In this document: positions 1 to 64,000 of the stretch, one piece after another | Position numbering within the stretch: position 1 is the stretch's first letter | Layout: each line of letters opens with the position of its first letter | Assembly: GCA_947458455.1 (NCBI GenBank) | Contig: CANGYJ010000009.1 | Coordinates: forward strand, 1-64,000 | Origin: Verrucomicrobiaceae bacterium | GTDB lineage: Bacteria; Verrucomicrobiota; Verrucomicrobiia; Verrucomicrobiales; Verrucomicrobiaceae | Reading direction: 5' to 3' | Length of the DNA: 64,000 bases | The notes under the pieces: generated by a model | Database searches by the model: none | What the model was told of the DNA's origin: nothing | What the model saw: only the letters and a program-made list of their open reading frames with translations | Translations under genes and position numbers: made by a program

Positions 1-1650
1 CCGTCTCTTTCGGCGAAACTCTTCCGCCATGGTCACGGCACGCGATTCGACGCCTGGCTGTCTCATTTGGTCAATATCTTCTACCGGCCCATCGAGGCGG
101 TGTACATGGTTCTGCTGCGTTTTTCGATGCGACACCGCTGGGTGGTCATTCTCGGCTGCATCGGCACGTTGGCCTCGCTGCCGGAGCTTTTTCGCATCGT
201 GCAAAAGAGCTTCCTTCCGCCGGTGGAGGAGGCGGAGTTCGTGGTGAACATCCGCACGCCGGAGGGCACCAGTTTGGCCGCCACCGACCTCATGGCGGAG
301 CGTTTCGCCCGGAAAATCCGCGAGCTACACGGCGTGGATGGCACGCTGCTGACCATCGGTGACAATGATCAGCGCACGCCGAACCTCGCCGGCATCTTTG
401 TTCGCCTGAGTGACCCGGCGAACCGCCCGGATCAGCAAGCCATCATGGACACCGTGCGCACGCAGATCGTGCCGCAGTTTCCCAAGGAATGGCGCATCTC
501 CGTGCTCGCCGTGCCGCCTTTCAACACCGGCACCTCCAGTGCGAATGTGCAGTATTACATCGCCGGACCGGACCTCGATGTGCTGAACCGTGCCACGCAG
601 CGAGTCATCGCCGAAGCCCAAAACGTGCCCGGCATTCGCGATCTCGACTCCACGCTCATTCCTGGCAAACCGGAGATCATCGGCAGCGTGGACCGCAACA
701 AGGCAGGCATCCTCGGAGCGAGCATGGTGGACATCTCCACGACGCTGCGCCTGCTCGTCAGCGGGCTGGATGTGACGAGTTTCGATGATGGTGGCGAGCA
801 GTATGACATCCACCTTCAAGCTGAAGAGACCTACCGAAATCAGCGGGACATTTTGAATCTGCTCACCGTGCCCTCCACGAAATCCGGTGCCGTGCCGGTG
901 GGCAATCTGCTCACGCTAACGGACAGCGATAGTCCTTCGCAAATCAACCGCATGAACCGCCGCCGTCAGGTCACCATCACCGCCAACAACGCTCCCGGCG
1001 TGGGTGAAACGACCATTCTCGAAGGCATCGACAGCGCCGTGAAAGGCCTCGGGCTGCCCGCCGACTACACCAGCGGCAGCACCGGCCGCTCGAAGGAAAT
1101 GGCCCGGGCCGGTGGAGCCTTCATCACCGCCTTCCTCATGGCTTTCATCTTCATGTACCTCATCCTCGCGGCGCAGTTCGAGAGCTGGGTGCATCCCTTC
1201 ACCATCCTGCTGGCGCTGCCACTCACGCTGCCCTTTGCCATCCTCTCGCTGATCCTCTTTGAGCAATCGGTGAACATCTTTTCCATGCTCGGCATCCTGG
1301 TGCTCTTCGGCATGGTGAAAAAGAACGGCATCCTGCAAATCGACCACACCAATCAGTTGCGTGAGAAAGGCATGAATCGCCTGGAGGCCATCCTCCTCGC
1401 CAACAAAGAACGACTGCGCCCCATCCTCATGACCACACTCGCCTTCGTCGCCGGCATGGTGCCCATGATGATGGCCAAAGGTGTCGGCGCGGCCTACAAC
1501 AACGCCACCGCAGGCGTCATCCTTGGTGGTCAGACGCTGTCCCTGCTGCTCACCCTGCTCGCCACGCCGGTCATCTACTCCATCTTTGACGACATCATCC
1601 ACTTTCGCTCACGCCGCCGTGCACGGAAGGCCGCCGCCGATCCCTCATGA
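1..1650 (+). CDS. RND-family efflux transporter permease, C-terminal part (5' end outside window)
   Basis: The reading frame is open from the first base, so the start lies upstream; about 549 residues are visible. It is the C-terminal half of an AcrB/MdtB-type inner-membrane proton antiporter: a membrane segment near the beginning (WVVILGC...), a large periplasmic porter/docking portion, and then the closely packed hydrophobic helices typical of TM8-12 (FITAFLMAFIFMYLILAAQF and following) with GMVKKNGIL, a hallmark of HAE-type pumps. It would export drugs or other amphiphiles with a periplasmic adaptor (not in the window) and the outer-membrane factor encoded next, whose ATG overlaps this stop (ATGA). 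Substrate cannot be inferred. Confidence 0.93.
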   Translation, partial: PSLSAKLFRHGHGTRFDAWLSHLVNIFYRPIEAVYMVLLRFSMRHRWVVILGCIGTLASLPELFRIVQKSFLPPVEEAEFVVNIRTPEGTSLAATDLMAERFARKIRELHGVDGTLLTIGDNDQRTPNLAGIFVRLSDPANRPDQQAIMDTVRTQIVPQFPKEWRISVLAVPPFNTGTSSANVQYYIAGPDLDVLNRATQRVIAEAQNVPGIRDLDSTLIPGKPEIIGSVDRNKAGILGASMVDISTTLRLLVSGLDVTSFDDGGEQYDIHLQAEETYRNQRDILNLLTVPSTKSGAVPVGNLLTLTDSDSPSQINRMNRRRQVTITANNAPGVGETTILEGIDSAVKGLGLPADYTSGSTGRSKEMARAGGAFITAFLMAFIFMYLILAAQFESWVHPFTILLALPLTLPFAILSLILFEQSVNIFSMLGILVLFGMVKKNGILQIDHTNQLREKGMNRLEAILLANKERLRPILMTTLAFVAGMVPMMMAKGVGAAYNNATAGVILGGQTLSLLLTLLATPVIYSIFDDIIHFRSRRRARKAAADPS

Positions 1651-3053
1651 CTCTCAGCGCACGTTTTAGCATCACTCTGATCTCCGTCGTCGTGCTGGCC
1701 GCCTGCACGGTGGGGCCGAATTATCAGGCACCGGACACGAGCGACATCACACCCGCGAAATGGCGCTGGCAGGCCGCCGCACCGCGAGATGACGCCCCAC
1801 GCGGCGAGTGGTGGCGGGCTTTTCACGACAGCGAACTCTCACGCCTGGAAGCCCTCGCCATCCAGTCCAGTCCCTCGCTCCAGGCCGCTGCCGCACGCGT
1901 CACCCAGGCACGTGCAGGCGCACGCATCAGCACCGCAGGCTGGGCACCAGACATCCGCCTGAAGAGCGATTCCAAACGCGAACAAACCTCCGGCAATCTG
2001 CCCACGCCCGTCCCCGTGGCCATTCCGCGTGCTGGCATCAACAGCTTCAACACGCTGCTCGATTTCAGCTACGAGATCGACTTCTGGGGCAAGATCCGCC
2101 GTGAGGTCGAATCCGCCCGCGCCACCGCCGATGCCGCCTCCGCCAGCTACCACCATGTGCTGCTCACGCTCACGGGCGATGTCGCCGCGCAGTATTTTCT
2201 TCTGCGTGCCGCCGATGCCGAACTCGACTCGCTTCGCCGCACCATTTCGCTGCGTGAGCAGTGGCAAAAGCTGCTCGACGAAAAATTCAAAGCCGGTGTC
2301 GTCAATGAAATCGACCTCGCCCGTGCTCAAACCGAAGTCGCCACTGCCAAAGCCGAGTTGGCCGACATCAAACGACAGCGCCAGGAAGCCAGCGACACCC
2401 TCGCCCTGCTCTGCGGGCAATCCGCCAGCCAGTTTCGCCTTTCCGAGCGCCCCATCGCCAAAAAAGCACCGCCCACCATTCCCGCAGGTGTGCCTGCATC
2501 CGTCCTCGAACGTCGCCCCGACATCGCCGCCGCCGAGCGCACCGTCGCCGCACGCAATGCGGAGATCGGCGTCGCCACCGCCGCTTACTTCCCCGCCGTG
2601 CGGCTCACCGGCACCGCAGGCTACCTCAGCAAAGACATCGATACCTTGCTCACCGGCGATAGCCGTGTGTGGAGCATCGGTCCCGGCATCAGCGTGCCGC
2701 TCACCGGCTGGGCGGTCATTCATTTCAATGTGAACCGCATCAAAGCCGCACGCGAAGAAGCCATCGCTAACTATCGGCAGGCCGTGCTCGCCGCCATCCG
2801 TGATGTCGAGACCACGCTGGCGCAGACGCGTTACCTTCAGGAGCAATCCGCCGCCATCGACGACGCTCTCAACGCGGCCACCCGCGCCACCGACCTCATC
2901 CGGGCAGCTTATGAAAGCGGCAGCATCAGCTACCTCGAACTGCTCGATGCCGAACGCACCCGTCTTCAGGCCGACCGCCAGACCAGCCGCATCGCCGCCC
3001 AGCGTCACATCACCACCGTCCGCCTCATCAAGGCCCTCGGCGGAGCCTGGTAA
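1647..3053 (+). CDS. RND efflux system outer-membrane lipoprotein, NodT/OprM family
   Basis: 468 residues, the usual length for TolC/OprM-like channels. A lipoprotein signal ends in LAAC, putting the acylated Cys near residue 20, followed by TVGPNYQAP, the standard N-terminus of NodT-family factors. Two repeated coiled-coil outer-membrane-efflux domains follow, with the expected ERRPDIAAAER and YLELLDAERT segments. The start overlaps the pump stop codon by four bases (ATGA), indicating translational coupling and joint function as a tripartite exporter. Confidence 0.93.
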   Translation: MTLSARFSITLISVVVLAACTVGPNYQAPDTSDITPAKWRWQAAAPRDDAPRGEWWRAFHDSELSRLEALAIQSSPSLQAAAARVTQARAGARISTAGWAPDIRLKSDSKREQTSGNLPTPVPVAIPRAGINSFNTLLDFSYEIDFWGKIRREVESARATADAASASYHHVLLTLTGDVAAQYFLLRAADAELDSLRRTISLREQWQKLLDEKFKAGVVNEIDLARAQTEVATAKAELADIKRQRQEASDTLALLCGQSASQFRLSERPIAKKAPPTIPAGVPASVLERRPDIAAAERTVAARNAEIGVATAAYFPAVRLTGTAGYLSKDIDTLLTGDSRVWSIGPGISVPLTGWAVIHFNVNRIKAAREEAIANYRQAVLAAIRDVETTLAQTRYLQEQSAAIDDALNAATRATDLIRAAYESGSISYLELLDAERTRLQADRQTSRIAAQRHITTVRLIKALGGAW

Positions 3054-3074
3054 CTCGCCCTCCATTTCCCCGCC

Positions 3075-3485
3075 ATGAAAACCAGCCTCACGCTCTGCCT
3101 TCTCCTTCTCCTCACCTCATGCACCAGCATAATGAATCACCACCGCATGAAGGCCGCGCAGCGCAAGATGCTCGCCACCCGCACGCTCCAGCAGGCCGGC
3201 CAGTGGGAGGAAGCCCTCGCGATGGCCGAGCGCATGCAGTCCAGCGTCACCCAATCCGTCACCAGCGCCCCGAAGCAAAAAACCGCCTCCGGTGCCGAGA
3301 TCGACCTCACCCCGCTGCTCACCGCCTGGGAAAAAGGCCCACTCACCGAGCTCAAATCCGCTTTGCAGAAAAAAGACGCACGAGCCTCCACCCGAGCCTT
3401 CACGAGCCTCCGTCAGCAGTGCGTGAGCTGCCACGCCGTTCTCGGCAAAACACCGGCGGTGGTGGTGAGCGAGATTCCTCATTGA
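3075..3485 (+). CDS. Small lipoprotein with a C-terminal CxxCH heme-binding motif
   Basis: 136 residues. The N-terminus is a lipoprotein signal (LLLLLTSC, acylated Cys at 16). A single CVSCH motif sits at 116-120 close to the C-terminus, the position of the heme site in cytochrome c'-like four-helix bundles, and the intervening sequence is predicted helical (AQRKMLATRTLQQ, WEEALAMAERMQ). This suggests a membrane-anchored c-type cytochrome. It begins 21 bases after the efflux lipoprotein gene and may share its transcript. The function is not identifiable; the CxxCH could also be a metal site. Confidence 0.6.
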   Translation: MKTSLTLCLLLLLTSCTSIMNHHRMKAAQRKMLATRTLQQAGQWEEALAMAERMQSSVTQSVTSAPKQKTASGAEIDLTPLLTAWEKGPLTELKSALQKKDARASTRAFTSLRQQCVSCHAVLGKTPAVVVSEIPH

Positions 3486-3516
3486 TGGGAAGGCGTCATC
3501 TCATATCATCTTCACC

Positions 3517-3735
3517 ATGACTGCTGCCGCGCTTCGCCACGCCTTCCTGCAACTTCCAGCCTCTGATCAGGCCTCGCTGCTCGACGATCTCATCCTCAGT
3601 TCCAGTGACGCTGTTTGGGAAGAGCGAGTCGCCTCCGAAATGGAAGCGCGTGTCTCCGCTGTCGAAGCGGGCAGCATGCGTCTGCATGAAGCCTCCGCTG
3701 TTTTTCAGGACATGCGTTCTCAGTTCCGCGCATGA
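3517..3735 (+). CDS. Antitoxin of a ParE-type TA module (addiction-module component family)
   Basis: 72 residues. The sequence (LRHAFLQLPASDQASLLDDLILS...WEERVASEMEARVSAVEAG) has the features of the short helical 'putative addiction module component' proteins: a leucine-rich helix followed by a W-x-x-E/R segment and an EARV-x-A-xx-G motif. Its stop overlaps the start of the ParE-like toxin gene (ATGA), the typical antitoxin-first arrangement. It probably neutralises that toxin and autorepresses the operon. Confidence 0.8.
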   Translation: MTAAALRHAFLQLPASDQASLLDDLILSSSDAVWEERVASEMEARVSAVEAGSMRLHEASAVFQDMRSQFRA

Positions 3736-4022
3736 AGGTGTTGTTTACCGATGCGGCCAGAGCCGAGTCCATGGAGGCCCACCTCTGGTATCAAGAACGG
3801 TCTGATCGGGCAGCCGAACGTTTTCTCCACTGCCTCCAGCAGGCCACCGACTGGATCTCGAAGCATCCCACCACCGGTCGGCCACTGTCAGAGAGAACGC
3901 GGCGGTATTTGATGAAGGTCTTCCCCTACATCGTGATCTATCGCATCGTGCCTGACGCCATCTGGATTATCGGTGTGGTGCATGAAAAGCGCGATCCGCA
4001 GCGCTGGCAGCATCTTGTCTGA
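3732..4022 (+). CDS. RelE/ParE-family toxin
   Basis: 96 residues, the family's usual size. It shows the RelE/ParE fold pattern: an N-terminal strand (MKVLFTDAARAESMEAHLWYQER), two helices with an F-L-x-x-L-x-x-A core, the ...HPTTGRPLSERTRRYLMKVFPYIVIYRIV strand pair, and a terminal IIGVVHEKRDPQRW strand. The PYIVIYRI and HEKRDPxxW elements are typical of ParE-like plasmid-stabilisation proteins. Translationally coupled to the upstream antitoxin. Whether it cleaves mRNA or poisons gyrase cannot be decided from sequence. Confidence 0.85.
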   Translation: MKVLFTDAARAESMEAHLWYQERSDRAAERFLHCLQQATDWISKHPTTGRPLSERTRRYLMKVFPYIVIYRIVPDAIWIIGVVHEKRDPQRWQHLV

Positions 4023-4026
4023 AGCC

Positions 4027-4758
4027 TCACACCAGCCCAAACAGGTTCTTCAGCTCCGCTTCATCCGCCGTCGTCGCGAGCATGAAGGACTGCGAACCGT
4101 GGCTCCAGGAGGCGTAGCTCCAGTTCTTGGCGGATTTGAAAGTGGGTGAGTCCTGCGCGGGGCTGCGGTCGAGGCCGTTGTTTTCAAACACGACGAGGTG
4201 CGCCTCTTTGCCGCTTTGAAGCTGGAAGCAAATGATGGAGGCGGGGCGTCCGTCGATCTGCACCCGCTTGCAGCCGTAGGTGGGCAGGCTGGCGAGCGTG
4301 GCGGGCACGGCGGACGGGCATGGGCATTCCTTCTGGTTGAGCAGCGCCTTCACGGCCTCGTAGGTCTTCGCCCGCGCATCGAGTGGCGACATGCCGTATT
4401 CCACCTTGGCGACGGCGGCGAGGGATTGGGATTCCCACGCGGCCATGGCGCTGTTGCCCGGCCAGAGGAGCAGCCAGGCACCCGCGATGCATGCCGCAGC
4501 GGCCGAGAGGATCGTTGGCGTGATCCAGCGCACGTTGGGGCGGGCGTTTTGAGCGGCGCCTTGCAGGATGCGCTCCCGCAATCCAGCGGGGATGGAGGCG
4601 GACAGCACTTCGGCAACTTTTTCATCAAAGGCGGTGCGCTGGGAATGCCATGCGGCGAGCTCGGCGTCGCTTTCCAGCATCGCACAAGCTTCCGGCGACG
4701 CGTCCTGCGGGCGGAGCGTCGTGGCATCGAGTTCGAGCTGGGCTTCTTCGCGATTCAC
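4027..4758 (-). CDS. Membrane-anchored anti-sigma-factor-like protein
   Basis: 243 residues. The N-terminal ~75 residues are acidic and helical and could bind a sigma factor; one membrane segment follows (ILSAAAACIAGAWLLLW, about residues 85-102), and the remaining ~140 residues would be extracytoplasmic. No HxxxCxxC zinc anti-sigma motif is visible. Its ATG overlaps the stop of the ECF sigma gene (ATGA at 4755-4758), so it is very probably the cognate regulator. The call rests on that coupling and topology rather than family recognition. Confidence 0.65.
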   Translation of the reverse strand: MNREEAQLELDATTLRPQDASPEACAMLESDAELAAWHSQRTAFDEKVAEVLSASIPAGLRERILQGAAQNARPNVRWITPTILSAAAACIAGAWLLLWPGNSAMAAWESQSLAAVAKVEYGMSPLDARAKTYEAVKALLNQKECPCPSAVPATLASLPTYGCKRVQIDGRPASIICFQLQSGKEAHLVVFENNGLDRSPAQDSPTFKSAKNWSYASWSHGSQSFMLATTADEAELKNLFGLV

Positions 4759-5345
4759 GGCGTGAATGGGGCTGGGAGGATGTTTTGTTCGAGTTTCAGA
4801 ATGATGGAGCGCAGGTGGTCCTTCGCCCGCGAGAGGCGAGACATCACCGTTCCGATGGGAATGCCGAGCGATTCCGCGATCTCGCGGTACGACAGCTCTT
4901 TGAGGTAAAAAAGCACCAGCGGAGCGCGGTAAGCCGGTTCGAGCTGCTCCAGCGCCTTTTGCAGCGTGATGCCGTCCACACGCGGATTTTCGCCCTCGTC
5001 GTCGTTTTGGGCCGAACCATGCAAATCCGGCTCAAACTCCACCACCTCGTGCTTTTTCTCCCGCCGGGCGATGCTCAGCCACTCGCGGTAAATCGTCGTG
5101 TAGAGCCAGGTCTTCACCTTGGAGGTATCGCGCAGCATGTGGCCCTTCCGCGCCCACTGGAGAAAGGTCTGCTGCACCAGATCCTGCGCCGTCGCCTCGC
5201 TGCGGCACATACTCACAGCAAACCGGAAGAGCCCCTGATAATGGGCATCCACGATCTGCTCAAAGCTGGGAGGCGAATCAATCACGCGGCGTGCTATCGG
5301 GCGGAATGCAGGCTGTTCAAAGCCGAAATCGAGAGTGAGTTCCAT
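4755..5345 (-). CDS. ECF-type RNA polymerase sigma factor
   Basis: 196 residues. Region 2 is seen in FEQIVDAHYQGLFRFAVSMC with DLVQQTFLQWARK, and region 4 in LVLFYLKELSYREIAESL followed by GIPIGTVMSRLSRAKDHLR, the helix-turn-helix that reads the -35 element. It redirects RNA polymerase to a stress or envelope regulon. The downstream overlapping gene encodes a single-pass membrane protein, so the pair likely works as sigma/anti-sigma. The N-terminal ~25 residues are longer than usual, and a later start is possible. Confidence 0.93.
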   Translation of the reverse strand: MELTLDFGFEQPAFRPIARRVIDSPPSFEQIVDAHYQGLFRFAVSMCRSEATAQDLVQQTFLQWARKGHMLRDTSKVKTWLYTTIYREWLSIARREKKHEVVEFEPDLHGSAQNDDEGENPRVDGITLQKALEQLEPAYRAPLVLFYLKELSYREIAESLGIPIGTVMSRLSRAKDHLRSIILKLEQNILPAPFTP

Positions 5346-5460
5346 GGAGGGCGGAGGACCATTTCGACATGGGAGCAGCTGCGGGCCGCATTATTCCCGA
5401 AAGGCGCATTTTTTGTGGGCGACAGCCCAAAGTCCGGCTTAAATCGGCCGCCTCTCCTCA

Positions 5461-6846
5461 ATGGCATCTACCTCCAAGCACATTCACCTCATCGGCATCT
5501 GCGGCACCGCGATGGGGTCCACTGCGGTCGCTCTCAAAGCGCTCGGCCACCACGTCAGCGGCAGCGATGACAAGGTCTATCCCCCAATGAGCGATGTGCT
5601 GGCGAATGCAGGCATCCCGGTGCTGGCCGGTTTCAAGCCGGAAAATCTGCCGCTGAATGCGGATGTGTATGTCGTGGGCAATGCCATTTCCCGTGGCAAT
5701 GCGGAGCTCGAAACGCTGCTCGAAAAGAAGCTGCCCTACGTCTCCATGGCCGAAATGCTCAAGCAGCAGGTCATCCAGGGAAAACGCAGCTTTGTCGTCA
5801 GCGGCACCCATGGCAAAACGACCACCACCACCATGCTGGCGTGGCTTTTTGAGCACGCGGGCAAGAACCCCGGCTTCATGATCGGCGGTGTGCCGGAGAA
5901 TTTCCAATCGGGTGCCCGTTTCACCCACTCCGATATCTTCGTCATCGAGGGCGACGAGTACGACACCGCCTACTTCGACAAGCGCAGCAAGTTCCTCCAC
6001 TACCTGCCGGAGTGCGCCATCGTGAACAACATCGAGTTTGATCATGCCGACATCTTTCCGGACCTCGGCGCCATCCTGCTGAGCTTTCAGCGCTTCCTCA
6101 ACACCGTGCCGCGCAATGGCCTCGTGCTCATCAACGGCGATGATCCGAACTGCCTCACCCTGCGTTCGAAATGCCCCGCGCCGCTTAAAACAGTCGGTTT
6201 GGGACCCACGAACGACTTCCGCATCGTCATCACCGGCACCACGCCGGAAAGCACCGCCTTCACCGTGAATGGCGACGCCTTTGAAGTGCCCATGGTCGGC
6301 GAATTCAATGCCCGCAACGCCGCCATGTGCGTCTGTGCCGGTCGTTTTGGCGGACTCAGCGATGCGGCGATCCGCGAAGGCCTCATCAATTTCCGTGGCA
6401 TCCGCCGTCGCCAGCAGGAACGCGGCGAAAAGAACGGCATCACCATCATCGACGACTTCGGTCATCACCCCACCGCCATCCGCGAGACCCTCCGTGGCCT
6501 GCGCCAGCGCTACACCGGCCGCCGTTTGTGGGCCCTGTTTGAGCCCCGCTCCAACACCAGCCGCCGCAACGTCCTCCAAAACGAACTCATCGAAGCCCTC
6601 GCCGAGGCCGACGCCAGCGTCATCGCCGCCGTGGCCAACCCCGAAAAGGTCGCGGCCGATCAGCGCCTCGACACCACCAAGGTCGCCGCCGCCGTCACCG
6701 CTCGTGGACGGCCCTGCTGGTTCGAAGCCAACACCGACGCCATCGTCCAGCGCCTCAAAGCCGAGGCCCGCCCCGGCGATGTGATCGTCGTCTTCAGCAA
6801 CGGCGGCTTCGACGGCATCCACGACAAGCTGCTGCACACCCTCTGA
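5461..6846 (+). CDS. mpl: UDP-N-acetylmuramate:L-alanyl-gamma-D-glutamyl-meso-diaminopimelate ligase
   Basis: 461 residues, matching Mpl. This Mur-ligase relative joins recycled murein tripeptide to UDP-MurNAc in the cytoplasm. The N-terminal Rossmann signature is HIHLIGICGTAMGSTA; the ATP-binding P-loop is SGTHGKTTT at about 114-122; the central Mur ligase motif EGDEYDTAYFDKRSKF and the C-terminal IDDFGHHPTAI loop are characteristic of Mpl/MurC. Its presence implies a peptidoglycan wall with meso-DAP recycling. Encoded alone; a palindromic repeat follows its stop. Confidence 0.95.
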   Translation: MASTSKHIHLIGICGTAMGSTAVALKALGHHVSGSDDKVYPPMSDVLANAGIPVLAGFKPENLPLNADVYVVGNAISRGNAELETLLEKKLPYVSMAEMLKQQVIQGKRSFVVSGTHGKTTTTTMLAWLFEHAGKNPGFMIGGVPENFQSGARFTHSDIFVIEGDEYDTAYFDKRSKFLHYLPECAIVNNIEFDHADIFPDLGAILLSFQRFLNTVPRNGLVLINGDDPNCLTLRSKCPAPLKTVGLGPTNDFRIVITGTTPESTAFTVNGDAFEVPMVGEFNARNAAMCVCAGRFGGLSDAAIREGLINFRGIRRRQQERGEKNGITIIDDFGHHPTAIRETLRGLRQRYTGRRLWALFEPRSNTSRRNVLQNELIEALAEADASVIAAVANPEKVAADQRLDTTKVAAAVTARGRPCWFEANTDAIVQRLKAEARPGDVIVVFSNGGFDGIHDKLLHTL

Positions 6847-6850
6847 GTAC

Positions 6851-6907
6851 GTAGTTCGGGCTTCAGCCCGTGCTTCGGATTCAAAGACGGGCTGAAGCCC
6901 GAACTAC
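6851..6907. repeat. Palindromic intergenic repeat, copy 1
   Basis: Perfect 20-bp inverted repeat: arm 6851-6870 starting GTAGTTCGGGCTTCAGCC, loop 6871-6887, complementary arm 6888-6907. It begins four bases after the mpl stop. A nearly identical palindrome (GGGCTTTAGCCC core) lies inside the gene at 9371-9429, so this is a dispersed REP-like element, not just a terminator; no T-tract follows on either strand. Confidence 0.85.
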
Positions 6908-6938
6908 GAACTTGCCCGCATGGTTAGCCGTGTCCGCT

Positions 6939-7465
6939 TCAGGCCGCGATCGCGGCGATGATGCCGATCAGCACGATGATGAGGATCGCCAGCAGCACCA
7001 TTGCCAGGATGGAACTCTTCCTCTTGATTTGCGGCGTAGCCTCGATGATGCGCTCATACCCAGGCGTCATCACAAAGCTGCCCTGCTTTCCACACACTTT
7101 GACGAGGATGTAGGCATTGATCAGCGTGCCCATTGGGAAGCCGAGCAGACCAATGCAAGAAACGATAATCGTCGGGATGCGAGCCCAGGATCTCAAACGG
7201 CGAAGACCGTACGCAGTGAAGCCTTGCCCTAACCCAATCAATACAAAGGAGATGCCAGCGCCCCATTGCGCTGCGTCCTGCTCTTTGAGGCCTTCGCTGA
7301 TCGAGAAGAAGCCAGCAAGCGGGAGCAGCACCGCCCCAGATAATAAAGAACATCCACCGACTTGATCGTCGCCTCCGTGTTGATGTGTTCCTTACGGATC
7401 GCTTCATCACTGGTCGTGGATTGAAGGACTTGGGATTGAGGGGCGGCGTAGGGATTCTGTTCCAT
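6939..7465 (-). pseudogene. NPYAAP-type small membrane protein gene, interrupted by a one-base frameshift
   Basis: The gene appears to start at 7465 (MEQNPYAAPQSQ..., the usual N-terminus of a family of small multi-pass membrane proteins), runs through HINTEATIKSVDVLYYLG, and then changes frame. The continuation in the neighbouring frame, from about 7333 to 6939, reads AVLLPLAGFFSISEG, further hydrophobic segments, and a C-terminal helix ILAMVLLAILIIVLIGIIAAIA. One extra G in the four-G run (plus-strand C-run at 7334-7337) would restore an open protein of about 175 residues. This is either a genuine inactivating deletion or a homopolymer sequencing error. Function unknown. Confidence 0.7.
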
Positions 7466-7591
7466 CCGAGTACTAACCCGGCAGGTTCCAGCAACGACAA
7501 TCCCGAACTCACCGCGGCCCAAAGGGAGCGGCACTTGCCAAGTGCCCCCTCTGGCGACATCTCCGAAGAGTCCCCCTTGCCGCCCCACGTC

Positions 7592-10354
7592 ATGCGCCTT
7601 CTCTTTTTTCTCTTTCTCACCACCCTCGCCAGCGCCGCCGACTTCCCCGCGCTCTACAACAGCGAACCGGGCAACCCTTCGCCGATGTCACCGCAGGACG
7701 CGTTGAAGGCACTCAAACTGCCCGAAGGCTTCAAGGCCACGCTCTTTGCCGCCGAACCGGACGTGCAGAATCCCATCGGCATGGCTTGGGACACACGCGG
7801 TCGCATGTGGGTCGCGGAAAACTACACCTACGCCGAGCGGGCGAAGCGCTTTGACCTCACGCTGAAGGATCGCGTCATCATCTTGGAGGACAAAGACTGG
7901 GATGGCGTCGCCGAGACACGCAAAGTCTTCACTGAGGACGTGCAGATGCTCACCAGCGTCGAGGTCGGGCGCGGTGGCGTGTGGCTGATGTGCCCGCCGC
8001 AGGTGCTTTTCATCCCGGATGCCAATGGTGACGACATCCCCGACTCCGAGCCGCAAGTCGTCATCGACGGCTTCACGGTGGCGAAGGACAATTACCACAA
8101 CTTCGCCAACGGCCTGCGCTTTGCACCGGACGGCTGGCTTTACGGTCGCTGCGGTCACTCCTGCCCTGGCAAGCTCGGCATCCCCGGCACGCCAGATGAG
8201 CAACGCGTGCCAATGAAAGGCGGCATCTGGCGCTACCACCCGGAGAAGAAGATCGTCGAAGTGCTCACGCATGGCACCACAAACCCATGGGGCCATGATT
8301 GGGATGCCAACGGCGAGCTGTTCTTCATCAACACCGTTACCGGCCACCTCTGGCATCTCATCCATGGCGCTCACCTCATGGATTCCAGCACGCTGAATCC
8401 CTTCGTGTATGAAAAGCTCGATACCATCGCCGACCACTACCACTACGACCGCAGTGGAAGCTGGACCGAAAGCCGCGATGGCAAGGCCAACAGCCTCGGC
8501 GGCGGCCACGCCCACATCGGCATGATGATTTACCAGGCCGATCAATGGCCGGAGCAGTATCGCAACAAGCTCTTCACGCTGAACATGCACGGCCGCCGCG
8601 CCAATGTGGAGCGCCTCGAGCGAAACGGCAGCGGCTACGTCGGCAAACACGAGCCCGATGTCTTCCTCAGCGACGATTCGTGGTTCCGCGGCATCGAAAT
8701 CAGCACCGGCCCCGAGGGCAGCGGCTTCATCCTCGACTGGAGCGACACCGGCGAGTGCCACGACTCCACCGGTGTGCATCGCACCAGCGGCCGCATCTTC
8801 CGCATCAGCTATGGCAATGTGGTGCAGCCGTCCCGGCTGCCCTTCTCATGGCGCAAGCCATGGCCCAAAGCCGATCTCAACGGCGATGAGCATCAACGCG
8901 CCCTCGCCATCCGCGAACTCGTGCAATTCTCACCACTCGATGCGATCACCGGCCCGCAAGCTCACGCGAAATATCCCGAACTCGCCTTCGACCCCGTGAA
9001 AATGGCCGACGACGAAAAATCTGCCTTCGTGCGCCTCCAGCTCGCCAGCGTGCTTCAGCGACTTCCGCTCGAAAAACGGCCCGCTTTGGCCATCGCCCTG
9101 CTTTCCCACACCGAAGACGCCAACGACCCGTTTTTGTCTCACCTGGTCTGGTTTGGCATTTCGCCGCTGAAGGCCGATTCACTGCTCGAAATCGCCAAAA
9201 CCTGCTCCTGGCCCAAAGTGACACGTTGGATCGCTCGCAAACTCGCCACGGAGCCGGAGGCGCTGAATGCGCTTCTCGCTTTCGAGGTCTCCATCGAAGT
9301 GTTCGAAGGCATGAACGAGGCGTTCCAAGGCATTCGCAAGGCTCCCAAGCCCGCGAACTGGGATTCGTTCGTCGTTCGGGCTTTAGCCCGCGATTCGAGC
9401 GACCCAGAACGGGCTAAAGCCCGAACTACGTACATCCGCGATCTCAGCATCCTCTTCGGCGATGGCCGTGCGCTGGATGATGTGAAGAAACTCGCCCTCG
9501 ACGACAAGGCCGACATCACCGCCAGGGAGTCCGCGCTCAAAACGCTCATCGAAGCCCGCCCGGATGATCTGCGGGACCTTTGCACGAAGCTCCTCGACGT
9601 TCGCGGCCTCAACACCACCGCCGCTCGTGGTCTCTCCCAATTTGATGATCCAGAGATCGGCAAACAGCTCGCCAAGAACTATCGCAAGTTCGCCACCAGC
9701 ATCATGGACACGCTCGTTGCACGTCCGGCCTTTGCGCAGGCCATGCTCGCCGAAATGGCCGCTGGCCGCATTCCACGCACGGAGCTAAGCGCCTTCCACG
9801 CACGCCAGATTCGCGCCTTCAATGACGAAGCTCTCAGCAAGCAACTCGTCGAAGCCTGGGGTGAACTCCGTGAGTCCGCTGCCGATAAAAAACAGCTCAT
9901 CGAGAAGCTGAAAGCCGATTTGAAGCCCGACGTGCTCGCCAAGGCGAATCTGAGCAATGGCCGCATGCTCTTCACCGCCGTCTGCGGAGCCTGTCACATG
10001 ATGTACGGCCAAGGCGGCAAGATCGGCCCCGATTTGACCGGCAGTGGACGTGCCAGCCTTGATTACCTCCTCGAAAACATCGCCGATCCCAGCGGCGTGG
10101 TCAGCGCGGACTACCGCATGAGTTTGCTCACGCTCAAAGATGGTCGCCAACTCAGCGGCGTCATCGCCGGGAGGACGGACCGCACGCTCACCCTGCGCAC
10201 CTTGACCGAAGCCTTGACCCTCGAAACCGCAGAAGTCACCAAAACCAAATCGTCTCCTCTATCCATGATGCCCGAAGGCCTTCTCCTCGCCTTCCCACCC
10301 GACCAAGTGCGCGATTTGATCGCCTACCTCATGCATCCGGTGCAGGTGAAGTAG
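7592..10354 (+). CDS. PVC-type membrane-bound dehydrogenase-like protein with C-terminal heme domain
   Basis: 920 residues from the ATG at 7592, chosen because it starts a signal peptide (MRLLFFLFLTTLASAA); the frame is open further upstream without coding character. Residues ~30-420 form the NHL/glucose-dehydrogenase-like beta-propeller of the TIGR02604 family (LPEGFKATLFAAEPDVQNPIGMAWDTRGRMWVAENY, NPWGHDWDANGELFF). A helical-repeat-like middle follows. The end is a planctomycete-type heme domain with CGACH at 798-802 and KIGPDLTGSGR. A periplasmic sugar or alcohol oxidation role is inferred. Oddity: a palindromic repeat (9371-9429) is translated in frame at about residues 594-613. Confidence 0.88.
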   Translation: MRLLFFLFLTTLASAADFPALYNSEPGNPSPMSPQDALKALKLPEGFKATLFAAEPDVQNPIGMAWDTRGRMWVAENYTYAERAKRFDLTLKDRVIILEDKDWDGVAETRKVFTEDVQMLTSVEVGRGGVWLMCPPQVLFIPDANGDDIPDSEPQVVIDGFTVAKDNYHNFANGLRFAPDGWLYGRCGHSCPGKLGIPGTPDEQRVPMKGGIWRYHPEKKIVEVLTHGTTNPWGHDWDANGELFFINTVTGHLWHLIHGAHLMDSSTLNPFVYEKLDTIADHYHYDRSGSWTESRDGKANSLGGGHAHIGMMIYQADQWPEQYRNKLFTLNMHGRRANVERLERNGSGYVGKHEPDVFLSDDSWFRGIEISTGPEGSGFILDWSDTGECHDSTGVHRTSGRIFRISYGNVVQPSRLPFSWRKPWPKADLNGDEHQRALAIRELVQFSPLDAITGPQAHAKYPELAFDPVKMADDEKSAFVRLQLASVLQRLPLEKRPALAIALLSHTEDANDPFLSHLVWFGISPLKADSLLEIAKTCSWPKVTRWIARKLATEPEALNALLAFEVSIEVFEGMNEAFQGIRKAPKPANWDSFVVRALARDSSDPERAKARTTYIRDLSILFGDGRALDDVKKLALDDKADITARESALKTLIEARPDDLRDLCTKLLDVRGLNTTAARGLSQFDDPEIGKQLAKNYRKFATSIMDTLVARPAFAQAMLAEMAAGRIPRTELSAFHARQIRAFNDEALSKQLVEAWGELRESAADKKQLIEKLKADLKPDVLAKANLSNGRMLFTAVCGACHMMYGQGGKIGPDLTGSGRASLDYLLENIADPSGVVSADYRMSLLTLKDGRQLSGVIAGRTDRTLTLRTLTEALTLETAEVTKTKSSPLSMMPEGLLLAFPPDQVRDLIAYLMHPVQVK
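8824..8840. repeat. Short palindrome inside the dehydrogenase-like gene
   Basis: GCAGCCG-TCC-CGGCTGC, a 7-bp perfect stem with a 3-base loop. It is translated as part of VVQPSRLP, at the junction after the beta-propeller domain. It may be a fragment of another dispersed repeat, but no second copy was found in this window, so significance is uncertain. Confidence 0.4.
9371..9429. repeat. Palindromic repeat, copy 2, located in frame inside a coding sequence
   Basis: Arms 9371-9390 and 9410-9429 are complementary at 19 of 20 positions, with a 19-base loop. The core CGTTCGGGCTTTAGCCCG matches copy 1 at 6851-6907 except for C-to-T and arm-end differences, and both copies are bordered by a TACGTA-like edge. 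Here it lies inside the dehydrogenase-like gene and is translated (VVRALARDSSDPERAKARTT) without breaking the frame. Confidence 0.85.
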
Positions 10355-10443
10355 AATCTGGAAGTGCGTCATGCCCTCCAATTGTGGGGTGAACGTTACC
10401 AAAGTACAATTTGGCACGCGGGCCATCGCTTGCTGTAGTTCAG

Positions 10444-11451
<1,008 letters not shown>

Positions 11452-11490
11452 ACGGATAGCGCCTCAGAGTGTCCCAAACGCCCCACCCTC

Positions 11491-12240
11491 ATGAAAGGAC
11501 CCCCCGCCTTCCTGCTCAGCCTCATCGTCGTCATGTCCGGTGCCTGGGCGCATGCCGTCGAGCTTCTCGGCCAGCCACAGATCAACACCTCCGCCACCGG
11601 AGCCACGATCACCTGGAAAACCGATGTCGCCTGCGGCACGCGGCTCAGCTACGGCCTGAATGCCGCTCAGTTGAACCAGAAAGCGGAAGGCCCCGTCGCT
11701 GCGGAGCATGTCATCACGCTCAGCGGTCTCTCCACCGGCACGACGTATCATTACAGCCTCGGCAGCGCCCGCCAGCAGCTCGCCACCGGCACCTGCATCA
11801 CCAGTGGCAATGCACCTGCCGCGAACCCGCCGCCCTCCATTGTGCGCCGCGTGCTCGATGCCATCACGCCGGAGAAAAAGCCCGCGCCCAAAGCCGCCAT
11901 TCCCGCCCAGGCACCACCCACTCGTCAGAGCTGGGGGAATGTCTCCAGTCTCCAGGACCACTTTGATCGTCATGGCCGTGATTTCTCCAGCAAATCCCCG
12001 GATGACTATGCCGCTCAAGCCTGGCTCTTTCTCCAACGCGCCCGCGCCGAGTCCCTGCCGATGAAGCTCGACGACACCGATGGAACAGTGCGAGTTTTTG
12101 ATCCCAAAACACGTGCCTTCGCTGCCTACAACGAAAGCGGCCGCACGAAGACCTTCTTCAAACCCGAGAGCGCCAGCTACTGGCAGCGCCAGCCCGGCCG
12201 CCCGGTAAAGCCCGCTGATCTTCGATTTTCCTCCCGCTGA
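11491..12240 (+). CDS. Secreted FN3-like protein with a C-terminal polymorphic-toxin-like domain
   Basis: 249 residues. Signal peptide at 1-22 (MKGPPAFLLSLIVVMSGAWA); residues ~24-105 resemble a fibronectin-III or purple-acid-phosphatase N-terminal domain (GATITWKTDVACGTRLSYG, HVITLSGLSTGTTYHYSLG). A Pro/Ala-rich linker spans ~108-146. The C-terminal part has the pattern LQDHFDRHGRDF (His157, His161), DDYAAQAWLFLQRA, RVFDPKTRAFAAYNESGRT and TFFKP (221-225), which resembles C-terminal domains found on Rhs/CdiA-type toxins and phage head proteins. This relation is recalled, not searched. Only two bases separate it from the next gene, whose product could be its immunity protein. Confidence 0.5.
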   Translation: MKGPPAFLLSLIVVMSGAWAHAVELLGQPQINTSATGATITWKTDVACGTRLSYGLNAAQLNQKAEGPVAAEHVITLSGLSTGTTYHYSLGSARQQLATGTCITSGNAPAANPPPSIVRRVLDAITPEKKPAPKAAIPAQAPPTRQSWGNVSSLQDHFDRHGRDFSSKSPDDYAAQAWLFLQRARAESLPMKLDDTDGTVRVFDPKTRAFAAYNESGRTKTFFKPESASYWQRQPGRPVKPADLRFSSR

Positions 12241-12242
12241 CA

Positions 12243-12599
12243 ATGCCCCGCAAGCCCGCCCCCAAAAAAACAGCCATGAGAACCTCCTCCACGACCCACA
12301 TCTGCCCTGTGTGCGGTTACGATGAACTAAAAGAACCGCCACGCAACCGCACCGGCGGAGCCTCGCTCGAAATCTGCGCGAGTTGCGGTTTCCAATTCGG
12401 CGTCACCGATGACGACAAAGGCTTCAGCTACGACGAGTATCGCCAGCAATGGATTGAGACCGGCATGAAATGGTCCAGCAAAGGCCTGAAGCCTCGCAAG
12501 GATTGGAACGCGCAAACCCAGCTCGCCAGCCTCGCTCTCAGTGCCACGCTCAAGCGTGTCAAAGGCCGTCCACCACGCGTCTTTTTGCAGCCAGCTTGA
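12243..12599 (+). CDS. Cys-pair (CPCC-like) small protein, possible immunity partner
   Basis: 118 residues, or 107 if the internal ATG at 12276 is used. Two Cys pairs, CPVCGYDEL and ICASCGFQF, about 24 residues apart, suggest one zinc-ribbon site; GFSYDEYRQQWIETGMKW and WNAQTQL follow. It looks like the cysteine-rich 'CPCC' family of small proteins, which are frequently single-gene partners in toxin neighbourhoods. It starts two bases after the toxin-like gene, so co-translation is likely. A housekeeping zinc protein is the alternative. Confidence 0.55.
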   Translation: MPRKPAPKKTAMRTSSTTHICPVCGYDELKEPPRNRTGGASLEICASCGFQFGVTDDDKGFSYDEYRQQWIETGMKWSSKGLKPRKDWNAQTQLASLALSATLKRVKGRPPRVFLQPA

Positions 12600-12609
12600 G
12601 GCTTGCCAC

Positions 12610-13512
12610 TCAGCTCTTTCTCGTAATCTCCACGATCACCGCTTTCTGCGCATGCAGGCGGTTTTCGGCCTGATTAAAGATGACATTGGCATTGGCTTCC
12701 ATGACCTCATCGGTGATCTCTTTGCCGCGATAAGCGGGCAGGCAGTGCATCACGATGGCGTTCGGTTGGGCGTGCTTCAGCAGCGCGTCGTTGATCTGCC
12801 AGGGCTTCAAAACTTCGATGCGGTCGGCGCTTTCGGCTTCTTTGCCCATGCTGACCCACACGTCGGTGTAAAGCACGTCGCAACCTTTCACCGCTTCAGC
12901 GGGGTCATCGACGATGCGGATGGTTCCAGCGGGCACGTTGCGCATGAAGCTCTCCTGCGGCTGGAAGGCCTTTGGAGCACCGATGACGAGTTCAAAGCCG
13001 AGTTTCGCCGAAGCCCAGATCCATGAGCGGGCCACGTTGCAATCGCCATCGCCGAGGAAGCACACGCGTTTGCCTGCCCAGCCGCCGAGATGCTCCTGGA
13101 TGGTCTGCAAATCGGCCAGAATCTGGCAGGGATGCTCGTCATCGGTCAAAGCGTTGATCGTGGGGATGCCGCTGAACTTGGCGAAATCGACCACGTCCTG
13201 CTGCGCAAAGGTGCGGATGACCGCGCCATGAATCATGCGACCCATCACGCGGGCGGTGTCCTTGATCGGCTCGCCACGACCGAGCTGGATGTCCGCGCCG
13301 GAGAGGAACATGACCTGTCCGCCAAGCTCGCGGATGCCGACCTCGAAGCTCACGCGGGTGCGCGTGGAGGATTTCGTGAAGATAAGCGCCCACTGCTGCC
13401 CCGTAAGCACCTGCGGCGAGGACTTGCGGTCCTTCTTCAGCACGCAGGCGAGATCCACGATCTTCTCGATCTGGTCTTTGGAGAGTTCTTCGATGGAAAG
13501 GAGATGGTTCAT
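12610..13512 (-). CDS. argF: Ornithine carbamoyltransferase
   Basis: 300 residues from the ATG at 13512; a longer frame would run into the palindromic repeat and is rejected. The carbamoyl-phosphate loop STRTR is at 49-53, followed by HPCQILADLQT, the ornithine-binding DVWVSMG segment, and HCLPAYRG. It makes citrulline from ornithine and carbamoyl phosphate. It lies downstream of argD and argB on the same strand, forming an arginine biosynthesis block. Confidence 0.95.
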   Translation of the reverse strand: MNHLLSIEELSKDQIEKIVDLACVLKKDRKSSPQVLTGQQWALIFTKSSTRTRVSFEVGIRELGGQVMFLSGADIQLGRGEPIKDTARVMGRMIHGAVIRTFAQQDVVDFAKFSGIPTINALTDDEHPCQILADLQTIQEHLGGWAGKRVCFLGDGDCNVARSWIWASAKLGFELVIGAPKAFQPQESFMRNVPAGTIRIVDDPAEAVKGCDVLYTDVWVSMGKEAESADRIEVLKPWQINDALLKHAQPNAIVMHCLPAYRGKEITDEVMEANANVIFNQAENRLHAQKAVIVEITRKS

Positions 13513-13546
13513 AGCAGCATGGGGCAAAAGGGGAAGACGGAGACTA

Positions 13547-13674
13547 AATGACGAAATCCGAATGGTCGAATGACGATTGAAGCCCGAAGCCAGAATCTCG
13601 AAGGCTCCCAAAACCTCCCGTTCTGGCTTCAGGCCTCGTTGTATTTCGTCATTCGGAATTCCTCATTCGTCATT
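13547..13674. repeat. Composite nested palindrome between argD and argF
   Basis: Three nested complementary pairs: 13547-13555 with 13666-13674 (AATGACGAA), 13567-13576 with 13646-13655 (CGAATGACGA), and 13586-13595 with 13621-13630 (GAAGCCAGAA). The short word AATGACGAA recurs inside it. The argD stop codon (13670-13672) lies within the right arm. It is in the argD-argF gap, where it could fold in the transcript, but no T-tract follows. Confidence 0.75.
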
Positions 13675-14920
13675 CCGAGGCCGCCAGAGCATCCAGCACT
13701 CCTTTGAAGATCGTCAGGGCCTCGGCGGCATGCGCCTCGGTGATATTCAGCGGCGAGAGCCAGCGGACGACGTTCGGTCCCGCAGGGGTGACCATCATGC
13801 CGATATCAAGGAGTTTTTGAGCGAGAAAAATGGAGGCAGGTTTGTCACCGGCTTTCGCTTTGAAGGCCTCGGCGTTGAGTTCCCAGCCGATGAAGAGGCC
13901 GAGCTGGCGCACTTCTTGGATGAGCGGATGATTCCACGCTCGTCCGGCCGCCGAAATGGCCGCGCCACGGGTCTTGGCGTTGTCGCAGAGTTTTTCGTCG
14001 AGGATCGTGCGCAGCGTGGCGATGCCGACGGCGCAGGCGAGCGGCGATCCGCCGTAGGTCGTGCCATGCGTGCCTGGGCCGAGCACTTTGCTCGGATCGA
14101 GACGATCATTCAGCCAGAAGGAGCCGAGCGGGAAGCCGCTGCCGATCGCTTTGGCCCAACTGATGCCATCGGGCTGGATTTCATCGCCAGGGATGATGCT
14201 GCGCCAGCCGGCCATCTCGCCCGCACGGCCGAAACCGACCTGAACTTCGTCCAAAAGCAGCAGCAGATCTTTTTCGCGGCACAAAGCCTGCGCTCCACGC
14301 AAAAACTCAGCCGTGACGGCATTCACGCCACTTTCGCCCTGCACCGGCTCGACGAGGATGGCGACGGTTTTATCGGTGATCGCGGCTTGAAGAGCTTCGA
14401 GATCATTGAACGGCACATAAACGAATCCGGGAGGCAGCGGGCCAAATCCGCCGTGGATCTTCTCCTGCGCCGTGGCGGTCATGGCACCGAAAGTGCGGCC
14501 ATGGAAGCTGCCGGTGAAGGTGATGATTTCATAGCGACCGCCGGTCTGCTGACCGTATTTACGGGCGAATTTGATCAGGCCTTCATTCGCCTCCGCGCCG
14601 CTGTTGCAGAAGAAGCACTTGCCGGGAATCTCCACGCATTCCTCGACGATGAGACGCGCCAGCTCCGCCTGCTTGTCGATGCAGTACCAGTTCGAGACAT
14701 GAATGAGCGTGCTCGCTTGCTCGGTAAGCGCCTTCACCACCGTCGGCGGGCAATGGCCTAGCGGGCACACCGCCACGCCGCCTGCAAAATCGAGATACTT
14801 CTTCCCATCGCGGTCCCACACATACGGTCCCTCGCCTCGCACGGGCCAAACGTCATAGCGGCCGTAGTTGCCGAGCACGTATTGAGAGAGCCATTGGGTT
14901 TCTGGGTGAGGAGCGGACAT
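13670..14920 (-). CDS. argD: Acetylornithine aminotransferase (class III PLP)
   Basis: 416 residues. Class-III aminotransferase features: GKKYLDFAGGVAVCPLGHC, NSGAEANEGLIKFAR, GSFHGRTFG, LLLLDEVQVGFGRAG (PLP-binding Asp) and the Schiff-base lysine in WAKAIGSGFPLG. It transaminates N-acetylglutamate semialdehyde to N-acetylornithine. A TTTAG tandem repeat precedes the start, directly after the toxin stop codon. Some homologues also serve lysine biosynthesis. Confidence 0.94.
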   Translation of the reverse strand: MSAPHPETQWLSQYVLGNYGRYDVWPVRGEGPYVWDRDGKKYLDFAGGVAVCPLGHCPPTVVKALTEQASTLIHVSNWYCIDKQAELARLIVEECVEIPGKCFFCNSGAEANEGLIKFARKYGQQTGGRYEIITFTGSFHGRTFGAMTATAQEKIHGGFGPLPPGFVYVPFNDLEALQAAITDKTVAILVEPVQGESGVNAVTAEFLRGAQALCREKDLLLLLDEVQVGFGRAGEMAGWRSIIPGDEIQPDGISWAKAIGSGFPLGSFWLNDRLDPSKVLGPGTHGTTYGGSPLACAVGIATLRTILDEKLCDNAKTRGAAISAAGRAWNHPLIQEVRQLGLFIGWELNAEAFKAKAGDKPASIFLAQKLLDIGMMVTPAGPNVVRWLSPLNITEAHAAEALTIFKGVLDALAASE

Positions 14921-14921
14921 G

Positions 14922-14940
14922 TTAGTTTAGTTTAGTTTAG
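14922..14940. repeat. TTTAG pentanucleotide tandem repeat upstream of argD
   Basis: Almost four copies of TTTAG (TTAGTTTAGTTTAGTTTAG) occupy the whole gap between the toxin stop (14937-14939 lies within it) and the argD start at 14920. On the transcribed strand it reads CTAAA repeats where a ribosome-binding site would be expected. Copy-number change would alter the spacing. Confidence 0.8.
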
Positions 14941-15203
14941 CGGTAAATTTCGCGGCGATGGCCGACTGCGACAACGAGGACGATCAGTTCCGAGTCTTCA
15001 ATGTCATAAACGATGCGGTAATCCCCGACCCGGATGCGCCAAGACTCCACGTCAGTCATTCTCAGGCATCCAGAAGGCCGTGGATCATCAGCCAAGTGGT
15101 TGATGGCCTTGGTGAGGCGTTCTTGAAGCTGCGATGGGAGTGAAAGGAGAGTCTTTCGGGCACGCTTCAAAACTTTGACGTGGTAGTGTTTCCTCTCGTT
15201 CAC
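14937..15203 (-). CDS. RelE/ParE-family mRNA interferase-type toxin
   Basis: 88 residues from a GTG at 15203 that overlaps the antitoxin stop (GTGA). The sequence YHVKVLKRARKTLLSLP, NHLADDPRPSGCLRM, WRIRVGDYRIVYDIED and VVAVGHRREIY is the standard RelE/YafQ pattern, with conserved Arg/Tyr/His residues for ribosome-dependent cleavage. A longer frame from 15233 would overlap the antitoxin by 34 bases. It sits between argB and argD. Confidence 0.9.
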   Translation of the reverse strand: MNERKHYHVKVLKRARKTLLSLPSQLQERLTKAINHLADDPRPSGCLRMTDVESWRIRVGDYRIVYDIEDSELIVLVVAVGHRREIYR

Positions 15204-15400
15204 ATTCCCATCTCCTTCTTCACCTCTTCCCAATCGAGAGCCTCCTCCTCACCGCTAGCCAGATCAGCACGAGCTTCTAAAACGAGCTTCGCGTCCTCAT
15301 ACTCCTCGATCGCATCCAACAGACCGATGGATATCTCCCGCATCACAGGAAACGGAAGCGTGACAAGGTCAGCGAGTTTGTCTTTGGCGATGGTGCTCAT
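15200..15400 (-). CDS. Antitoxin partner of the RelE-type toxin
   Basis: 66 residues, acidic and helical (IGLLDAIEEYEDAKLVLEARADLASGEEEALDWEEVKKEMG). The ALDWEEVKKEM ending resembles toxin-wrapping tails of RelB/Phd-like antitoxins. Its stop overlaps the toxin GTG, so translation is coupled. The fold is not identified with confidence; the role comes from context. Confidence 0.75.
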   Translation of the reverse strand: MSTIAKDKLADLVTLPFPVMREISIGLLDAIEEYEDAKLVLEARADLASGEEEALDWEEVKKEMGM

Positions 15401-15442
15401 GGTAGGAAAATAATGGCCAGGGCGGAAACGGCAACCCGGGTT

Positions 15443-16300
15443 TTAGAGGTGAATCTCCGTGCCGATGCCGCCATCGGTGAAGATTTCGAGGATGAGGGCA
15501 TGCGGCAGGCGTCCGTCGATGAGGTGGACTTTGCCGACACCGCCGCGGAGGGAGTCGAGGGAGCTGTCCACCTTCGGGATCATGCCGCCGCTGATGATTT
15601 TTTCGGCCTTCAGCTTGGCGATGCTGGCCTCGTCGAGACTGGGAATGAGCGTGCTGTCGTCCGTTGGGTCGCGCATGACGCCGCGCACATCGCTGAGGAA
15701 GATGAGTTTCGTGGCCTTGAGGCGCTTCGCGAGGGCGCAGGCAGCGAGATCGGCGTTCACGTTGAGGGTTTTGCCGCTGGCCAGCTCGCGAGCGACAGGT
15801 GACACGACGGGGACGAACTCCCCGGCCACGGCGGCTTGGATGAGGCCGAGTTTGCAGTCGTTCACTTCGCCGACCCAGCCGAGATCGCCCTTCATTTTCT
15901 CGCCGAGGAAGACTTCCGTGCCGGGAATGCCGACGGCTTTGCCACCGAAGGCATTGATCTTGGTCACGATCTCCGGGTTGATGACGCGGGCGAGAGTCTC
16001 CTCGACGATTTTGATGGTCTCGTCATCGGTCACACGCATGCCATTGATGAATTTGGCTTCCAAGCCGGATTCGATCATGGCTTTGGAGATCGCTTTGCCG
16101 CCGCCATGCACGATGACGGGATTGATGCCCACGGCTTCGAGGAAAACGACATCACGCAGGAAGGTATCGACCTGCAGTGGGTCTTCCATGGCACTGCCGC
16201 CGACTTTGATGAGGAAGGTGCAGCCGCGGAAGGACTGCATGTAAGGCAGCGCTTCGAGGAGGACGGCGGATTTGGTGATTTGGGCGTCGAGGGCGGACAT
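15443..16300 (-). CDS. argB: Acetylglutamate kinase
   Basis: 285 residues from the ATG at 16300; the upstream extension to 16423 overlaps the divergent gene and is rejected. Amino-acid-kinase features: FLIKVGGSAMEDP, VHGGGKAISKAMIESG, KMKGDLGWVGEV, NVNADLAACALAKRL and LIFLSDVRGV. It phosphorylates N-acetylglutamate, step two of arginine synthesis, and is usually the feedback-controlled step. It is the most upstream of the arg genes on this strand and is divergent from the DciA-like gene. Confidence 0.95.
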   Translation of the reverse strand: MSALDAQITKSAVLLEALPYMQSFRGCTFLIKVGGSAMEDPLQVDTFLRDVVFLEAVGINPVIVHGGGKAISKAMIESGLEAKFINGMRVTDDETIKIVEETLARVINPEIVTKINAFGGKAVGIPGTEVFLGEKMKGDLGWVGEVNDCKLGLIQAAVAGEFVPVVSPVARELASGKTLNVNADLAACALAKRLKATKLIFLSDVRGVMRDPTDDSTLIPSLDEASIAKLKAEKIISGGMIPKVDSSLDSLRGGVGKVHLIDGRLPHALILEIFTDGGIGTEIHL

Positions 16301-16372
16301 GGAGGTGAGGGCATAATCAAGAATGCGCCGGGGGTCAAATTCACGTTGGGCGCATGGCGAGGCCGGTTTAGC

Positions 16373-16759
16373 ATGGTTTCGATGTCCGACCGCAAACCCA
16401 CACCGAAGCAGCTCATGCGCCATCGCCTGATGGCGGCGTGGCGCGGCGTGTCAGATGGGCCGGTGATGACGCTACCGACGCTGAGCGTGGCGGATCTGGC
16501 TCCGAAAATCGTGGCCCAGGCCGGTCTGGCGGATCGGGTGAAGCTGGAGGATGTGCTCTCCGCCTGGCAGGAGATCGTGGGCGATCTGCTTTTCAGACTC
16601 ACGCGGCCTGACAGCATGGAGCGTGGCATCCTCACCGTGCGGCTCACCCAGCCCTCGGCGCATCATGCGCTGAGCCTCGAAAAGACCAAAATCCTCAAAC
16701 GGCTCCAAGCCCGCCTTCCCGAGGCGAAAATTCGCGACATCCGTTTCCGTCATGGCTGA
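16373..16759 (+). CDS. DUF721/DciA-like protein
   Basis: 128 residues from the ATG at 16373, or 125 from 16382. The core VKLEDVLSAWQEIVGDLLFRLTRPDSMERGILTVRLTQPSAHHALS plus KTKILKRLQ and AKIRDIRF is the DUF721 pattern. DciA proteins load the replicative helicase in bacteria lacking DnaC, so this may be a replication protein. It is divergent from argB with a 72-base gap. Confidence 0.8.
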   Translation: MVSMSDRKPTPKQLMRHRLMAAWRGVSDGPVMTLPTLSVADLAPKIVAQAGLADRVKLEDVLSAWQEIVGDLLFRLTRPDSMERGILTVRLTQPSAHHALSLEKTKILKRLQARLPEAKIRDIRFRHG

Positions 16760-16782
16760 CGTATTCCTGTTTCCTACCTGCT

Positions 16783-18249
16783 TTGAACTCCCACACTCAC
16801 GCCGCCCTCATTCTCATCGGTCATGGTTCGACCATGAACCCTGACTCCAGCGCCCCGACGCATCTCCACGCCGATGAAATCCGCCGTCGCGGCCTCTTCC
16901 GCGAGGTGGCCTGCTGTTTCTGGAAGGAGGAGCCAAACATGCGTGAGGTGTACGAGATGGTGGAGAGCGAGGTGATCTACATCGTGCCGAATTTCATCAG
17001 CGAGGGCTACTTCTGCCAGCAGGTGCTGCCACGCGAACTGCGCCTCGACGGGCCGGTGACGCATCGCGATGGCAAGACGTTCCACTACTGCGATCCGGTG
17101 GGCATCCATCCCAACATGACGCGACTGCTACTGCAACGCGCCGATGAGGTGGCTCCCGGCGTTCCTCGTGCTGAGACGAGCCTCATCATCGTGGGCCACG
17201 GCACGAACCTGAATGAGAACTCGACCAAGGCTATCCAAGACCAGGTGAAGCTCATCCGCGAGGGCGGCTACGGTTTTGCCGAGGTGGTGGATGCCTACAT
17301 GGAGGAGGCTCCGTTTGTGGCCGATTGGTCCAAGATGACCACTGCAGCGAATGTGGTCGTGGTGCCCTTTTTCATCGCGGACGGCCTTCACAGCTTCCAG
17401 GACATTCCGGTGCTGCTGGGCATGCGTGAGGAAACCGGGGCCGCTTTGAGCGAGATCGGTCTGTTTTATTCCAATCCGCACCACCTGCATGGCCGGAACC
17501 TTTACTACAGCGGAGCGATCGGCACGGAGCCGCTGATGGCGGAGGTCATTTTGGACCAGGTGCATGATTTTGATGCCAAGCATGCGGTGACCGGTGGACG
17601 GTTGGCGCTGGGCTGTTTGAATCAAAAAATCTCCACTTGGCTCGATGAAGGTCGTGAGGTGATGGGTGAGGTACTTGTGAAAGTCAAAACAGAGGACAGA
17701 TACTCGCTGAGGCATGTTTTGGATCGTGATTGCAGCGATCTGGCACCACACGCGGGTGCCATCGCGGCGCGTGAGATTGCTCGCTGCGATGCAGCTGGCA
17801 AATTTCGTCCGCTGCACTCCGCGCCGACGATGAAGCGAGGCTGGGAACTGCATGTCGAAAGCCTCGAAGAGCTGCGGCTGGCGCTCGATTTCTTCTACCC
17901 GGCTGCGGTCGGATGCGCCTCTGCCCATGAAGCGGGCAGCTTGGCCTCCACACCGCTGCGTGAGCTGCTCGGACGCCAGACGGGCATGTATCGCTTCACG
18001 AATACGATCTCCGATGAGCAGGCTTTTGAGATGGTGAAGAAGACCTGCGCGGCCAAAAACTGCCAGCGCCGCATTCTCTGGCCGCTGACACCTGAGCAGC
18101 CCTTCCCGGAGGACGAATCGAAGGCGCAGGCAGGAGCCATTCCGCTTCTCTGCATTGAAGCCTGCCCTCACATCGTCTCTGCGGCACGAAAGAGCGCGAA
18201 GGAGGCTTTTGAGGCGAAAGAAGCCCAAAGAAAAACGGGCAGTACCTGA
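16783..18249 (+). CDS. CbiX/DR2241-type chelatase-like protein with a C-terminal Fe-S domain
   Basis: 488 residues from a TTG codon, the only start near the conserved beginning. Two CbiX-like halves are visible: ILIGHGSTMNP near the N-terminus and LIIVGHGTNLNENS near 130-145, with active-site His residues as in sirohydrochlorin chelatases. A helical region follows, and the end carries cysteines KTCAAKNC and CIEACPHIV that fit the DR2241 4Fe-4S domain. It likely inserts metal into a tetrapyrrole (siroheme or cobalamin); the exact substrate is unknown. The stop lies in a terminator hairpin. Confidence 0.8.
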   Translation: MNSHTHAALILIGHGSTMNPDSSAPTHLHADEIRRRGLFREVACCFWKEEPNMREVYEMVESEVIYIVPNFISEGYFCQQVLPRELRLDGPVTHRDGKTFHYCDPVGIHPNMTRLLLQRADEVAPGVPRAETSLIIVGHGTNLNENSTKAIQDQVKLIREGGYGFAEVVDAYMEEAPFVADWSKMTTAANVVVVPFFIADGLHSFQDIPVLLGMREETGAALSEIGLFYSNPHHLHGRNLYYSGAIGTEPLMAEVILDQVHDFDAKHAVTGGRLALGCLNQKISTWLDEGREVMGEVLVKVKTEDRYSLRHVLDRDCSDLAPHAGAIAAREIARCDAAGKFRPLHSAPTMKRGWELHVESLEELRLALDFFYPAAVGCASAHEAGSLASTPLRELLGRQTGMYRFTNTISDEQAFEMVKKTCAAKNCQRRILWPLTPEQPFPEDESKAQAGAIPLLCIEACPHIVSAARKSAKEAFEAKEAQRKTGST

Positions 18250-18265
18250 TGGCACTGCCCGTTTT
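18232..18265. terminator. Bidirectional intrinsic terminator
   Basis: A 12-bp stem, AAAACGGGCAGT at 18232-18243 and ACTGCCCGTTTT at 18254-18265, with a 10-base loop. It separates the convergent CbiX-like and BcsS-like genes. On the minus strand the stem is followed by a T-run (CCCGTTTTTC), so it should stop the bcsS transcript; the plus-strand T-run is shorter. Confidence 0.8.
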
Positions 18266-18294
18266 CAAATACCAGGGAACTTGGTGAAGCTGAA

Positions 18295-19038
18295 TTAGAA
18301 GTTCACGGAGAACTCAACCGAGCCATACATCGAGGTGCCGGCTCCGCCATTGCTGCTGCCGAAGTCAGCGTAGCCAGCAGCGAGGGTCAGATTGGACATG
18401 AGGCTGGTCTGGAAGGTGAGGAAACCACCAAGGCGGCGCTCGTCGAACTGGGCGTCGTTGAGGTAGATGAACTCAGGGCCAAAGCGAAGCTTTTCGCAGC
18501 AGTTGTAGCCGACGCGTGTGCGGGTCCAGACGGCATTTTCAATGCTGCTGATCTGGCCGATGGCCATGATGGTGAAAGCACCCACCGTGCCGTAGGCGTC
18601 GAGGACGACGCGGGCACCGAAATCCGTGCCGACGTTGTTCGCAGGGTCGATGGCAGTGAGGTTACGGTCACGAAGATGAGCGCCGACGTAGGCACCGAGC
18701 ACCCACTGGCCGACGGGGAGACGGTAGCCGAGGCCGAGATCGGCATCAAAAAGCTGGCCGGTAACGTGGGGAGCACCAGGAATGGTGTCGTAGTTGTAGG
18801 AGCCAAATCCGGTGAAGGCACGAAGAAAGAGACCGCCGTCGCCCATGTTGCCATTGAGGTCATGCATGAGGCCGCCGCTGAGGTAATAGGAGTCCTGGCG
18901 GAAGTCGTAACCTGCGAAAACAGTATTGGCGTAAACCCCGGTGGGAGCAGGAAGCGTGCAGGTGGCACAGGGAGCGGTGCCAGCAAAAGCATTGCCAGCT
19001 AGGACGAGCGAAAGGAGGAGGTAGGTGAGTTTGATCAT
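18295..19038 (-). CDS. bcsS: BcsS-like outer-membrane beta-barrel protein
   Basis: 247 residues with a signal peptide (MIKLTYLLLSLVLAGNAFAG) and a C-terminal Phe (SVEFSVNF) typical of outer-membrane barrels. The order of conserved segments (TVFAGYDFRQDSYYLSGGL, FLRAFTGFGSYNYD, DLGLGYRL, VLGAYVGAHLRD, WTRTRVGYN, FGPEFIYLNDAQFDERRLGGFL) matches the cellulose biosynthesis BcsS family. It lies 41 bases downstream of the cellulose-synthase-like gene, supporting a role in export or assembly of that polymer. The barrel function is inferred. Confidence 0.75.
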   Translation of the reverse strand: MIKLTYLLLSLVLAGNAFAGTAPCATCTLPAPTGVYANTVFAGYDFRQDSYYLSGGLMHDLNGNMGDGGLFLRAFTGFGSYNYDTIPGAPHVTGQLFDADLGLGYRLPVGQWVLGAYVGAHLRDRNLTAIDPANNVGTDFGARVVLDAYGTVGAFTIMAIGQISSIENAVWTRTRVGYNCCEKLRFGPEFIYLNDAQFDERRLGGFLTFQTSLMSNLTLAAGYADFGSSNGGAGTSMYGSVEFSVNF

Positions 19039-19079
19039 TTGGTTTGGGTTAGGTTGAAGAGAGTGCTGACCCTAAGGAG

Positions 19080-21185
19080 TTACGCGGATTGGGCAAACTT
19101 CATTTTATAAAAGTGAACCCAGGTATCGTTGAGCCCTCGTGGCACCGGGCGATGAGGCCGAATGCCTTCCATAATGACCCGCCTTGTCCGTCCCTCGGCG
19201 GTTTCGATCTCGATCACTTCTCCGATCGAAAAACCTCCCGCCAGCATGATGCGATCGTTTTCATGCCCCTCGGGCGCAGGCAGCCACAGTCCCCAAAACT
19301 GCCCCTGGACGATGCAGGGCTGCCATTCGCCGCCGAGGCCCTTTTCCTGCGTGGCATGCATGTGGCGGGAGAGGCGCACCATGCGATGCCAATCCACCGA
19401 ATAGAGACTACGGCGCAGCAGATCGAACGAAGAGGCGTCTAGGCACTCCATTTCCATGATTTCGCCAGTGGCGTCTTTGACCACTACACTCACCCGGTGA
19501 CCGGGGATGAGGATGCGCAGCCGCTGCCCTGCCTCGGGCCGCTTTTTCCACACCACCTCGGCCTGAATGGTGGAAAGACGCCGTGTATGGCCCAACCAAG
19601 CGCCGCTTTCGTCCAAAATGGGCAATTCAGCCTCAAAGAGGTATTCCCGATGCGTGCGCCTCGTGAGCCGGATGCTATCACTGATCCATCTCCAGGAGCG
19701 CCAGCAGTTTAGCAGCACCCAAAAAGCCGCCAGAGCCAACATCGCCGGGCCTCCCACCATCGGATCATGCATCCCCCACAAGCCCAAAAGCCTCAGGACG
19801 CAAAAGAGGATCGCCACGCCACTCAGCACCAGCAGAACGACGTGCATGGAAAGCCGCGCCCAGGAGACCCGCCCCAGCACATTCTTGAGCGAGGTCTGCC
19901 AAGCCATTTTTTTTCCGAGTAAGCCGCGTGTGCATTCGAGCTGGAGAAATAGCCTGCCCATCGAAAACACCTGCCCGGGTAGGAAACGCAGGAAACCGCC
20001 CGTGGCCGAAGTCACCGCCGCGATCAGCAGCGCTGGGTAACAAACAAAAATGACCATGTTCATCAAGCCTGGCTCAAAGGGCGTGACGACAAAGATCATG
20101 CTGATGACTGGCACACACAGGTAAATGAGCTGCATCCAGCCACCCAGCATATCCGCCATCATGGCCAGGTAGCCCGCCCGCTGCCGCCAAGACAGCCCAC
20201 GGCACCAGAGCAGCTTTTCCAGCGCGAAACCCTGCATGTTCCCATAGGTCCAGCGGCGGCGTGTTTTATAAAATTCGCTCACATCCGCCACCGCCACCCC
20301 CCAGGCGGCAGGTTCATCCACCCACACCGTCTTCCAGCCCCGTTTATGAAAGAGCAAAGCACTGTGAAGATCCTCCGTGAGAGTCGCCTCAGGAAAACCG
20401 CCAATGTCATCCAACGCCGCACGGCTATACACACAGCCAGTGCCCACGCAGGAGGAGGAATCAAACTGGTCCCGGTGGCTCTGCACCACATCCATGAAGA
20501 AGAGCTGCTCATGCCACCGCCCGCCACCGGTGACCACATCGCGATAAACAAAGGCGTCTTCGTTGTAAAACATCTGCGGTGTCTGCGAAACGGCCACAGT
20601 GGGGTCTTTCAGATGGCCCACCAGCATGTCGAGAGATTCTCTTTTCGGGATGTGGTCTGCATCAAATACCGCCACCGCCTGCGCGGTGCTGAGTTTAAGT
20701 GCATGATTCAGATTTCCAGCCTTGGCCCCCTGATTCACAGGCCGCCGCACATAGCGAATGCCATATTTCTCCGCCAGCGCCTTGAGCTCGTCACGCTTCC
20801 CATCATCGAGCAGCCAAGTCTCATGCGGGTAATCAATCGAAACTGCCCCCTGCACGGTCAGCTCGATCATCTCCAGTGGCTCAGTGTAAACCGGTAGCAG
20901 CACATCCACCGTCGGGCGGAAATCGGCGGGCGGAGCCGGGCGCACCCGCACACTCCAAGACTGCCACACATAATACACCCCCAGGAGCGCCCCATGAATA
21001 TCCGCGAGCAGGAAGAGGGCGGAATAGGCCATGGCGTGCGGGTTGAGCACCGTCACCCGCCATGCCAAATAGCCCACCAGCAGGATAAAATAGGCCACCG
21101 CGCCGATTCGGCGGCGTCTCCGGCGGACTTCGAGATAATGGGCGACTTCTTCGGCGTGGCTGAACATGCAGCGCAGCGCATACAC
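19080..21185 (-). CDS. Cellulose-synthase-like family 2 glycosyltransferase (BcsA-type)
   Basis: 701 residues. Two N-terminal membrane helices, a GT2 domain with DDG at 127-129, DAD at 175-177 and TED at 270-272, then RRRW at 309-312, further helices (IYLCVPVISMIFVVTPF and following), and a C-terminal region resembling a degenerate PilZ domain (LFEAELPILDESGAWLGHT). The usual QxxRW acceptor-binding motif reads TRRRW: the Gln is Thr. No bcsB, bcsZ or bcsC is nearby; only the bcsS-like gene follows. It may make a beta-glucan other than cellulose. c-di-GMP control is uncertain. Confidence 0.85.
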   Translation of the reverse strand: MYALRCMFSHAEEVAHYLEVRRRRRRIGAVAYFILLVGYLAWRVTVLNPHAMAYSALFLLADIHGALLGVYYVWQSWSVRVRPAPPADFRPTVDVLLPVYTEPLEMIELTVQGAVSIDYPHETWLLDDGKRDELKALAEKYGIRYVRRPVNQGAKAGNLNHALKLSTAQAVAVFDADHIPKRESLDMLVGHLKDPTVAVSQTPQMFYNEDAFVYRDVVTGGGRWHEQLFFMDVVQSHRDQFDSSSCVGTGCVYSRAALDDIGGFPEATLTEDLHSALLFHKRGWKTVWVDEPAAWGVAVADVSEFYKTRRRWTYGNMQGFALEKLLWCRGLSWRQRAGYLAMMADMLGGWMQLIYLCVPVISMIFVVTPFEPGLMNMVIFVCYPALLIAAVTSATGGFLRFLPGQVFSMGRLFLQLECTRGLLGKKMAWQTSLKNVLGRVSWARLSMHVVLLVLSGVAILFCVLRLLGLWGMHDPMVGGPAMLALAAFWVLLNCWRSWRWISDSIRLTRRTHREYLFEAELPILDESGAWLGHTRRLSTIQAEVVWKKRPEAGQRLRILIPGHRVSVVVKDATGEIMEMECLDASSFDLLRRSLYSVDWHRMVRLSRHMHATQEKGLGGEWQPCIVQGQFWGLWLPAPEGHENDRIMLAGGFSIGEVIEIETAEGRTRRVIMEGIRPHRPVPRGLNDTWVHFYKMKFAQSA

Positions 21186-21257
21186 GAGGAGGATCTCCTG
21201 CGCATCTCCGGCTTCATCTCTCCCCTCAAGATGGAGGTTCCAGGCGAGTATGAGAGC

Positions 21258-21293
21258 AAAAAAAAGGCGCGGAGATCACTCCGCGCCTTTTTT
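21258..21293 (-). terminator. Intrinsic terminator downstream of the DUF1501 gene
   Basis: A perfect 9-bp GC-rich stem (GGCGCGGAG 21266-21274 / CTCCGCGCC 21279-21287, loop ATCA) with A/T runs on both sides, giving a long U-tract when transcribed from the minus strand. It ends the DUF1549-DUF1501 unit. A similar hairpin lies at 25228-25257. Confidence 0.85.
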
Positions 21294-21308
21294 GAGAGGT
21301 AGCTCCGA

Positions 21309-22613
21309 TCAGGCAAAGACGCTGGTGAGCGGCTGGCCTTTGTCCGCAATGGTGAAGGGGCGCTTGCTGGGGCTGTAGATGACCTGATCGAGTGGCAGAC
21401 CGAGGGCGAAGGCGATGGTGGCGTTCATGTCCTGAATCTTGATCTTGTCCTCAATGACCTCGCGGCCTTCCTTATCCGTTTTGCCATAGACGAAGCCGCC
21501 TTTGACGCCACCGCCGAACATGACGGCGGAGAAGGCTTTCGGATAGTGATCGCGGCCAACGTTTTGATTGATGTCTGGCGTGCGGCCGAACTCGGTGGTG
21601 ACGACGACGAGGGTGTCCTGGAGCATGCCGCGGAGGTGAAGGTCGTTGAGGAGGGCGGAGAGGCCCTTATCGAGCGTCTCGCAGCGCTCGGGGACGGCGA
21701 CGAAGTTGGCGTTGTGCGTGTCCCAGCCACCGAGGGAGACCTCGACGAAGCGCACGCCACGCTCGACGAGACGGCGAGCGAGGAGGCAACCTTGGCCGAA
21801 GGCTTCTTTACCGTAAGCGGCGCGGACATCGGGGGCCTCGTCAGCGAGATCGAAGGCTTTGAGGTCTTCGGATTTCATCATGGTCATGGCATCGTCATAC
21901 ATGTCGGCGTAGGCCTTGACGTTGCGATGCGGGAAGGTGGCGCGGAAGTCCTTGTCGAGCTCGTCGGCAAGAGTCATGCGCGCCTGCAACTTCTCCGGCT
22001 GGCTGTTTTTGATGTTCTTGAGGCCGTTTTCGGGATTGGAAACGAAAAGAGGTGCCTGCGCGGCGGGGAAGAAGCCGGCACCTGGATGACGGCTGTCATT
22101 GCCGACGAAGACGAAGTTCGGGAGGGTGCTGTTGCCTCCGCCCTGGAACACATTCAGCCAAGCTCCCATGGCAGGATGGCGGATGGTGCCGCGCAGCTCG
22201 TAGCTGGTGTGCATCATGTAATTCCCCTGCTCGTGGGCACCCTGGGTGGAGGTGAGCGAGTTGAGGATGGTGCCGTGATGCATGTGCTTCGCGGTGTTGG
22301 GCAGGTACTCGGAGATGCGGACGCCATCGGCGCTGGTCTTGATCGGCTTGGTGGGGCCAGCGGTCTCGACACCTTCCTTCACGTCCCAGGTATCCATGTG
22401 AGACTGGCCGCCGCTCATGTACAAATAGATGACGTTCTTCGCGGTGGCGGCTTGGCGGAGCTTCGAGGAGCCTTCAAAGGCGGCGAAGGACTTGCTGGCG
22501 AGCGAGTTTCCGAGAAGGCCGACGCCGAGGAGCGACGAGGCGGTTTTCGCGGCGAAGTCACGGCGACTGATTTCGCCGGAGCGGAGGAGTTTGGAGGCGA
22601 GGTCGTGTTTCAT
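21309..22613 (-). CDS. DUF1501 protein with twin-arginine-type signal
   Basis: 434 residues from the ATG at 22613. A twin-arginine-like export signal, ISRRDFAAKTASSLLGVGLLG, begins near residue 14. The body is typical DUF1501, a sulfatase/alkaline-phosphatase-like fold common in Planctomycetes and Verrucomicrobia: LYMSGGQSHMDTWDVK, LTSTQGAHEQGNYMMHTSYE, VGNDSRHPGAGF, FVEVSLGGWDTHNANF, VVVTTEFGRTPDINQNVGRDHYPKAFS. It is co-transcribed with the upstream DUF1549/1553 gene. The enzymatic activity of the family is not established. Confidence 0.92.
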   Translation of the reverse strand: MKHDLASKLLRSGEISRRDFAAKTASSLLGVGLLGNSLASKSFAAFEGSSKLRQAATAKNVIYLYMSGGQSHMDTWDVKEGVETAGPTKPIKTSADGVRISEYLPNTAKHMHHGTILNSLTSTQGAHEQGNYMMHTSYELRGTIRHPAMGAWLNVFQGGGNSTLPNFVFVGNDSRHPGAGFFPAAQAPLFVSNPENGLKNIKNSQPEKLQARMTLADELDKDFRATFPHRNVKAYADMYDDAMTMMKSEDLKAFDLADEAPDVRAAYGKEAFGQGCLLARRLVERGVRFVEVSLGGWDTHNANFVAVPERCETLDKGLSALLNDLHLRGMLQDTLVVVTTEFGRTPDINQNVGRDHYPKAFSAVMFGGGVKGGFVYGKTDKEGREVIEDKIKIQDMNATIAFALGLPLDQVIYSPSKRPFTIADKGQPLTSVFA

Positions 22614-22671
22614 AACGGTGTGTTGTTGTTCGTTGTCTTGTTGGAGAAATGCGGAGCGTGAGGAGCGGCAG

Positions 22672-25149
22672 TTACTGGATGAAGATGAACTGCTGGGTGT
22701 TGAGGAGGGAGAAAACGAGGTCCTGCATGTCGGTGAGACCGTTGTCCTGAGCTTTGAGCCAAGCGGCTTTTTCATTCGCGCTGGGTTTGCGGGAGAGGAT
22801 GGTCATGTAGGCGGCATCGACCTTGTCGTCGGGATACTGGGCCTTGCGAACGGTGAGCATGAGCTGGCTGAAGCTATCGAGGAGCTGCGGAAGGAGGCTT
22901 CCGTTCATCATCGCGAGTGCCTGGGGCACGCTGGCTTCGTTGTTGGCATTCTCGATGGTCTCACGGTCGCTCTGACCGAATTCGCGGAGGTAGTGACCAC
23001 GCTGGGCGGGGCTTTCCAGCTCGGCGGCGCGAACCGTGTCACGGCTCATGCGTTCACGGGTAGAGACGTATTTTTTGCGTTCCTTGGGCTCGGTGATGCC
23101 GAAGTAATCAGCCTCTTCTTCGTAGGCGGCGCGGAGTTTGGCATTCATGGCCTCCTTTTCTTCCTTGGTGAACTCTTTGCGGTCGTAACCGGGGATGATG
23201 ACCTTCTCCGTGCGGACGCCATTGGACATCATCATCATGGAATCACCTGCCATCATGGCTGGTGCTGCCTCAGTGCCGCCTTTGGTGGTGAGGGCGACGG
23301 TTTGGTAGGGCTTGCCGGTGACTTTTTCGAAGAGCTTCTTCTGGCCAGTGGTGATGACCTCCGCGTAGGTGACCTTGCGGCCTTCGTTTTGAATGCGGTT
23401 CACCTCGCTGCGGATGGCGTCGGATTTGGCTTTGAGTTCTTTGGCCTTGGCAAAGGCGGCCTCCTGCTCGGGGCCGGGTTTCATGGCCTCCGCTTTCTCC
23501 TGAGCATCGCGGGAGGCAGTGCGGGCTTCGGCGTAAAGCTTCTGCTGACCTTCGGTGCGTGCGCGGTTCATGCCGTAGATGGTCGCGGCCTTTTTGAGGC
23601 CTTCGAGAGCTTCCTCGGGAGAGAGCGAATCGACGCTGTCGGCGATTTTTTTGGCCTGAAGGATGCGCTGCTCCATGGCATCACGGTTGGCCTGATTGAT
23701 CATGTCCGGGCTGGGATTGATGAGGGTGACAAAGCTGTCCCACATCTGCTCGGCCGTCATGCGGCGGAGGAGAGGACCGGTAAAGTGATAGGTGATGCCG
23801 GCGGCGTATTCTTGGCGGGTGACCTGCGCTTGGTAGGCCTTGGTATTGTAAAGCACCCGAAGAACGGCCTTCATGTCATAGTTGAGGTCGATGACGAGCT
23901 TTTCAAGATGCTTTTCCAGCTCGGGAATCATCGGGACCGTCATGTCCATGAGCTCGTCGAGCGGCTCAATGAGGGCGAGGCCGAAGACACGCTTCCAAAG
24001 ACGGTTCGCGATGACGGTGGTGAAGCGCGGGTTCTCAGGGCTGGTCATCCAGCGGGCGTAGGCCTGCAGCGGCGTCTCGCCGGGCTGGCAGACGCAGTCA
24101 TGGCCCATCATGGTGCCAGCACTGACGACGGACTTAGGCTTCGCATCGCTGTATTGGTAATCATGCGGGAGGGTGAGCTTCGCATCGCGGGTGCTGACGC
24201 TGGTGTAGCGCATGGTATCACGCACATCGTTCATGGCTTCCTGGTAGCCGCGCTGCTCTTTGCGGAGCTTGTCCTGCACATCACGGCGCTTCTGCAAAAC
24301 GACCTTCATTTCGGCGTCATACTGCTTGTAGGCAGCGGCGTAGGTCTTCTCAGCGGCGGCACGCTCTTCCTTGGTCATCTTGCCGCTGATTTTCGGGCGC
24401 TGCGGGCGCTGAGGCTCCTTCACGGCAGCACGGGCGGCATCTTCCTGCTCGCGAAGAAGGTCACGCACATCTCCCATGATGCCGCCATTGTAGTCCTGGG
24501 TCTGTACACCGTAGGTGAAGGCGGCCATTTTGAAGAACTGCATCTGGGACCATTTATCGAAGGGATGGTTGTGGCACTGGGCACACTCGATGCGGGTGCC
24601 GAGAAAGATGCGTGTGGTGTTCGCCATGTTATCGAGCGGCATGCCGCGATCCCGCATGTAGTAGCCGATGGCACCGTCTTCCCAGGCCTTGCCCTGCGCG
24701 GCGATCATCTCAGCGACGAACTTGTCGTAGGGCTTATTGTCACGAAGCGATTGCTTCACGAAGTTCGCATACGCCGCGCCAGTGATCGCCCCCGTTTGAT
24801 TGCCATTGCTGGTGAGGCGCAGCACATCGGCCCAGTAGTTGAAGAAGTGCTGCACATAGGCCTCGGAGCCGAGAAGCTTGTCGATGAGCTTCGCACGCTT
24901 GTCGGTAGCCTCGTCATTGAGGAATGAGTCGGCCTCGCGTGTGGTGGGGATGCGGCCAATGGTATCGAGGTAAATGCGGCGGACGAAGGTATTGTCGTCA
25001 GTGGCAGGGTTACCGGTCAGTTTGTGCTTCTGCCAATCCGCCGCAAGAATGGAATCAATGGCAGCGGCGGCAGGCTGTACCTGCGGAGCTGCGAGGGCAG
25101 CCGAGGACAGGCATAGGAGGGCGAAAGTGGAGGCGAGAGGGCGCTTCAT
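22672..25149 (-). CDS. DUF1549/DUF1553 protein with CxxCH motif
   Basis: 825 residues with a signal peptide at 1-20. The DUF1549 domain has RRIYLDTIGRIPTTREAD, the NYWADVLRL segment and ECAQCHNHPFDKW at about 190, a possible heme c or metal site. A charged helical insertion (roughly residues 240-310, KTYAAAYKQYDAEMKVVLQKRR) precedes DUF1553 (YARWMTSPENPRFTTVIANRLWKRVFG). It is always paired with DUF1501 in this lineage; the two genes are 58 bases apart here. Function of the pair is unknown, but periplasmic polymer or substrate processing is a reasonable guess. Confidence 0.9.
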   Translation of the reverse strand: MKRPLASTFALLCLSSAALAAPQVQPAAAAIDSILAADWQKHKLTGNPATDDNTFVRRIYLDTIGRIPTTREADSFLNDEATDKRAKLIDKLLGSEAYVQHFFNYWADVLRLTSNGNQTGAITGAAYANFVKQSLRDNKPYDKFVAEMIAAQGKAWEDGAIGYYMRDRGMPLDNMANTTRIFLGTRIECAQCHNHPFDKWSQMQFFKMAAFTYGVQTQDYNGGIMGDVRDLLREQEDAARAAVKEPQRPQRPKISGKMTKEERAAAEKTYAAAYKQYDAEMKVVLQKRRDVQDKLRKEQRGYQEAMNDVRDTMRYTSVSTRDAKLTLPHDYQYSDAKPKSVVSAGTMMGHDCVCQPGETPLQAYARWMTSPENPRFTTVIANRLWKRVFGLALIEPLDELMDMTVPMIPELEKHLEKLVIDLNYDMKAVLRVLYNTKAYQAQVTRQEYAAGITYHFTGPLLRRMTAEQMWDSFVTLINPSPDMINQANRDAMEQRILQAKKIADSVDSLSPEEALEGLKKAATIYGMNRARTEGQQKLYAEARTASRDAQEKAEAMKPGPEQEAAFAKAKELKAKSDAIRSEVNRIQNEGRKVTYAEVITTGQKKLFEKVTGKPYQTVALTTKGGTEAAPAMMAGDSMMMMSNGVRTEKVIIPGYDRKEFTKEEKEAMNAKLRAAYEEEADYFGITEPKERKKYVSTRERMSRDTVRAAELESPAQRGHYLREFGQSDRETIENANNEASVPQALAMMNGSLLPQLLDSFSQLMLTVRKAQYPDDKVDAAYMTILSRKPSANEKAAWLKAQDNGLTDMQDLVFSLLNTQQFIFIQ

Positions 25150-25227
25150 GCTGCCATTTACGACAAAATCGAATCAATATATCACGAACCAGGTAAGAAC
25201 TCTGAATGAGCCAAGTCCTTCACCGCC

Positions 25228-25257
25228 AAAAAAAAGGCCGTGGATCACTCCACGGCC
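25228..25257 (-). terminator. Intrinsic terminator downstream of the PEP-CTERM gene
   Basis: A perfect 9-bp stem, GGCCGTGGA at 25236-25244 and TCCACGGCC at 25249-25257, with loop TCAC. It is preceded on the plus strand by eight A residues (25228-25235), giving a strong U-tract on the minus transcript. Confidence 0.85.
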
Positions 25258-25283
25258 TTCGTCACAAAATAGAATCACGGATA

Positions 25284-26015
25284 TTATCGGCGATGGCGAC
25301 GGCGCAGGAGCACCATCAGACCGGCCGCGCCGATTAGGAGCGCACCACCCGGTTCCGGGATCGGGGCGCAATCGCCGTTGAGAGTGACATTATCAAGGTA
25401 AAGCGTGCAGCCCCGGGAACCCCAGGCGTAGAGTTCGACGTGGTAGGTTTCACCATTTGCTGCCAGACCAGTCGGGAAAGCGGCGGAACCTTGGTGGAAA
25501 GAGAAATCGAGGTCGTTCCAGAGGCAGGTATTATTTATGGCGACCGCGCCGGAGGTGCGGTGCTGGATGGCTCCGCTGCAATCTTGCCAGAAAATCGATG
25601 CCTGGATCGAATTGACCGAGTTCACGCTCGGGCGCTTCCAGTCGAGGCTCAGACCGCTGATGGAGATGGCCTCGCCTGGGTTCACCAGCACATCAAAGGC
25701 CAGCGTGTTCATCTCCTGGCTCAGGTCGCTGCGCGCGAAGGAGTAGTCATAGGCCTTGTCCCAACCGGCGAAGCAGCGGAACTTTGAGCCATCTGGGCCG
25801 CCGCAGAAGTGCAGGCTTTGCGAGAGCGTGTTCAGCGACAAGTCGGTCGCCACGAGGCAAGGGGCGCAATAGCTGACCTCGTTCGGGTCGTTGAAGTTGG
25901 TCATGTTGTTGAAGTCGTAGAGCGCCAGAACGTTCTGGAAAGGATTGACGACCTGCGAGAAAGCCGACCCGGAGAGGGTGGCGACCGCAGCGAGGGCGAA
26001 GAGCAGCTTTTTCAT
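25284..26015 (-). CDS. PEP-CTERM sorting-domain protein
   Basis: 243 residues. An N-terminal signal peptide (MKKLLFALAAVATLSGSAFSQ) and a C-terminal sorting signal, IPEPGGALLIGAAGLMVLLRRRHRR: a PEP motif, a hydrophobic helix and a basic tail. The middle looks like a beta-sandwich (NTLAFDVLVNPGEAISISGLSLDWKR). Such proteins are cleaved by an exosortase and attached to the surface or extracellular matrix. No exosortase is in the window, so one must be elsewhere if the tag works. Confidence 0.88.
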   Translation of the reverse strand: MKKLLFALAAVATLSGSAFSQVVNPFQNVLALYDFNNMTNFNDPNEVSYCAPCLVATDLSLNTLSQSLHFCGGPDGSKFRCFAGWDKAYDYSFARSDLSQEMNTLAFDVLVNPGEAISISGLSLDWKRPSVNSVNSIQASIFWQDCSGAIQHRTSGAVAINNTCLWNDLDFSFHQGSAAFPTGLAANGETYHVELYAWGSRGCTLYLDNVTLNGDCAPIPEPGGALLIGAAGLMVLLRRRHRR

Positions 26016-26203
26016 GGGATTCGTGACGTTGAGTTTCGGTTTTGAGACCAGACGCGAGCCTGATATCAGCAGACAACATTTAGCGGCCAGTTGCGCCCGA
26101 ACAATCCCAAGTTTGCAAGAATTATCTCAGAGGCTTCTTGGTATTGAGAATATACTTTTATGGAAGGTCAGTTAGTCTAGAAAATACACTCCGCCCGGTT
26201 TCC

Positions 26204-27949
26204 ATGCTCGTTTCACCTTCCCATCACCTATTTACCTCCCTGCTGCTTGGCATGGCGGTCACTTCGGCGGGATGCAAAAAGGAGGTCACGACGACGGAGA
26301 CCATCCCCAACCTCGCCCCGCCCTCCCGCTGCGGAGACCCGCATCGTGTTCTCACGGCGAATGTGATCCACCTCCCGGCCCCGCCTTTGCGGGATGGCAT
26401 CGGAACCTCCAGTATCCAGATCACCACCTTGAATCCCCAAGCGCAGGCCTACTTCGACTGTGGATTAAACCTCCTGCATGTGTTTTGGGAGTTTGAGGCC
26501 TACCGGGCCTTTCAACGGGCTGCGGAGCTCGATCCCGACTGTGCTATGGCCTACTGGGGCATTGTGATGTGCATGCCCGGGGCTAAGCCCGAGTTCCTCG
26601 TCGAGCGCACGAATGCCATGGGCCGCCTGATGGCACTTCGCGGCAAAGTTTCGCCGCGTGAGCAAGGCTACATCGATGCCCTGCAAGTCCTCGTCAGCCA
26701 AGGCAGCGAACGGTTTGCCGAGCGCTTGGAGGCGCAATGGCGGGCAGATCCCACGGATACCGATGCCGGAGCGCTGGCGGCCTATTATTTTAAGGACGGC
26801 TACACCTCCGATGGCAAACGCACGCCGAATCAAGACCGTGGCATCCAGATCATCGAGGAGATCCTCAAACGCAGCCCGAACCATGTCGCGGCGCTGCACT
26901 ATTCGATTCACCTCTACGAGCTCGGCCCGGAGATCGACCTCGCCATGCCTGCGGCGCAAAAAATCGCCCGGCTGGCGCCGCGAGCGAGCCACGCCGTTCA
27001 CATGCCAGGTCATGTAGCCTTCTTTCGCGGCGAGTATGAAGCCGCCATCGATCACTTCCGCGCCGCCTACGCCGTCGATGAGGCCTATCACAAGGCCGAA
27101 AACATCGAACCGGCGGAGAATGAAAACTTCGCTCACAACCTGAATTTCCTCGCCCAAGCCTACGCGGAGGCTGGCAGGCTTCGCGAGGCCTTGCTGTATG
27201 CCGAGGAGTTAAAACGCACCCGGCTGGCCACCTCGCGGTTACGCTCGGAAGCGGCCTCCGTCGTCGCCTACGAAGGCCGTTCGCTGGCGGGCCGCTTGCT
27301 CATCCGGGCCGGTGACTATGCGCGGGCCGTGGAAACGCTCTCCCGCGAATCCTCCGACCTCGCCCCCTCCACACCGAAGTATTTCCTCGAAGGTCTCGCC
27401 GCCAGCGCCCGCGGCCTCCAAGCAGCTCAAAACGGCAATCGTGACCAGATTTCCATCTCGCTCACCGATTTGGCCCGTTGGACGCAGCTCCTCAACGATG
27501 CCGGCCGCCAGATCGACCGCTCAGAAGAGATTTTTTATGCGCAGCGGGCCTCGCGCATCCTCGATCTCTTCGCCCGCACGCTGCGTGCTCAAGGCTCCTC
27601 CAGCAGGCAAACCGGCCGCATCTTCATCGACGGACTCATCGCGGCGGATGCCGATGGCTACCGCATGGACCCGCCCCTCATGCCGCTCTCCGTTCACGAG
27701 CTGGCCGGAGCCTTTTACCTGCAACGCGGCGATGCCGCCGCCGCCAAGGCCGCCTACCAACAAGCACTCATCCAGCGCCCACGCAGCGGCTACATCATGC
27801 TCGGCTTGGCCCGGGCAGAAAAACTCGCCGCGAATGACACCTCGAACGACCAGACGAAATTCGCCTGGAACCGAGTCATCGAATGTTTTCCGCAAGGCGA
27901 TTCAAATCTCTCCGCGCTGATGGAAGCCAAGGCTGGGCTGGCAAAGTAA
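26204..27949 (+). CDS. TPR-repeat lipoprotein
   Basis: 581 residues from the ATG at 26204, chosen because it starts a lipoprotein signal (LLLGMAVTSAGC). Tetratricopeptide-type helical repeats follow: AYRAFQRAAELDPDCAMAYWGIVMCMPG, HVAALHYSIHLYELGP, AIDHFRAAYAVDEAYHKAENIEP, FLAQAYAEAGRLREALLYAEEL, GDAAAAKAAYQQALIQRPRSGYIMLGLARA. It is presumably a periplasmic scaffold. Specific partners are unknown; it is transcribed on its own. Confidence 0.85.
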   Translation: MLVSPSHHLFTSLLLGMAVTSAGCKKEVTTTETIPNLAPPSRCGDPHRVLTANVIHLPAPPLRDGIGTSSIQITTLNPQAQAYFDCGLNLLHVFWEFEAYRAFQRAAELDPDCAMAYWGIVMCMPGAKPEFLVERTNAMGRLMALRGKVSPREQGYIDALQVLVSQGSERFAERLEAQWRADPTDTDAGALAAYYFKDGYTSDGKRTPNQDRGIQIIEEILKRSPNHVAALHYSIHLYELGPEIDLAMPAAQKIARLAPRASHAVHMPGHVAFFRGEYEAAIDHFRAAYAVDEAYHKAENIEPAENENFAHNLNFLAQAYAEAGRLREALLYAEELKRTRLATSRLRSEAASVVAYEGRSLAGRLLIRAGDYARAVETLSRESSDLAPSTPKYFLEGLAASARGLQAAQNGNRDQISISLTDLARWTQLLNDAGRQIDRSEEIFYAQRASRILDLFARTLRAQGSSSRQTGRIFIDGLIAADADGYRMDPPLMPLSVHELAGAFYLQRGDAAAAKAAYQQALIQRPRSGYIMLGLARAEKLAANDTSNDQTKFAWNRVIECFPQGDSNLSALMEAKAGLAK

Positions 27950-27955
27950 ACCCGG

Positions 27956-30859
27956 TCACCGCTTCACCACGCACTCATCGTGGTTCATGAGCGCCTGCAC
28001 GAGCACGGCAGCAGCGGCGAGTTCCGGCGAAGGCGTCTTCGGCTTCTTCGTGCCCATATTGAGCAGCTTCTTCACGGCCTCCACATTCTTCAAAAAGTGC
28101 GTGAGCTGCTCCGCGTGAAGCTGCTGGCAGATGGATAACTCCTTCGCATCCGGCAGACGGCTAAGGCAGTGCAGGAAAGCGCTTTCGATGAGCTTCTTCG
28201 TGTCGCTTTTGGACTCACCAAGAAGCTTCTCGGCCAGCACGCGGGCAGCTTCGACGAATTGCGGGCCGTTGAGCAAGATCAAGGCCTGCAGCGGACTGTC
28301 CGTGCGCTCGCGTTTCGCGGTGCAAACCGCCCGGCGAGGTGCGTCGAATGCCAGCATCGCGGGCGGCGGGCTGGTTCGACGCCAGGTGGTGTAAAGACTG
28401 CGGCGGAAGACGGCATCGCCAGCACTGGGGCCGATGGGTTTGAAGGCCTCCGTCATCTCATACGGATACACCGGCGGCCCGCCGATCTGCGTTTGCAACA
28501 GGCCGGAGATGGCGAGCGCATTGTCGCGGATCATTTCGGCACTGAGGCGATGCCGTGGACCACGGGCCAGCCATTGGTTATCGGGATCATCCGCCATCGT
28601 CGCAGCATCAGCGATGCTGCGCTGCTGGTAGGTCTGGCTCGACACGATGGTGTGAATGAGCCCTTTCACATCCCAACCGCTCGCGATGAAGTGCCCCGCG
28701 AGAAAATCGAGCAGCTCGGGATACAGCGGACGCTCGCCCTGGCTGCCAAAGTCCTCCGACGTCTTCACGAGGCCGCGACCAAACAAACTGGCCCAGATGC
28801 GGTTCACGGTCACGCGAGCCAGCAGCGGATGATTCGGAGCCGTGAGCCACTTCGCGAGGCCCAGACGATTCTTCGGCCATTCCGGCTTCATTGGCGGCAA
28901 AACGGCCGGTGTGACTGGGGCGACCTCCTCGCTGCGTTTGTCGTATTCACCACGCAGCAGCGCATAGGCCTTCTTCGGCTGCGGCAGCTCCCGCATAACC
29001 ATCATTTCTTTTTGGGCTTCGAGCAGCTTCGTGACCTCCGCCCGGCTTTGCAGCAGAGAAGGATCGGCAGCATGGGACGAATCGGAGACATCTCGGCTAA
29101 AGACACGAAAATCATCGATCAAGCCGCCTTTGAAGCCGCGATCCCGAAAACGCTCGCCGAGTGCAATCGTGTCGCCACCACCACCGAGGATGTTTTTGGT
29201 GAGGTTGTCGCGAATGATGTCCACGGCGGCCTGCTGGCCGTCGATGAAGAGGCGCAGGCCATCGGCCCGGCTGGAGCCGTCATTGGTCACGACGACATGC
29301 AGCCACGTCTTCAGCGGGATGTTTTGCTTCGTGCGGATGGAAATCGCATTGCCCGGCCAGAAGTGAATGAGGGACCACTTGAGCTTCCCTTCCTCGATCA
29401 GCAGCTCGTAGCCACGGCTGGCGGCATCCATCCAGGCCCGCGAGCGATGAAACACCACCGCGCGCTCCTTCACATCCGGTGTCTGCATCCAGAGCGACAC
29501 GCTGAAAGGCTCGTGACGCTGAAAATTGCCCACTTTGGTATCCACCGAATCATCGCCAGTGAACTTCACCGCGCTGCCCTCATGCCCCGGCACGAGCTTG
29601 TTCTCGCCTTTCAGCGTCGCGGGAGCCTTGGGGTCGATTTGATTCGCCAGCGTATTCTTTTCCAGCTTGTCGAAGCCGAAGCGAGCGATCTCGCCACGCT
29701 GCAAATCGGGATTCAAGAGAGGCTTCGGGCGCTTCTTTTCCAATTCGACCACCTTCGCTTTCGCGGCAGCCAGTTTGGCCTTCGAAGGCGCATCCATCAT
29801 CATCAGCGTGGGTGTGGGCGGCGAGGGCGTGAAGAACGAATACAACCCCGCTTCGTCGATGTTTTGGAACATCGAAAACAGCCCGTAATACTCTTTTTGC
29901 GCGATGGGATCGTATTTGTGATCGTGACAGCGGGCGCACTCAAACGTGAGGCCGAGAAACGCCGTGGCAAAGGTCTGCACACGGTCCGCCACATACTCCA
30001 CACGATATTCCTCCTCCACGCTGCCGCCTTCCGCCTCCTGCTGGTGCAGGCGGTTAAAGGCGGTGGCGAGAATCTGCTCATCGGTGGCCTGCGGCAGCAG
30101 GTCGCCCGCGATCTGCCAGGTCACAAACTGGTCGAAGGGCAGGTTGTCGTTCAGCGCCTTCACCACCCAGTCCCGCCACGGCCACACGTCCCGCTCCCGG
30201 TCCACCTGAAAGCCATACGAATCCGCGTAGCGAGAGACATCGAGCCAATCCGAGGCCCATTTTTCGCCGAAGGCGGGGGATTGGAGGAGCTTCGGAATCA
30301 CATCGGACGGATCGGTCTGGTCGGACGAATCAGGCGGGAGGCCGGTGAGATCAAAGTGAAGCCTGCGCCGCAGCGTGGTGGCCTCCGCCTTCGGCTGGAG
30401 CTTCAAGCTACGCTGCGCCAGCCCTGCGCTCACGATCTCGTCGATGCGCTTCGCGGCCGCAGGAATCAGGATTCTTGATTCAGGAATCGAGAATGGAGCA
30501 AAGCTCCAATGCGCCTCATACTCCGCGCCTTCGCTGATCCAGCGACGCAGGATTTCCACCTCGGCCTTCGTGAGCTGGCCGAGCTTCGATTTCGGCGGCG
30601 GCATCAGCTCGTCGGGATCGCTGGTGAGGATGCGGTCGAGGATGAGGCTCTTCTCAGGCTTGCCCGGCACGATGTGACCGTCCTGGATGGCCGCAGCACG
30701 ATCATCAAGCCGCAGATCCGCCTCCCGCTTCTTCGCATCCGGCCCGTGGCAGTGAAAACACTTGTCCGAGAGGATCGGACGGATGTCGCGGTTGAAGCGC
30801 AGCTTCTCCGCCGCGTGGGCAGCGAACGGGAAAAACAGGATGGCGAGGGCAAAACGCAT
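27956..30859 (-). CDS. Planctomycete-type cytochrome / DUF1549 / LamG / DUF1553 protein
   Basis: 967 residues from the ATG at 30859, which starts a signal peptide (MRFALAILFFPFAAHAA). Domains in order: PSCyt1 heme domain (ILSDKCFHCHGPDAKKREADLRLDDRAA), DUF1549 (HFDLTGLPPDSSDQTDPSD, WLDVSRYADSYGF, CARCHDHKYDPIAQKEYYGLF), a LamG/concanavalin-like domain (FSVSLWMQTPDVKERAVVFH, LFIDGQQAAVD), and DUF1553 (NHPLLARVTVNRIWASLFGRGLVKTSEDFGSQGERP). A dispersed repeat encodes part of the DUF1549 linker (30310-30333). No DUF1501 partner adjoins, unlike the copy at 22.7 kb. A role in polysaccharide handling is inferred from the LamG domain. Confidence 0.9.
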   Translation of the reverse strand: MRFALAILFFPFAAHAAEKLRFNRDIRPILSDKCFHCHGPDAKKREADLRLDDRAAAIQDGHIVPGKPEKSLILDRILTSDPDELMPPPKSKLGQLTKAEVEILRRWISEGAEYEAHWSFAPFSIPESRILIPAAAKRIDEIVSAGLAQRSLKLQPKAEATTLRRRLHFDLTGLPPDSSDQTDPSDVIPKLLQSPAFGEKWASDWLDVSRYADSYGFQVDRERDVWPWRDWVVKALNDNLPFDQFVTWQIAGDLLPQATDEQILATAFNRLHQQEAEGGSVEEEYRVEYVADRVQTFATAFLGLTFECARCHDHKYDPIAQKEYYGLFSMFQNIDEAGLYSFFTPSPPTPTLMMMDAPSKAKLAAAKAKVVELEKKRPKPLLNPDLQRGEIARFGFDKLEKNTLANQIDPKAPATLKGENKLVPGHEGSAVKFTGDDSVDTKVGNFQRHEPFSVSLWMQTPDVKERAVVFHRSRAWMDAASRGYELLIEEGKLKWSLIHFWPGNAISIRTKQNIPLKTWLHVVVTNDGSSRADGLRLFIDGQQAAVDIIRDNLTKNILGGGGDTIALGERFRDRGFKGGLIDDFRVFSRDVSDSSHAADPSLLQSRAEVTKLLEAQKEMMVMRELPQPKKAYALLRGEYDKRSEEVAPVTPAVLPPMKPEWPKNRLGLAKWLTAPNHPLLARVTVNRIWASLFGRGLVKTSEDFGSQGERPLYPELLDFLAGHFIASGWDVKGLIHTIVSSQTYQQRSIADAATMADDPDNQWLARGPRHRLSAEMIRDNALAISGLLQTQIGGPPVYPYEMTEAFKPIGPSAGDAVFRRSLYTTWRRTSPPPAMLAFDAPRRAVCTAKRERTDSPLQALILLNGPQFVEAARVLAEKLLGESKSDTKKLIESAFLHCLSRLPDAKELSICQQLHAEQLTHFLKNVEAVKKLLNMGTKKPKTPSPELAAAAVLVQALMNHDECVVKR
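30310..30333. repeat. Dispersed 24-bp repeat, copy inside the DUF1549 gene
   Basis: GATCGGTCTGGTCGGACG-type sequence at 30310-30333. Twenty of 24 positions match the reverse complement of 43503-43526, downstream of trpB. Here it is translated in frame as part of the variable linker PDSSDQTDPSD after GLPP. Confidence 0.65.
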
Positions 30860-30975
30860 GGGGGGGAACAAAGACAGGAGACTTCCGCCTTTCTCAACGG
30901 CCTTCCTCTTGACCTTCTTGACGCCCTTGACGACTTCCGCACGGGCCACCATGCATCACCGGCTCATTCCCTCTC

Positions 30976-31464
30976 ATGTGGCAGGAACTCACCACCCTCT
31001 GGCAAAGCATCCGTGATCCGGAGTACCTGCACCTGCTCATCGAGCCGCTGCCGCTCTACGGCCTGGGGCTGGGGCTGATGTTCTTCATCGTGGCCTTTGT
31101 GGTGGGTGAGAGGCGCTGCCGCCTCGTGGCGCTGGCGCTCATTTGCGTCTCCTGCGCCAGCGTGTGGCCCTACACGGACCAACGGGCCAAGGCCACGCCG
31201 CGCATCATCGCCACGCGACCGCCGGAATACGCCAGCGTGATCCGCGAGCAGACCCAGCGCCGGCTCGACTGGAACTGGCCTTACTACGCGATGACGCTCT
31301 TTTCGCTCATCGCCCTCTTCACCAGCCAATCGCCCAAAGGCAAGCCGCTGCTCATCATCGTCGTCATCGGCGGCGCGATGCTGTTTTGGATCAGCATCTG
31401 GCTCCACAAAAAAGAGTGCGAGGTCTATCACCGCAACATCGTGCGCTATAAACCACCGCGTTGA
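30976..31464 (+). CDS. Small multi-pass membrane protein of unknown function
   Basis: 162 residues with four predicted membrane segments: LYGLGLGLMFFIVAFVVG, LVALALICVSCASVW, YYAMTLFSLIALF, LLIIVVIGGAMLFWISIW. The loop between helices 2 and 3 is basic and polar. No family was recognised. It is divergent from the DUF1549/LamG gene and convergent with the MoxR gene. Confidence 0.75.
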   Translation: MWQELTTLWQSIRDPEYLHLLIEPLPLYGLGLGLMFFIVAFVVGERRCRLVALALICVSCASVWPYTDQRAKATPRIIATRPPEYASVIREQTQRRLDWNWPYYAMTLFSLIALFTSQSPKGKPLLIIVVIGGAMLFWISIWLHKKECEVYHRNIVRYKPPR

Positions 31465-31494
31465 GCGACGGCTGAATCTTCCTCCGCCTCTGAC

Positions 31495-31556
31495 TCCTAC
31501 TCCTCCTCCCGGATCGAACGTCTCACAGCTTCCAATTCGGGGGAGGAAGAGTAGGA
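31495..31556. terminator. Possible bidirectional hairpin between convergent genes
   Basis: TCCTACTCCTCCTCCC at 31495-31510 pairs with 31541-31556 with one mismatch (16-bp stem, 30-base loop). It lies between the convergent membrane protein and MoxR genes. No T-tract follows, so terminator activity is uncertain. Confidence 0.4.
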
Positions 31557-31576
31557 GGAAGAGAAGGAAGCGGCAC

Positions 31577-32626
31577 TCACGGGATCGGCGTCTCCTCGAT
31601 GAGCATCCTCGCGGTTTCCGCGCCGGTTTGACCGTCCACGGCATGATCGAGTCGATGGCCCATCACCGGTACTGCCACGGCCTGCACATCCTCCGGCAGC
31701 ACCATCGCCCGACCTTGAATGAGTGCCCAGGCCCTCGCCGCGGCGAGCAAGGCCAGCCCCGCACGCGGTGAAAGCCCATGCCCGGTGGCGCGACTGGCCG
31801 CGAGAAGGTCCTGCAAATAATCCAGCAACGGCGCGGAAACATGCACCGCCCGCGTCCAGCTTTGCAGCGCATGCAAATCCGCCGTCGAAAGCGCAGCCGG
31901 CATCGTCTTGAGCAGATCGCGACGGTCGATTCCTTGCAGCAGTGCCCGCTCCGCCTCGCGATCCGGCGGCCCAAGGCCGAGACGCATCAAGAAGCGGTCC
32001 AACTGCGATTCCGGCAGCATGTAGGTGCCCGTTTGCGACGAGGGATTCTGCGTGGCGATGACGAAAAACGGCTCCGGCAGCGCATGCGTGCTGCCATCCG
32101 CCGTCACCTTCCCTTCCTCCATCGCCTCCAGCAAAGCCGACTGGGTCTTCGGCGTGGCGCGATTGATCTCATCCGCCAGCAGCACCTGCGAAAAAACCGG
32201 GCCGCGATGGAAGATGAAGCTGCCGCTATCTCGATCATAAACCGCCGCGCCCAGAATATCCGCCGGCAAAAGATCACTGGTGAACTGCACGCGTCGAAAC
32301 TGAAGCCCCAGCGCCTGCGCCAGTGCCTGCGAGAGGATCGTCTTTCCCACCCCAGGCTGGTCTTCAAACAGCAAATGCCCCCGTGCCAGCAGGCAGGCCA
32401 CCGCGAGCCTCACGGCACCCTCCTTGCCGAGAATGATCTGCGAGACGGCGCTGAGCAGCGCATCGATTTGCTCCTGTGCCTGCCGAGCACTCGCGGCAGG
32501 AAGGGCGGCATCGGCAGAGGACGTTTGGGTGCGTGAGGACACGAGGGAAAGCAGGCTGTTGAGCCCGTACTCTCGCCTGAACCAGCTCCAAAGCGCAAGA
32601 GATACCTTTGTAGCGTGTACAGGCAT
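31577..32626 (-). CDS. MoxR-family AAA+ ATPase
   Basis: 349 residues. Walker A DQPGVGKT at about 89-96, Walker B VLLADEIN at 148-155, and sensor elements (FFVIATQNP, LPESQLDRFLMRL) identify the MoxR/AAA_3 subfamily, chaperone-like ATPases that usually activate VWA-domain partners. No VWA gene is adjacent: the one at 59.3-60.9 kb is distant. The true start may be the GTG at 32542, since homologues begin close to IDALLSAVSQIILGKE. Confidence 0.9.
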   Translation of the reverse strand: MPVHATKVSLALWSWFRREYGLNSLLSLVSSRTQTSSADAALPAASARQAQEQIDALLSAVSQIILGKEGAVRLAVACLLARGHLLFEDQPGVGKTILSQALAQALGLQFRRVQFTSDLLPADILGAAVYDRDSGSFIFHRGPVFSQVLLADEINRATPKTQSALLEAMEEGKVTADGSTHALPEPFFVIATQNPSSQTGTYMLPESQLDRFLMRLGLGPPDREAERALLQGIDRRDLLKTMPAALSTADLHALQSWTRAVHVSAPLLDYLQDLLAASRATGHGLSPRAGLALLAAARAWALIQGRAMVLPEDVQAVAVPVMGHRLDHAVDGQTGAETARMLIEETPIP

Positions 32627-32699
32627 CTGACAGAATTGCCCTGAGGAGCCTGCCCAAACCTGAATTGCAAATTTTCGCCTCTCCGGCTATCCATCGCAC

Positions 32700-32942
32700 A
32701 TGACAACGCTCTCGCTTTCACTGCCCGACAAATTCGTCACCCGGCTCGATCAGGCTGCCAAGGCCCGCAAAAAGAGCCGCAAAGCCTACGCCCGTGAAGT
32801 GCTGGTGAAGAGCATCCCTGCTCCCGTCTCGTCGAAAGCACCGAGCCTGCTCGATCTCACACGCAACCTGTGCGGCATCGGTCAAAGTGGCATGCGCGAT
32901 CTTTCCTCAAATCCAGTTCACCTCAGTGACTTTGGAGCATGA
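32700..32942 (+). CDS. Ribbon-helix-helix-type antitoxin (VapB-like)
   Basis: 80 residues. The N-terminus LSLSLPDKFVTRLDQAAKARKKSRKAYAREVLVKSI fits an RHH DNA-binding strand and two helices. The C-terminal tail would wrap the toxin. It overlaps the PIN toxin start by four bases (ATGA), the standard antitoxin-toxin arrangement. Confidence 0.8.
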   Translation: MTTLSLSLPDKFVTRLDQAAKARKKSRKAYAREVLVKSIPAPVSSKAPSLLDLTRNLCGIGQSGMRDLSSNPVHLSDFGA

Positions 32943-33364
32943 ACGAAATTGTCATTGTCGATGCCGGACCGCTGGTGGCCTATCTGGACCGGAGCGATCA
33001 GCATCATGAATGGGCCGTGGAATCTTTTTCGCGACTAAACAACCCGCTCCAAACCTGTGAGGCCGTGATGGCAGAGGCATGGCATCTGCTCCGGCGTGGC
33101 CGGATCAACCCTGACCACCTTCTTGCCCTGGTGAAGCAGGGTGCCCTAATCGTGCAGTTCGATCTCACCGCCGAAATCGACGCGGTGCGGCTTCTCATAC
33201 GGCGCTATGTCAATGTTCCGATGTCACTCGCCGATGCCTGCCTCGTGCGAATGAGTGAGTTGCAGGAACCCTCTCGCGTCATGACGGTCGATTCCGACTT
33301 CGTCGTCTATCGGCGACATGCACGGCACGTCATCCCCCTGCTGAGTCCGTTCTCCGCCGCCTGA
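32939..33364 (+). CDS. PIN-domain toxin (VapC-like)
   Basis: 141 residues. The acidic PIN-nuclease residues are seen at D8 (IVIVDAGPLVAYLD), E46 (AEAW), D99 (SLADACLVR) and D118/D120 (TVDSDF), expected to bind Mg for RNA cleavage. It forms a translationally coupled pair with the preceding RHH protein. Confidence 0.88.
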   Translation: MNEIVIVDAGPLVAYLDRSDQHHEWAVESFSRLNNPLQTCEAVMAEAWHLLRRGRINPDHLLALVKQGALIVQFDLTAEIDAVRLLIRRYVNVPMSLADACLVRMSELQEPSRVMTVDSDFVVYRRHARHVIPLLSPFSAA

Positions 33365-33426
33365 GGTAAGCCCCCGGCGCCTTTCTGATTGAAACTTTGG
33401 GATGAGTTCCCCGCAGTTGTGCTATC

Positions 33427-34755
33427 TTGACGACTACGACCTTGAACAACGACCTCCAGAAACCCCAGCCACGCTTCGACGACCTTCGCGGTATCCTTCA
33501 CTATGTGCCGCAGTTTCGTCAGAAGGTCTTTGTGATCGCCTTTGATGGGGCGCTGATGACGCAGCCGGGCTTTGCGAGCATCCTGCAAGACGTGGCGGTG
33601 CTGCAATCGCTCAACATCGAGGTGGTGCTCGTTTTTGGAGCCCGTGCGCAGGTGCGGGCGCTGGCAGCGAAGCGCGGCATCACGCTCTACAACGACGACG
33701 GCATGGGCCGGACGGATGCGGCAGGCATCGAGATCGCCACGGATGCGATCATGCGGCAGTGCAGCGAGCTGGTGGCCGATCTGACGGCGCTGGAAATGCC
33801 GGTGGCGGTTTCCAATGCGCTCGCGGTGCATCCAGCAGGCGTCATTGATGGCGTGGATCTTGAGTTCACCGGCCGCATTGAGCGGGTGGATGAGGAAAGC
33901 CTTCGTGCGTTGCTCAAGGCCGACATCATTCCGATTTTGCCGCCGCTGGGCTACGACGGCAAAGGAGCCACGCTACGGCTGAATTCCGATGCTGTGGCCG
34001 TGGAGGTCGCCATTGAGCTTCAGGCTGCCAAAGTCATTTTTGTCTCCGAAAGCGGCCTGAATGATCCGGACGGCCAGCGCCTCGCCCAGATCTCCGTGGC
34101 TGAGGCGAAGGAGATGTACAAGAAAAAGGACCCGAAGCACGACGTGAGCATGCTTTCCAAGCTGCGCTATGCCGCGCTGGCCTGCCAGGAGGGCGTGCCA
34201 CGCGTTCACATCGTCGATGGCACGCTCGATGAAGCGCTGCTGGCCGAACTTTTCTCCAATGAAGGCGTGGGCACGATGATCCATGCAGATGACTACCAGC
34301 AGATCCGCAAAGCCCGCGCCAGCGATGTGCCGGAGCTGCTTTCGATGATGCAGCAGAGCGTGGATGATGCCGCGCTGGTGCCGCGGAGCCGCGATTCCAT
34401 TCAATCCAAGATCAAAGACTTCTTCGTCCTCGAACTCGACGGTCACCCCATCGGCTCCGTGGCCGTGCATTCCTATGAAGAAGAGGGGCAAAAAGTGGCC
34501 GAACTAGCCTGCCTCTTCGTCAAACGCAGTCACAAGAACAAAAGCCACGGCCGCAAGCTCGTGGCCTTTGCCGAGGAAACCGCGAAACAACGCGGCTGCG
34601 AAATCATCGTGGCCCTCAGCACCCAGGCCTTCCGCTTCTTTGAGGAAAAGATGGGCTACACCGTCACCACCCCCGATTCCCTGCCTACCAGCCGCCGTGA
34701 GAAATACGACAAGAGCGGTCGGAACTCGAAGGTGCTGGTGAAAGCGCTGAAGTAG
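33427..34755 (+). CDS. argA: Amino-acid N-acetyltransferase (N-acetylglutamate synthase)
   Basis: 442 residues from a TTG codon; the next Met is too far inside. An amino-acid-kinase-like domain (LHYVPQFRQKVFVIAFDGALMT, NIEVVLVFGARAQVRAL, GLNDPDGQRLAQIS) precedes a GNAT acetyltransferase domain (RKARASDVPELLSMMQQSVDDAALVPRSRD, ELACLFVKRSHKNKSHGRKLVAFAEETA, YDKSGRNSKVLVKAL). This is the classical bifunctional-looking ArgA architecture; it acetylates glutamate in the first step of arginine synthesis. It lies about 17 kb from argB, argD and argF on the other strand. Confidence 0.92.
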   Translation: MTTTTLNNDLQKPQPRFDDLRGILHYVPQFRQKVFVIAFDGALMTQPGFASILQDVAVLQSLNIEVVLVFGARAQVRALAAKRGITLYNDDGMGRTDAAGIEIATDAIMRQCSELVADLTALEMPVAVSNALAVHPAGVIDGVDLEFTGRIERVDEESLRALLKADIIPILPPLGYDGKGATLRLNSDAVAVEVAIELQAAKVIFVSESGLNDPDGQRLAQISVAEAKEMYKKKDPKHDVSMLSKLRYAALACQEGVPRVHIVDGTLDEALLAELFSNEGVGTMIHADDYQQIRKARASDVPELLSMMQQSVDDAALVPRSRDSIQSKIKDFFVLELDGHPIGSVAVHSYEEEGQKVAELACLFVKRSHKNKSHGRKLVAFAEETAKQRGCEIIVALSTQAFRFFEEKMGYTVTTPDSLPTSRREKYDKSGRNSKVLVKALK

Positions 34756-34836
34756 CGGCGGAGCCAAGGGACTTCGAGCGTGAGGCATGCCAAAAGCATC
34801 TTGGCAAAGCCACGCGATGTGTGTTCCTTTGCCATC

Positions 34837-35280
34837 ATGAATCCGCCGCCCGTTCCCAGCCCGGATGCCGATCACCTCCGCGTGCTCGCCATCTGCCATT
34901 ACATCACCGCCGGGCTCACGCTGCTGATGTCAGGCTTCATTCCGCTGCATTACGCGATCATGAAGATGGTCTTCACCAGCCCGGAGATGATGGAACCCAA
35001 ACCCGGTGAGCCTGCGATGCCTTTCGATCCGGCGGAGTTCTTTGCGCTCATCCAGTGGTTTTATGTCATCGCCGCCCTGTTCATGCTTTCTGCCGTCATC
35101 TTGACCGCAATCTCCGGCCGCTTCATCCAGCGGCGTGTGAACCGGCTCTTCTCGCTGATCGTGGCCGGATTCATGTGCATGTTTTTCCCCTTCGGCACAG
35201 CCTTGGGTGTCTTCACCTTCATCGTGCTGACCCGCGAATCAGTGAGGCGGCTCTATTTTGAAACAGAATCCCAACCATGA
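34837..35280 (+). CDS. Small membrane protein coupled to an ABC1/UbiB kinase
   Basis: 147 residues from the ATG at 34837. Three hydrophobic segments: LAICHYITAGLTLLMSGFIPL, FYVIAALFMLSAVILTAI, LFSLIVAGFMCMFFPFGTALGVFTFIVL. The N-terminus is proline-rich (MNPPPVPSPDADH), as in many PVC small membrane proteins. Its stop overlaps the start of the UbiB-type gene (ATGA), so the two are translated together. No recognised family. Confidence 0.75.
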   Translation: MNPPPVPSPDADHLRVLAICHYITAGLTLLMSGFIPLHYAIMKMVFTSPEMMEPKPGEPAMPFDPAEFFALIQWFYVIAALFMLSAVILTAISGRFIQRRVNRLFSLIVAGFMCMFFPFGTALGVFTFIVLTRESVRRLYFETESQP

Positions 35281-36944
35281 AGATCGACGCACTCGCCCGC
35301 TTGGAACGTCACGCGAAACGTCTCGCGGAGATCGCCGCCGTGCTCGGGCGGTATGGGCTGGCGGATCTTTTTGGCGGGTTCAAGTATGCGTGGCTGCAGG
35401 ACCGGCTGAAGAGCTCGGATGGGAAATCACTCACGGAAGGTGTGACGCAGGCGGCTCGTGTGCGGATGGCGCTGACGGAGCTGGGCACCACCTTCATCAA
35501 GCTGGGGCAGATGCTCAGCACACGGGCGGACCTCGTCGGCCCTGAAATGACGGAGGAGCTCTCCGAACTGCAATCCAATGTGCCGCCCGATGCGGCGGAG
35601 GTGGCGCGGGCCACGATCGAAAGCGAACTCGGAGCTTCCATCTCGGAGTTGTTTGCCCGCTTTGAGGATGAACCACTCGCGGCGGCTTCCGTGGCGCAGG
35701 TGCATGCGGCGCTGCTGCCAACGGGGCAGAGCGTGGTGGTCAAAGTGCGGCGGGCGGGCGTGGCAGAGCAGGCGGCCACGGATCTGGAGATCCTGCAGGC
35801 GCTGGCGGAGCTGCTGGAGAAGCACTCCCCAGCCCTGCGGGCCTACCAGCCGCTGGCGCTGGTGCGTCAGTTCCGCCGGACGCTGCTGCGGGAGCTGGAT
35901 TTCAGCTACGAGCGGCAGAACCTCGAAGAATTCGGCCGGAACTTCGCGGATGATCCCACCGTGTGCATCCCGGAGGCGTTTCCGCATCTTTGCTCGCATC
36001 AGGTGGTGACGATGGAGCGGCTGGAAGGCATTCTCGGCAGTGATGTGGAGGCTTTGCAGCAAAGCGGCGAGGACCTGGGCGAGTTCGCCCGACGCGGCGC
36101 GAACATGTATCTCGAAATGGTCTTCCGTGACGGCTTCTACCATGCCGATCCGCATCCGGGAAACCTCATCCTGCTGCCGGGTAATGTCGTCGGCGTGATT
36201 GATTGCGGCATGGTGGGGCGCATTGAAGAAGATCTGCGCGATGAGGTGGAGGCGCTGCTGCTCGGCATTGTGGAACAGGATTCACATCTCGTCTCCGAGC
36301 AAGTGCTGCGCCTGGGTGCCGTGCCGCGAGATTGCGCACGGGAGAAGCTCCGCGCCGATTTGCAGGACTTCATGGCGGACTACACCGGCATGCCGCTGAA
36401 CGAAATCCGTGTCGGCTCGGCCTTGAGCAACCTCGTGGAGATCATCCGCAGCCATCACATCGTGCTGCCACCGGCTCTGGCGCTGCTTTTGAAGACGATC
36501 ATCGTGCTCGAAGGCACCTCGCGGCGTCTCAGCCCGGAGATCAGCCTCACCGAGCTGATGCAGCCGTATTCCTCGCGGCTGATGCTGCGGCGCTTTTCGC
36601 CCCGTCGCTTGGCGAAACGAGCCCGCCGTGCCTGGCGCTCGTGGGATCGCCTGCTCCATGCGCTGCCCAAAGACCTCGCCGATCTGCTCGCCCGCTTCCG
36701 CGATGGCACTCTCACCGTTCATCTCGATCACCGGCACCTCGACCCCATCGTGAACCGCCTCGTGCTCGGCATCCTCACCGCCGCCGTCTTCCTCGGCTCC
36801 ACCGAGCTGTGGAGCCGCGAGGCCAAACCACTGCTCTTCGGCGTCTCCATTTTCGGTGCCATCGGTTACGCCATCTCCCTCTTTCTCGGCTGGCGGCTCA
36901 TGCGGGCCATTCGGAAGTCCGGGAACATCCAGTCGAAGGATTGA
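35277..36944 (+). CDS. ABC1/UbiB-family atypical kinase (AarF-like)
   Basis: 555 residues. Family motifs: TFIKLGQMLSTRADL (KxGQ), PLAAASVAQVHAALL (Ala-rich loop), VVVKVRRAG (Lys), FYHADPHPGNLILLPGNVVGVIDCGMVGR (catalytic and metal-binding loop). Two C-terminal membrane helices (GILTAAVFLGSTELW, LLFGVSIFGAIGYAISLFLGWRLM). UbiB kinases support ubiquinone or other isoprenoid-lipid metabolism at the membrane. No quinone gene adjoins. Overlaps the preceding membrane-protein gene by four bases. Confidence 0.93.
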   Translation: MKIDALARLERHAKRLAEIAAVLGRYGLADLFGGFKYAWLQDRLKSSDGKSLTEGVTQAARVRMALTELGTTFIKLGQMLSTRADLVGPEMTEELSELQSNVPPDAAEVARATIESELGASISELFARFEDEPLAAASVAQVHAALLPTGQSVVVKVRRAGVAEQAATDLEILQALAELLEKHSPALRAYQPLALVRQFRRTLLRELDFSYERQNLEEFGRNFADDPTVCIPEAFPHLCSHQVVTMERLEGILGSDVEALQQSGEDLGEFARRGANMYLEMVFRDGFYHADPHPGNLILLPGNVVGVIDCGMVGRIEEDLRDEVEALLLGIVEQDSHLVSEQVLRLGAVPRDCAREKLRADLQDFMADYTGMPLNEIRVGSALSNLVEIIRSHHIVLPPALALLLKTIIVLEGTSRRLSPEISLTELMQPYSSRLMLRRFSPRRLAKRARRAWRSWDRLLHALPKDLADLLARFRDGTLTVHLDHRHLDPIVNRLVLGILTAAVFLGSTELWSREAKPLLFGVSIFGAIGYAISLFLGWRLMRAIRKSGNIQSKD

Positions 36945-36982
36945 TCGAAGAAATTCACGCTGGCACAAATCACCTTCCAAAG

Positions 36983-37189
36983 ATGACCCCAGCAACACTC
37001 TCCACTCGCATCGCAAAGCTCGAGCAGGCGGTCGCATCCATCATGGAAGGCACACAACCTCAGAAACCCGCCGCTGGAGGCTGGCGAAAATCGGTCGGCA
37101 TGTTCGATGGAGATGCCGTGATGAAACAGATTATTGAGCGCGGTACGGCCATCCGCCGCGCCGAAGGCCGGAAGGCAAAACGGGTCTGA
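36983..37189 (+). CDS. Antitoxin-like small protein
   Basis: 68 residues from the ATG at 36983. The ending WRKSVGMFDGDAVMKQIIERGTAIRRAEGRKAKRV resembles the C-terminal part of small antitoxin-like proteins that carry a WR-x-x-x-GMF-x-x-D motif. No adjacent toxin gene was found; a palindrome array follows. It may be an orphan antitoxin. The call is weak beyond being a plausible small gene. Confidence 0.5.
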   Translation: MTPATLSTRIAKLEQAVASIMEGTQPQKPAAGGWRKSVGMFDGDAVMKQIIERGTAIRRAEGRKAKRV

Positions 37190-37638
37190 TTCAGACAGAT
37201 CGTTCGACATCCCCTCACCTAACCTCTCCCCGCATCATGCCATCAAGTAATCGGCTGCCTATCGCGGGGAGAGGGACCAGAAAGTGCGCATCGACTCTTC
37301 AACCGCTCGAGTTTCTGCCTGTGAAGGTGAAACAACCTCAACTCATGCTGCGCACGTTTTAAGTCCCTCTCCCCGCTGGACTTATACGCCTGCTTCTTGG
37401 TGAGTCTGCGGGGAGAGGTTAGGTGAGGGGAACTGCCATCAGATCGTGTTCGAGGCATGCACCAACGTCCCGGTTGAACCGAAAACTGCCTGCGGTGAAA
37501 AACATCCGCATCTGGGGCAGGAAGGCCGCTTGTGCTTTTTCCAACCTGAAACTTTGAACTTGGAACGCAGGCTCTTTTCGCCGAAAACCTCCGCCGACTT
37601 CTGACTTCTCACTTCTGACCTCTCACACTCACCCAACC
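37190..37638. other. 449-bp non-coding region upstream of xylB, with nested palindromes
   Basis: Contains the palindrome array at 37211-37430, then about 200 bases without a gene. Just before xylB is a pyrimidine-rich stretch with repeated words (ACTTCTGACTTCTCACTTCTG at 37594 onwards). No promoter could be called with confidence. Confidence 0.6.
37211..37430. repeat. Nested inverted repeats, four copies of a CCTCTCCCCGC core
   Basis: A perfect 23-bp outer inverted repeat (37211-37233 and 37408-37430, CCCCTCACCTAACCTCTC...). Inside it is a perfect 14-bp repeat (37264-37277 GCGGGGAGAGGGAC and 37363-37376). The core CCTCTCCCCGC therefore occurs twice on each strand, so the RNA could fold as two hairpins or one long one. 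Confidence 0.85.
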
Positions 37639-39141
37639 ATGTATTTCCTCGGCATCGACAGCGGCACGCAAAGCTCCAAAGCCATCGTTCTGGACCTCGA
37701 CACAGGCAAAATCCTCGCCTCCGGCCATTCGACCTATGATTTGATCGAAGGCCTGCCGCCCGGCCATTTGGAGCAGGACCCGCAGACGTGGACCGATGCG
37801 GTCGATGCGTGTGTGCAGCAGTGCCTGGAGCAGCTCGGCGCGGACAAAAAGAAGATCGCGGGCATCGGCGTGAGTGGTCAGCAACATGGTCTCGTGGCTC
37901 TCGGAGCTGATGACAAGCCCGTGCGCCCCGCGAAGCTGTGGTGCGATACCTCGACGCAGGCGCAGTGCGCCGAGATCGCGCATCATTTCGGTGGCCAGCC
38001 GGGCGTGATCGCGATGGCGGGCAATGCGATGCTGCCCGGCTACACGATTCCGAAGCTGCTTTGGATGAAGCAGAACGAGCCGGAGAATTTTGCGAAGACG
38101 AAGAGCATTCTGCTGCCGCATGATTACCTCAACTTCTGGCTCAGCGGCGTGAAGCGCATGGAATACGGCGACGCGTCCGGCATGGGCATCCTCAATGTAA
38201 ACATCCGCCAGTGGTGCTACGAGATCTGCGACTACATCGACCCCAGCGTGCGGAGCATGCTGCCGCCGCTCGGCTCGTCGAAGGCGGTGCATGGCACGCT
38301 GAGTCGTGAGCTGGCGGTGAAGTGGGGGCTCAATTTCGATGTCATCATCAGCGCCGGCGGCGGTGACAACATGATGGGCGCCATCGGCACCGGAAACATC
38401 CAGCCGGGCGTCGTGACCGCCAGCTTTGGCACCAGCGGCACGCTGTATGGCGTGGCTGGCAGCCCGGTGGTCGATGGTCAGGGAGAAGTGGCGGCGTTTT
38501 GCGACAGCACGGACCAGTGGCTGCCGCTCGTCTGCACAATGAATGTCACCGTCGTGACCGAGCAGGTGCGCGAGATGTTCCGCTGGGATTTGAAGCAGCT
38601 CGAAGTCGCCGTGAAATCCGCTCCGGTCGGCGCGGACGGCCTCATGTTCCTGCCTTATCTGAATGGCGAACGCACGCCGAACCTCCCGAACGGCACCGGC
38701 GTGATCCACGGCCTGCGCCCCACGAACATGACACCTGCCAATATGGCCCGCGCCGCCGTCGAAGGCGCCACGCTGGGTCTGGCGTATGGTTTGAAGCGCT
38801 TCCGTGACCTCGGCATGAACCCCACGGAGATCCGCCTCACCGGCGGAGGCAGCAAAAGCGCCACTTGGCGTCAGATCGCCGCCGATTGCTTCAACGCCGA
38901 AGTCGTCACGCTGAATACCAGCGAAGGAGCCGCCCTCGGCGGAGCCATCCAGGCCGCCTACGCCCACGCCAACCAAGGCGGCACCGAAAAGGTGAGCTAC
39001 GAGACCCTTTGCGCCAAGCTGGTCACGCTCGACGAAAGCACTCGCTGCAAGCCCAACGCCGAAAATGCCGCGAAGTATGCCGCGCAGCTCGAAAAGCAGA
39101 TGGAGCTGACAGGTAGGCTGAATCAGACGGGGTGGCTTTAA
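37639..39141 (+). CDS. xylB: Xylulokinase (FGGY family)
   Basis: 500 residues, the FGGY carbohydrate-kinase length. N-terminal phosphate-binding motif FLGIDSGTQSSKAIVLD; GISGQQHG-type segment (GIGVSGQQHGLVAL) and the catalytic Asp region (SAGGGDNMMGAIGTG) follow; C-terminal ATP-binding LTGGGSKSATWRQIAADCF. The match is closest to xylulokinases. It phosphorylates D-xylulose for the pentose phosphate route. No xylose isomerase or transporter adjoins, so its regulon is not visible here. Confidence 0.9.
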   Translation: MYFLGIDSGTQSSKAIVLDLDTGKILASGHSTYDLIEGLPPGHLEQDPQTWTDAVDACVQQCLEQLGADKKKIAGIGVSGQQHGLVALGADDKPVRPAKLWCDTSTQAQCAEIAHHFGGQPGVIAMAGNAMLPGYTIPKLLWMKQNEPENFAKTKSILLPHDYLNFWLSGVKRMEYGDASGMGILNVNIRQWCYEICDYIDPSVRSMLPPLGSSKAVHGTLSRELAVKWGLNFDVIISAGGGDNMMGAIGTGNIQPGVVTASFGTSGTLYGVAGSPVVDGQGEVAAFCDSTDQWLPLVCTMNVTVVTEQVREMFRWDLKQLEVAVKSAPVGADGLMFLPYLNGERTPNLPNGTGVIHGLRPTNMTPANMARAAVEGATLGLAYGLKRFRDLGMNPTEIRLTGGGSKSATWRQIAADCFNAEVVTLNTSEGAALGGAIQAAYAHANQGGTEKVSYETLCAKLVTLDESTRCKPNAENAAKYAAQLEKQMELTGRLNQTGWL

Positions 39142-39402
39142 CCGTTCGAAGCCATGAGACCCGCCATTGCCCTCCTTCTGCAAATAGTGGCACTGTTTTT
39201 TGCCAATATTTCCGTGGCAAAGGGAGGCTAAGATACCGTTTTGACTCTCTCGCTTCTATTCACCTGCCTTGCTGGTTTGCTTTTGATGCAGCCTTTTCGT
39301 CGTGGAGGCATTGCACGGAGGATCATGTGCTTTTTTGATCGCCCTTCCGAGCATTTTCGTGTTTGCTGAGTTCCTGCGTCGTGTTTCATTCCTTCGCTAG
39401 CT

Positions 39403-39605
39403 ATGCCCCGCAAAATTCGAGAACTCATCCGCGACCTGGAACAGGCGGGTTTTTACCTCGTCAAAGGCCAGACAAGGGAGATCACCGCAAGTTTCGGCAT
39501 CCGAAAGTAGCCCGGTTCGTGATCCTTGATGGACGAGGTGGGCAAGATCCACATCATTACCAAGAGAAGCATGTCAAACAACGCATCCGGGAGACCAATG
39601 CATGA
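39403..39605 (+). pseudogene. hicA: hicA toxin gene, frameshifted
   Basis: Starts MPRKIRELIRDLEQAGFYLVKGQ, the typical HicA N-terminus, then ends early at 39508-39510. The rest of HicA is in another frame: KGDHRKFRHP, then a variable region and DPHHYQEKHVKQRIRE, ending at 39605. A one-base insertion near 39470 would rejoin the two halves, and GDH replaces the usual GSH catalytic motif. The frame end overlaps hicB (ATGA). It is either an inactivated toxin or a sequencing error. Confidence 0.8.
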
Positions 39606-39853
39606 GAACACAAATCCAACGAGTCGCCGAACGCTATCTAAAGCTCGTCCGCTGGAGTGACGAGGATGGTGTCTTCGTAGGCAGCATCCCGGATCTGTGC
39701 GGGGATTGTTGTCACGGTGACACAGAGGCCGAGGTCTATGAGAAGCTCGTCCTGATCGCCGAGGATCTGGTCGCGGATTACTTGGAAGAAGGTAGCACGC
39801 TGAAGCTCCCGCCCGTCTCCGTGCGGCCTATGCGTGAACTCGTGGCCGCCTAA
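39602..39853 (+). CDS. hicB: HicB-family antitoxin
   Basis: 83 residues. Matches short HicB: LKLVRWSDEDGVFVGSIPDLCGDCCHGDTEAEVYEKLVLIAEDLVADYLEEG, the partial RNase-H-like fold. It is intact, while its hicA partner is frameshifted; it would be free of selection to neutralise a toxin. Four-base overlap with hicA. Confidence 0.85.
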   Translation: MRTQIQRVAERYLKLVRWSDEDGVFVGSIPDLCGDCCHGDTEAEVYEKLVLIAEDLVADYLEEGSTLKLPPVSVRPMRELVAA

Positions 39854-39959
39854 GCTGCAAAGATGCACCCGTCGTGCATGTTTTGGCGTTCACTGTGCCA
39901 AAAGAGGCAAAGCGGGCGGTGGACGCCAAGGGGCGGTGGGACGATTCGTTTGATGCGGC

Positions 39960-40754
39960 ATGTCACAGGCACGTTGCTTCCTCTTTTTGCTCACCGCAGT
40001 GGCAGTGATCACGGCGATATCGTTTTTCGTCAAACAGCCGGAACCTGCTACGCGTAAGCCAGCGGCCAAAATGACTGAAAATCCCACGGCGCCCGGGGTT
40101 TCGCCCGTCATTCCCATGGTCACGGCGGAGATGAAGGACGGAAAGGTCCTCTTTGAAAAAGTGTGTTCGGCCTGCCACGGCATGGACGGCGGCGGGAAAG
40201 CGGAGTTGAAATCGCCCGCCATTGCCTCGCTGCCGGAGTACTACGCGAAGAATCAGATCGCCAGCTTTCGTGAAGGCCGCCGGGGCCATCACCCAGAAGA
40301 CACGCAGTCATTTCTGATGGGCACCATCGCCAAGCAGCTCACCGCAGCGCAGACGGAGGCGGTGATCACGCACCTCACGAAAATGCCGCGCACCATCCCA
40401 GCAGAGATCGAAAAAGACTCAAAGGATGCGGACCTCGCCAACGGCATGTTGCTCTTCCAGGAGCGGTGCATGGAGTGCCATCGCTACAATGCAAGCGGCG
40501 AGATCGCCTTTGCCAGCCCGCCTTTGATCGGCCAGCAGGCGTGGTATCTGACGGAGCAGATCCACAAGTTCAAAGACGGGCGACGCGGCACGGTGAAGGG
40601 CGATGTGAACGGCGCGAAGATGGTGCTCTCGTCGAACTTCATCGAAGATCAGCAGATGCTGCGAGACATCGTGGCCTACATCGTCTCCCTCAATCCCAAG
40701 CCGGAAGGGGCGGCGGTGAAGGACGAAAGCCCCTTTGAGTCAGCCTCCCGTTGA
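39960..40754 (+). CDS. Diheme cytochrome c
   Basis: 264 residues. An N-terminal membrane anchor (CFLFLLTAVAVITAISFFV) precedes two class I cytochrome c domains with CSACH at 69-73 and CMECH at 170-174. Axial Met candidates are FLMGTIAKQL and GAKMVLSSNF. This c4-like arrangement fits a periplasmic electron carrier. The next gene is unrelated and starts 58 bases later. Partner oxidase or dehydrogenase not in the immediate neighbourhood. Confidence 0.9.
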   Translation: MSQARCFLFLLTAVAVITAISFFVKQPEPATRKPAAKMTENPTAPGVSPVIPMVTAEMKDGKVLFEKVCSACHGMDGGGKAELKSPAIASLPEYYAKNQIASFREGRRGHHPEDTQSFLMGTIAKQLTAAQTEAVITHLTKMPRTIPAEIEKDSKDADLANGMLLFQERCMECHRYNASGEIAFASPPLIGQQAWYLTEQIHKFKDGRRGTVKGDVNGAKMVLSSNFIEDQQMLRDIVAYIVSLNPKPEGAAVKDESPFESASR

Positions 40755-40812
40755 AGCGCAGGCATTGACACAGGGCGGCACGCATGCCAAACACGGCGCT
40801 CCACCGCGCCGC

Positions 40813-41391
40813 ATGAAGTATCTCACGATTATCCGCCACGCCAAATCCAGCTGGGATCAGCCAGGTGTGCCAGATCATGACCGGACGCTGAATGACCGTG
40901 GACGCCGGGCCGCACCCGCCGTGGCAGCCTTTCTCCACCGCACCTATTTCGGCGGCGGAGGCGGGGAAAAGCTCCTACCATCACCCGATCGGCTCGTCAG
41001 CAGCACGGCTCAGCGTGCTCTGAACACCGCTCAAATCATGCGTGAGACCTTTGCGATGCCGGCCGAGGGCATGCTGCTCGATTCCAAGCTCTACCTGGCC
41101 CCACCGACGACGATCCTGGATTGCGTCCGCAACTTTGATGAAAAGTGGAATCACGTCTGCATCTTCGGCCACAATCCCGGACTGCATGAGTTTGCGGATA
41201 AAATCCTCGCCCGCGCCAGCGTGCCGAAGATGCCCACTTGCACCGCCGTGCTGATGGCCCTGCCTCATGAGTTTTGGGGCTTGGCGGACTGGCAGGAAGC
41301 GCAGCTCATCGGCTACATCACGCCCAAGTCCCTCGAACGCCGCTTCCCGGAACTCTACGGCAACATCTCCCAAGGCGACGGGGACGATTGA
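40813..41391 (+). CDS. SixA-like histidine phosphatase
   Basis: 192 residues from the ATG at 40813. The phosphatase motif is LTIIRHAKSSWDQPG (RHxxS), with LNDRGRRAAP, STAQRALNTAQIMRETF and the catalytic FGHNPGLHEFA His. SixA enzymes remove phosphate from phosphohistidine proteins such as ArcB; broader substrates are possible. It converges with the HAD gene, ten bases away. Confidence 0.88.
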   Translation: MKYLTIIRHAKSSWDQPGVPDHDRTLNDRGRRAAPAVAAFLHRTYFGGGGGEKLLPSPDRLVSSTAQRALNTAQIMRETFAMPAEGMLLDSKLYLAPPTTILDCVRNFDEKWNHVCIFGHNPGLHEFADKILARASVPKMPTCTAVLMALPHEFWGLADWQEAQLIGYITPKSLERRFPELYGNISQGDGDD

Positions 41392-41400
41392 TCCACGGGT

Positions 41401-42144
41401 TCACTCCGAGTGGATGCCGCAGATCTGCAGCACCATTCGGAAGATATTGCCGAATCGTGAGCCGTAGGGCCGTGCAGGCCGCAAAATGGGCCAGCCACGT
41501 TGTTTCGCTACCGGCTCCAGTTTGAGCGTGGGATGCACGCACACGGGATTGCCGGTGAATTCGAGCAAAGGGAGATCGGCATGGCTGTCGGAGTAGCTCC
41601 AGCACTTCGCCCGCTCTTCATCGGTGAGTTCGAGCACACCGGGCACATCGGCGCACATGGCGGTGATCTTCGCATCGCGCTTGTTATTGCCACGCGGCAG
41701 CTTCGGCAGCAACGGCACCTTCCCGCCGATCATCATTTTCGTGGCGATGCAGTGATCAAACTCCAGCTCGCGGCCGATTTCGTGGGCGTAAAAATCTGGG
41801 CTGGCGGTATTCAGCACCAAAACACGGCCCTGATGCCGGTGGCGTAGCATTTCCGCGCGCAGATCAGGGTAAATCCAGCGCTCCAGACTCGTCGCGGCGA
41901 ATTCGCGGGCCAGCTTTCGGAGTTCCTCCGCAGGCATGCCCCAGAGGTAGGCATTGAAGGCCCGCTTCGCCGTGTCCGTGCTGGCGAGCCTGCAGGCCCT
42001 CGCGAGGGCGAAAGGAAGAAAGACGATATGCAAAAACACCCGCCACGGATGCCGACGCAGCACGAAATTACAGAACAGCGCCTGCGTATCGAAGGGCAAC
42101 AAGGTGTGATCGAGGTCAAAAAAGGCAAACTGGCGGCTGGGCAT
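41401..42144 (-). CDS. HAD-superfamily phosphatase (HAD-IB, SerB-like)
   Basis: 247 residues. The nucleophile motif FFDLDHTLLPFD at about 8-19, RVLVLNTASPDFYAHEIG (motif II) and CWSYSDSHADLPLLEF (motif IV) fit HAD-IB phosphatases of the PSP/'HAD hydrolase, family IB' type. A hydrophobic stretch (VFLHIVFLPFALARACRLAS) lies in the cap region, as in membrane-associated members. The substrate is unknown; a lysophosphatidate or phosphoserine role is possible. Confidence 0.85.
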   Translation of the reverse strand: MPSRQFAFFDLDHTLLPFDTQALFCNFVLRRHPWRVFLHIVFLPFALARACRLASTDTAKRAFNAYLWGMPAEELRKLAREFAATSLERWIYPDLRAEMLRHRHQGRVLVLNTASPDFYAHEIGRELEFDHCIATKMMIGGKVPLLPKLPRGNNKRDAKITAMCADVPGVLELTDEERAKCWSYSDSHADLPLLEFTGNPVCVHPTLKLEPVAKQRGWPILRPARPYGSRFGNIFRMVLQICGIHSE

Positions 42145-42262
42145 GAGCGAAAGATAATAGATAAAAGATCAAAGCTAAAAGCTGAAATCTCCCTTGTTCA
42201 CTTCCCCGCCTCGCTGCATCTCAGTCTTTTATCTTTTAGTTTTTATCTTTTTCCTTTTCCCT

Positions 42263-43480
42263 ATGTCCTCACGCACCCTTCCAGTTCTGCCCGACGCCCA
42301 CGGCCATTTCGGCAAATACGGTGGCATGTTCGTGCCCGAAACGCTCATGGCAGCCCTCACCGAGCTAGCCGATCATTATGAGAAGGCAAAAGCCGATCCC
42401 GCCTTCCACAAAGAGCTCGACGGCCTCCTTCACGAGTATGTGGGCCGCCCCACGCCGCTCTACTTTGCCGAACGCTGGACCGAAAAGCTCGGTGGAGCCA
42501 AGATTTACCTCAAGCGCGAGGATCTGCTCCACACCGGAGCGCACAAGATCAATAATGCCCTCGGCCAGATCCTGCTGGCACGCCGTCTCGGCAAAAACCG
42601 CATTATCGCCGAGACCGGAGCTGGTCAGCACGGCGTGGCCACGGCCACCGTGTGCGCCCGCTTTGGCTACGATTGCACGATTTACATGGGGAAGGTCGAT
42701 ATGGAACGTCAGGCCCTCAATGTGGCCCGCATGCGTTTCCTCGGCGCGAAGGTCGTGGCCGTGACCGCTGGCCAGGCCACGCTCAAAGAAGCCGTGAATG
42801 AAGCCATGCGTGATTGGGTGACGAACGTGCGCAACACGCACTACATCCTCGGCTCCGCTCTCGGCTCCCATCCCTTCCCGATGATGGTGCGTGATTTCCA
42901 CCGCGTCATCGGCGTGGAGGCTCGTCGGCAGATTTTGGAGCGTGAAGAACGCCTTCCCGATCTCCTCGTCGCCTGCGTCGGCGGCGGTAGCAATTCGATC
43001 GGCCTCTTCCATCCTTTCCTGAACGACAAAGACGTGCGCATGACCGGTGTCGAAGCCGGTGGCGATGGCATCATCCCCGAACGCCATGCCGCCCGCTTCC
43101 AAGGCGGACGCCTTGGCGTGCTCCAAGGCACCAAAACTTGGCTCCTCGCCAATCCTGATGGTCAAATCGAACTCACCCACAGCGTCAGCGCCGGTCTCGA
43201 CTACGCCGCCATCGGCCCCGAACACGCCTGGCTGCACGATGAAGGCCGCGTGACCTACAATTACGCCACCGACTCCGAAGCGCTCGCCGGTTTCCAGGAA
43301 CTCAGCCAGATCGAAGGCATCATCCCAGCCCTCGAAAGCTCCCACGCCATCGCCGAAGTCAAAAAAGTGGCCCCCACGATGCGCAAAGACCAAATCATCC
43401 TCGTGAACCTCAGCGGCCGTGGAGATAAAGACGTCGCCCAGGCGGCTCGGATGATCTTTGGGGAAGAATTGAAGTTCTGA
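42263..43480 (+). CDS. trpB: Tryptophan synthase beta subunit
   Basis: 405 residues from the ATG at 42263; the upstream frame extension is AT/pyrimidine-rich intergenic DNA. TrpB signatures: [36 protein letters not shown] (PLP Lys in HKIN), [33 protein letters not shown] and LSGRGDKD. It condenses indole with serine. trpA is not adjacent. It is followed by a dispersed repeat and the rpoC terminator. Confidence 0.96.
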
Positions 43481-43502
43481 GTCCAAGGCCTGGGAACTCG
43501 GA

Positions 43503-43526
43503 CTGATCCGTCTGATCGGACCGATC
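43503..43526. repeat. Dispersed 24-bp repeat, intergenic copy
   Basis: CTGATCCGTCTGATCGGACC-type sequence; its reverse complement matches 30310-30333 at 20 of 24 positions. It lies between trpB and the rpoC terminator. Confidence 0.65.
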
Positions 43527-43540
43527 TCCCCCAAAACAAA

Positions 43541-43572
43541 ACCGCCTCCGGCTTTTGAGGCTCGGAGGCGGT
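43541..43572 (-). terminator. Intrinsic terminator after rpoC
   Basis: ACCGCCTCCG (43541-43550) pairs perfectly with CGGAGGCGGT (43563-43572), loop 12 bases. On the minus strand the stem is followed by TTTTGTTTT. It ends the rpl-rpoBC transcript. Confidence 0.85.
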
Positions 43573-43584
43573 GTGGGATGGTTA

Positions 43585-47709
<4,125 letters not shown>

Positions 47710-47767
47710 GATGGTGATGAGTTAGGAGGTTGCTGCTTGTTCTTCTGTTCTTTGGGAATGCGGCGGA

Positions 47768-50700
47768 TTAAAACCCCGCCGCCGTGGCGAAACGCTCAAG
47801 ACCTTCGAGCTCAGCTTGCTGTTCTTCGGCTCCGGCACGTTTATGCACCTTCACATCGAGTCCCAGGGACTGCATTTCCTTGATGAGCACGTTGAACGAC
47901 TCTGGCGTGCCAGCTTGGAGGGCGTGGTCACCTTTGACGATCTGCTCGTAAATGCGTGTGCGGCCCTGCACGTCGTCAGATTTGACGGTGAGGAGTTCCT
48001 GAAGCGTATAGGCGGCGCCGTAGGCCTCAAGCGCCCAAACCTCCATTTCCCCGAAGCGCTGGCCGCCATACTGGGCTTTACCACCCAGCGGCTGCTGCGT
48101 GACGAGCGAGTAAGGACCGACAGCACGGGCATGGATCTTGTCGGCGACAAGGTGTCCGAGCTTCAACATGTAAATGTAACCGACGACGGTATCCTGAGTA
48201 TAGGGATCTCCGGTGCGTCCATCATAGAGGCGGGATTTGCCGGTAAGGCCCATCCATTCATAGCCAGGCTGCTTCTTGGCATCCTTGATGAAGTCCATGA
48301 TCTTGGACTCGTGGATACCATCGAATACTGGTGTGGCAATTTTGAGACCGAGGGCCTTAGCAGCGATACCAAGATGAGTTTCGAGCACCTGTCCCACGTT
48401 CATGCGTGATGGCACGCCGAGTGGGTTGAGGCAGATGTCCACCGGCACACCGTTTTCGAGGAACGGCATATCTTCTTCCGGCACGATGGTGGCGACGACG
48501 CCCTTGTTACCGTGACGTCCGGCCATCTTGTCACCGACGGAGAGTTTACGTTTGGCTGCCACGAACACACGAACCTGCTTCACCACATTGGATTCGGCGG
48601 CGGATTCAGAGCTTTCGATCTTGTCGAGGTTGCGCTCACGCTCAGTGTCCGCATCGCTGAACTTCTGCTCGAAGGTCTGGATAGCATCGAAGAGTTTGTT
48701 CCGCATCGGCGAGGCATCCATTTCGATGCTGTCGTAGTTTTCGGCGACGCGACGGAGCATCGCTTTGGACACCTTCTTGCCTGCGGCTACGATGATTTCA
48801 CCGGTCTGGCCGTTCACGATGTCGTTGTCCAGCTTGTCTTCGCCAATGATTTCCTCAAGGCGATCCGTGAGCTGATCGGAAAGCTCCTCCTTCTTCTGGC
48901 GGTAGTCTTCTTCGATCTGCTTGATGTGCTTCTTGTACTCGGAAGGGGAGAGTTTTTCCTTGTCGCTCTCAGCGCCGCTGGTGCGGTTGGCGACACGGAC
49001 ATCCATGACGATGCCAGCGCAGCCGGAGGGCACACGGAGGGAGGTATCCTTCACGTCAGCGGCTTTTTCACCGAAGATCGCACGAAGCAGGCGCTCTTCT
49101 GGAGCGAGTTCCGTTTCAGACTTCGGAGTGATCTTGCCGACCAGAATATCGCCAGGTTTCACTTCGGCACCAATGCGCACGACCCCCTGGGCATCGAGGT
49201 TCTTCAGCGCCTCATCACCGACGTTCGGAATGTCGCGAGTGATTTCTTCAGGCCCGAGCTTCGTGTCACGAGCGATGACTTCGAAGTCTTCGATATGGAT
49301 GGAGGTATAGATGTCCTCCTTCACGATGCGACGACTGATGACGATAGCGTCTTCGAAGTTGTAGCCATTCCAAGGCATGAACGCGACGAGCATGTTCTTG
49401 CCGAGCGCGAGCTCGCCGTTGTCGGTGCAGGGACCATCGGCGATGACATCGCCCTTCTTGATCTTCTGACCGTTTTTGACGAGCGGGCGCTGATTGATGC
49501 AGGTGCCGGCATTGCTGCGGCCAAATTTGCGCAACGGATAGACGAAGGTGCCTTTCTCCTCATCGGTCTGGACGGACTTAAGAGGATCAGCGAGGAATTT
49601 GTCCTCTTTGCAGGGCAATTCGCCGTCCTTGGTGACGATGATGACATCGGCGGTAGAGGCGGCCACGGTGCCGTTTCCGTCCGCGACGATCACGGCGCGA
49701 GAGTCACGGGCAGCCTTGGCTTCCATGCCGGTGCCGACGAACGGAGCTTCCGCTTCGAGGAGTGGCACGCCTTGGCGTTGCATGTTCGAACCCATGAGGG
49801 CGCGGTTGGCGTCATCGTGCTCGAGGAACGGAATGAGCGCGGCAGCGACGGACACGAGTTGCTTCGGCGACACGTCCATGAGGGTGGCCTTTTCAGGCTC
49901 CACTTCGATGAACTCTCCGCGGTAGCGCACGGTGATCTTCGGGCCTTTGAAGTGGCCTTTTTCGTCGATCGGGTTGTTGGCCTGCGCGATGTAATGATTC
50001 TCTTCCTGATCGGCTGTGAGGTAGTCGATCTTCTCGGCCACGTTGCCGTCTTTGCAGGGGCGATACGGCGTCTCGATGAAGCCGAATTCGTTGATGCGGG
50101 CGTAGGCACCGAGAGAGTTGATCAGACCAATGTTCGGACCTTCCGGCGTCTCAATGGGGCAGATACGGCCGTAATGGGAAGGGTGAACGTCACGAACTTC
50201 GAAGCCAGCACGGTCACGATTGAGACCACCAGGCCCGAGGGCGGACAGACGACGCTTGTGGGTCAGCTCCGCGAGCGGATTGATCTGATCCATGAACTGG
50301 GAAAGCTGACTGCGACCGAAGAAGTCACGCACGACGGCAGCAAGAGCCTTCGGATTGACGAGTTTCGAGGGCGTCATGGTATCCATCTGCACATCAAAGA
50401 GGGTCATACGCTCTTTGACGAGGCGCTCCGTGCGGGAGAGACCCACGCGGCACTGGTTGGCGAGAAGTTCGCCAACGGCGCGGACGCGACGGGAACCAAG
50501 ATGGTCAATATCATCAAGGAGGCCTTCGCCACCGCGCAGCTTGAAGAGGTAGCGCATGGCGGAGACGACGTCTTCGGCACCGAGGATGCGCATGTCGCTG
50601 TCCACCTTGAGGGTGAGCTTCTGGTTGATCTTGTAACGACCGACGCGGGTGAGGTCATAGCGCTTCGGATCGAAGAAGAGGCGCTTCACCAGGGCACGGG

Positions 50701-51637
50701 CGTTCGGCGTGGTGGGCGGATCACCCGGGCGGAGGCGGCGGTAGATTTCTTTGAGGGCCTCGTCTTCATCATGCGCCGTGTCTTTGCGAAGGGAGGTGAT
50801 GAGAAGGTCTTCCGGGGAGGCGTTAACGATCTTCACCGCTTTGTGACCGAGCTGCTGAAGCTGGCGGACCACGCCTTGTGTGAGCGGCTCATAGGCACGG
50901 GCCACGATGAGTTCGCCATCAAGAATGTCTTTGAAGAGGATTTTGTTTGCGAGGTCTTCCTCAGAGAGGGATTCCTTGATCTTGAGTTCCTGGATGTCGT
51001 AGAAGAGCTTGAGGATGTCTTCGTCGTTCGGGAAGCCGATGACACGCAGGAGCGTGGTGGCGAGGAATTTGCGACGACGGCGGCGGCGGTCGAGGTAGAC
51101 GTAGAGGAGATCGTTCGTGTCGAACTGCACTTCGAGCCAGGTGCCGCGGTCAGGGATGATACGGAAGCCGTGCAGCCAGCGGCCGTTGAGGTGCTGGGTC
51201 TGCTCGAAGCAGATGCCAGGGGAACGGTGAAGCTGGGAAACGACAACACGCTCGGCACCATTGATGACGAAGGTGCCGCGAACAGTCATAAGCGGGATTT
51301 CGCCCATGTACACGCGTTCCTGCTTGGCTCCGGCCTCGTCTTTGAGCTCGTAAGTAACGTAAAGCGGGGCGGAATAGGTCTCAGCCTCTCGAATGGCCTC
51401 CAGCGAATTGAGCTTAGGCTCGCCGATCTCGTAAAGAACGAAGTCGAGCGTCATCTTCTCGTCGTAGCTAGTGATGGGGAAGACTTCTTTGAAGACCGCC
51501 TGCAGGCCAACGTTTTTGCGCTTGGAGGGAGAGATGTTCTGCTGGAGGAACTCCTCATACGAACGGAGCTGGATCTCGATGAGATTCGGCGGCTCGGCGA
51601 CTTCGTGGATCTTGCCAAAGTTAGTGCGCTGGGACAT
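47768..51637 (-). CDS. rpoB: DNA-directed RNA polymerase beta subunit
   Basis: 1289 residues from the ATG at 51637 ([31 protein letters not shown]). The rifampicin region contains [28 protein letters not shown], and downstream are [20 protein letters not shown] and the C-terminal [56 protein letters not shown] motif. The rifampicin-pocket residues look like the sensitive type. Separated from rplL by 405 bases. Confidence 0.98.
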
Positions 51638-52042
51638 GGGACGAGAGGACGGGTTTTGGGACGATTTGGGGTAGCAAAATGCGCTGTGCGCGGCGGAATT
51701 CAGACGACGAGACTGAACTCGGCCGCACACGGCGGGAAGCTCGCACTTTCACCAATAAGCACGGCCGAAACCGTGATGCATGTGAAGGCGATATAGGGCG
51801 CAAAACGGCTCGAATCGCACGAAACCCCTTCCACACGGTCGGAACCGCGCTGGGAGAGATTTTCGGAGAAAGAGCCTGTCATGCTATGGATGAAAATTTT
51901 TCGGGGAAAAAGCTTATTACGAAGTTTAAAAGAATCGAAAGAGGCTTTTTGAGTTTTCGGGCCGATCAGGGCCGCGTGGGGAATTATTAAACTGCCGCCA
52001 CGCGGCCAAAGAGCGTATGTCGGTTGAAGAACCAGATCGGGA
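51638..52042. other. 405-bp intergenic region between rplL and rpoB with a hairpin
   Basis: A perfect 10-bp inverted repeat, GGCCGCGTGG at 51970-51979 and CCACGCGGCC at 51998-52007 (loop 18), lies about 35 bases after the rplL stop. No T-tract follows, so it resembles an RNA-processing site or attenuator as found in the equivalent E. coli spacer. No promoter for rpoB could be identified with confidence. Confidence 0.55.
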
Positions 52043-52423
52043 TTACTTGATCTCGACCTTGGCGCCAGCGGCTTCCATCTTCTTCTTGATCTCTTCCGCT
52101 TCTTCCTTCTTAACGCCTTCTTTGAGCTTCTGCGGAGCGCTCTCAACGAGCTTCTTCGCTTCAGCAAGGCCAAGGCCCGGGACGACGCCGCGGACTTCTT
52201 TGATGACGCCAATCTTGTTTGCGCCAGCATCGGTGAGAATGACATCAAACTCGGTCTTCTCCTCAACGGCCGCAACAGCGGCACCACCACCACCGGCTCC
52301 AGCGGCAGCGACAGGAGCAGCGGCGCTCACGCCCCACTTCTCTTCGAGGGTTTTGACGAGGGTGGAAACTTCGAGGACGGTCAAGCCACTCAGTTCTTCA
52401 ACGATTTTGTTCAGGTCAGCCAT
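52043..52423 (-). CDS. rplL: 50S ribosomal protein L7/L12
   Basis: 126 residues. Typical L7/L12 layout: N-terminal dimerisation helix ([31 protein letters not shown]), Ala/Gly-rich hinge, then the C-terminal domain ([72 protein letters not shown]) that recruits translation GTPases. It forms the ribosomal stalk with L10. Confidence 0.98.
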
Positions 52424-52565
52424 ATTAGTGTGTCGGTATCGCCGCTTTCCGAAGCATCGGATGATTTAAGAGCAAAAGCTTTTGCCCCGGCAAGGAACCA
52501 TTAGGTGTTTATGTGTTCAAGCCGTGTGACGGGCTATCAGGTCAAATTGGATGTGTTTTAGTCAG

Positions 52566-53135
52566 TTAAGCAGCAACGGCTTCAGCAGGGGCTGCTTCAA
52601 CGGGTGCAGGAGCATCCGCTGGAGCCTCAGCAGGAGAGGAAGAATCTGCTGGACCACCGTCTTTCTCTGCTTTGGCCTTGAGGGCACGGGCAAGAGCGGA
52701 GCCGGGAGCCTGCAAGACACCGAGAAGCATCGAGTAGAGGACTTCGCGGGAGGGCAGATCAGCAAGAGCCTTGATGGTGGCGACATCGAGAAGCTTGCCA
52801 TCAAGCACGCCAGCCTTCATCACCGGTTTCTCGAACTCGGCAGCAAAGTTCTTCATGATCTTCGCGGTCGCGAAGATTTCTTTGACGCCAGTGACGAACG
52901 CACTCTGGCCGGTCAAGTGAGTGCTAAGGTCATCCGGGTAACCGGCTTTTTCAGCAGCTTTGCGAACGAGGTTGTTTTTGAAGACGTGAATTTCGGCTCC
53001 GACTGCGCCAAGGCGCTTACGAAGTTCGGCAAACTTATCAACTTTGAGGCCAGTGTAATCGACGACGAGCAAGAACGGCGAGGCGTTCACGCGGCGCAGG
53101 ACATCTTCGATGAGCAGTGTTTTTTCAGCATTCAT
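52566..53135 (-). CDS. rplJ: 50S ribosomal protein L10
   Basis: 189 residues. L10 features: N-terminal EKTLLIEDVLRRVNASPFLLVVDYTGLKVDKFAELRKRL and HVFKNNLVRKAAEKAG, and the L7/L12-binding C-terminal helix. The C-terminal tail is Ala/Pro/Glu-rich (about 30 residues), longer than in many species. It is 20 bases from rplA. A 14-bp palindrome (52472-52485) lies in the rplJ-rplL gap. Confidence 0.96.
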   Translation of the reverse strand: MNAEKTLLIEDVLRRVNASPFLLVVDYTGLKVDKFAELRKRLGAVGAEIHVFKNNLVRKAAEKAGYPDDLSTHLTGQSAFVTGVKEIFATAKIMKNFAAEFEKPVMKAGVLDGKLLDVATIKALADLPSREVLYSMLLGVLQAPGSALARALKAKAEKDGGPADSSSPAEAPADAPAPVEAAPAEAVAA

Positions 53136-53155
53136 GGGTCAGGTCTGCGCGGAGT

Positions 53156-53854
53156 TTAGAGTTTGATATACTTAGAGACGTCGATGCGCACAGCGGGGCT
53201 CATCGTGGAAGCCAGTGTGATGGTCTCGACGTAGCGACCGCGAGCGGAGGCGGGCTTTGCACGTGAGACGGCCTCAATAAGGCTGCGGGCGTTGTCGGCG
53301 AGCTGCGTGACATCGAAATTCACTTTGCCAATGCCGGAAGCGATGTTGCCATTTTTGTCGAGCTTGAAGTCAGCACGACCTGCCTTGACGGCTTTCACCG
53401 CACCAGCCGTGTCGTCAGTGACGGTGCCCGTACGCGGATTTGGCATCAAACCACGAGGACCGAGCTGTTTACCAAGCTTGCGAACTTCATTCATCGCAGC
53501 AGGGGTGGCGATGGCGACGTCAAAATCAGTAAAACCTTCTTTGACCTTAGCGATCAAATCTTCGTAACCGACGATTTCAGCACCAGCGGCTTTGGCAGCC
53601 TCAGCAGCATTACCAACGGCGAATACGGCGACACGAACCGACTTACCAGAGCCATGAGGGAGCGGGCACGTGCCGCGGACCATCTGGTCTGACTTCTTCG
53701 GATCGACACCCATGCGGAAAGAAAGGGTGACCGTCTGGTTGAACTTGGTGCCTGGGAGTTTGCGGAGCAGGTCAGCGGCTTCCTCGAGCGAGAAAAGCTT
53801 TCCTGCCGGGATCATCTCGGCGGCTTTTTTGTAGCGTTTGCTTCTGGTTTGCAT
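53156..53854 (-). CDS. rplA: 50S ribosomal protein L1
   Basis: 232 residues. L1 signatures include KFNQTVTLSFRMGVDPKKSDQMVRGTCPLPHGSGKSVRVAVFA, MPNPRTGTVTDD, and SRAKPASARGRYVETITLASTMSPAVRIDV. It forms the L1 stalk of the large subunit and may repress its own operon by binding the leader. Part of the secE-nusG-rpl-rpoBC gene order. Confidence 0.97.
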   Translation of the reverse strand: MQTRSKRYKKAAEMIPAGKLFSLEEAADLLRKLPGTKFNQTVTLSFRMGVDPKKSDQMVRGTCPLPHGSGKSVRVAVFAVGNAAEAAKAAGAEIVGYEDLIAKVKEGFTDFDVAIATPAAMNEVRKLGKQLGPRGLMPNPRTGTVTDDTAGAVKAVKAGRADFKLDKNGNIASGIGKVNFDVTQLADNARSLIEAVSRAKPASARGRYVETITLASTMSPAVRIDVSKYIKL

Positions 53855-53917
53855 GGTGGGGGGCAGTGTTGACGAACGGTGAAGTTCTCCTGCGTTGGGT
53901 TTTGGGGTGATATGGGA

Positions 53918-54343
53918 TTAGTCAGCGATTTCAATGCCCATCTGGCGGGCGGTGCCCGCCATGATGCGGGAGGCACGCTCAAGATCCTGCGTATTGAGGT
54001 CAGCGAGCTTCAGCTTGGTAGCCTCAAGGAGCTGGGCCTTACTGATCTTGGCGACTTTCTTCTTGTTCGCCTCACCGGAGCCAGAAGCGATGTTCGCCAC
54101 CTTCTTAAGCAGGTTCGATGCGGGAGGCTGCTTGGTGATGAAGGTGAAGGATTTATCTTTGTAAACGGTGATGATCGTGGGGAGCACATCACCGCCAGCC
54201 TTCTGAGTAGCCGCATTGAACTCTTTGCAGAAGGCCATGATGTTCACGCCGGCCTGGCCGAGGGCGGGACCGATGGGCGGGGCGGGATTTGCCGCGCCGG
54301 CTTTGATCTGCAATTTGATTTGTTTGACGATTTCTTTGGCCAT
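53918..54343 (-). CDS. rplK: 50S ribosomal protein L11
   Basis: 141 residues, the standard L11 size. [35 protein letters not shown] and the C-terminal [32 protein letters not shown] are diagnostic. It binds the GTPase-associated region of 23S rRNA. First ribosomal gene of the block, after nusG. Confidence 0.97.
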
Positions 54344-54409
54344 GTCTGGGGGTCCTTAGGTTTTGTGTGTTCTGGGAATGGTTTCGGCGAAGCAATGCGG
54401 GGGAAGATG

Positions 54410-54988
54410 TTAGGCGGCATCAGCCTTCTCAACCTGCCAATACTCGAGATCGACAGGGGTAGAACGTCCGAAGATATTCACTGAGACACGCAGCACGCCG
54501 CGCTCGGGATCAATCTCCTCGACCGTTCCAATTTGGCTTTCGAACGGACCGTCAGCCACGCGGACGCTATCACCTGGGCTAAATGCGATTTTCGGAACAG
54601 CGCCCTCTTCTTTCTCTCGCGCCTGAGCTAACATGGCATCCACGTCACGTTCACGCATGGGCATTGGGTTGTCTTTACCGCTAGCGAAATTCAGCACGCC
54701 GTCCGTTTCCTTGATGAAGTACCAGGAGCGATCAATGATCCTGTTGTGTTCATCCAGCAGGTGGCAGTTCACAAAGACGTAACCTGGGTAGTACTTACGA
54801 TTGTGCTCGCTACGCTTGCCTTTCTTGACTTCGGAGACTCTCTCCATGGGTACGAGGACGTGAAAAACATGGTCGCCCATCTCCTCGGTCTGGATGCGGC
54901 GCAGCATGTTTTCACGGACCTTGTTTTCAAGGCCGGAGCGAACATGAATCGCATACCACTGATCTTTTGCGGCGGGGATGGCTGCCAT
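54410..54988 (-). CDS. nusG: Transcription termination/antitermination factor NusG
   Basis: 192 residues. N-terminal NGN domain (WYAIHVRSGLENKVRENMLRRI, VLVPMERVSEVKKGKRSEHNRKYYPGYVFVN) and C-terminal KOW domain (FSPGDSVRVADGPFESQIGTVEEIDPERGVLRVSVNIFGRSTPVDLEYWQVEK). It binds RNA polymerase and couples it to Rho or the ribosome. Adjacent to secE. Confidence 0.97.
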   Translation of the reverse strand: MAAIPAAKDQWYAIHVRSGLENKVRENMLRRIQTEEMGDHVFHVLVPMERVSEVKKGKRSEHNRKYYPGYVFVNCHLLDEHNRIIDRSWYFIKETDGVLNFASGKDNPMPMRERDVDAMLAQAREKEEGAVPKIAFSPGDSVRVADGPFESQIGTVEEIDPERGVLRVSVNIFGRSTPVDLEYWQVEKADAA

Positions 54989-55050
54989 GGTTAAAGGGTC
55001 GGAGGCGGGTTAGGGGGACGAAATAATGCCGGATGGCCCCGGCAGGCATA

Positions 55051-55272
55051 CTATTTACCAAACCAAGACTGGGCAGCTTGGAAAGCTTCGCGGAATGACA
55101 CGTCAAAAACTGCGACAAATGCTCCGAGCAAAATCATCGCGATGAAGACCACCACAGTGGATTCATTCAGTTCACGATATTTGGCGAAACCCTTTTCTTT
55201 CGGGTCCCAAGGCCAGGTGGCTTTTCTCAATTCGAGGAAGACCTCACTGAGATATTTGCGGATTTTGCTCAT
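55051..55272 (-). CDS. secE: Preprotein translocase subunit SecE
   Basis: 73 residues from the ATG at 55272. Conserved amphipathic segment (YLSEVFLELRKATWPWDPK), then a single membrane helix (STVVVFIAMILLGAFVAVFDVSFREAF). It is the small single-helix form of the SecYEG channel. Between tRNA-Trp and nusG, as in many bacteria. Confidence 0.93.
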   Translation of the reverse strand: MSKIRKYLSEVFLELRKATWPWDPKEKGFAKYRELNESTVVVFIAMILLGAFVAVFDVSFREAFQAAQSWFGK

Positions 55273-55321
55273 GAAGCGTGACGTGTGGGGCGGATTTACT
55301 GATGATTCGGGGTTTCTTCGC

Positions 55322-55397
55322 TGGCAGGCCAGGAGGGACTCGAACCCCCAACCGACGGTTTTGGAGACCGCTACTCTACCAATTGAGCTACTGACCT
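55322..55397 (-). tRNA. tRNA-Trp (anticodon CCA)
   Basis: A full cloverleaf on the minus strand: acceptor AGGTCAG/CTGGCCT, D-arm TAGCTCAATTGGTAGAGTA, anticodon stem with loop CTCCAAA, T-arm GGGGGTTCGAGTCCC. Discriminator G and an encoded CCA end at 55322. It lies between tuf and secE, the common position in bacterial chromosomes. Confidence 0.97.
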
Positions 55398-55541
55398 TTT
55401 TAAGCGAAGACGCTTCCAAAAGAGGATAGCGAAGAATATCGTCTCTAGCAAGATCGTCCCAGCTATCGCCGGGAGATGAGATCACCGCCGGGCCTGATGC
55501 CAGACCCGGCGGGACTCAAACAAACGAACTTGCGCGGAGGC

Positions 55542-56726
<1,185 letters not shown>

Positions 56727-56800
56727 GTGGGTGGGTGATGGGGTGCGCTTGTGTTCGTTTGTTGTTTGTCGAAGGACCCCGTCGCAAAAAAAGCAGCCGC

Positions 56801-56875
56801 TGGAGCTGTTAGAGGGACTTGAACCCTCGACCTCGTCCTTACCAAGGACGTGCTCTACCACTGAGCTATAACAGC
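56801..56875 (-). tRNA. tRNA-Thr (anticodon GGT)
   Basis: A cloverleaf on the minus strand: acceptor GCTGTTA/TAACAGC, D-arm TAGCTCAGTGGTAGAGCA, anticodon loop CTTGGTA, T-arm GAGGGTTCAAGTCCCTC. Discriminator T and encoded CCA at the 3' end. Directly upstream of tuf. Confidence 0.97.
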
Positions 56876-57001
56876 ATAACCTGCGGCGGCCCTGTGGAAG
56901 GAGGCCTCCTCCTCTTTCGATAAGAAAACCGGGGCATGTTGAGCCTTGACTTGGCGTCAAGGGACAGTACACCCCGGCCTGCGAATTGAAAAAGTGGCCG
57001 G

Positions 57002-57029
57002 AGAGTAGGAGGCTCGCCCCATCTGTCAA
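57002..57029 (-). promoter_or_regulatory. Candidate sigma-70-type promoter for the tRNA-Thr-tuf transcript
   Basis: On the minus strand a consensus -35 TTGACA (57024-57029) is followed after 16 bases by TACTCT (57002-57007), a 3/6 match to TATAAT. An AT-rich stretch (GGTAAAAGCGTAAAAAG) lies just upstream of the -35. The G/C-rich discriminator is typical of stable RNA promoters. Experimental support is absent. Confidence 0.45.
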
Positions 57030-57169
57030 AGTCTTTTTACGCTTTTACCAAAGCTCTTTCCGTTAGATTCCCGGCTTGTTTCTGGGGGACAGATCAAATC
57101 GACTCCGCATTTGCACGCTCCTCCCCGGCCTGCCATACTCTTTCTCCCCAACGTTAGTCAAAAAAACTG

Positions 57170-59293
57170 ATGTCCCATCTCTTTATTACGCAGGACTTCC
57201 ACCTCCGGTGGTCCACCCTCACCCCACCCCTTATCCAAAACGACATCCGCGAGGCGCTGAGCCGAGCACAGATGAAGCTGGATGCCGTCATTGAACAAGA
57301 CCGGGGCAAAATGAGCTTCAAAAGCGTCATTCTTGACCTTGATGAGGCCACCCGTGAACTCAACGAAACCTGGGGCCTCGTGCAGCATCTCGATTCCCTC
57401 TGCAATTCACCTGCCCTGCGGGAGGCGCATAACGCCATGCTCCCCGAGGTGAGCTCTTTCTTTGCCAAAATCCCTCTCAACGAACACCTCTGGGACCTGC
57501 TGGTCACCTACAGCAAGACTGAAGAGGCCCGAAAACTCTCACCTGTTCGCCGACGCGCTCTCGACGAATGCATGGAAGGCTTCATCGAAGCTGGCGCCGA
57601 CCTTCCGGCGGATAAAAAGAAGCGCATGGAGGAGATCGAGTCCGAGCTTTCCCAGGCCACGCAGAAGTACTCGGAGAACGTTCTCGACTCCACCAACCAA
57701 TGGCAACTGCTCATCGAAGATCCCGCTAAGCTCAAAGGCCTACCACAGTCCGCCATCGACGCCGCCCTAGCCGATGCGGCGGCAAAAGGCCTCGGCACTG
57801 AGGAGAAGCCCGTGTGGCGCTTCACGCTCAAGGCTCCCTCGATGATCCCGGTGCTCGAGTATCTCGAAGACGCTGCCATTCGCCGCCAGGTGTGGGAGGG
57901 GACAACCTCCATTGGCCGCACGACAGAGCACGATAATACGCCCCTCGTCTGGAAAATCCTCCGCCTCCGCCATGAGAAGGCGCAGATCATGGAAAAGGCG
58001 AATTTCGCCGATCACATCCTGGCCCACCGCATGGCGAAGAACGGCCGCAGTGCTTTGAATTTCATCGAAGACCTTCACCGCCGCGTGAGTGATGCCTTTC
58101 AGCGTGAAACCATCGAACTTCAGGAGTTCCGCGCCGATGCCCTGCACAAGGCCGCCGACCTCTTTGAGCCCTGGGAACTCGCTTTCTGGTCCGAAAAGCA
58201 GCGAAAGGCGAAGTACGACTTCGACGAGGAAGAACTCCGTCCTTACTTCCCGCTCGATAAGGTGCTCAGCGGCATGTTTCGCCTCGCTGAGATCGTTTTC
58301 GATCTGCGCATCACTGCCCGCGACGTCGTTTACATCGAGCCCGGCAAAACCGCTGAAGGCCCCGCCACCAGTACGCAGCCTGGAAAGCCCGGCCCGGTCG
58401 AGGTGTGGCATCCGCAGGTGAAATTCTACGAGGTGCGCAACGAGAAAGGCGCCCATATCGGCTCCTTCTATGCCGACTGGCATCCACGCGATTCCAAACG
58501 CGGCGGTGCCTGGATGAACTACCTCAAAATGGGCATCCCGCCGAATGGCGACCACGATCGCCGCCTTCACCTCGGCCTCATTTGCGGGAATATGTCCCCG
58601 CCCGTCGGCGATAAGGCCGCGCTGCTCACCCACGACGAAGTCTGCACCGTGTTCCATGAGTTCGGCCACCTCCTGCATCTGCTCTGCGGCAGCGTCGAGG
58701 TGCCCTCGCTCAATGGCACCAGCGTCTATTGGGACTTCGTCGAGCTGCCCTCCCAGCTTCTCGAAAACTTCTGCTGGGAACGCGAGAGCCTCGATCTCTT
58801 CGCACGCCATCACGAGACCGGTGAGGCCATTCCCGCCAGACTCTACAAGAAGATGCTCGCCGCGAAAAACTACCGCAGCGCCAGCGACATCATGCGCCAG
58901 CTCAGCTTTGGCAAGCTCGACCTCGAACTGCACATGAAGCACGCCACTTCGGAGGGCACCGATCTCGATGTCCTCTCCCGCCAGATCCTCGACGGCTACC
59001 TCATGGCCTTAAAAACGGAGTCCCCCAGCATGGCCCGCCGCTTTGGCCATCTCTTCAGCAGCCCCACTGGGTATGCGGCAGGTTACTACAGCTACAAATG
59101 GGCTGAGGTGCTCGATGCCGATGCCTTCACCCGCTTCCAAAAAGAAGGCGTCCTCAATCCCGCCGTCGGCCGCGACTTCCGCGATAAGATCCTCAGCAAA
59201 GGCAACAGCGAAGATCCCGCCAAGCTCTTCCATGATTTCATGGGCCGCGATCCTGATGCGAAGGCGCTTCTCGTGCGTGCCGGGCTGATGTGA
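57170..59293 (+). CDS. M3-family oligopeptidase
   Basis: 707 residues. The zinc motif HEFGH is at 496-500 (VFHEFGHLLHLLCGSVEVPSLNGTSVYWDFVELPSQLLENFCWE, with the third ligand Glu and a downstream Tyr/His region). The sequence is like oligopeptidase A and thimet peptidase. It is a cytoplasmic zinc peptidase cleaving short peptides. It is divergent from the tRNA-Thr/tuf promoter and convergent with the VWA gene. Confidence 0.94.
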   Translation: MSHLFITQDFHLRWSTLTPPLIQNDIREALSRAQMKLDAVIEQDRGKMSFKSVILDLDEATRELNETWGLVQHLDSLCNSPALREAHNAMLPEVSSFFAKIPLNEHLWDLLVTYSKTEEARKLSPVRRRALDECMEGFIEAGADLPADKKKRMEEIESELSQATQKYSENVLDSTNQWQLLIEDPAKLKGLPQSAIDAALADAAAKGLGTEEKPVWRFTLKAPSMIPVLEYLEDAAIRRQVWEGTTSIGRTTEHDNTPLVWKILRLRHEKAQIMEKANFADHILAHRMAKNGRSALNFIEDLHRRVSDAFQRETIELQEFRADALHKAADLFEPWELAFWSEKQRKAKYDFDEEELRPYFPLDKVLSGMFRLAEIVFDLRITARDVVYIEPGKTAEGPATSTQPGKPGPVEVWHPQVKFYEVRNEKGAHIGSFYADWHPRDSKRGGAWMNYLKMGIPPNGDHDRRLHLGLICGNMSPPVGDKAALLTHDEVCTVFHEFGHLLHLLCGSVEVPSLNGTSVYWDFVELPSQLLENFCWERESLDLFARHHETGEAIPARLYKKMLAAKNYRSASDIMRQLSFGKLDLELHMKHATSEGTDLDVLSRQILDGYLMALKTESPSMARRFGHLFSSPTGYAAGYYSYKWAEVLDADAFTRFQKEGVLNPAVGRDFRDKILSKGNSEDPAKLFHDFMGRDPDAKALLVRAGLM

Positions 59294-59309
59294 TGACCGC
59301 CGAGGCCGA

Positions 59310-60854
59310 TCAGTTCCCGAAGAACTGCTCGCCCTTCACCACCGTACCGTCACGCAGCACCACAGAGAAGGTGCCACCATTCGCCTTAGCTAGCCGATCC
59401 ATATCCGCTGCGGCATCGGTCTCCATCATAACGCTGGTGTGAATCACGGTGCGGGTCATGGAGCGGTTGTTTTCGCTAGTGATGATGTCCACCCAGCCTT
59501 GTTCGTCACTCTTCTGGCCATCGGTCATGAAGAAAATGATGTCCGGCTTCGGGTTCGCGTTCAGCGCCATCAGTAGGCCGCTGCCCCAGTTCGTTCCGCC
59601 GGGATTATCTGCCTCCTGAACGATCTTCCGGCTATCCGCCAGATTGAAGGGCGAGGCCAAAAGATAAGCAAAATTGGGTATCTTTGCCTTCTTCCATTCG
59701 TCCGAGGAAATACTCCAACGGAACTTCTCAAACGCGGTGGACTTCTTCGGATCGATCGTGTTATGCGGCCAGGCAAAGTCGGAGAAAAACAGGATCTGAT
59801 ACTGCGTACCGGAGGGTACCCGGCCCAGACTTTTGACGAGCTCCTTTTTTAGCACATCAAAGCGACTCGTACCACCCTCACCGACCTGAGACATCGAGGC
59901 GGAGACATCCACCACGAAGACCACCCGCCGGCCAAAAGCCGTCTGGCCGAGGAAGCTGAACATGCCGCCCTTGCCAATGCCCGCGCCGAAGCCACCACCA
60001 CTTCCTCCTGCGCCCATGCCTGCATTCAGCCCGAGGCCGCCGGAGAGCTTTCCCAGTTCCATGCGCTCCGTCATGCCGGAAAGGTTCAGAGAGTCCATTT
60101 CCATCTCCGGGAGTTGAACGTCGGCCGTGATGGACTGCACCGTCACTCGCGACATCGGCTTGTTCTTGAGCCAAGTGTTCTTCTTCTGCCTTACCTTATG
60201 CTCCAGCGCCTCGGAGGCTGCCGCGGACTGTGGGCTACCGCCGGGCAAAAAGTCCACCTGCTTGTCCATCACATGGCGCACGGTGATCGCTGCTCCGAGG
60301 AGCAAAATGAGCGCATGAATGCCTACGCTAACCCCGAGTGAGCTGGCACCGATTTTCGCTTTCCAGTCCTGCCACCAGCGGCGGCGCTTTTCTTCCACGG
60401 TGAGAGGCTCCTCGGGCACGACTTCGGGTTTTGGAGGCTGCGGGATCTCTGAGACCTTCGCTTCCACCTTCTCATCCTTCCTCAAGGGCAACACCTCAGA
60501 CTTCGGAGCCAGGACCGGTGGCGGTTCATCCGCTTTTTCTTCAGCCTTCAGGGCTAGCGTCTCGACATGTTCCACCCGTGGCGGCTGAATGAAGATGACA
60601 GGTGCCTCTTCCAAAGGTTTTGGCGCTTCCACGAATACTTCCGGCTTGGGAAAGAACTCCGGCTCAGGCTCCACGGCCTTCATCTCAGGCTCGGGCATAT
60701 GCACCGGCTCCGGTTCAGCGGGCGAAGCCGCCACCTTCCGCGTGCTTTGATACTCATGCCACTTTTCATCGCGATCGATGAGGTCATCGTCGTCCACGTC
60801 TGCCACGGTAGGCAGGGCGCTCAAATCAATGTCGTGGCGGGCGTGGCGGCTCAT
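59310..60854 (-). CDS. Membrane-anchored VWA-domain protein
   Basis: 514 residues from the ATG at 60854. A Pro/Glu/Lys-rich cytoplasmic stretch (about 50-165) is followed by a TM helix (SLGVSVGIHALILLLGAAITV), a Gly-rich linker (LGLNAGMGAGGSGGGFGAG), and a C-terminal von Willebrand A domain with DVSASMS, the metal-site pattern DxSxS, and FFMTDGQKSD. The N-terminus resembles TonB/TolA-like linkers. It is downstream of the CdaA operon. Whether it works with c-di-AMP is unknown. Confidence 0.85.
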   Translation of the reverse strand: MSRHARHDIDLSALPTVADVDDDDLIDRDEKWHEYQSTRKVAASPAEPEPVHMPEPEMKAVEPEPEFFPKPEVFVEAPKPLEEAPVIFIQPPRVEHVETLALKAEEKADEPPPVLAPKSEVLPLRKDEKVEAKVSEIPQPPKPEVVPEEPLTVEEKRRRWWQDWKAKIGASSLGVSVGIHALILLLGAAITVRHVMDKQVDFLPGGSPQSAAASEALEHKVRQKKNTWLKNKPMSRVTVQSITADVQLPEMEMDSLNLSGMTERMELGKLSGGLGLNAGMGAGGSGGGFGAGIGKGGMFSFLGQTAFGRRVVFVVDVSASMSQVGEGGTSRFDVLKKELVKSLGRVPSGTQYQILFFSDFAWPHNTIDPKKSTAFEKFRWSISSDEWKKAKIPNFAYLLASPFNLADSRKIVQEADNPGGTNWGSGLLMALNANPKPDIIFFMTDGQKSDEQGWVDIITSENNRSMTRTVIHTSVMMETDAAADMDRLAKANGGTFSVVLRDGTVVKGEQFFGN

Positions 60855-60940
60855 TCGGAGTTCGGGTGGCGACTTTCGAGCCTTTCCGCATCCGTTCAAC
60901 GGGCATTCTTCGCGGCTCATTAGCCGTGAGAGTGATAAAA

Positions 60941-61183
60941 CTACTGTTGAGGCGCTTCTGCAGCCTTCGGCACGGCAGGAGCAATCGGTGCTTGAATCAC
61001 AATGGGAGCAGGAGCGGGCGTGAGTTGCACCGCTGGCGGCGGCATCTGTTGCCAGTAAGGCATCGGCGGGCGTTCCGTCTGCGCTTTGATCAGCAGCCAG
61101 AAGAGAAAGGCCAGCACCAAGGCCACCAGCTTCTCACGCCAGTTGCAGACGAGCATGTTGCTAAATCGTGTGCCCCAGTTCAT
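60941..61183 (-). CDS. Very short YbbR/CdaR-like membrane protein
   Basis: 80 residues. NWREKLVALVLAFLFWLLIKAQ resembles the N-terminal membrane helix of CdaR (YbbR-domain) proteins, which regulate CdaA. The usual periplasmic YbbR repeats are missing; instead there is a Pro/Ala-rich tail (PPAVQLTPAPAPIVIQAPIAPAVPKAAEAPQQ). It overlaps the 3' end of cdaA by 23 bases. Its size makes it a truncated or minimal CdaR, which fits the operon but remains an inference. Confidence 0.65.
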   Translation of the reverse strand: MNWGTRFSNMLVCNWREKLVALVLAFLFWLLIKAQTERPPMPYWQQMPPPAVQLTPAPAPIVIQAPIAPAVPKAAEAPQQ

Positions 61184-61976
61184 GGCCCTCCTCCTTGTCT
61201 TTTTTCACCAGCGTTCCATCGCGATTGCTGTCACCGGAAAGGATTTCATTGATGCGCTGCCGCAGCTCGTCCGGTTCGAGATCGTGCTCCAGCTTGCCCT
61301 GATAGCAGAGTGACAAAGCCCCCGTCTCCTCACTCACCACGAGGGCGATGGCATCCGTCTCCTCCGTGATGCCCATGCCAGCGCGATGACGCAGGCCGAT
61401 GGCGCGATCCTGGATGTCTCGCTGGCTCACGGGAAAAACGCAGCCCGCACTGGCGAGGCGGCCCTGATCAATGATCAGCCCCCCATCATGCAGCACGGTC
61501 TTCGGGTGGAAAATCGTCGCGATGAGCTCGGTGGAGATCGCCGCGTCGATCTCCACACCGGATTCGGCATAGAGTTTGAGATCAATGCCACGCTTCAGAG
61601 CAAACAACGCTCCACACCGCCGTGAAGAAAGCTGCTGCATGGCCTCCATCAGCAGATCGAGCGCCTCGGGATCAGGTCGGTTAAAGGAGAACATCCGGCT
61701 GCTACCCAGCTCCGCCAGCACACGGCGCAGCTCCGGCTGAAAGAGCACCACCAGCGCGATGGCAAGGAAGACGGACACCCGCTGCAACAGCCAGGTAATG
61801 ACCTCCAACTCCAACAGCAGCGAGATCAGCGCCAAGCTCAAAAGCAGAATGAGCAATCCCGTCAGGATGCGGGCACCACGCGTGGCACGGAAGAAGAGAT
61901 ACCCATGATACGCCAGCGCGGCGAGGATGAGGATCTCCACGCCGTCGCGCCAGTGCGTTGTCAAAAAGTTCCACAT
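61161..61976 (-). CDS. cdaA: Diadenylate cyclase (CdaA type)
   Basis: 271 residues. Two or three N-terminal membrane helices (GVEILILAALAYHGYLFF, ILTGLLILLLSLALISLLL), the connecting LFQPELRRVLAELG, then a DAC domain with LHDGGLII, VFPVSQRDIQDRAIGLRHRAGMGITEETDAIALVVSEETG. The RHR motif is intact; the usual DGA reads DGG. It makes c-di-AMP from two ATP. It is the first gene of a three-gene minus-strand unit with the short CdaR-like protein and the VWA protein. Confidence 0.92.
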   Translation of the reverse strand: MWNFLTTHWRDGVEILILAALAYHGYLFFRATRGARILTGLLILLLSLALISLLLELEVITWLLQRVSVFLAIALVVLFQPELRRVLAELGSSRMFSFNRPDPEALDLLMEAMQQLSSRRCGALFALKRGIDLKLYAESGVEIDAAISTELIATIFHPKTVLHDGGLIIDQGRLASAGCVFPVSQRDIQDRAIGLRHRAGMGITEETDAIALVVSEETGALSLCYQGKLEHDLEPDELRQRINEILSGDSNRDGTLVKKDKEEGHELGHTI

Positions 61977-62043
61977 GCGGTCAAGTGCCGCCCATGATGC
62001 CGCTCACGCCGCTTTTGGCAAAAGGAAGGTGAACCTCTCTGGC

Positions 62044-63510
62044 CTACTTCTTCGCTTTGTTTGGGATCTGCGGCTTCGCTTCGGGATGCTTGGCCAGAAG
62101 CTTGCGAAGCTCCGCAAGCACTTCGGGCTGCTCGGCGGCGAGGTTCTTGGTTTCGGCGGGATCGTTCTGGTAATCGTAGAGTTCGAAAACGGCGGTCTCG
62201 GGTGCTGCACCGGGCTTTTTCCATTCCACGAGGCGATGCCGCGCCGTGCGAATCGCACGGCCGATGAGTCCCTGTGGCCGCGGATACACATGAAGAACAT
62301 GGTCACGCGTGCTCGCAGACGGATCGGCGAGCACTTGGGCAAAGCTGCTGCCATCGACCAGCTTGGGCGCGGGAAGTTTCGCCAACTCGGCAAGCGTCGG
62401 ATAGATGTCACAGGTCTCGATGAGCGCTTCGGTGCGCTTTCCACCCGCAATGCCGGGCGCAGCGACGATGACGGGAATTCGCGCCGCCTGTTCATAATTC
62501 GAGTGTTTGCACCACATGCCGTGATCACCCAGGTGCCAGCCGTGATCCCCCCACAGCACGATGATCGTGTTTTCGGCCAAGCCATTCGCGTCGAGCGCAT
62601 CGAGCACCTTGCCGAGCTGCGCATCCATGTAGCTCGTGGCGGCATAGTAGCCGTGGATGAGGTGACGAGCCTGCTCGGGCGTCACCGGGCCTTTTTCAGG
62701 CATGTCTTTGTATTGTCGCAATTCACCCCACGAGGTCGGCGCAAAGCCTGGAGCACCTTCGGGCGCTTTTTGAAGTTCCGGCAGCTTGAAGGCCGCGGCC
62801 TCGTAGAGGTCCCAATACTTCTTGGGAGCCACAAACGGCAGGTGAGGCTTCAAAAAGCCGACGGCGAGGAAAAAAGGCTTCTCCGGCTTCGCCTTGGCCG
62901 CCGCGAGACGCTTGATGGCCTCCTCGGCGATGATGCCATCACCGTAGCGATTGTCCGGCACATCAGCATTTTCCGTGGCAGCACCACGAGGCAGCTTCCA
63001 GGCCTCCTTTTTGTTCTCAAACAACGCCTGCTCGCGGGTGGACTCCGGCGGATTGTTCTCCGACAGCGCATAGCTGATCGTCTTCGGGCTGAAGTGCGGC
63101 ACGCTCCACGAGGCCTCGTCATTCACATTGCCATGGCCCACGTGGAAGATCTTCCCCAGCGCCTCCGTGCGATAACCCTGCGCCATGAAATGCTGCGGCA
63201 GCGTGACGGCATCTGGCACGGCTTGGCGAAAGTTCGTGCTCAATTCGTAAATGCCGAGCGTCTGCGGACGCAGGCCAGTGAGCAGCGTATTCCGCGAAGG
63301 CGAGCATACTGCCTGATTGCAAAACGCCTTCTCAAACACCACCCCGCGTGCCGCGAGCCGATCCATGTTCGGCGATTTCACGATCTTATCGCCATAGCAG
63401 CCGAGCACGGGCTTCAAATCATCCACGCAGATGAGCAGCACGTTCGGTTTGGAAGCCGCCACGAGCGTGGAGGAGAAACAAAAGAAGGAGAGAACGAGAT
63501 GGCGAAACAT
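62044..63510 (-). CDS. Sulfatase (iduronate-2-sulfatase-like)
   Basis: 488 residues from the ATG at 63510. A signal peptide (MFRHLVLSFFCFSSTLVAA) is followed by NVLLICVDDLKPVLGCYGD and the formylglycine motif CSPSR at 69-73 (Cys69 is modified to formylglycine). Further metal and substrate residues follow in LWGDHGWHLGDHGMWCKHSNYE. It is a periplasmic or secreted type I sulfatase, probably acting on sulfated polysaccharides. The maturase is not in this window. Confidence 0.93.
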   Translation of the reverse strand: MFRHLVLSFFCFSSTLVAASKPNVLLICVDDLKPVLGCYGDKIVKSPNMDRLAARGVVFEKAFCNQAVCSPSRNTLLTGLRPQTLGIYELSTNFRQAVPDAVTLPQHFMAQGYRTEALGKIFHVGHGNVNDEASWSVPHFSPKTISYALSENNPPESTREQALFENKKEAWKLPRGAATENADVPDNRYGDGIIAEEAIKRLAAAKAKPEKPFFLAVGFLKPHLPFVAPKKYWDLYEAAAFKLPELQKAPEGAPGFAPTSWGELRQYKDMPEKGPVTPEQARHLIHGYYAATSYMDAQLGKVLDALDANGLAENTIIVLWGDHGWHLGDHGMWCKHSNYEQAARIPVIVAAPGIAGGKRTEALIETCDIYPTLAELAKLPAPKLVDGSSFAQVLADPSASTRDHVLHVYPRPQGLIGRAIRTARHRLVEWKKPGAAPETAVFELYDYQNDPAETKNLAAEQPEVLAELRKLLAKHPEAKPQIPNKAKK

Positions 63511-63524
63511 AGACCCGAAGGTGA

Positions 63525-64000
63525 TTACCCCACATACCGCTCCCGCAGATGCGCCACATGCCATTTGGCATCCGTCGCCTTGCCGGTGGCCGCCTGCATG
63601 ATCTCCGTGGGCGTTAAAGCCGCGCCATAAGCATGCACGTGATCACGCAGCCACTTCAACAGCGGCGCGTAGTCGCATTTCTCCAGGCCGGTGGCGATCT
63701 TCTTGTTCTTCTTCGCCGTCGCGAAAAGCTGGGCGGCATTGAGATTCCCGAGCGTGTAGGTGGCGAAGTAACCGAGCCCTCCCATGCTCCAATGAATGTC
63801 CTGCAAGCAGCCTCGGCGATCATCCGGCGGCGTGAGGCCGAAAAGATCGCGAAACTCCTCGTTCCACACCTTGGGCACGTCTTTGACCGCCAGCTCCCCC
63901 TTCACCAGACGACGCTCGATGCCAAAGCGCAGCAGGATGTGCAGGTCATACGTCGCCTCATCGGCCTCCACGCGAATGAAACTGAACTCACTGCGCAGCA
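63525..64000 (-). CDS. M32 carboxypeptidase, C-terminal part (5' end outside window)
   Basis: About 158 residues visible; the frame is open to the window edge. SEFSFIRVEADEATYDLHILLRFGIERRLVKGEL, KVWNEEFRDLFGLTPPDDRRGCLQDIHWSMGGLGYFATYTLGNLNAAQLF and NKKIATGLEKCDYAPLLKWLRDHVHAYGAALTPTEIM are diagnostic of the C-terminus of thermostable metallocarboxypeptidases (M32). The HEXXH site lies upstream and outside. A cytoplasmic peptide-trimming role. Confidence 0.92.
   Translation of the reverse strand, partial: LRSEFSFIRVEADEATYDLHILLRFGIERRLVKGELAVKDVPKVWNEEFRDLFGLTPPDDRRGCLQDIHWSMGGLGYFATYTLGNLNAAQLFATAKKNKKIATGLEKCDYAPLLKWLRDHVHAYGAALTPTEIMQAATGKATDAKWHVAHLRERYVG

What the first reader, a model, noticed from the sequence alone, without database searches (positions are those of the whole stretch)
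60941..61976. c-di-AMP cyclase operon with a minimal CdaR-like protein
CdaA is followed, with a 23-bp overlap, by an 80-residue protein that has only the N-terminal helix of CdaR plus a Pro/Ala tail, then a VWA protein. CdaR normally has several YbbR domains. The DAC motif DGG instead of DGA is a further variation.
Basis: partly seen in the sequence, partly recalled or inferred. Interest (0 to 1): 0.5.

Follow-up and report, generated by a model that had tools for sequence, protein, structure and literature searches.

The report
CdaR regulator reduced to one helix
Beside the enzyme that makes the signal molecule c-di-AMP, this bacterium and its relatives keep only the membrane helix of the partner protein CdaR, without its outer domains, which suggests that the helix alone does a key part of CdaR's job.

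Summary
cdaA (61161-61976, minus strand) overlaps by 23 bp an 80-residue ORF (60941-61183) with no Pfam or NCBIfam match. It is not an artefact. A homologous helix follows cdaA, or is fused to its end, in 88 of 88 CdaA-bearing genomes examined in the class, and is absent from 40 of 40 class genomes in which no CdaA-type cyclase was seen. A profile of N-terminal helices of full-length CdaRs from outside the class has this ORF as its only match in the whole genome (E 9.6e-6), and the cdaA-adjacent gene as top match in 21 of 21 CdaA genomes tested. The YbbR domains that define CdaR are missing: 0 of 79 class genomes match Pfam YbbR, against 133 of 161 elsewhere in the phylum; one class genome (G276) keeps a YbbR-like segment that Pfam misses. 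glmM follows in many relatives, so the gene sits in the cdaR slot of cdaA-cdaR-glmM. Most likely it is a helix-only CdaR derivative that binds CdaA's membrane domain; binding and activity are untested. Two details of the finding fall: DGG is the common motif here (127 of 180 entries), and the VWA gene is not a conserved partner. New variant of a known kind.

The parts
61161..61976 (-). cdaA, membrane diadenylate cyclase, 271 aa: N-terminal membrane domain plus cytoplasmic DAC domain
   Evidence: TIGR00159 209.2 bits over cut-off 188.8; DAC E 1.3e-35, CdaA_N E 1.9e-9; the only DAC match in the genome
60941..61183 (-). helix-only CdaR derivative ('mini-CdaR'), 80 aa
   Evidence: ORF; only match listed in the whole genome to a profile of CdaR N-terminal helices from outside the class, E 9.6e-6; homologues downstream of cdaA or fused to it in 88 of 88 genomes
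61161..61183 (-). 23-bp overlap of the cdaA and mini-CdaR reading frames
   Evidence: coordinates of the two ORFs; many relatives show an overlap of 20 or 23 bp
61073..61156 (-). conserved transmembrane helix, signature N-W-x2-K-x6-A-x3-W
   Evidence: match of profile A2; conservation in alignments A1 and A3
60944..61072 (-). variable Pro/Ala-rich tail, inferred to lie outside the membrane
   Evidence: not conserved between genera; 10 to 76 residues after the conserved W in 87 class genomes
59310..60920 (-). VWA-domain protein, neighbour; not judged a part of the system
   Evidence: VWA_2 E 5.8e-8; no homologue at E<=1e-5 in the cdaA loci of the nearest relatives L084-L087

Best explanation
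The 80-residue protein is what remains of CdaR after loss of its extracytoplasmic YbbR domains: one transmembrane helix, N terminus inside, plus a short tail that is free to vary. SHOWN by sequence: homology of the helix to the N-terminal helix of full-length CdaRs, its place downstream of (or fused to) cdaA, purifying selection, and co-occurrence with CdaA. INFERRED: the helix packs against the three-helix membrane domain of CdaA through its conserved face (counted from the K: W at -3, K at 0, a small residue at +3, A at +7, W at +11), and so sets the assembly or activity of the cyclase constitutively, without an outside signal. The overlapping genes, and the fusions in some relatives, fit a fixed ratio of the two proteins.
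For: Profile-profile match of 26 class mini-CdaRs (A3) with 41 CdaR N-terminal helices from outside the class (A2): probability 97.9, E 3.2e-13. A2 searched genome-wide in 26 class genomes: the top match is the cdaA-adjacent gene or fused tail in 21 of 21 CdaA genomes (E 3.4e-9 to 1.2e-4; every other match 0.0575 or worse); in the 5 genomes without CdaA the best is 0.533. Helix present in 88 of 88 class genomes with a CdaA locus, 56 in the family and 32 in the rest of the class (with A3, which was built from some of these genomes; the independent A2 alone finds it in 31 of the 32, within 900 nt). None of 40 class genomes without a seen CdaA has it at E<=0.02 (best 0.0251, a 13-position match); 3 positive controls gave 5.3e-14 to 1.1e-13. 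YbbR: 0 of 79 class genomes against 133 of 161 others (79 and 161 are my counts of the kinship column). In-frame fusions of the helix to CdaA in G001, G011, G012, G018, G019 and G153; since the DAC domain is cytoplasmic, a fusion requires the helix to run in-to-out, the topology described for CdaR. Purifying selection, dN/dS 0.24. Conservation follows one helix face (100-degree moment, p 0.041 mini, 0.007 full), and residues +3 and +7 are both small in 25 of 26 mini and 36 of 41 full sequences. Published: CdaR contacts CdaA through their TMDs (review PMC10243994, passage); two-hybrid data place YbbR on the CdaA membrane region (PMC6368335, passage).
Against: No experiment shows that the mini protein is made or binds CdaA. 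Rows of A2 were chosen mainly by presence of a loose K-x6-small-x3 pattern (39 of the 48 listed with it, plus 2 without; 16 listing entries, among them one wrong ORF, failed the pattern), so its conservation figures are inflated. One class genome (G276) has a CdaA fused to the helix plus a segment that looks YbbR-like by eye and that Pfam misses; 20 of the 28 outside genomes without a Pfam YbbR match still have the CdaR helix, several in full-length frames, so 0 of 79 holds only at Pfam's sensitivity. In S. aureus work, co-expression of YbbR did not change c-di-AMP made by DacA in E. coli (PMC6368335). The AlphaFold model of a natural fusion gives the helix only moderate confidence (10-residue blocks 74, 78, 76, 61; pTM 0.60), and no contacts were read from it.
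Confidence: 0.72

Rival explanations
1. The helix is an assembly or stability factor rather than a regulator: a fourth membrane helix that CdaA needs to fold, insert or localise, with no influence on rate.
For: Co-occurrence with CdaA; in-frame fusion as a fourth helix in six class genomes; retained in two genomes of only 0.9 Mb (G094, G115).
Against: The homologous full-length CdaR alters c-di-AMP levels in several species: ybbR::Tn raises it in S. aureus (PMC11520302), deletion raises it in P. gingivalis (PMC9259658), and YbbR is needed for full output in Chlamydia (PMC12422730).
Confidence: 0.3
2. The helix is an anchor that brings a separate periplasmic sensor or GlmM to CdaA; the sensing part of CdaR was moved to another protein.
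For: glmM-like sequence lies within 700 bp downstream in 39 of 56 family genomes and 9 of 32 others; the tail varies and could be a docking segment.
Against: No Pfam YbbR domain anywhere in 79 class genomes; only 10 residues follow the conserved W in G248; GlmM is reported to bind the cytoplasmic domain of CdaA (PMC6368335); glmM is on another contig in the window's genome.
Confidence: 0.12
3. An unrelated small membrane protein that resembles the CdaR helix by composition, or a frameshifted or misassembled cdaR.
For: Short hydrophobic helices give weak chance matches.
Against: Genome-wide uniqueness of the match, same register, and position downstream of cdaA in 88 of 88, no room for a lost YbbR part before the next gene in many relatives, purifying selection.
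Confidence: 0.03

Closest known systems
CdaR (YbbR), the CdaA regulator of the cdaA-cdaR-glmM operon
   Same: Homologous N-terminal transmembrane helix in the same register, gene after cdaA, before glmM in many relatives, overlapping reading frames.
   Different: No YbbR domain; 41 to about 103 residues by my choice of start codon, instead of about 230 to 360 in the full-length CdaRs seen here.
CdaA-CdaR fusion proteins of streptococci (described in PMC10243994, passage)
   Same: CdaA and the CdaR helix in one chain, as in six class genomes and, with three YbbR stretches, G187 outside the class (L220).
   Different: The class fusions carry the helix without YbbR domains, apart from G276 with one YbbR-like segment.
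Chlamydia DacA-YbbR pair (PMC12422730, passages)
   Same: CdaA-type cyclase with a membrane partner encoded next to it; the kinship of the two phyla is recalled.
   Different: Chlamydia keeps a YbbR protein; here only the helix remains.

Membership tests
CdaA (membrane diadenylate cyclase) | match to the CdaA equivalog model and DAC domain | tested here: met
   TIGR00159 209.2 bits, cut-off 188.8; DAC E 1.3e-35
CdaA (membrane diadenylate cyclase) | N-terminal membrane domain | tested here: met
   CdaA_N 38 bits, cut-off 23.8
CdaA (membrane diadenylate cyclase) | c-di-AMP synthesis | not testable with these tools
   RHRAG and HDGG motifs are present in the translation; activity not assayed
CdaR / YbbR protein | N-terminal transmembrane helix of the CdaR type | tested here: met
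   hhalign probability 97.9, E 3.2e-13; own genome E 9.6e-6, sole match listed
CdaR / YbbR protein | one or more extracytoplasmic YbbR domains | tested here: not met
   no Pfam match at E<=1; no YbbR match in the whole genome; 0 of 79 class genomes. So it is not filed as a YbbR protein but as a helix-only derivative of CdaR
CdaR / YbbR protein | gene adjacent to cdaA, before glmM | tested here: inconclusive
   adjacent to cdaA in the window, but glmM of this genome lies on another contig, C5. In relatives glmM-like sequence lies within 700 bp downstream in 39 of 56 family genomes and 9 of 32 other class genomes, contig ends counting as misses
CdaR / YbbR protein | binds CdaA and changes c-di-AMP output | not testable with these tools
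   no experiment

The most novel reading that the evidence does not exclude
The CdaR helix alone is a complete, signal-independent controller of CdaA. A bacterial class discarded the YbbR sensor and kept the membrane contact, so the helix is the output module of every CdaR and the YbbR domains are a detachable input. A peptide of about 41 residues would then be enough to set the level of an often essential second messenger.
Probability: 0.4. Interest if true: 0.75.

Novelty: new variant of a known kind. Interest (0 to 1): 0.6.

Why it matters
The function of CdaR is called unknown in a 2023 review, and CdaR proteins are said to act oppositely in different species (PMC10243994 and PMC9259658; passages). 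A class whose members, with one known exception, kept only the membrane helix is a natural domain deletion. It says which part goes with CdaA, and it gives minimal proteins and natural fusions that make the open question (what does CdaR do to CdaA?) directly testable. Annotation by family models would not name the gene, because neither Pfam nor NCBIfam has a model that matches it; how public records annotate it was not checked.

Tried and rejected
Artefact or frameshift of a full cdaR: rejected. VWA protein as partner: rejected, not conserved at this place. DGG as a variation: ordinary. A promoter and terminator scan found 1 promoter-like site (0.8 expected) and 7 terminator-like sites (2.5 expected); I could not make use of them. 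Alignment A4 placed the short proteins on CdaA's own helices and was not used; A5 without them was folded. The Foldseek search with that model gave CdaA/DacA/CdaM cyclase domains in the 50 rows shown and said nothing about the added helix. Helix packing could not be read, because no model file was among the files that scripts can see. Strict motif counting left 9 of the 88 genomes without a call (G018, G063, G066, G100, G112, G126, G162, G276, G289), through variants, distance or a misplaced cdaA end, so profiles replaced it. The second DAC protein of G135 (L203) was left out of the scripts' counts, and loci whose cdaA runs off the contig (L012, L064, L092) gave no count; G018 and G058 were counted from their other contigs.

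Literature: nine searches of the held open-access library; in the titles and abstracts listed I saw no report of a CdaR without YbbR domains. Passages were read in six papers, none in full. Gibhardt 2020 was not looked up; Rismondo 2016 is not held.

Full report
WHAT IS THERE. On the minus strand the window holds cdaA (61161-61976, 271 aa), a small ORF (60941-61183, 80 aa) whose start lies 23 bp inside the end of cdaA, and 20 bp further on a VWA-domain ORF (59310-60920). CdaA passes its family model (TIGR00159, 209.2 bits against a cut-off of 188.8) and is the only DAC match in the genome. The small ORF matches nothing in Pfam or NCBIfam at E<=1, and the whole 5.35-Mb genome (96% complete) has no YbbR match by Pfam. 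Records with the nearest cdaA genes are titled Verrucomicrobiaceae and Prosthecobacter MAGs. The sampled genomes (G handles) are unnamed; 'the class' below means the class of the window's genome.

IS IT REAL. Of 59 genomes of the family, 56 have a DAC match. In all 56 a homologous helix follows the cdaA reading frame or is fused to it. In 32 further genomes of the class with a CdaA-type cyclase it is present in 32 of 32 (profile A3, built from some of these genomes; the independent profile A2 found 31 of the 32 within 900 nt). The remaining one, G112, has the gene about 1.25 kb downstream, just before glmM. Three more order-level genomes had a helix match at about 1e-13, without a check of its neighbours. 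Two genomes of only 0.9 Mb keep it (G094, G115). The helix core, outside the overlap, shows pooled dN/dS 0.24 in 24 sequences (276 pairs, some of them close relatives); against the four nearest loci pS is 0.21-0.41 and pN 0.04-0.13. Many relatives share an overlap of 20 or 23 bp with cdaA.

WHAT IT IS. I built a profile (A2) from 41 N-terminal segments of full-length CdaR proteins, all outside the class. Rows were mostly picked by a loose pattern (39 of the 48 listed with it, plus 2 without; 16 listing entries failed it), so A2 leans towards that pattern. Against the 26 class mini-proteins (A3) hhalign gives probability 97.9 and E 3.2e-13. Searched in six frames through 26 whole genomes of the class, A2 has its top match at the cdaA-adjacent small gene, or the fused tail, in 21 of 21 genomes with CdaA, with E from 3.4e-9 to 1.2e-4; every other match has E 0.0575 or worse. 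In the window's genome it is the only match listed (E 9.6e-6, at E<=10). In five genomes whose cyclase is not CdaA the best is 0.533. The commonest residues of the two groups agree at N (-4), K (0), A (+3), L (+4, +6, +9), A (+7), W (+11) and I or V (+14), with W against mostly F or W at -3; conservation correlates (Spearman 0.75 over 20 positions; the same commonest residue at 11 of 20). Conservation follows one helix face (100-degree moment, p 0.041 mini, 0.007 full).

WHAT WAS LOST. In a sample of 240 genomes of the phylum, Pfam YbbR rings in 133, all of them outside the class; by my count of the kinship column 79 genomes are inside the class and 161 outside. Of the 28 outside genomes without a YbbR match, 20 have the CdaR helix at E<=0.05, several in a long frame (G249 306 aa), so Pfam misses some divergent YbbR proteins. 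One class genome, G276, has a 400-aa CdaA fused to the helix and a segment that looks YbbR-like by eye, which Pfam also misses. The ordinary state in the class is nonetheless a short protein: after the conserved W there are 10 to 76 residues (median 27) in 87 of the 88 genomes, G276 being the one not measured, and in G248 the whole protein is 41 aa. Because most genomes outside the class have full CdaR, loss in the class is the simpler history (inference; no tree was built). A similar shortening occurs outside the class: G257 (62 aa) and G240 (95 aa), family f31, each followed by an FtsK-like gene (by eye).

WHERE IT SITS. glmM-like sequence lies within 700 bp downstream in 39 of 56 family genomes and 9 of 32 others (by motif; contig ends count as misses). 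That is the three-gene order known from Firmicutes (PMC10243994 and PMC6368335, passages). Of the 20 order-level genomes outside the family, 19 by my reading have instead a dethiobiotin-synthetase-like gene (AAA_26 in the one tested; name recalled); the stricter motif caught only 9. In the window's genome glmM is on contig C5, and the VWA gene beside the mini-CdaR has no homologue at E<=1e-5 in the cdaA loci of the four nearest relatives, one of which holds only 1.2 kb downstream. I therefore leave the VWA protein out of the system.

FUSIONS AND CO-OCCURRENCE. In G001, G011, G012, G019 and G153 the helix is in frame at the C terminus of CdaA; G018 shows the same on a contig that begins inside cdaA. 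A fusion to a cytoplasmic domain fixes the topology as N-inside (inference). Outside the class G187 fuses CdaA to a full CdaR with three YbbR stretches (602 aa), like the streptococcal fusions mentioned in PMC10243994. Forty class genomes lack the helix: best E 0.0251 over 13 positions. In 5 of them no DAC was found; in 35 the DAC match is weaker (E 1e-16 to 1e-24) and lies in another, longer frame, two of which I examined by Pfam. Helix and CdaA thus go together, 88 of 88 against 0 of 40. AlphaFold2 on the natural fusion of G012 gives a 33-residue helix at 284-316 (10-residue blocks 74, 78, 76, 61; pTM 0.60); contacts could not be measured.

HOW IT LIKELY WORKS. Published work, seen as passages, says that CdaR binds CdaA through the membrane parts (PMC10243994; PMC6368335), that its loss raises c-di-AMP in S. 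aureus and P. gingivalis (PMC11520302; PMC9259658), that YbbR supports DacA in Chlamydia (PMC12422730), and that co-expression of YbbR had no clear effect on S. aureus DacA in E. coli (PMC6368335). The mini-CdaR keeps the reported contact part and drops the presumed sensor part. The best reading is a helix that binds the CdaA membrane domain and fixes its assembly or activity without an outside signal. Identity as a CdaR-derived helix is strongly supported; regulation as against mere stabilisation is open.

The observation and the core interpretation hold. DGG is ordinary (127 of 180 entries, some genomes entered twice), and the VWA link is not conserved.

Noticed in passing
L204:760-2115 (genome G264) and L205 (genome G197): 35 of the 79 sampled class genomes have, instead of CdaA, a DAC match in an open frame of 450 to 487 aa (594 in G217). 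The two proteins examined carry PTS_EIIA_2, DacZ_P and DAC domains, which suggests a soluble cyclase tied to the phosphotransferase system. Two literature searches listed nothing on it by title or abstract.
   Followed up: partly
L212 (genome G257) and L245 (genome G240), family f31 outside the class: Short CdaR-type proteins (62 and 95 aa) between cdaA and an FtsK-like gene, apparently an independent shortening.
   Followed up: partly
L201:3139-4341 (genome G276): CdaA fused to the CdaR helix and a YbbR-like segment (by eye) in one class genome, below Pfam detection.
   Followed up: partly
L220:684-2492 (genome G187): Natural fusion of CdaA with a full CdaR, 602 aa, three YbbR stretches.
   Followed up: partly
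L248 (genome G112), L195 (genome G100): The helix gene is about 1.25 kb (G112) and 0.75 kb (G100) away from cdaA; in G112 it lies directly before glmM, so an insertion seems to have split the operon.
   Followed up: no
window 62044-63564: Sulfatase gene directly upstream of cdaA on the same strand; found at the same place in L084 and L085 (84-85% identity), not in L086 and L087.
   Followed up: no
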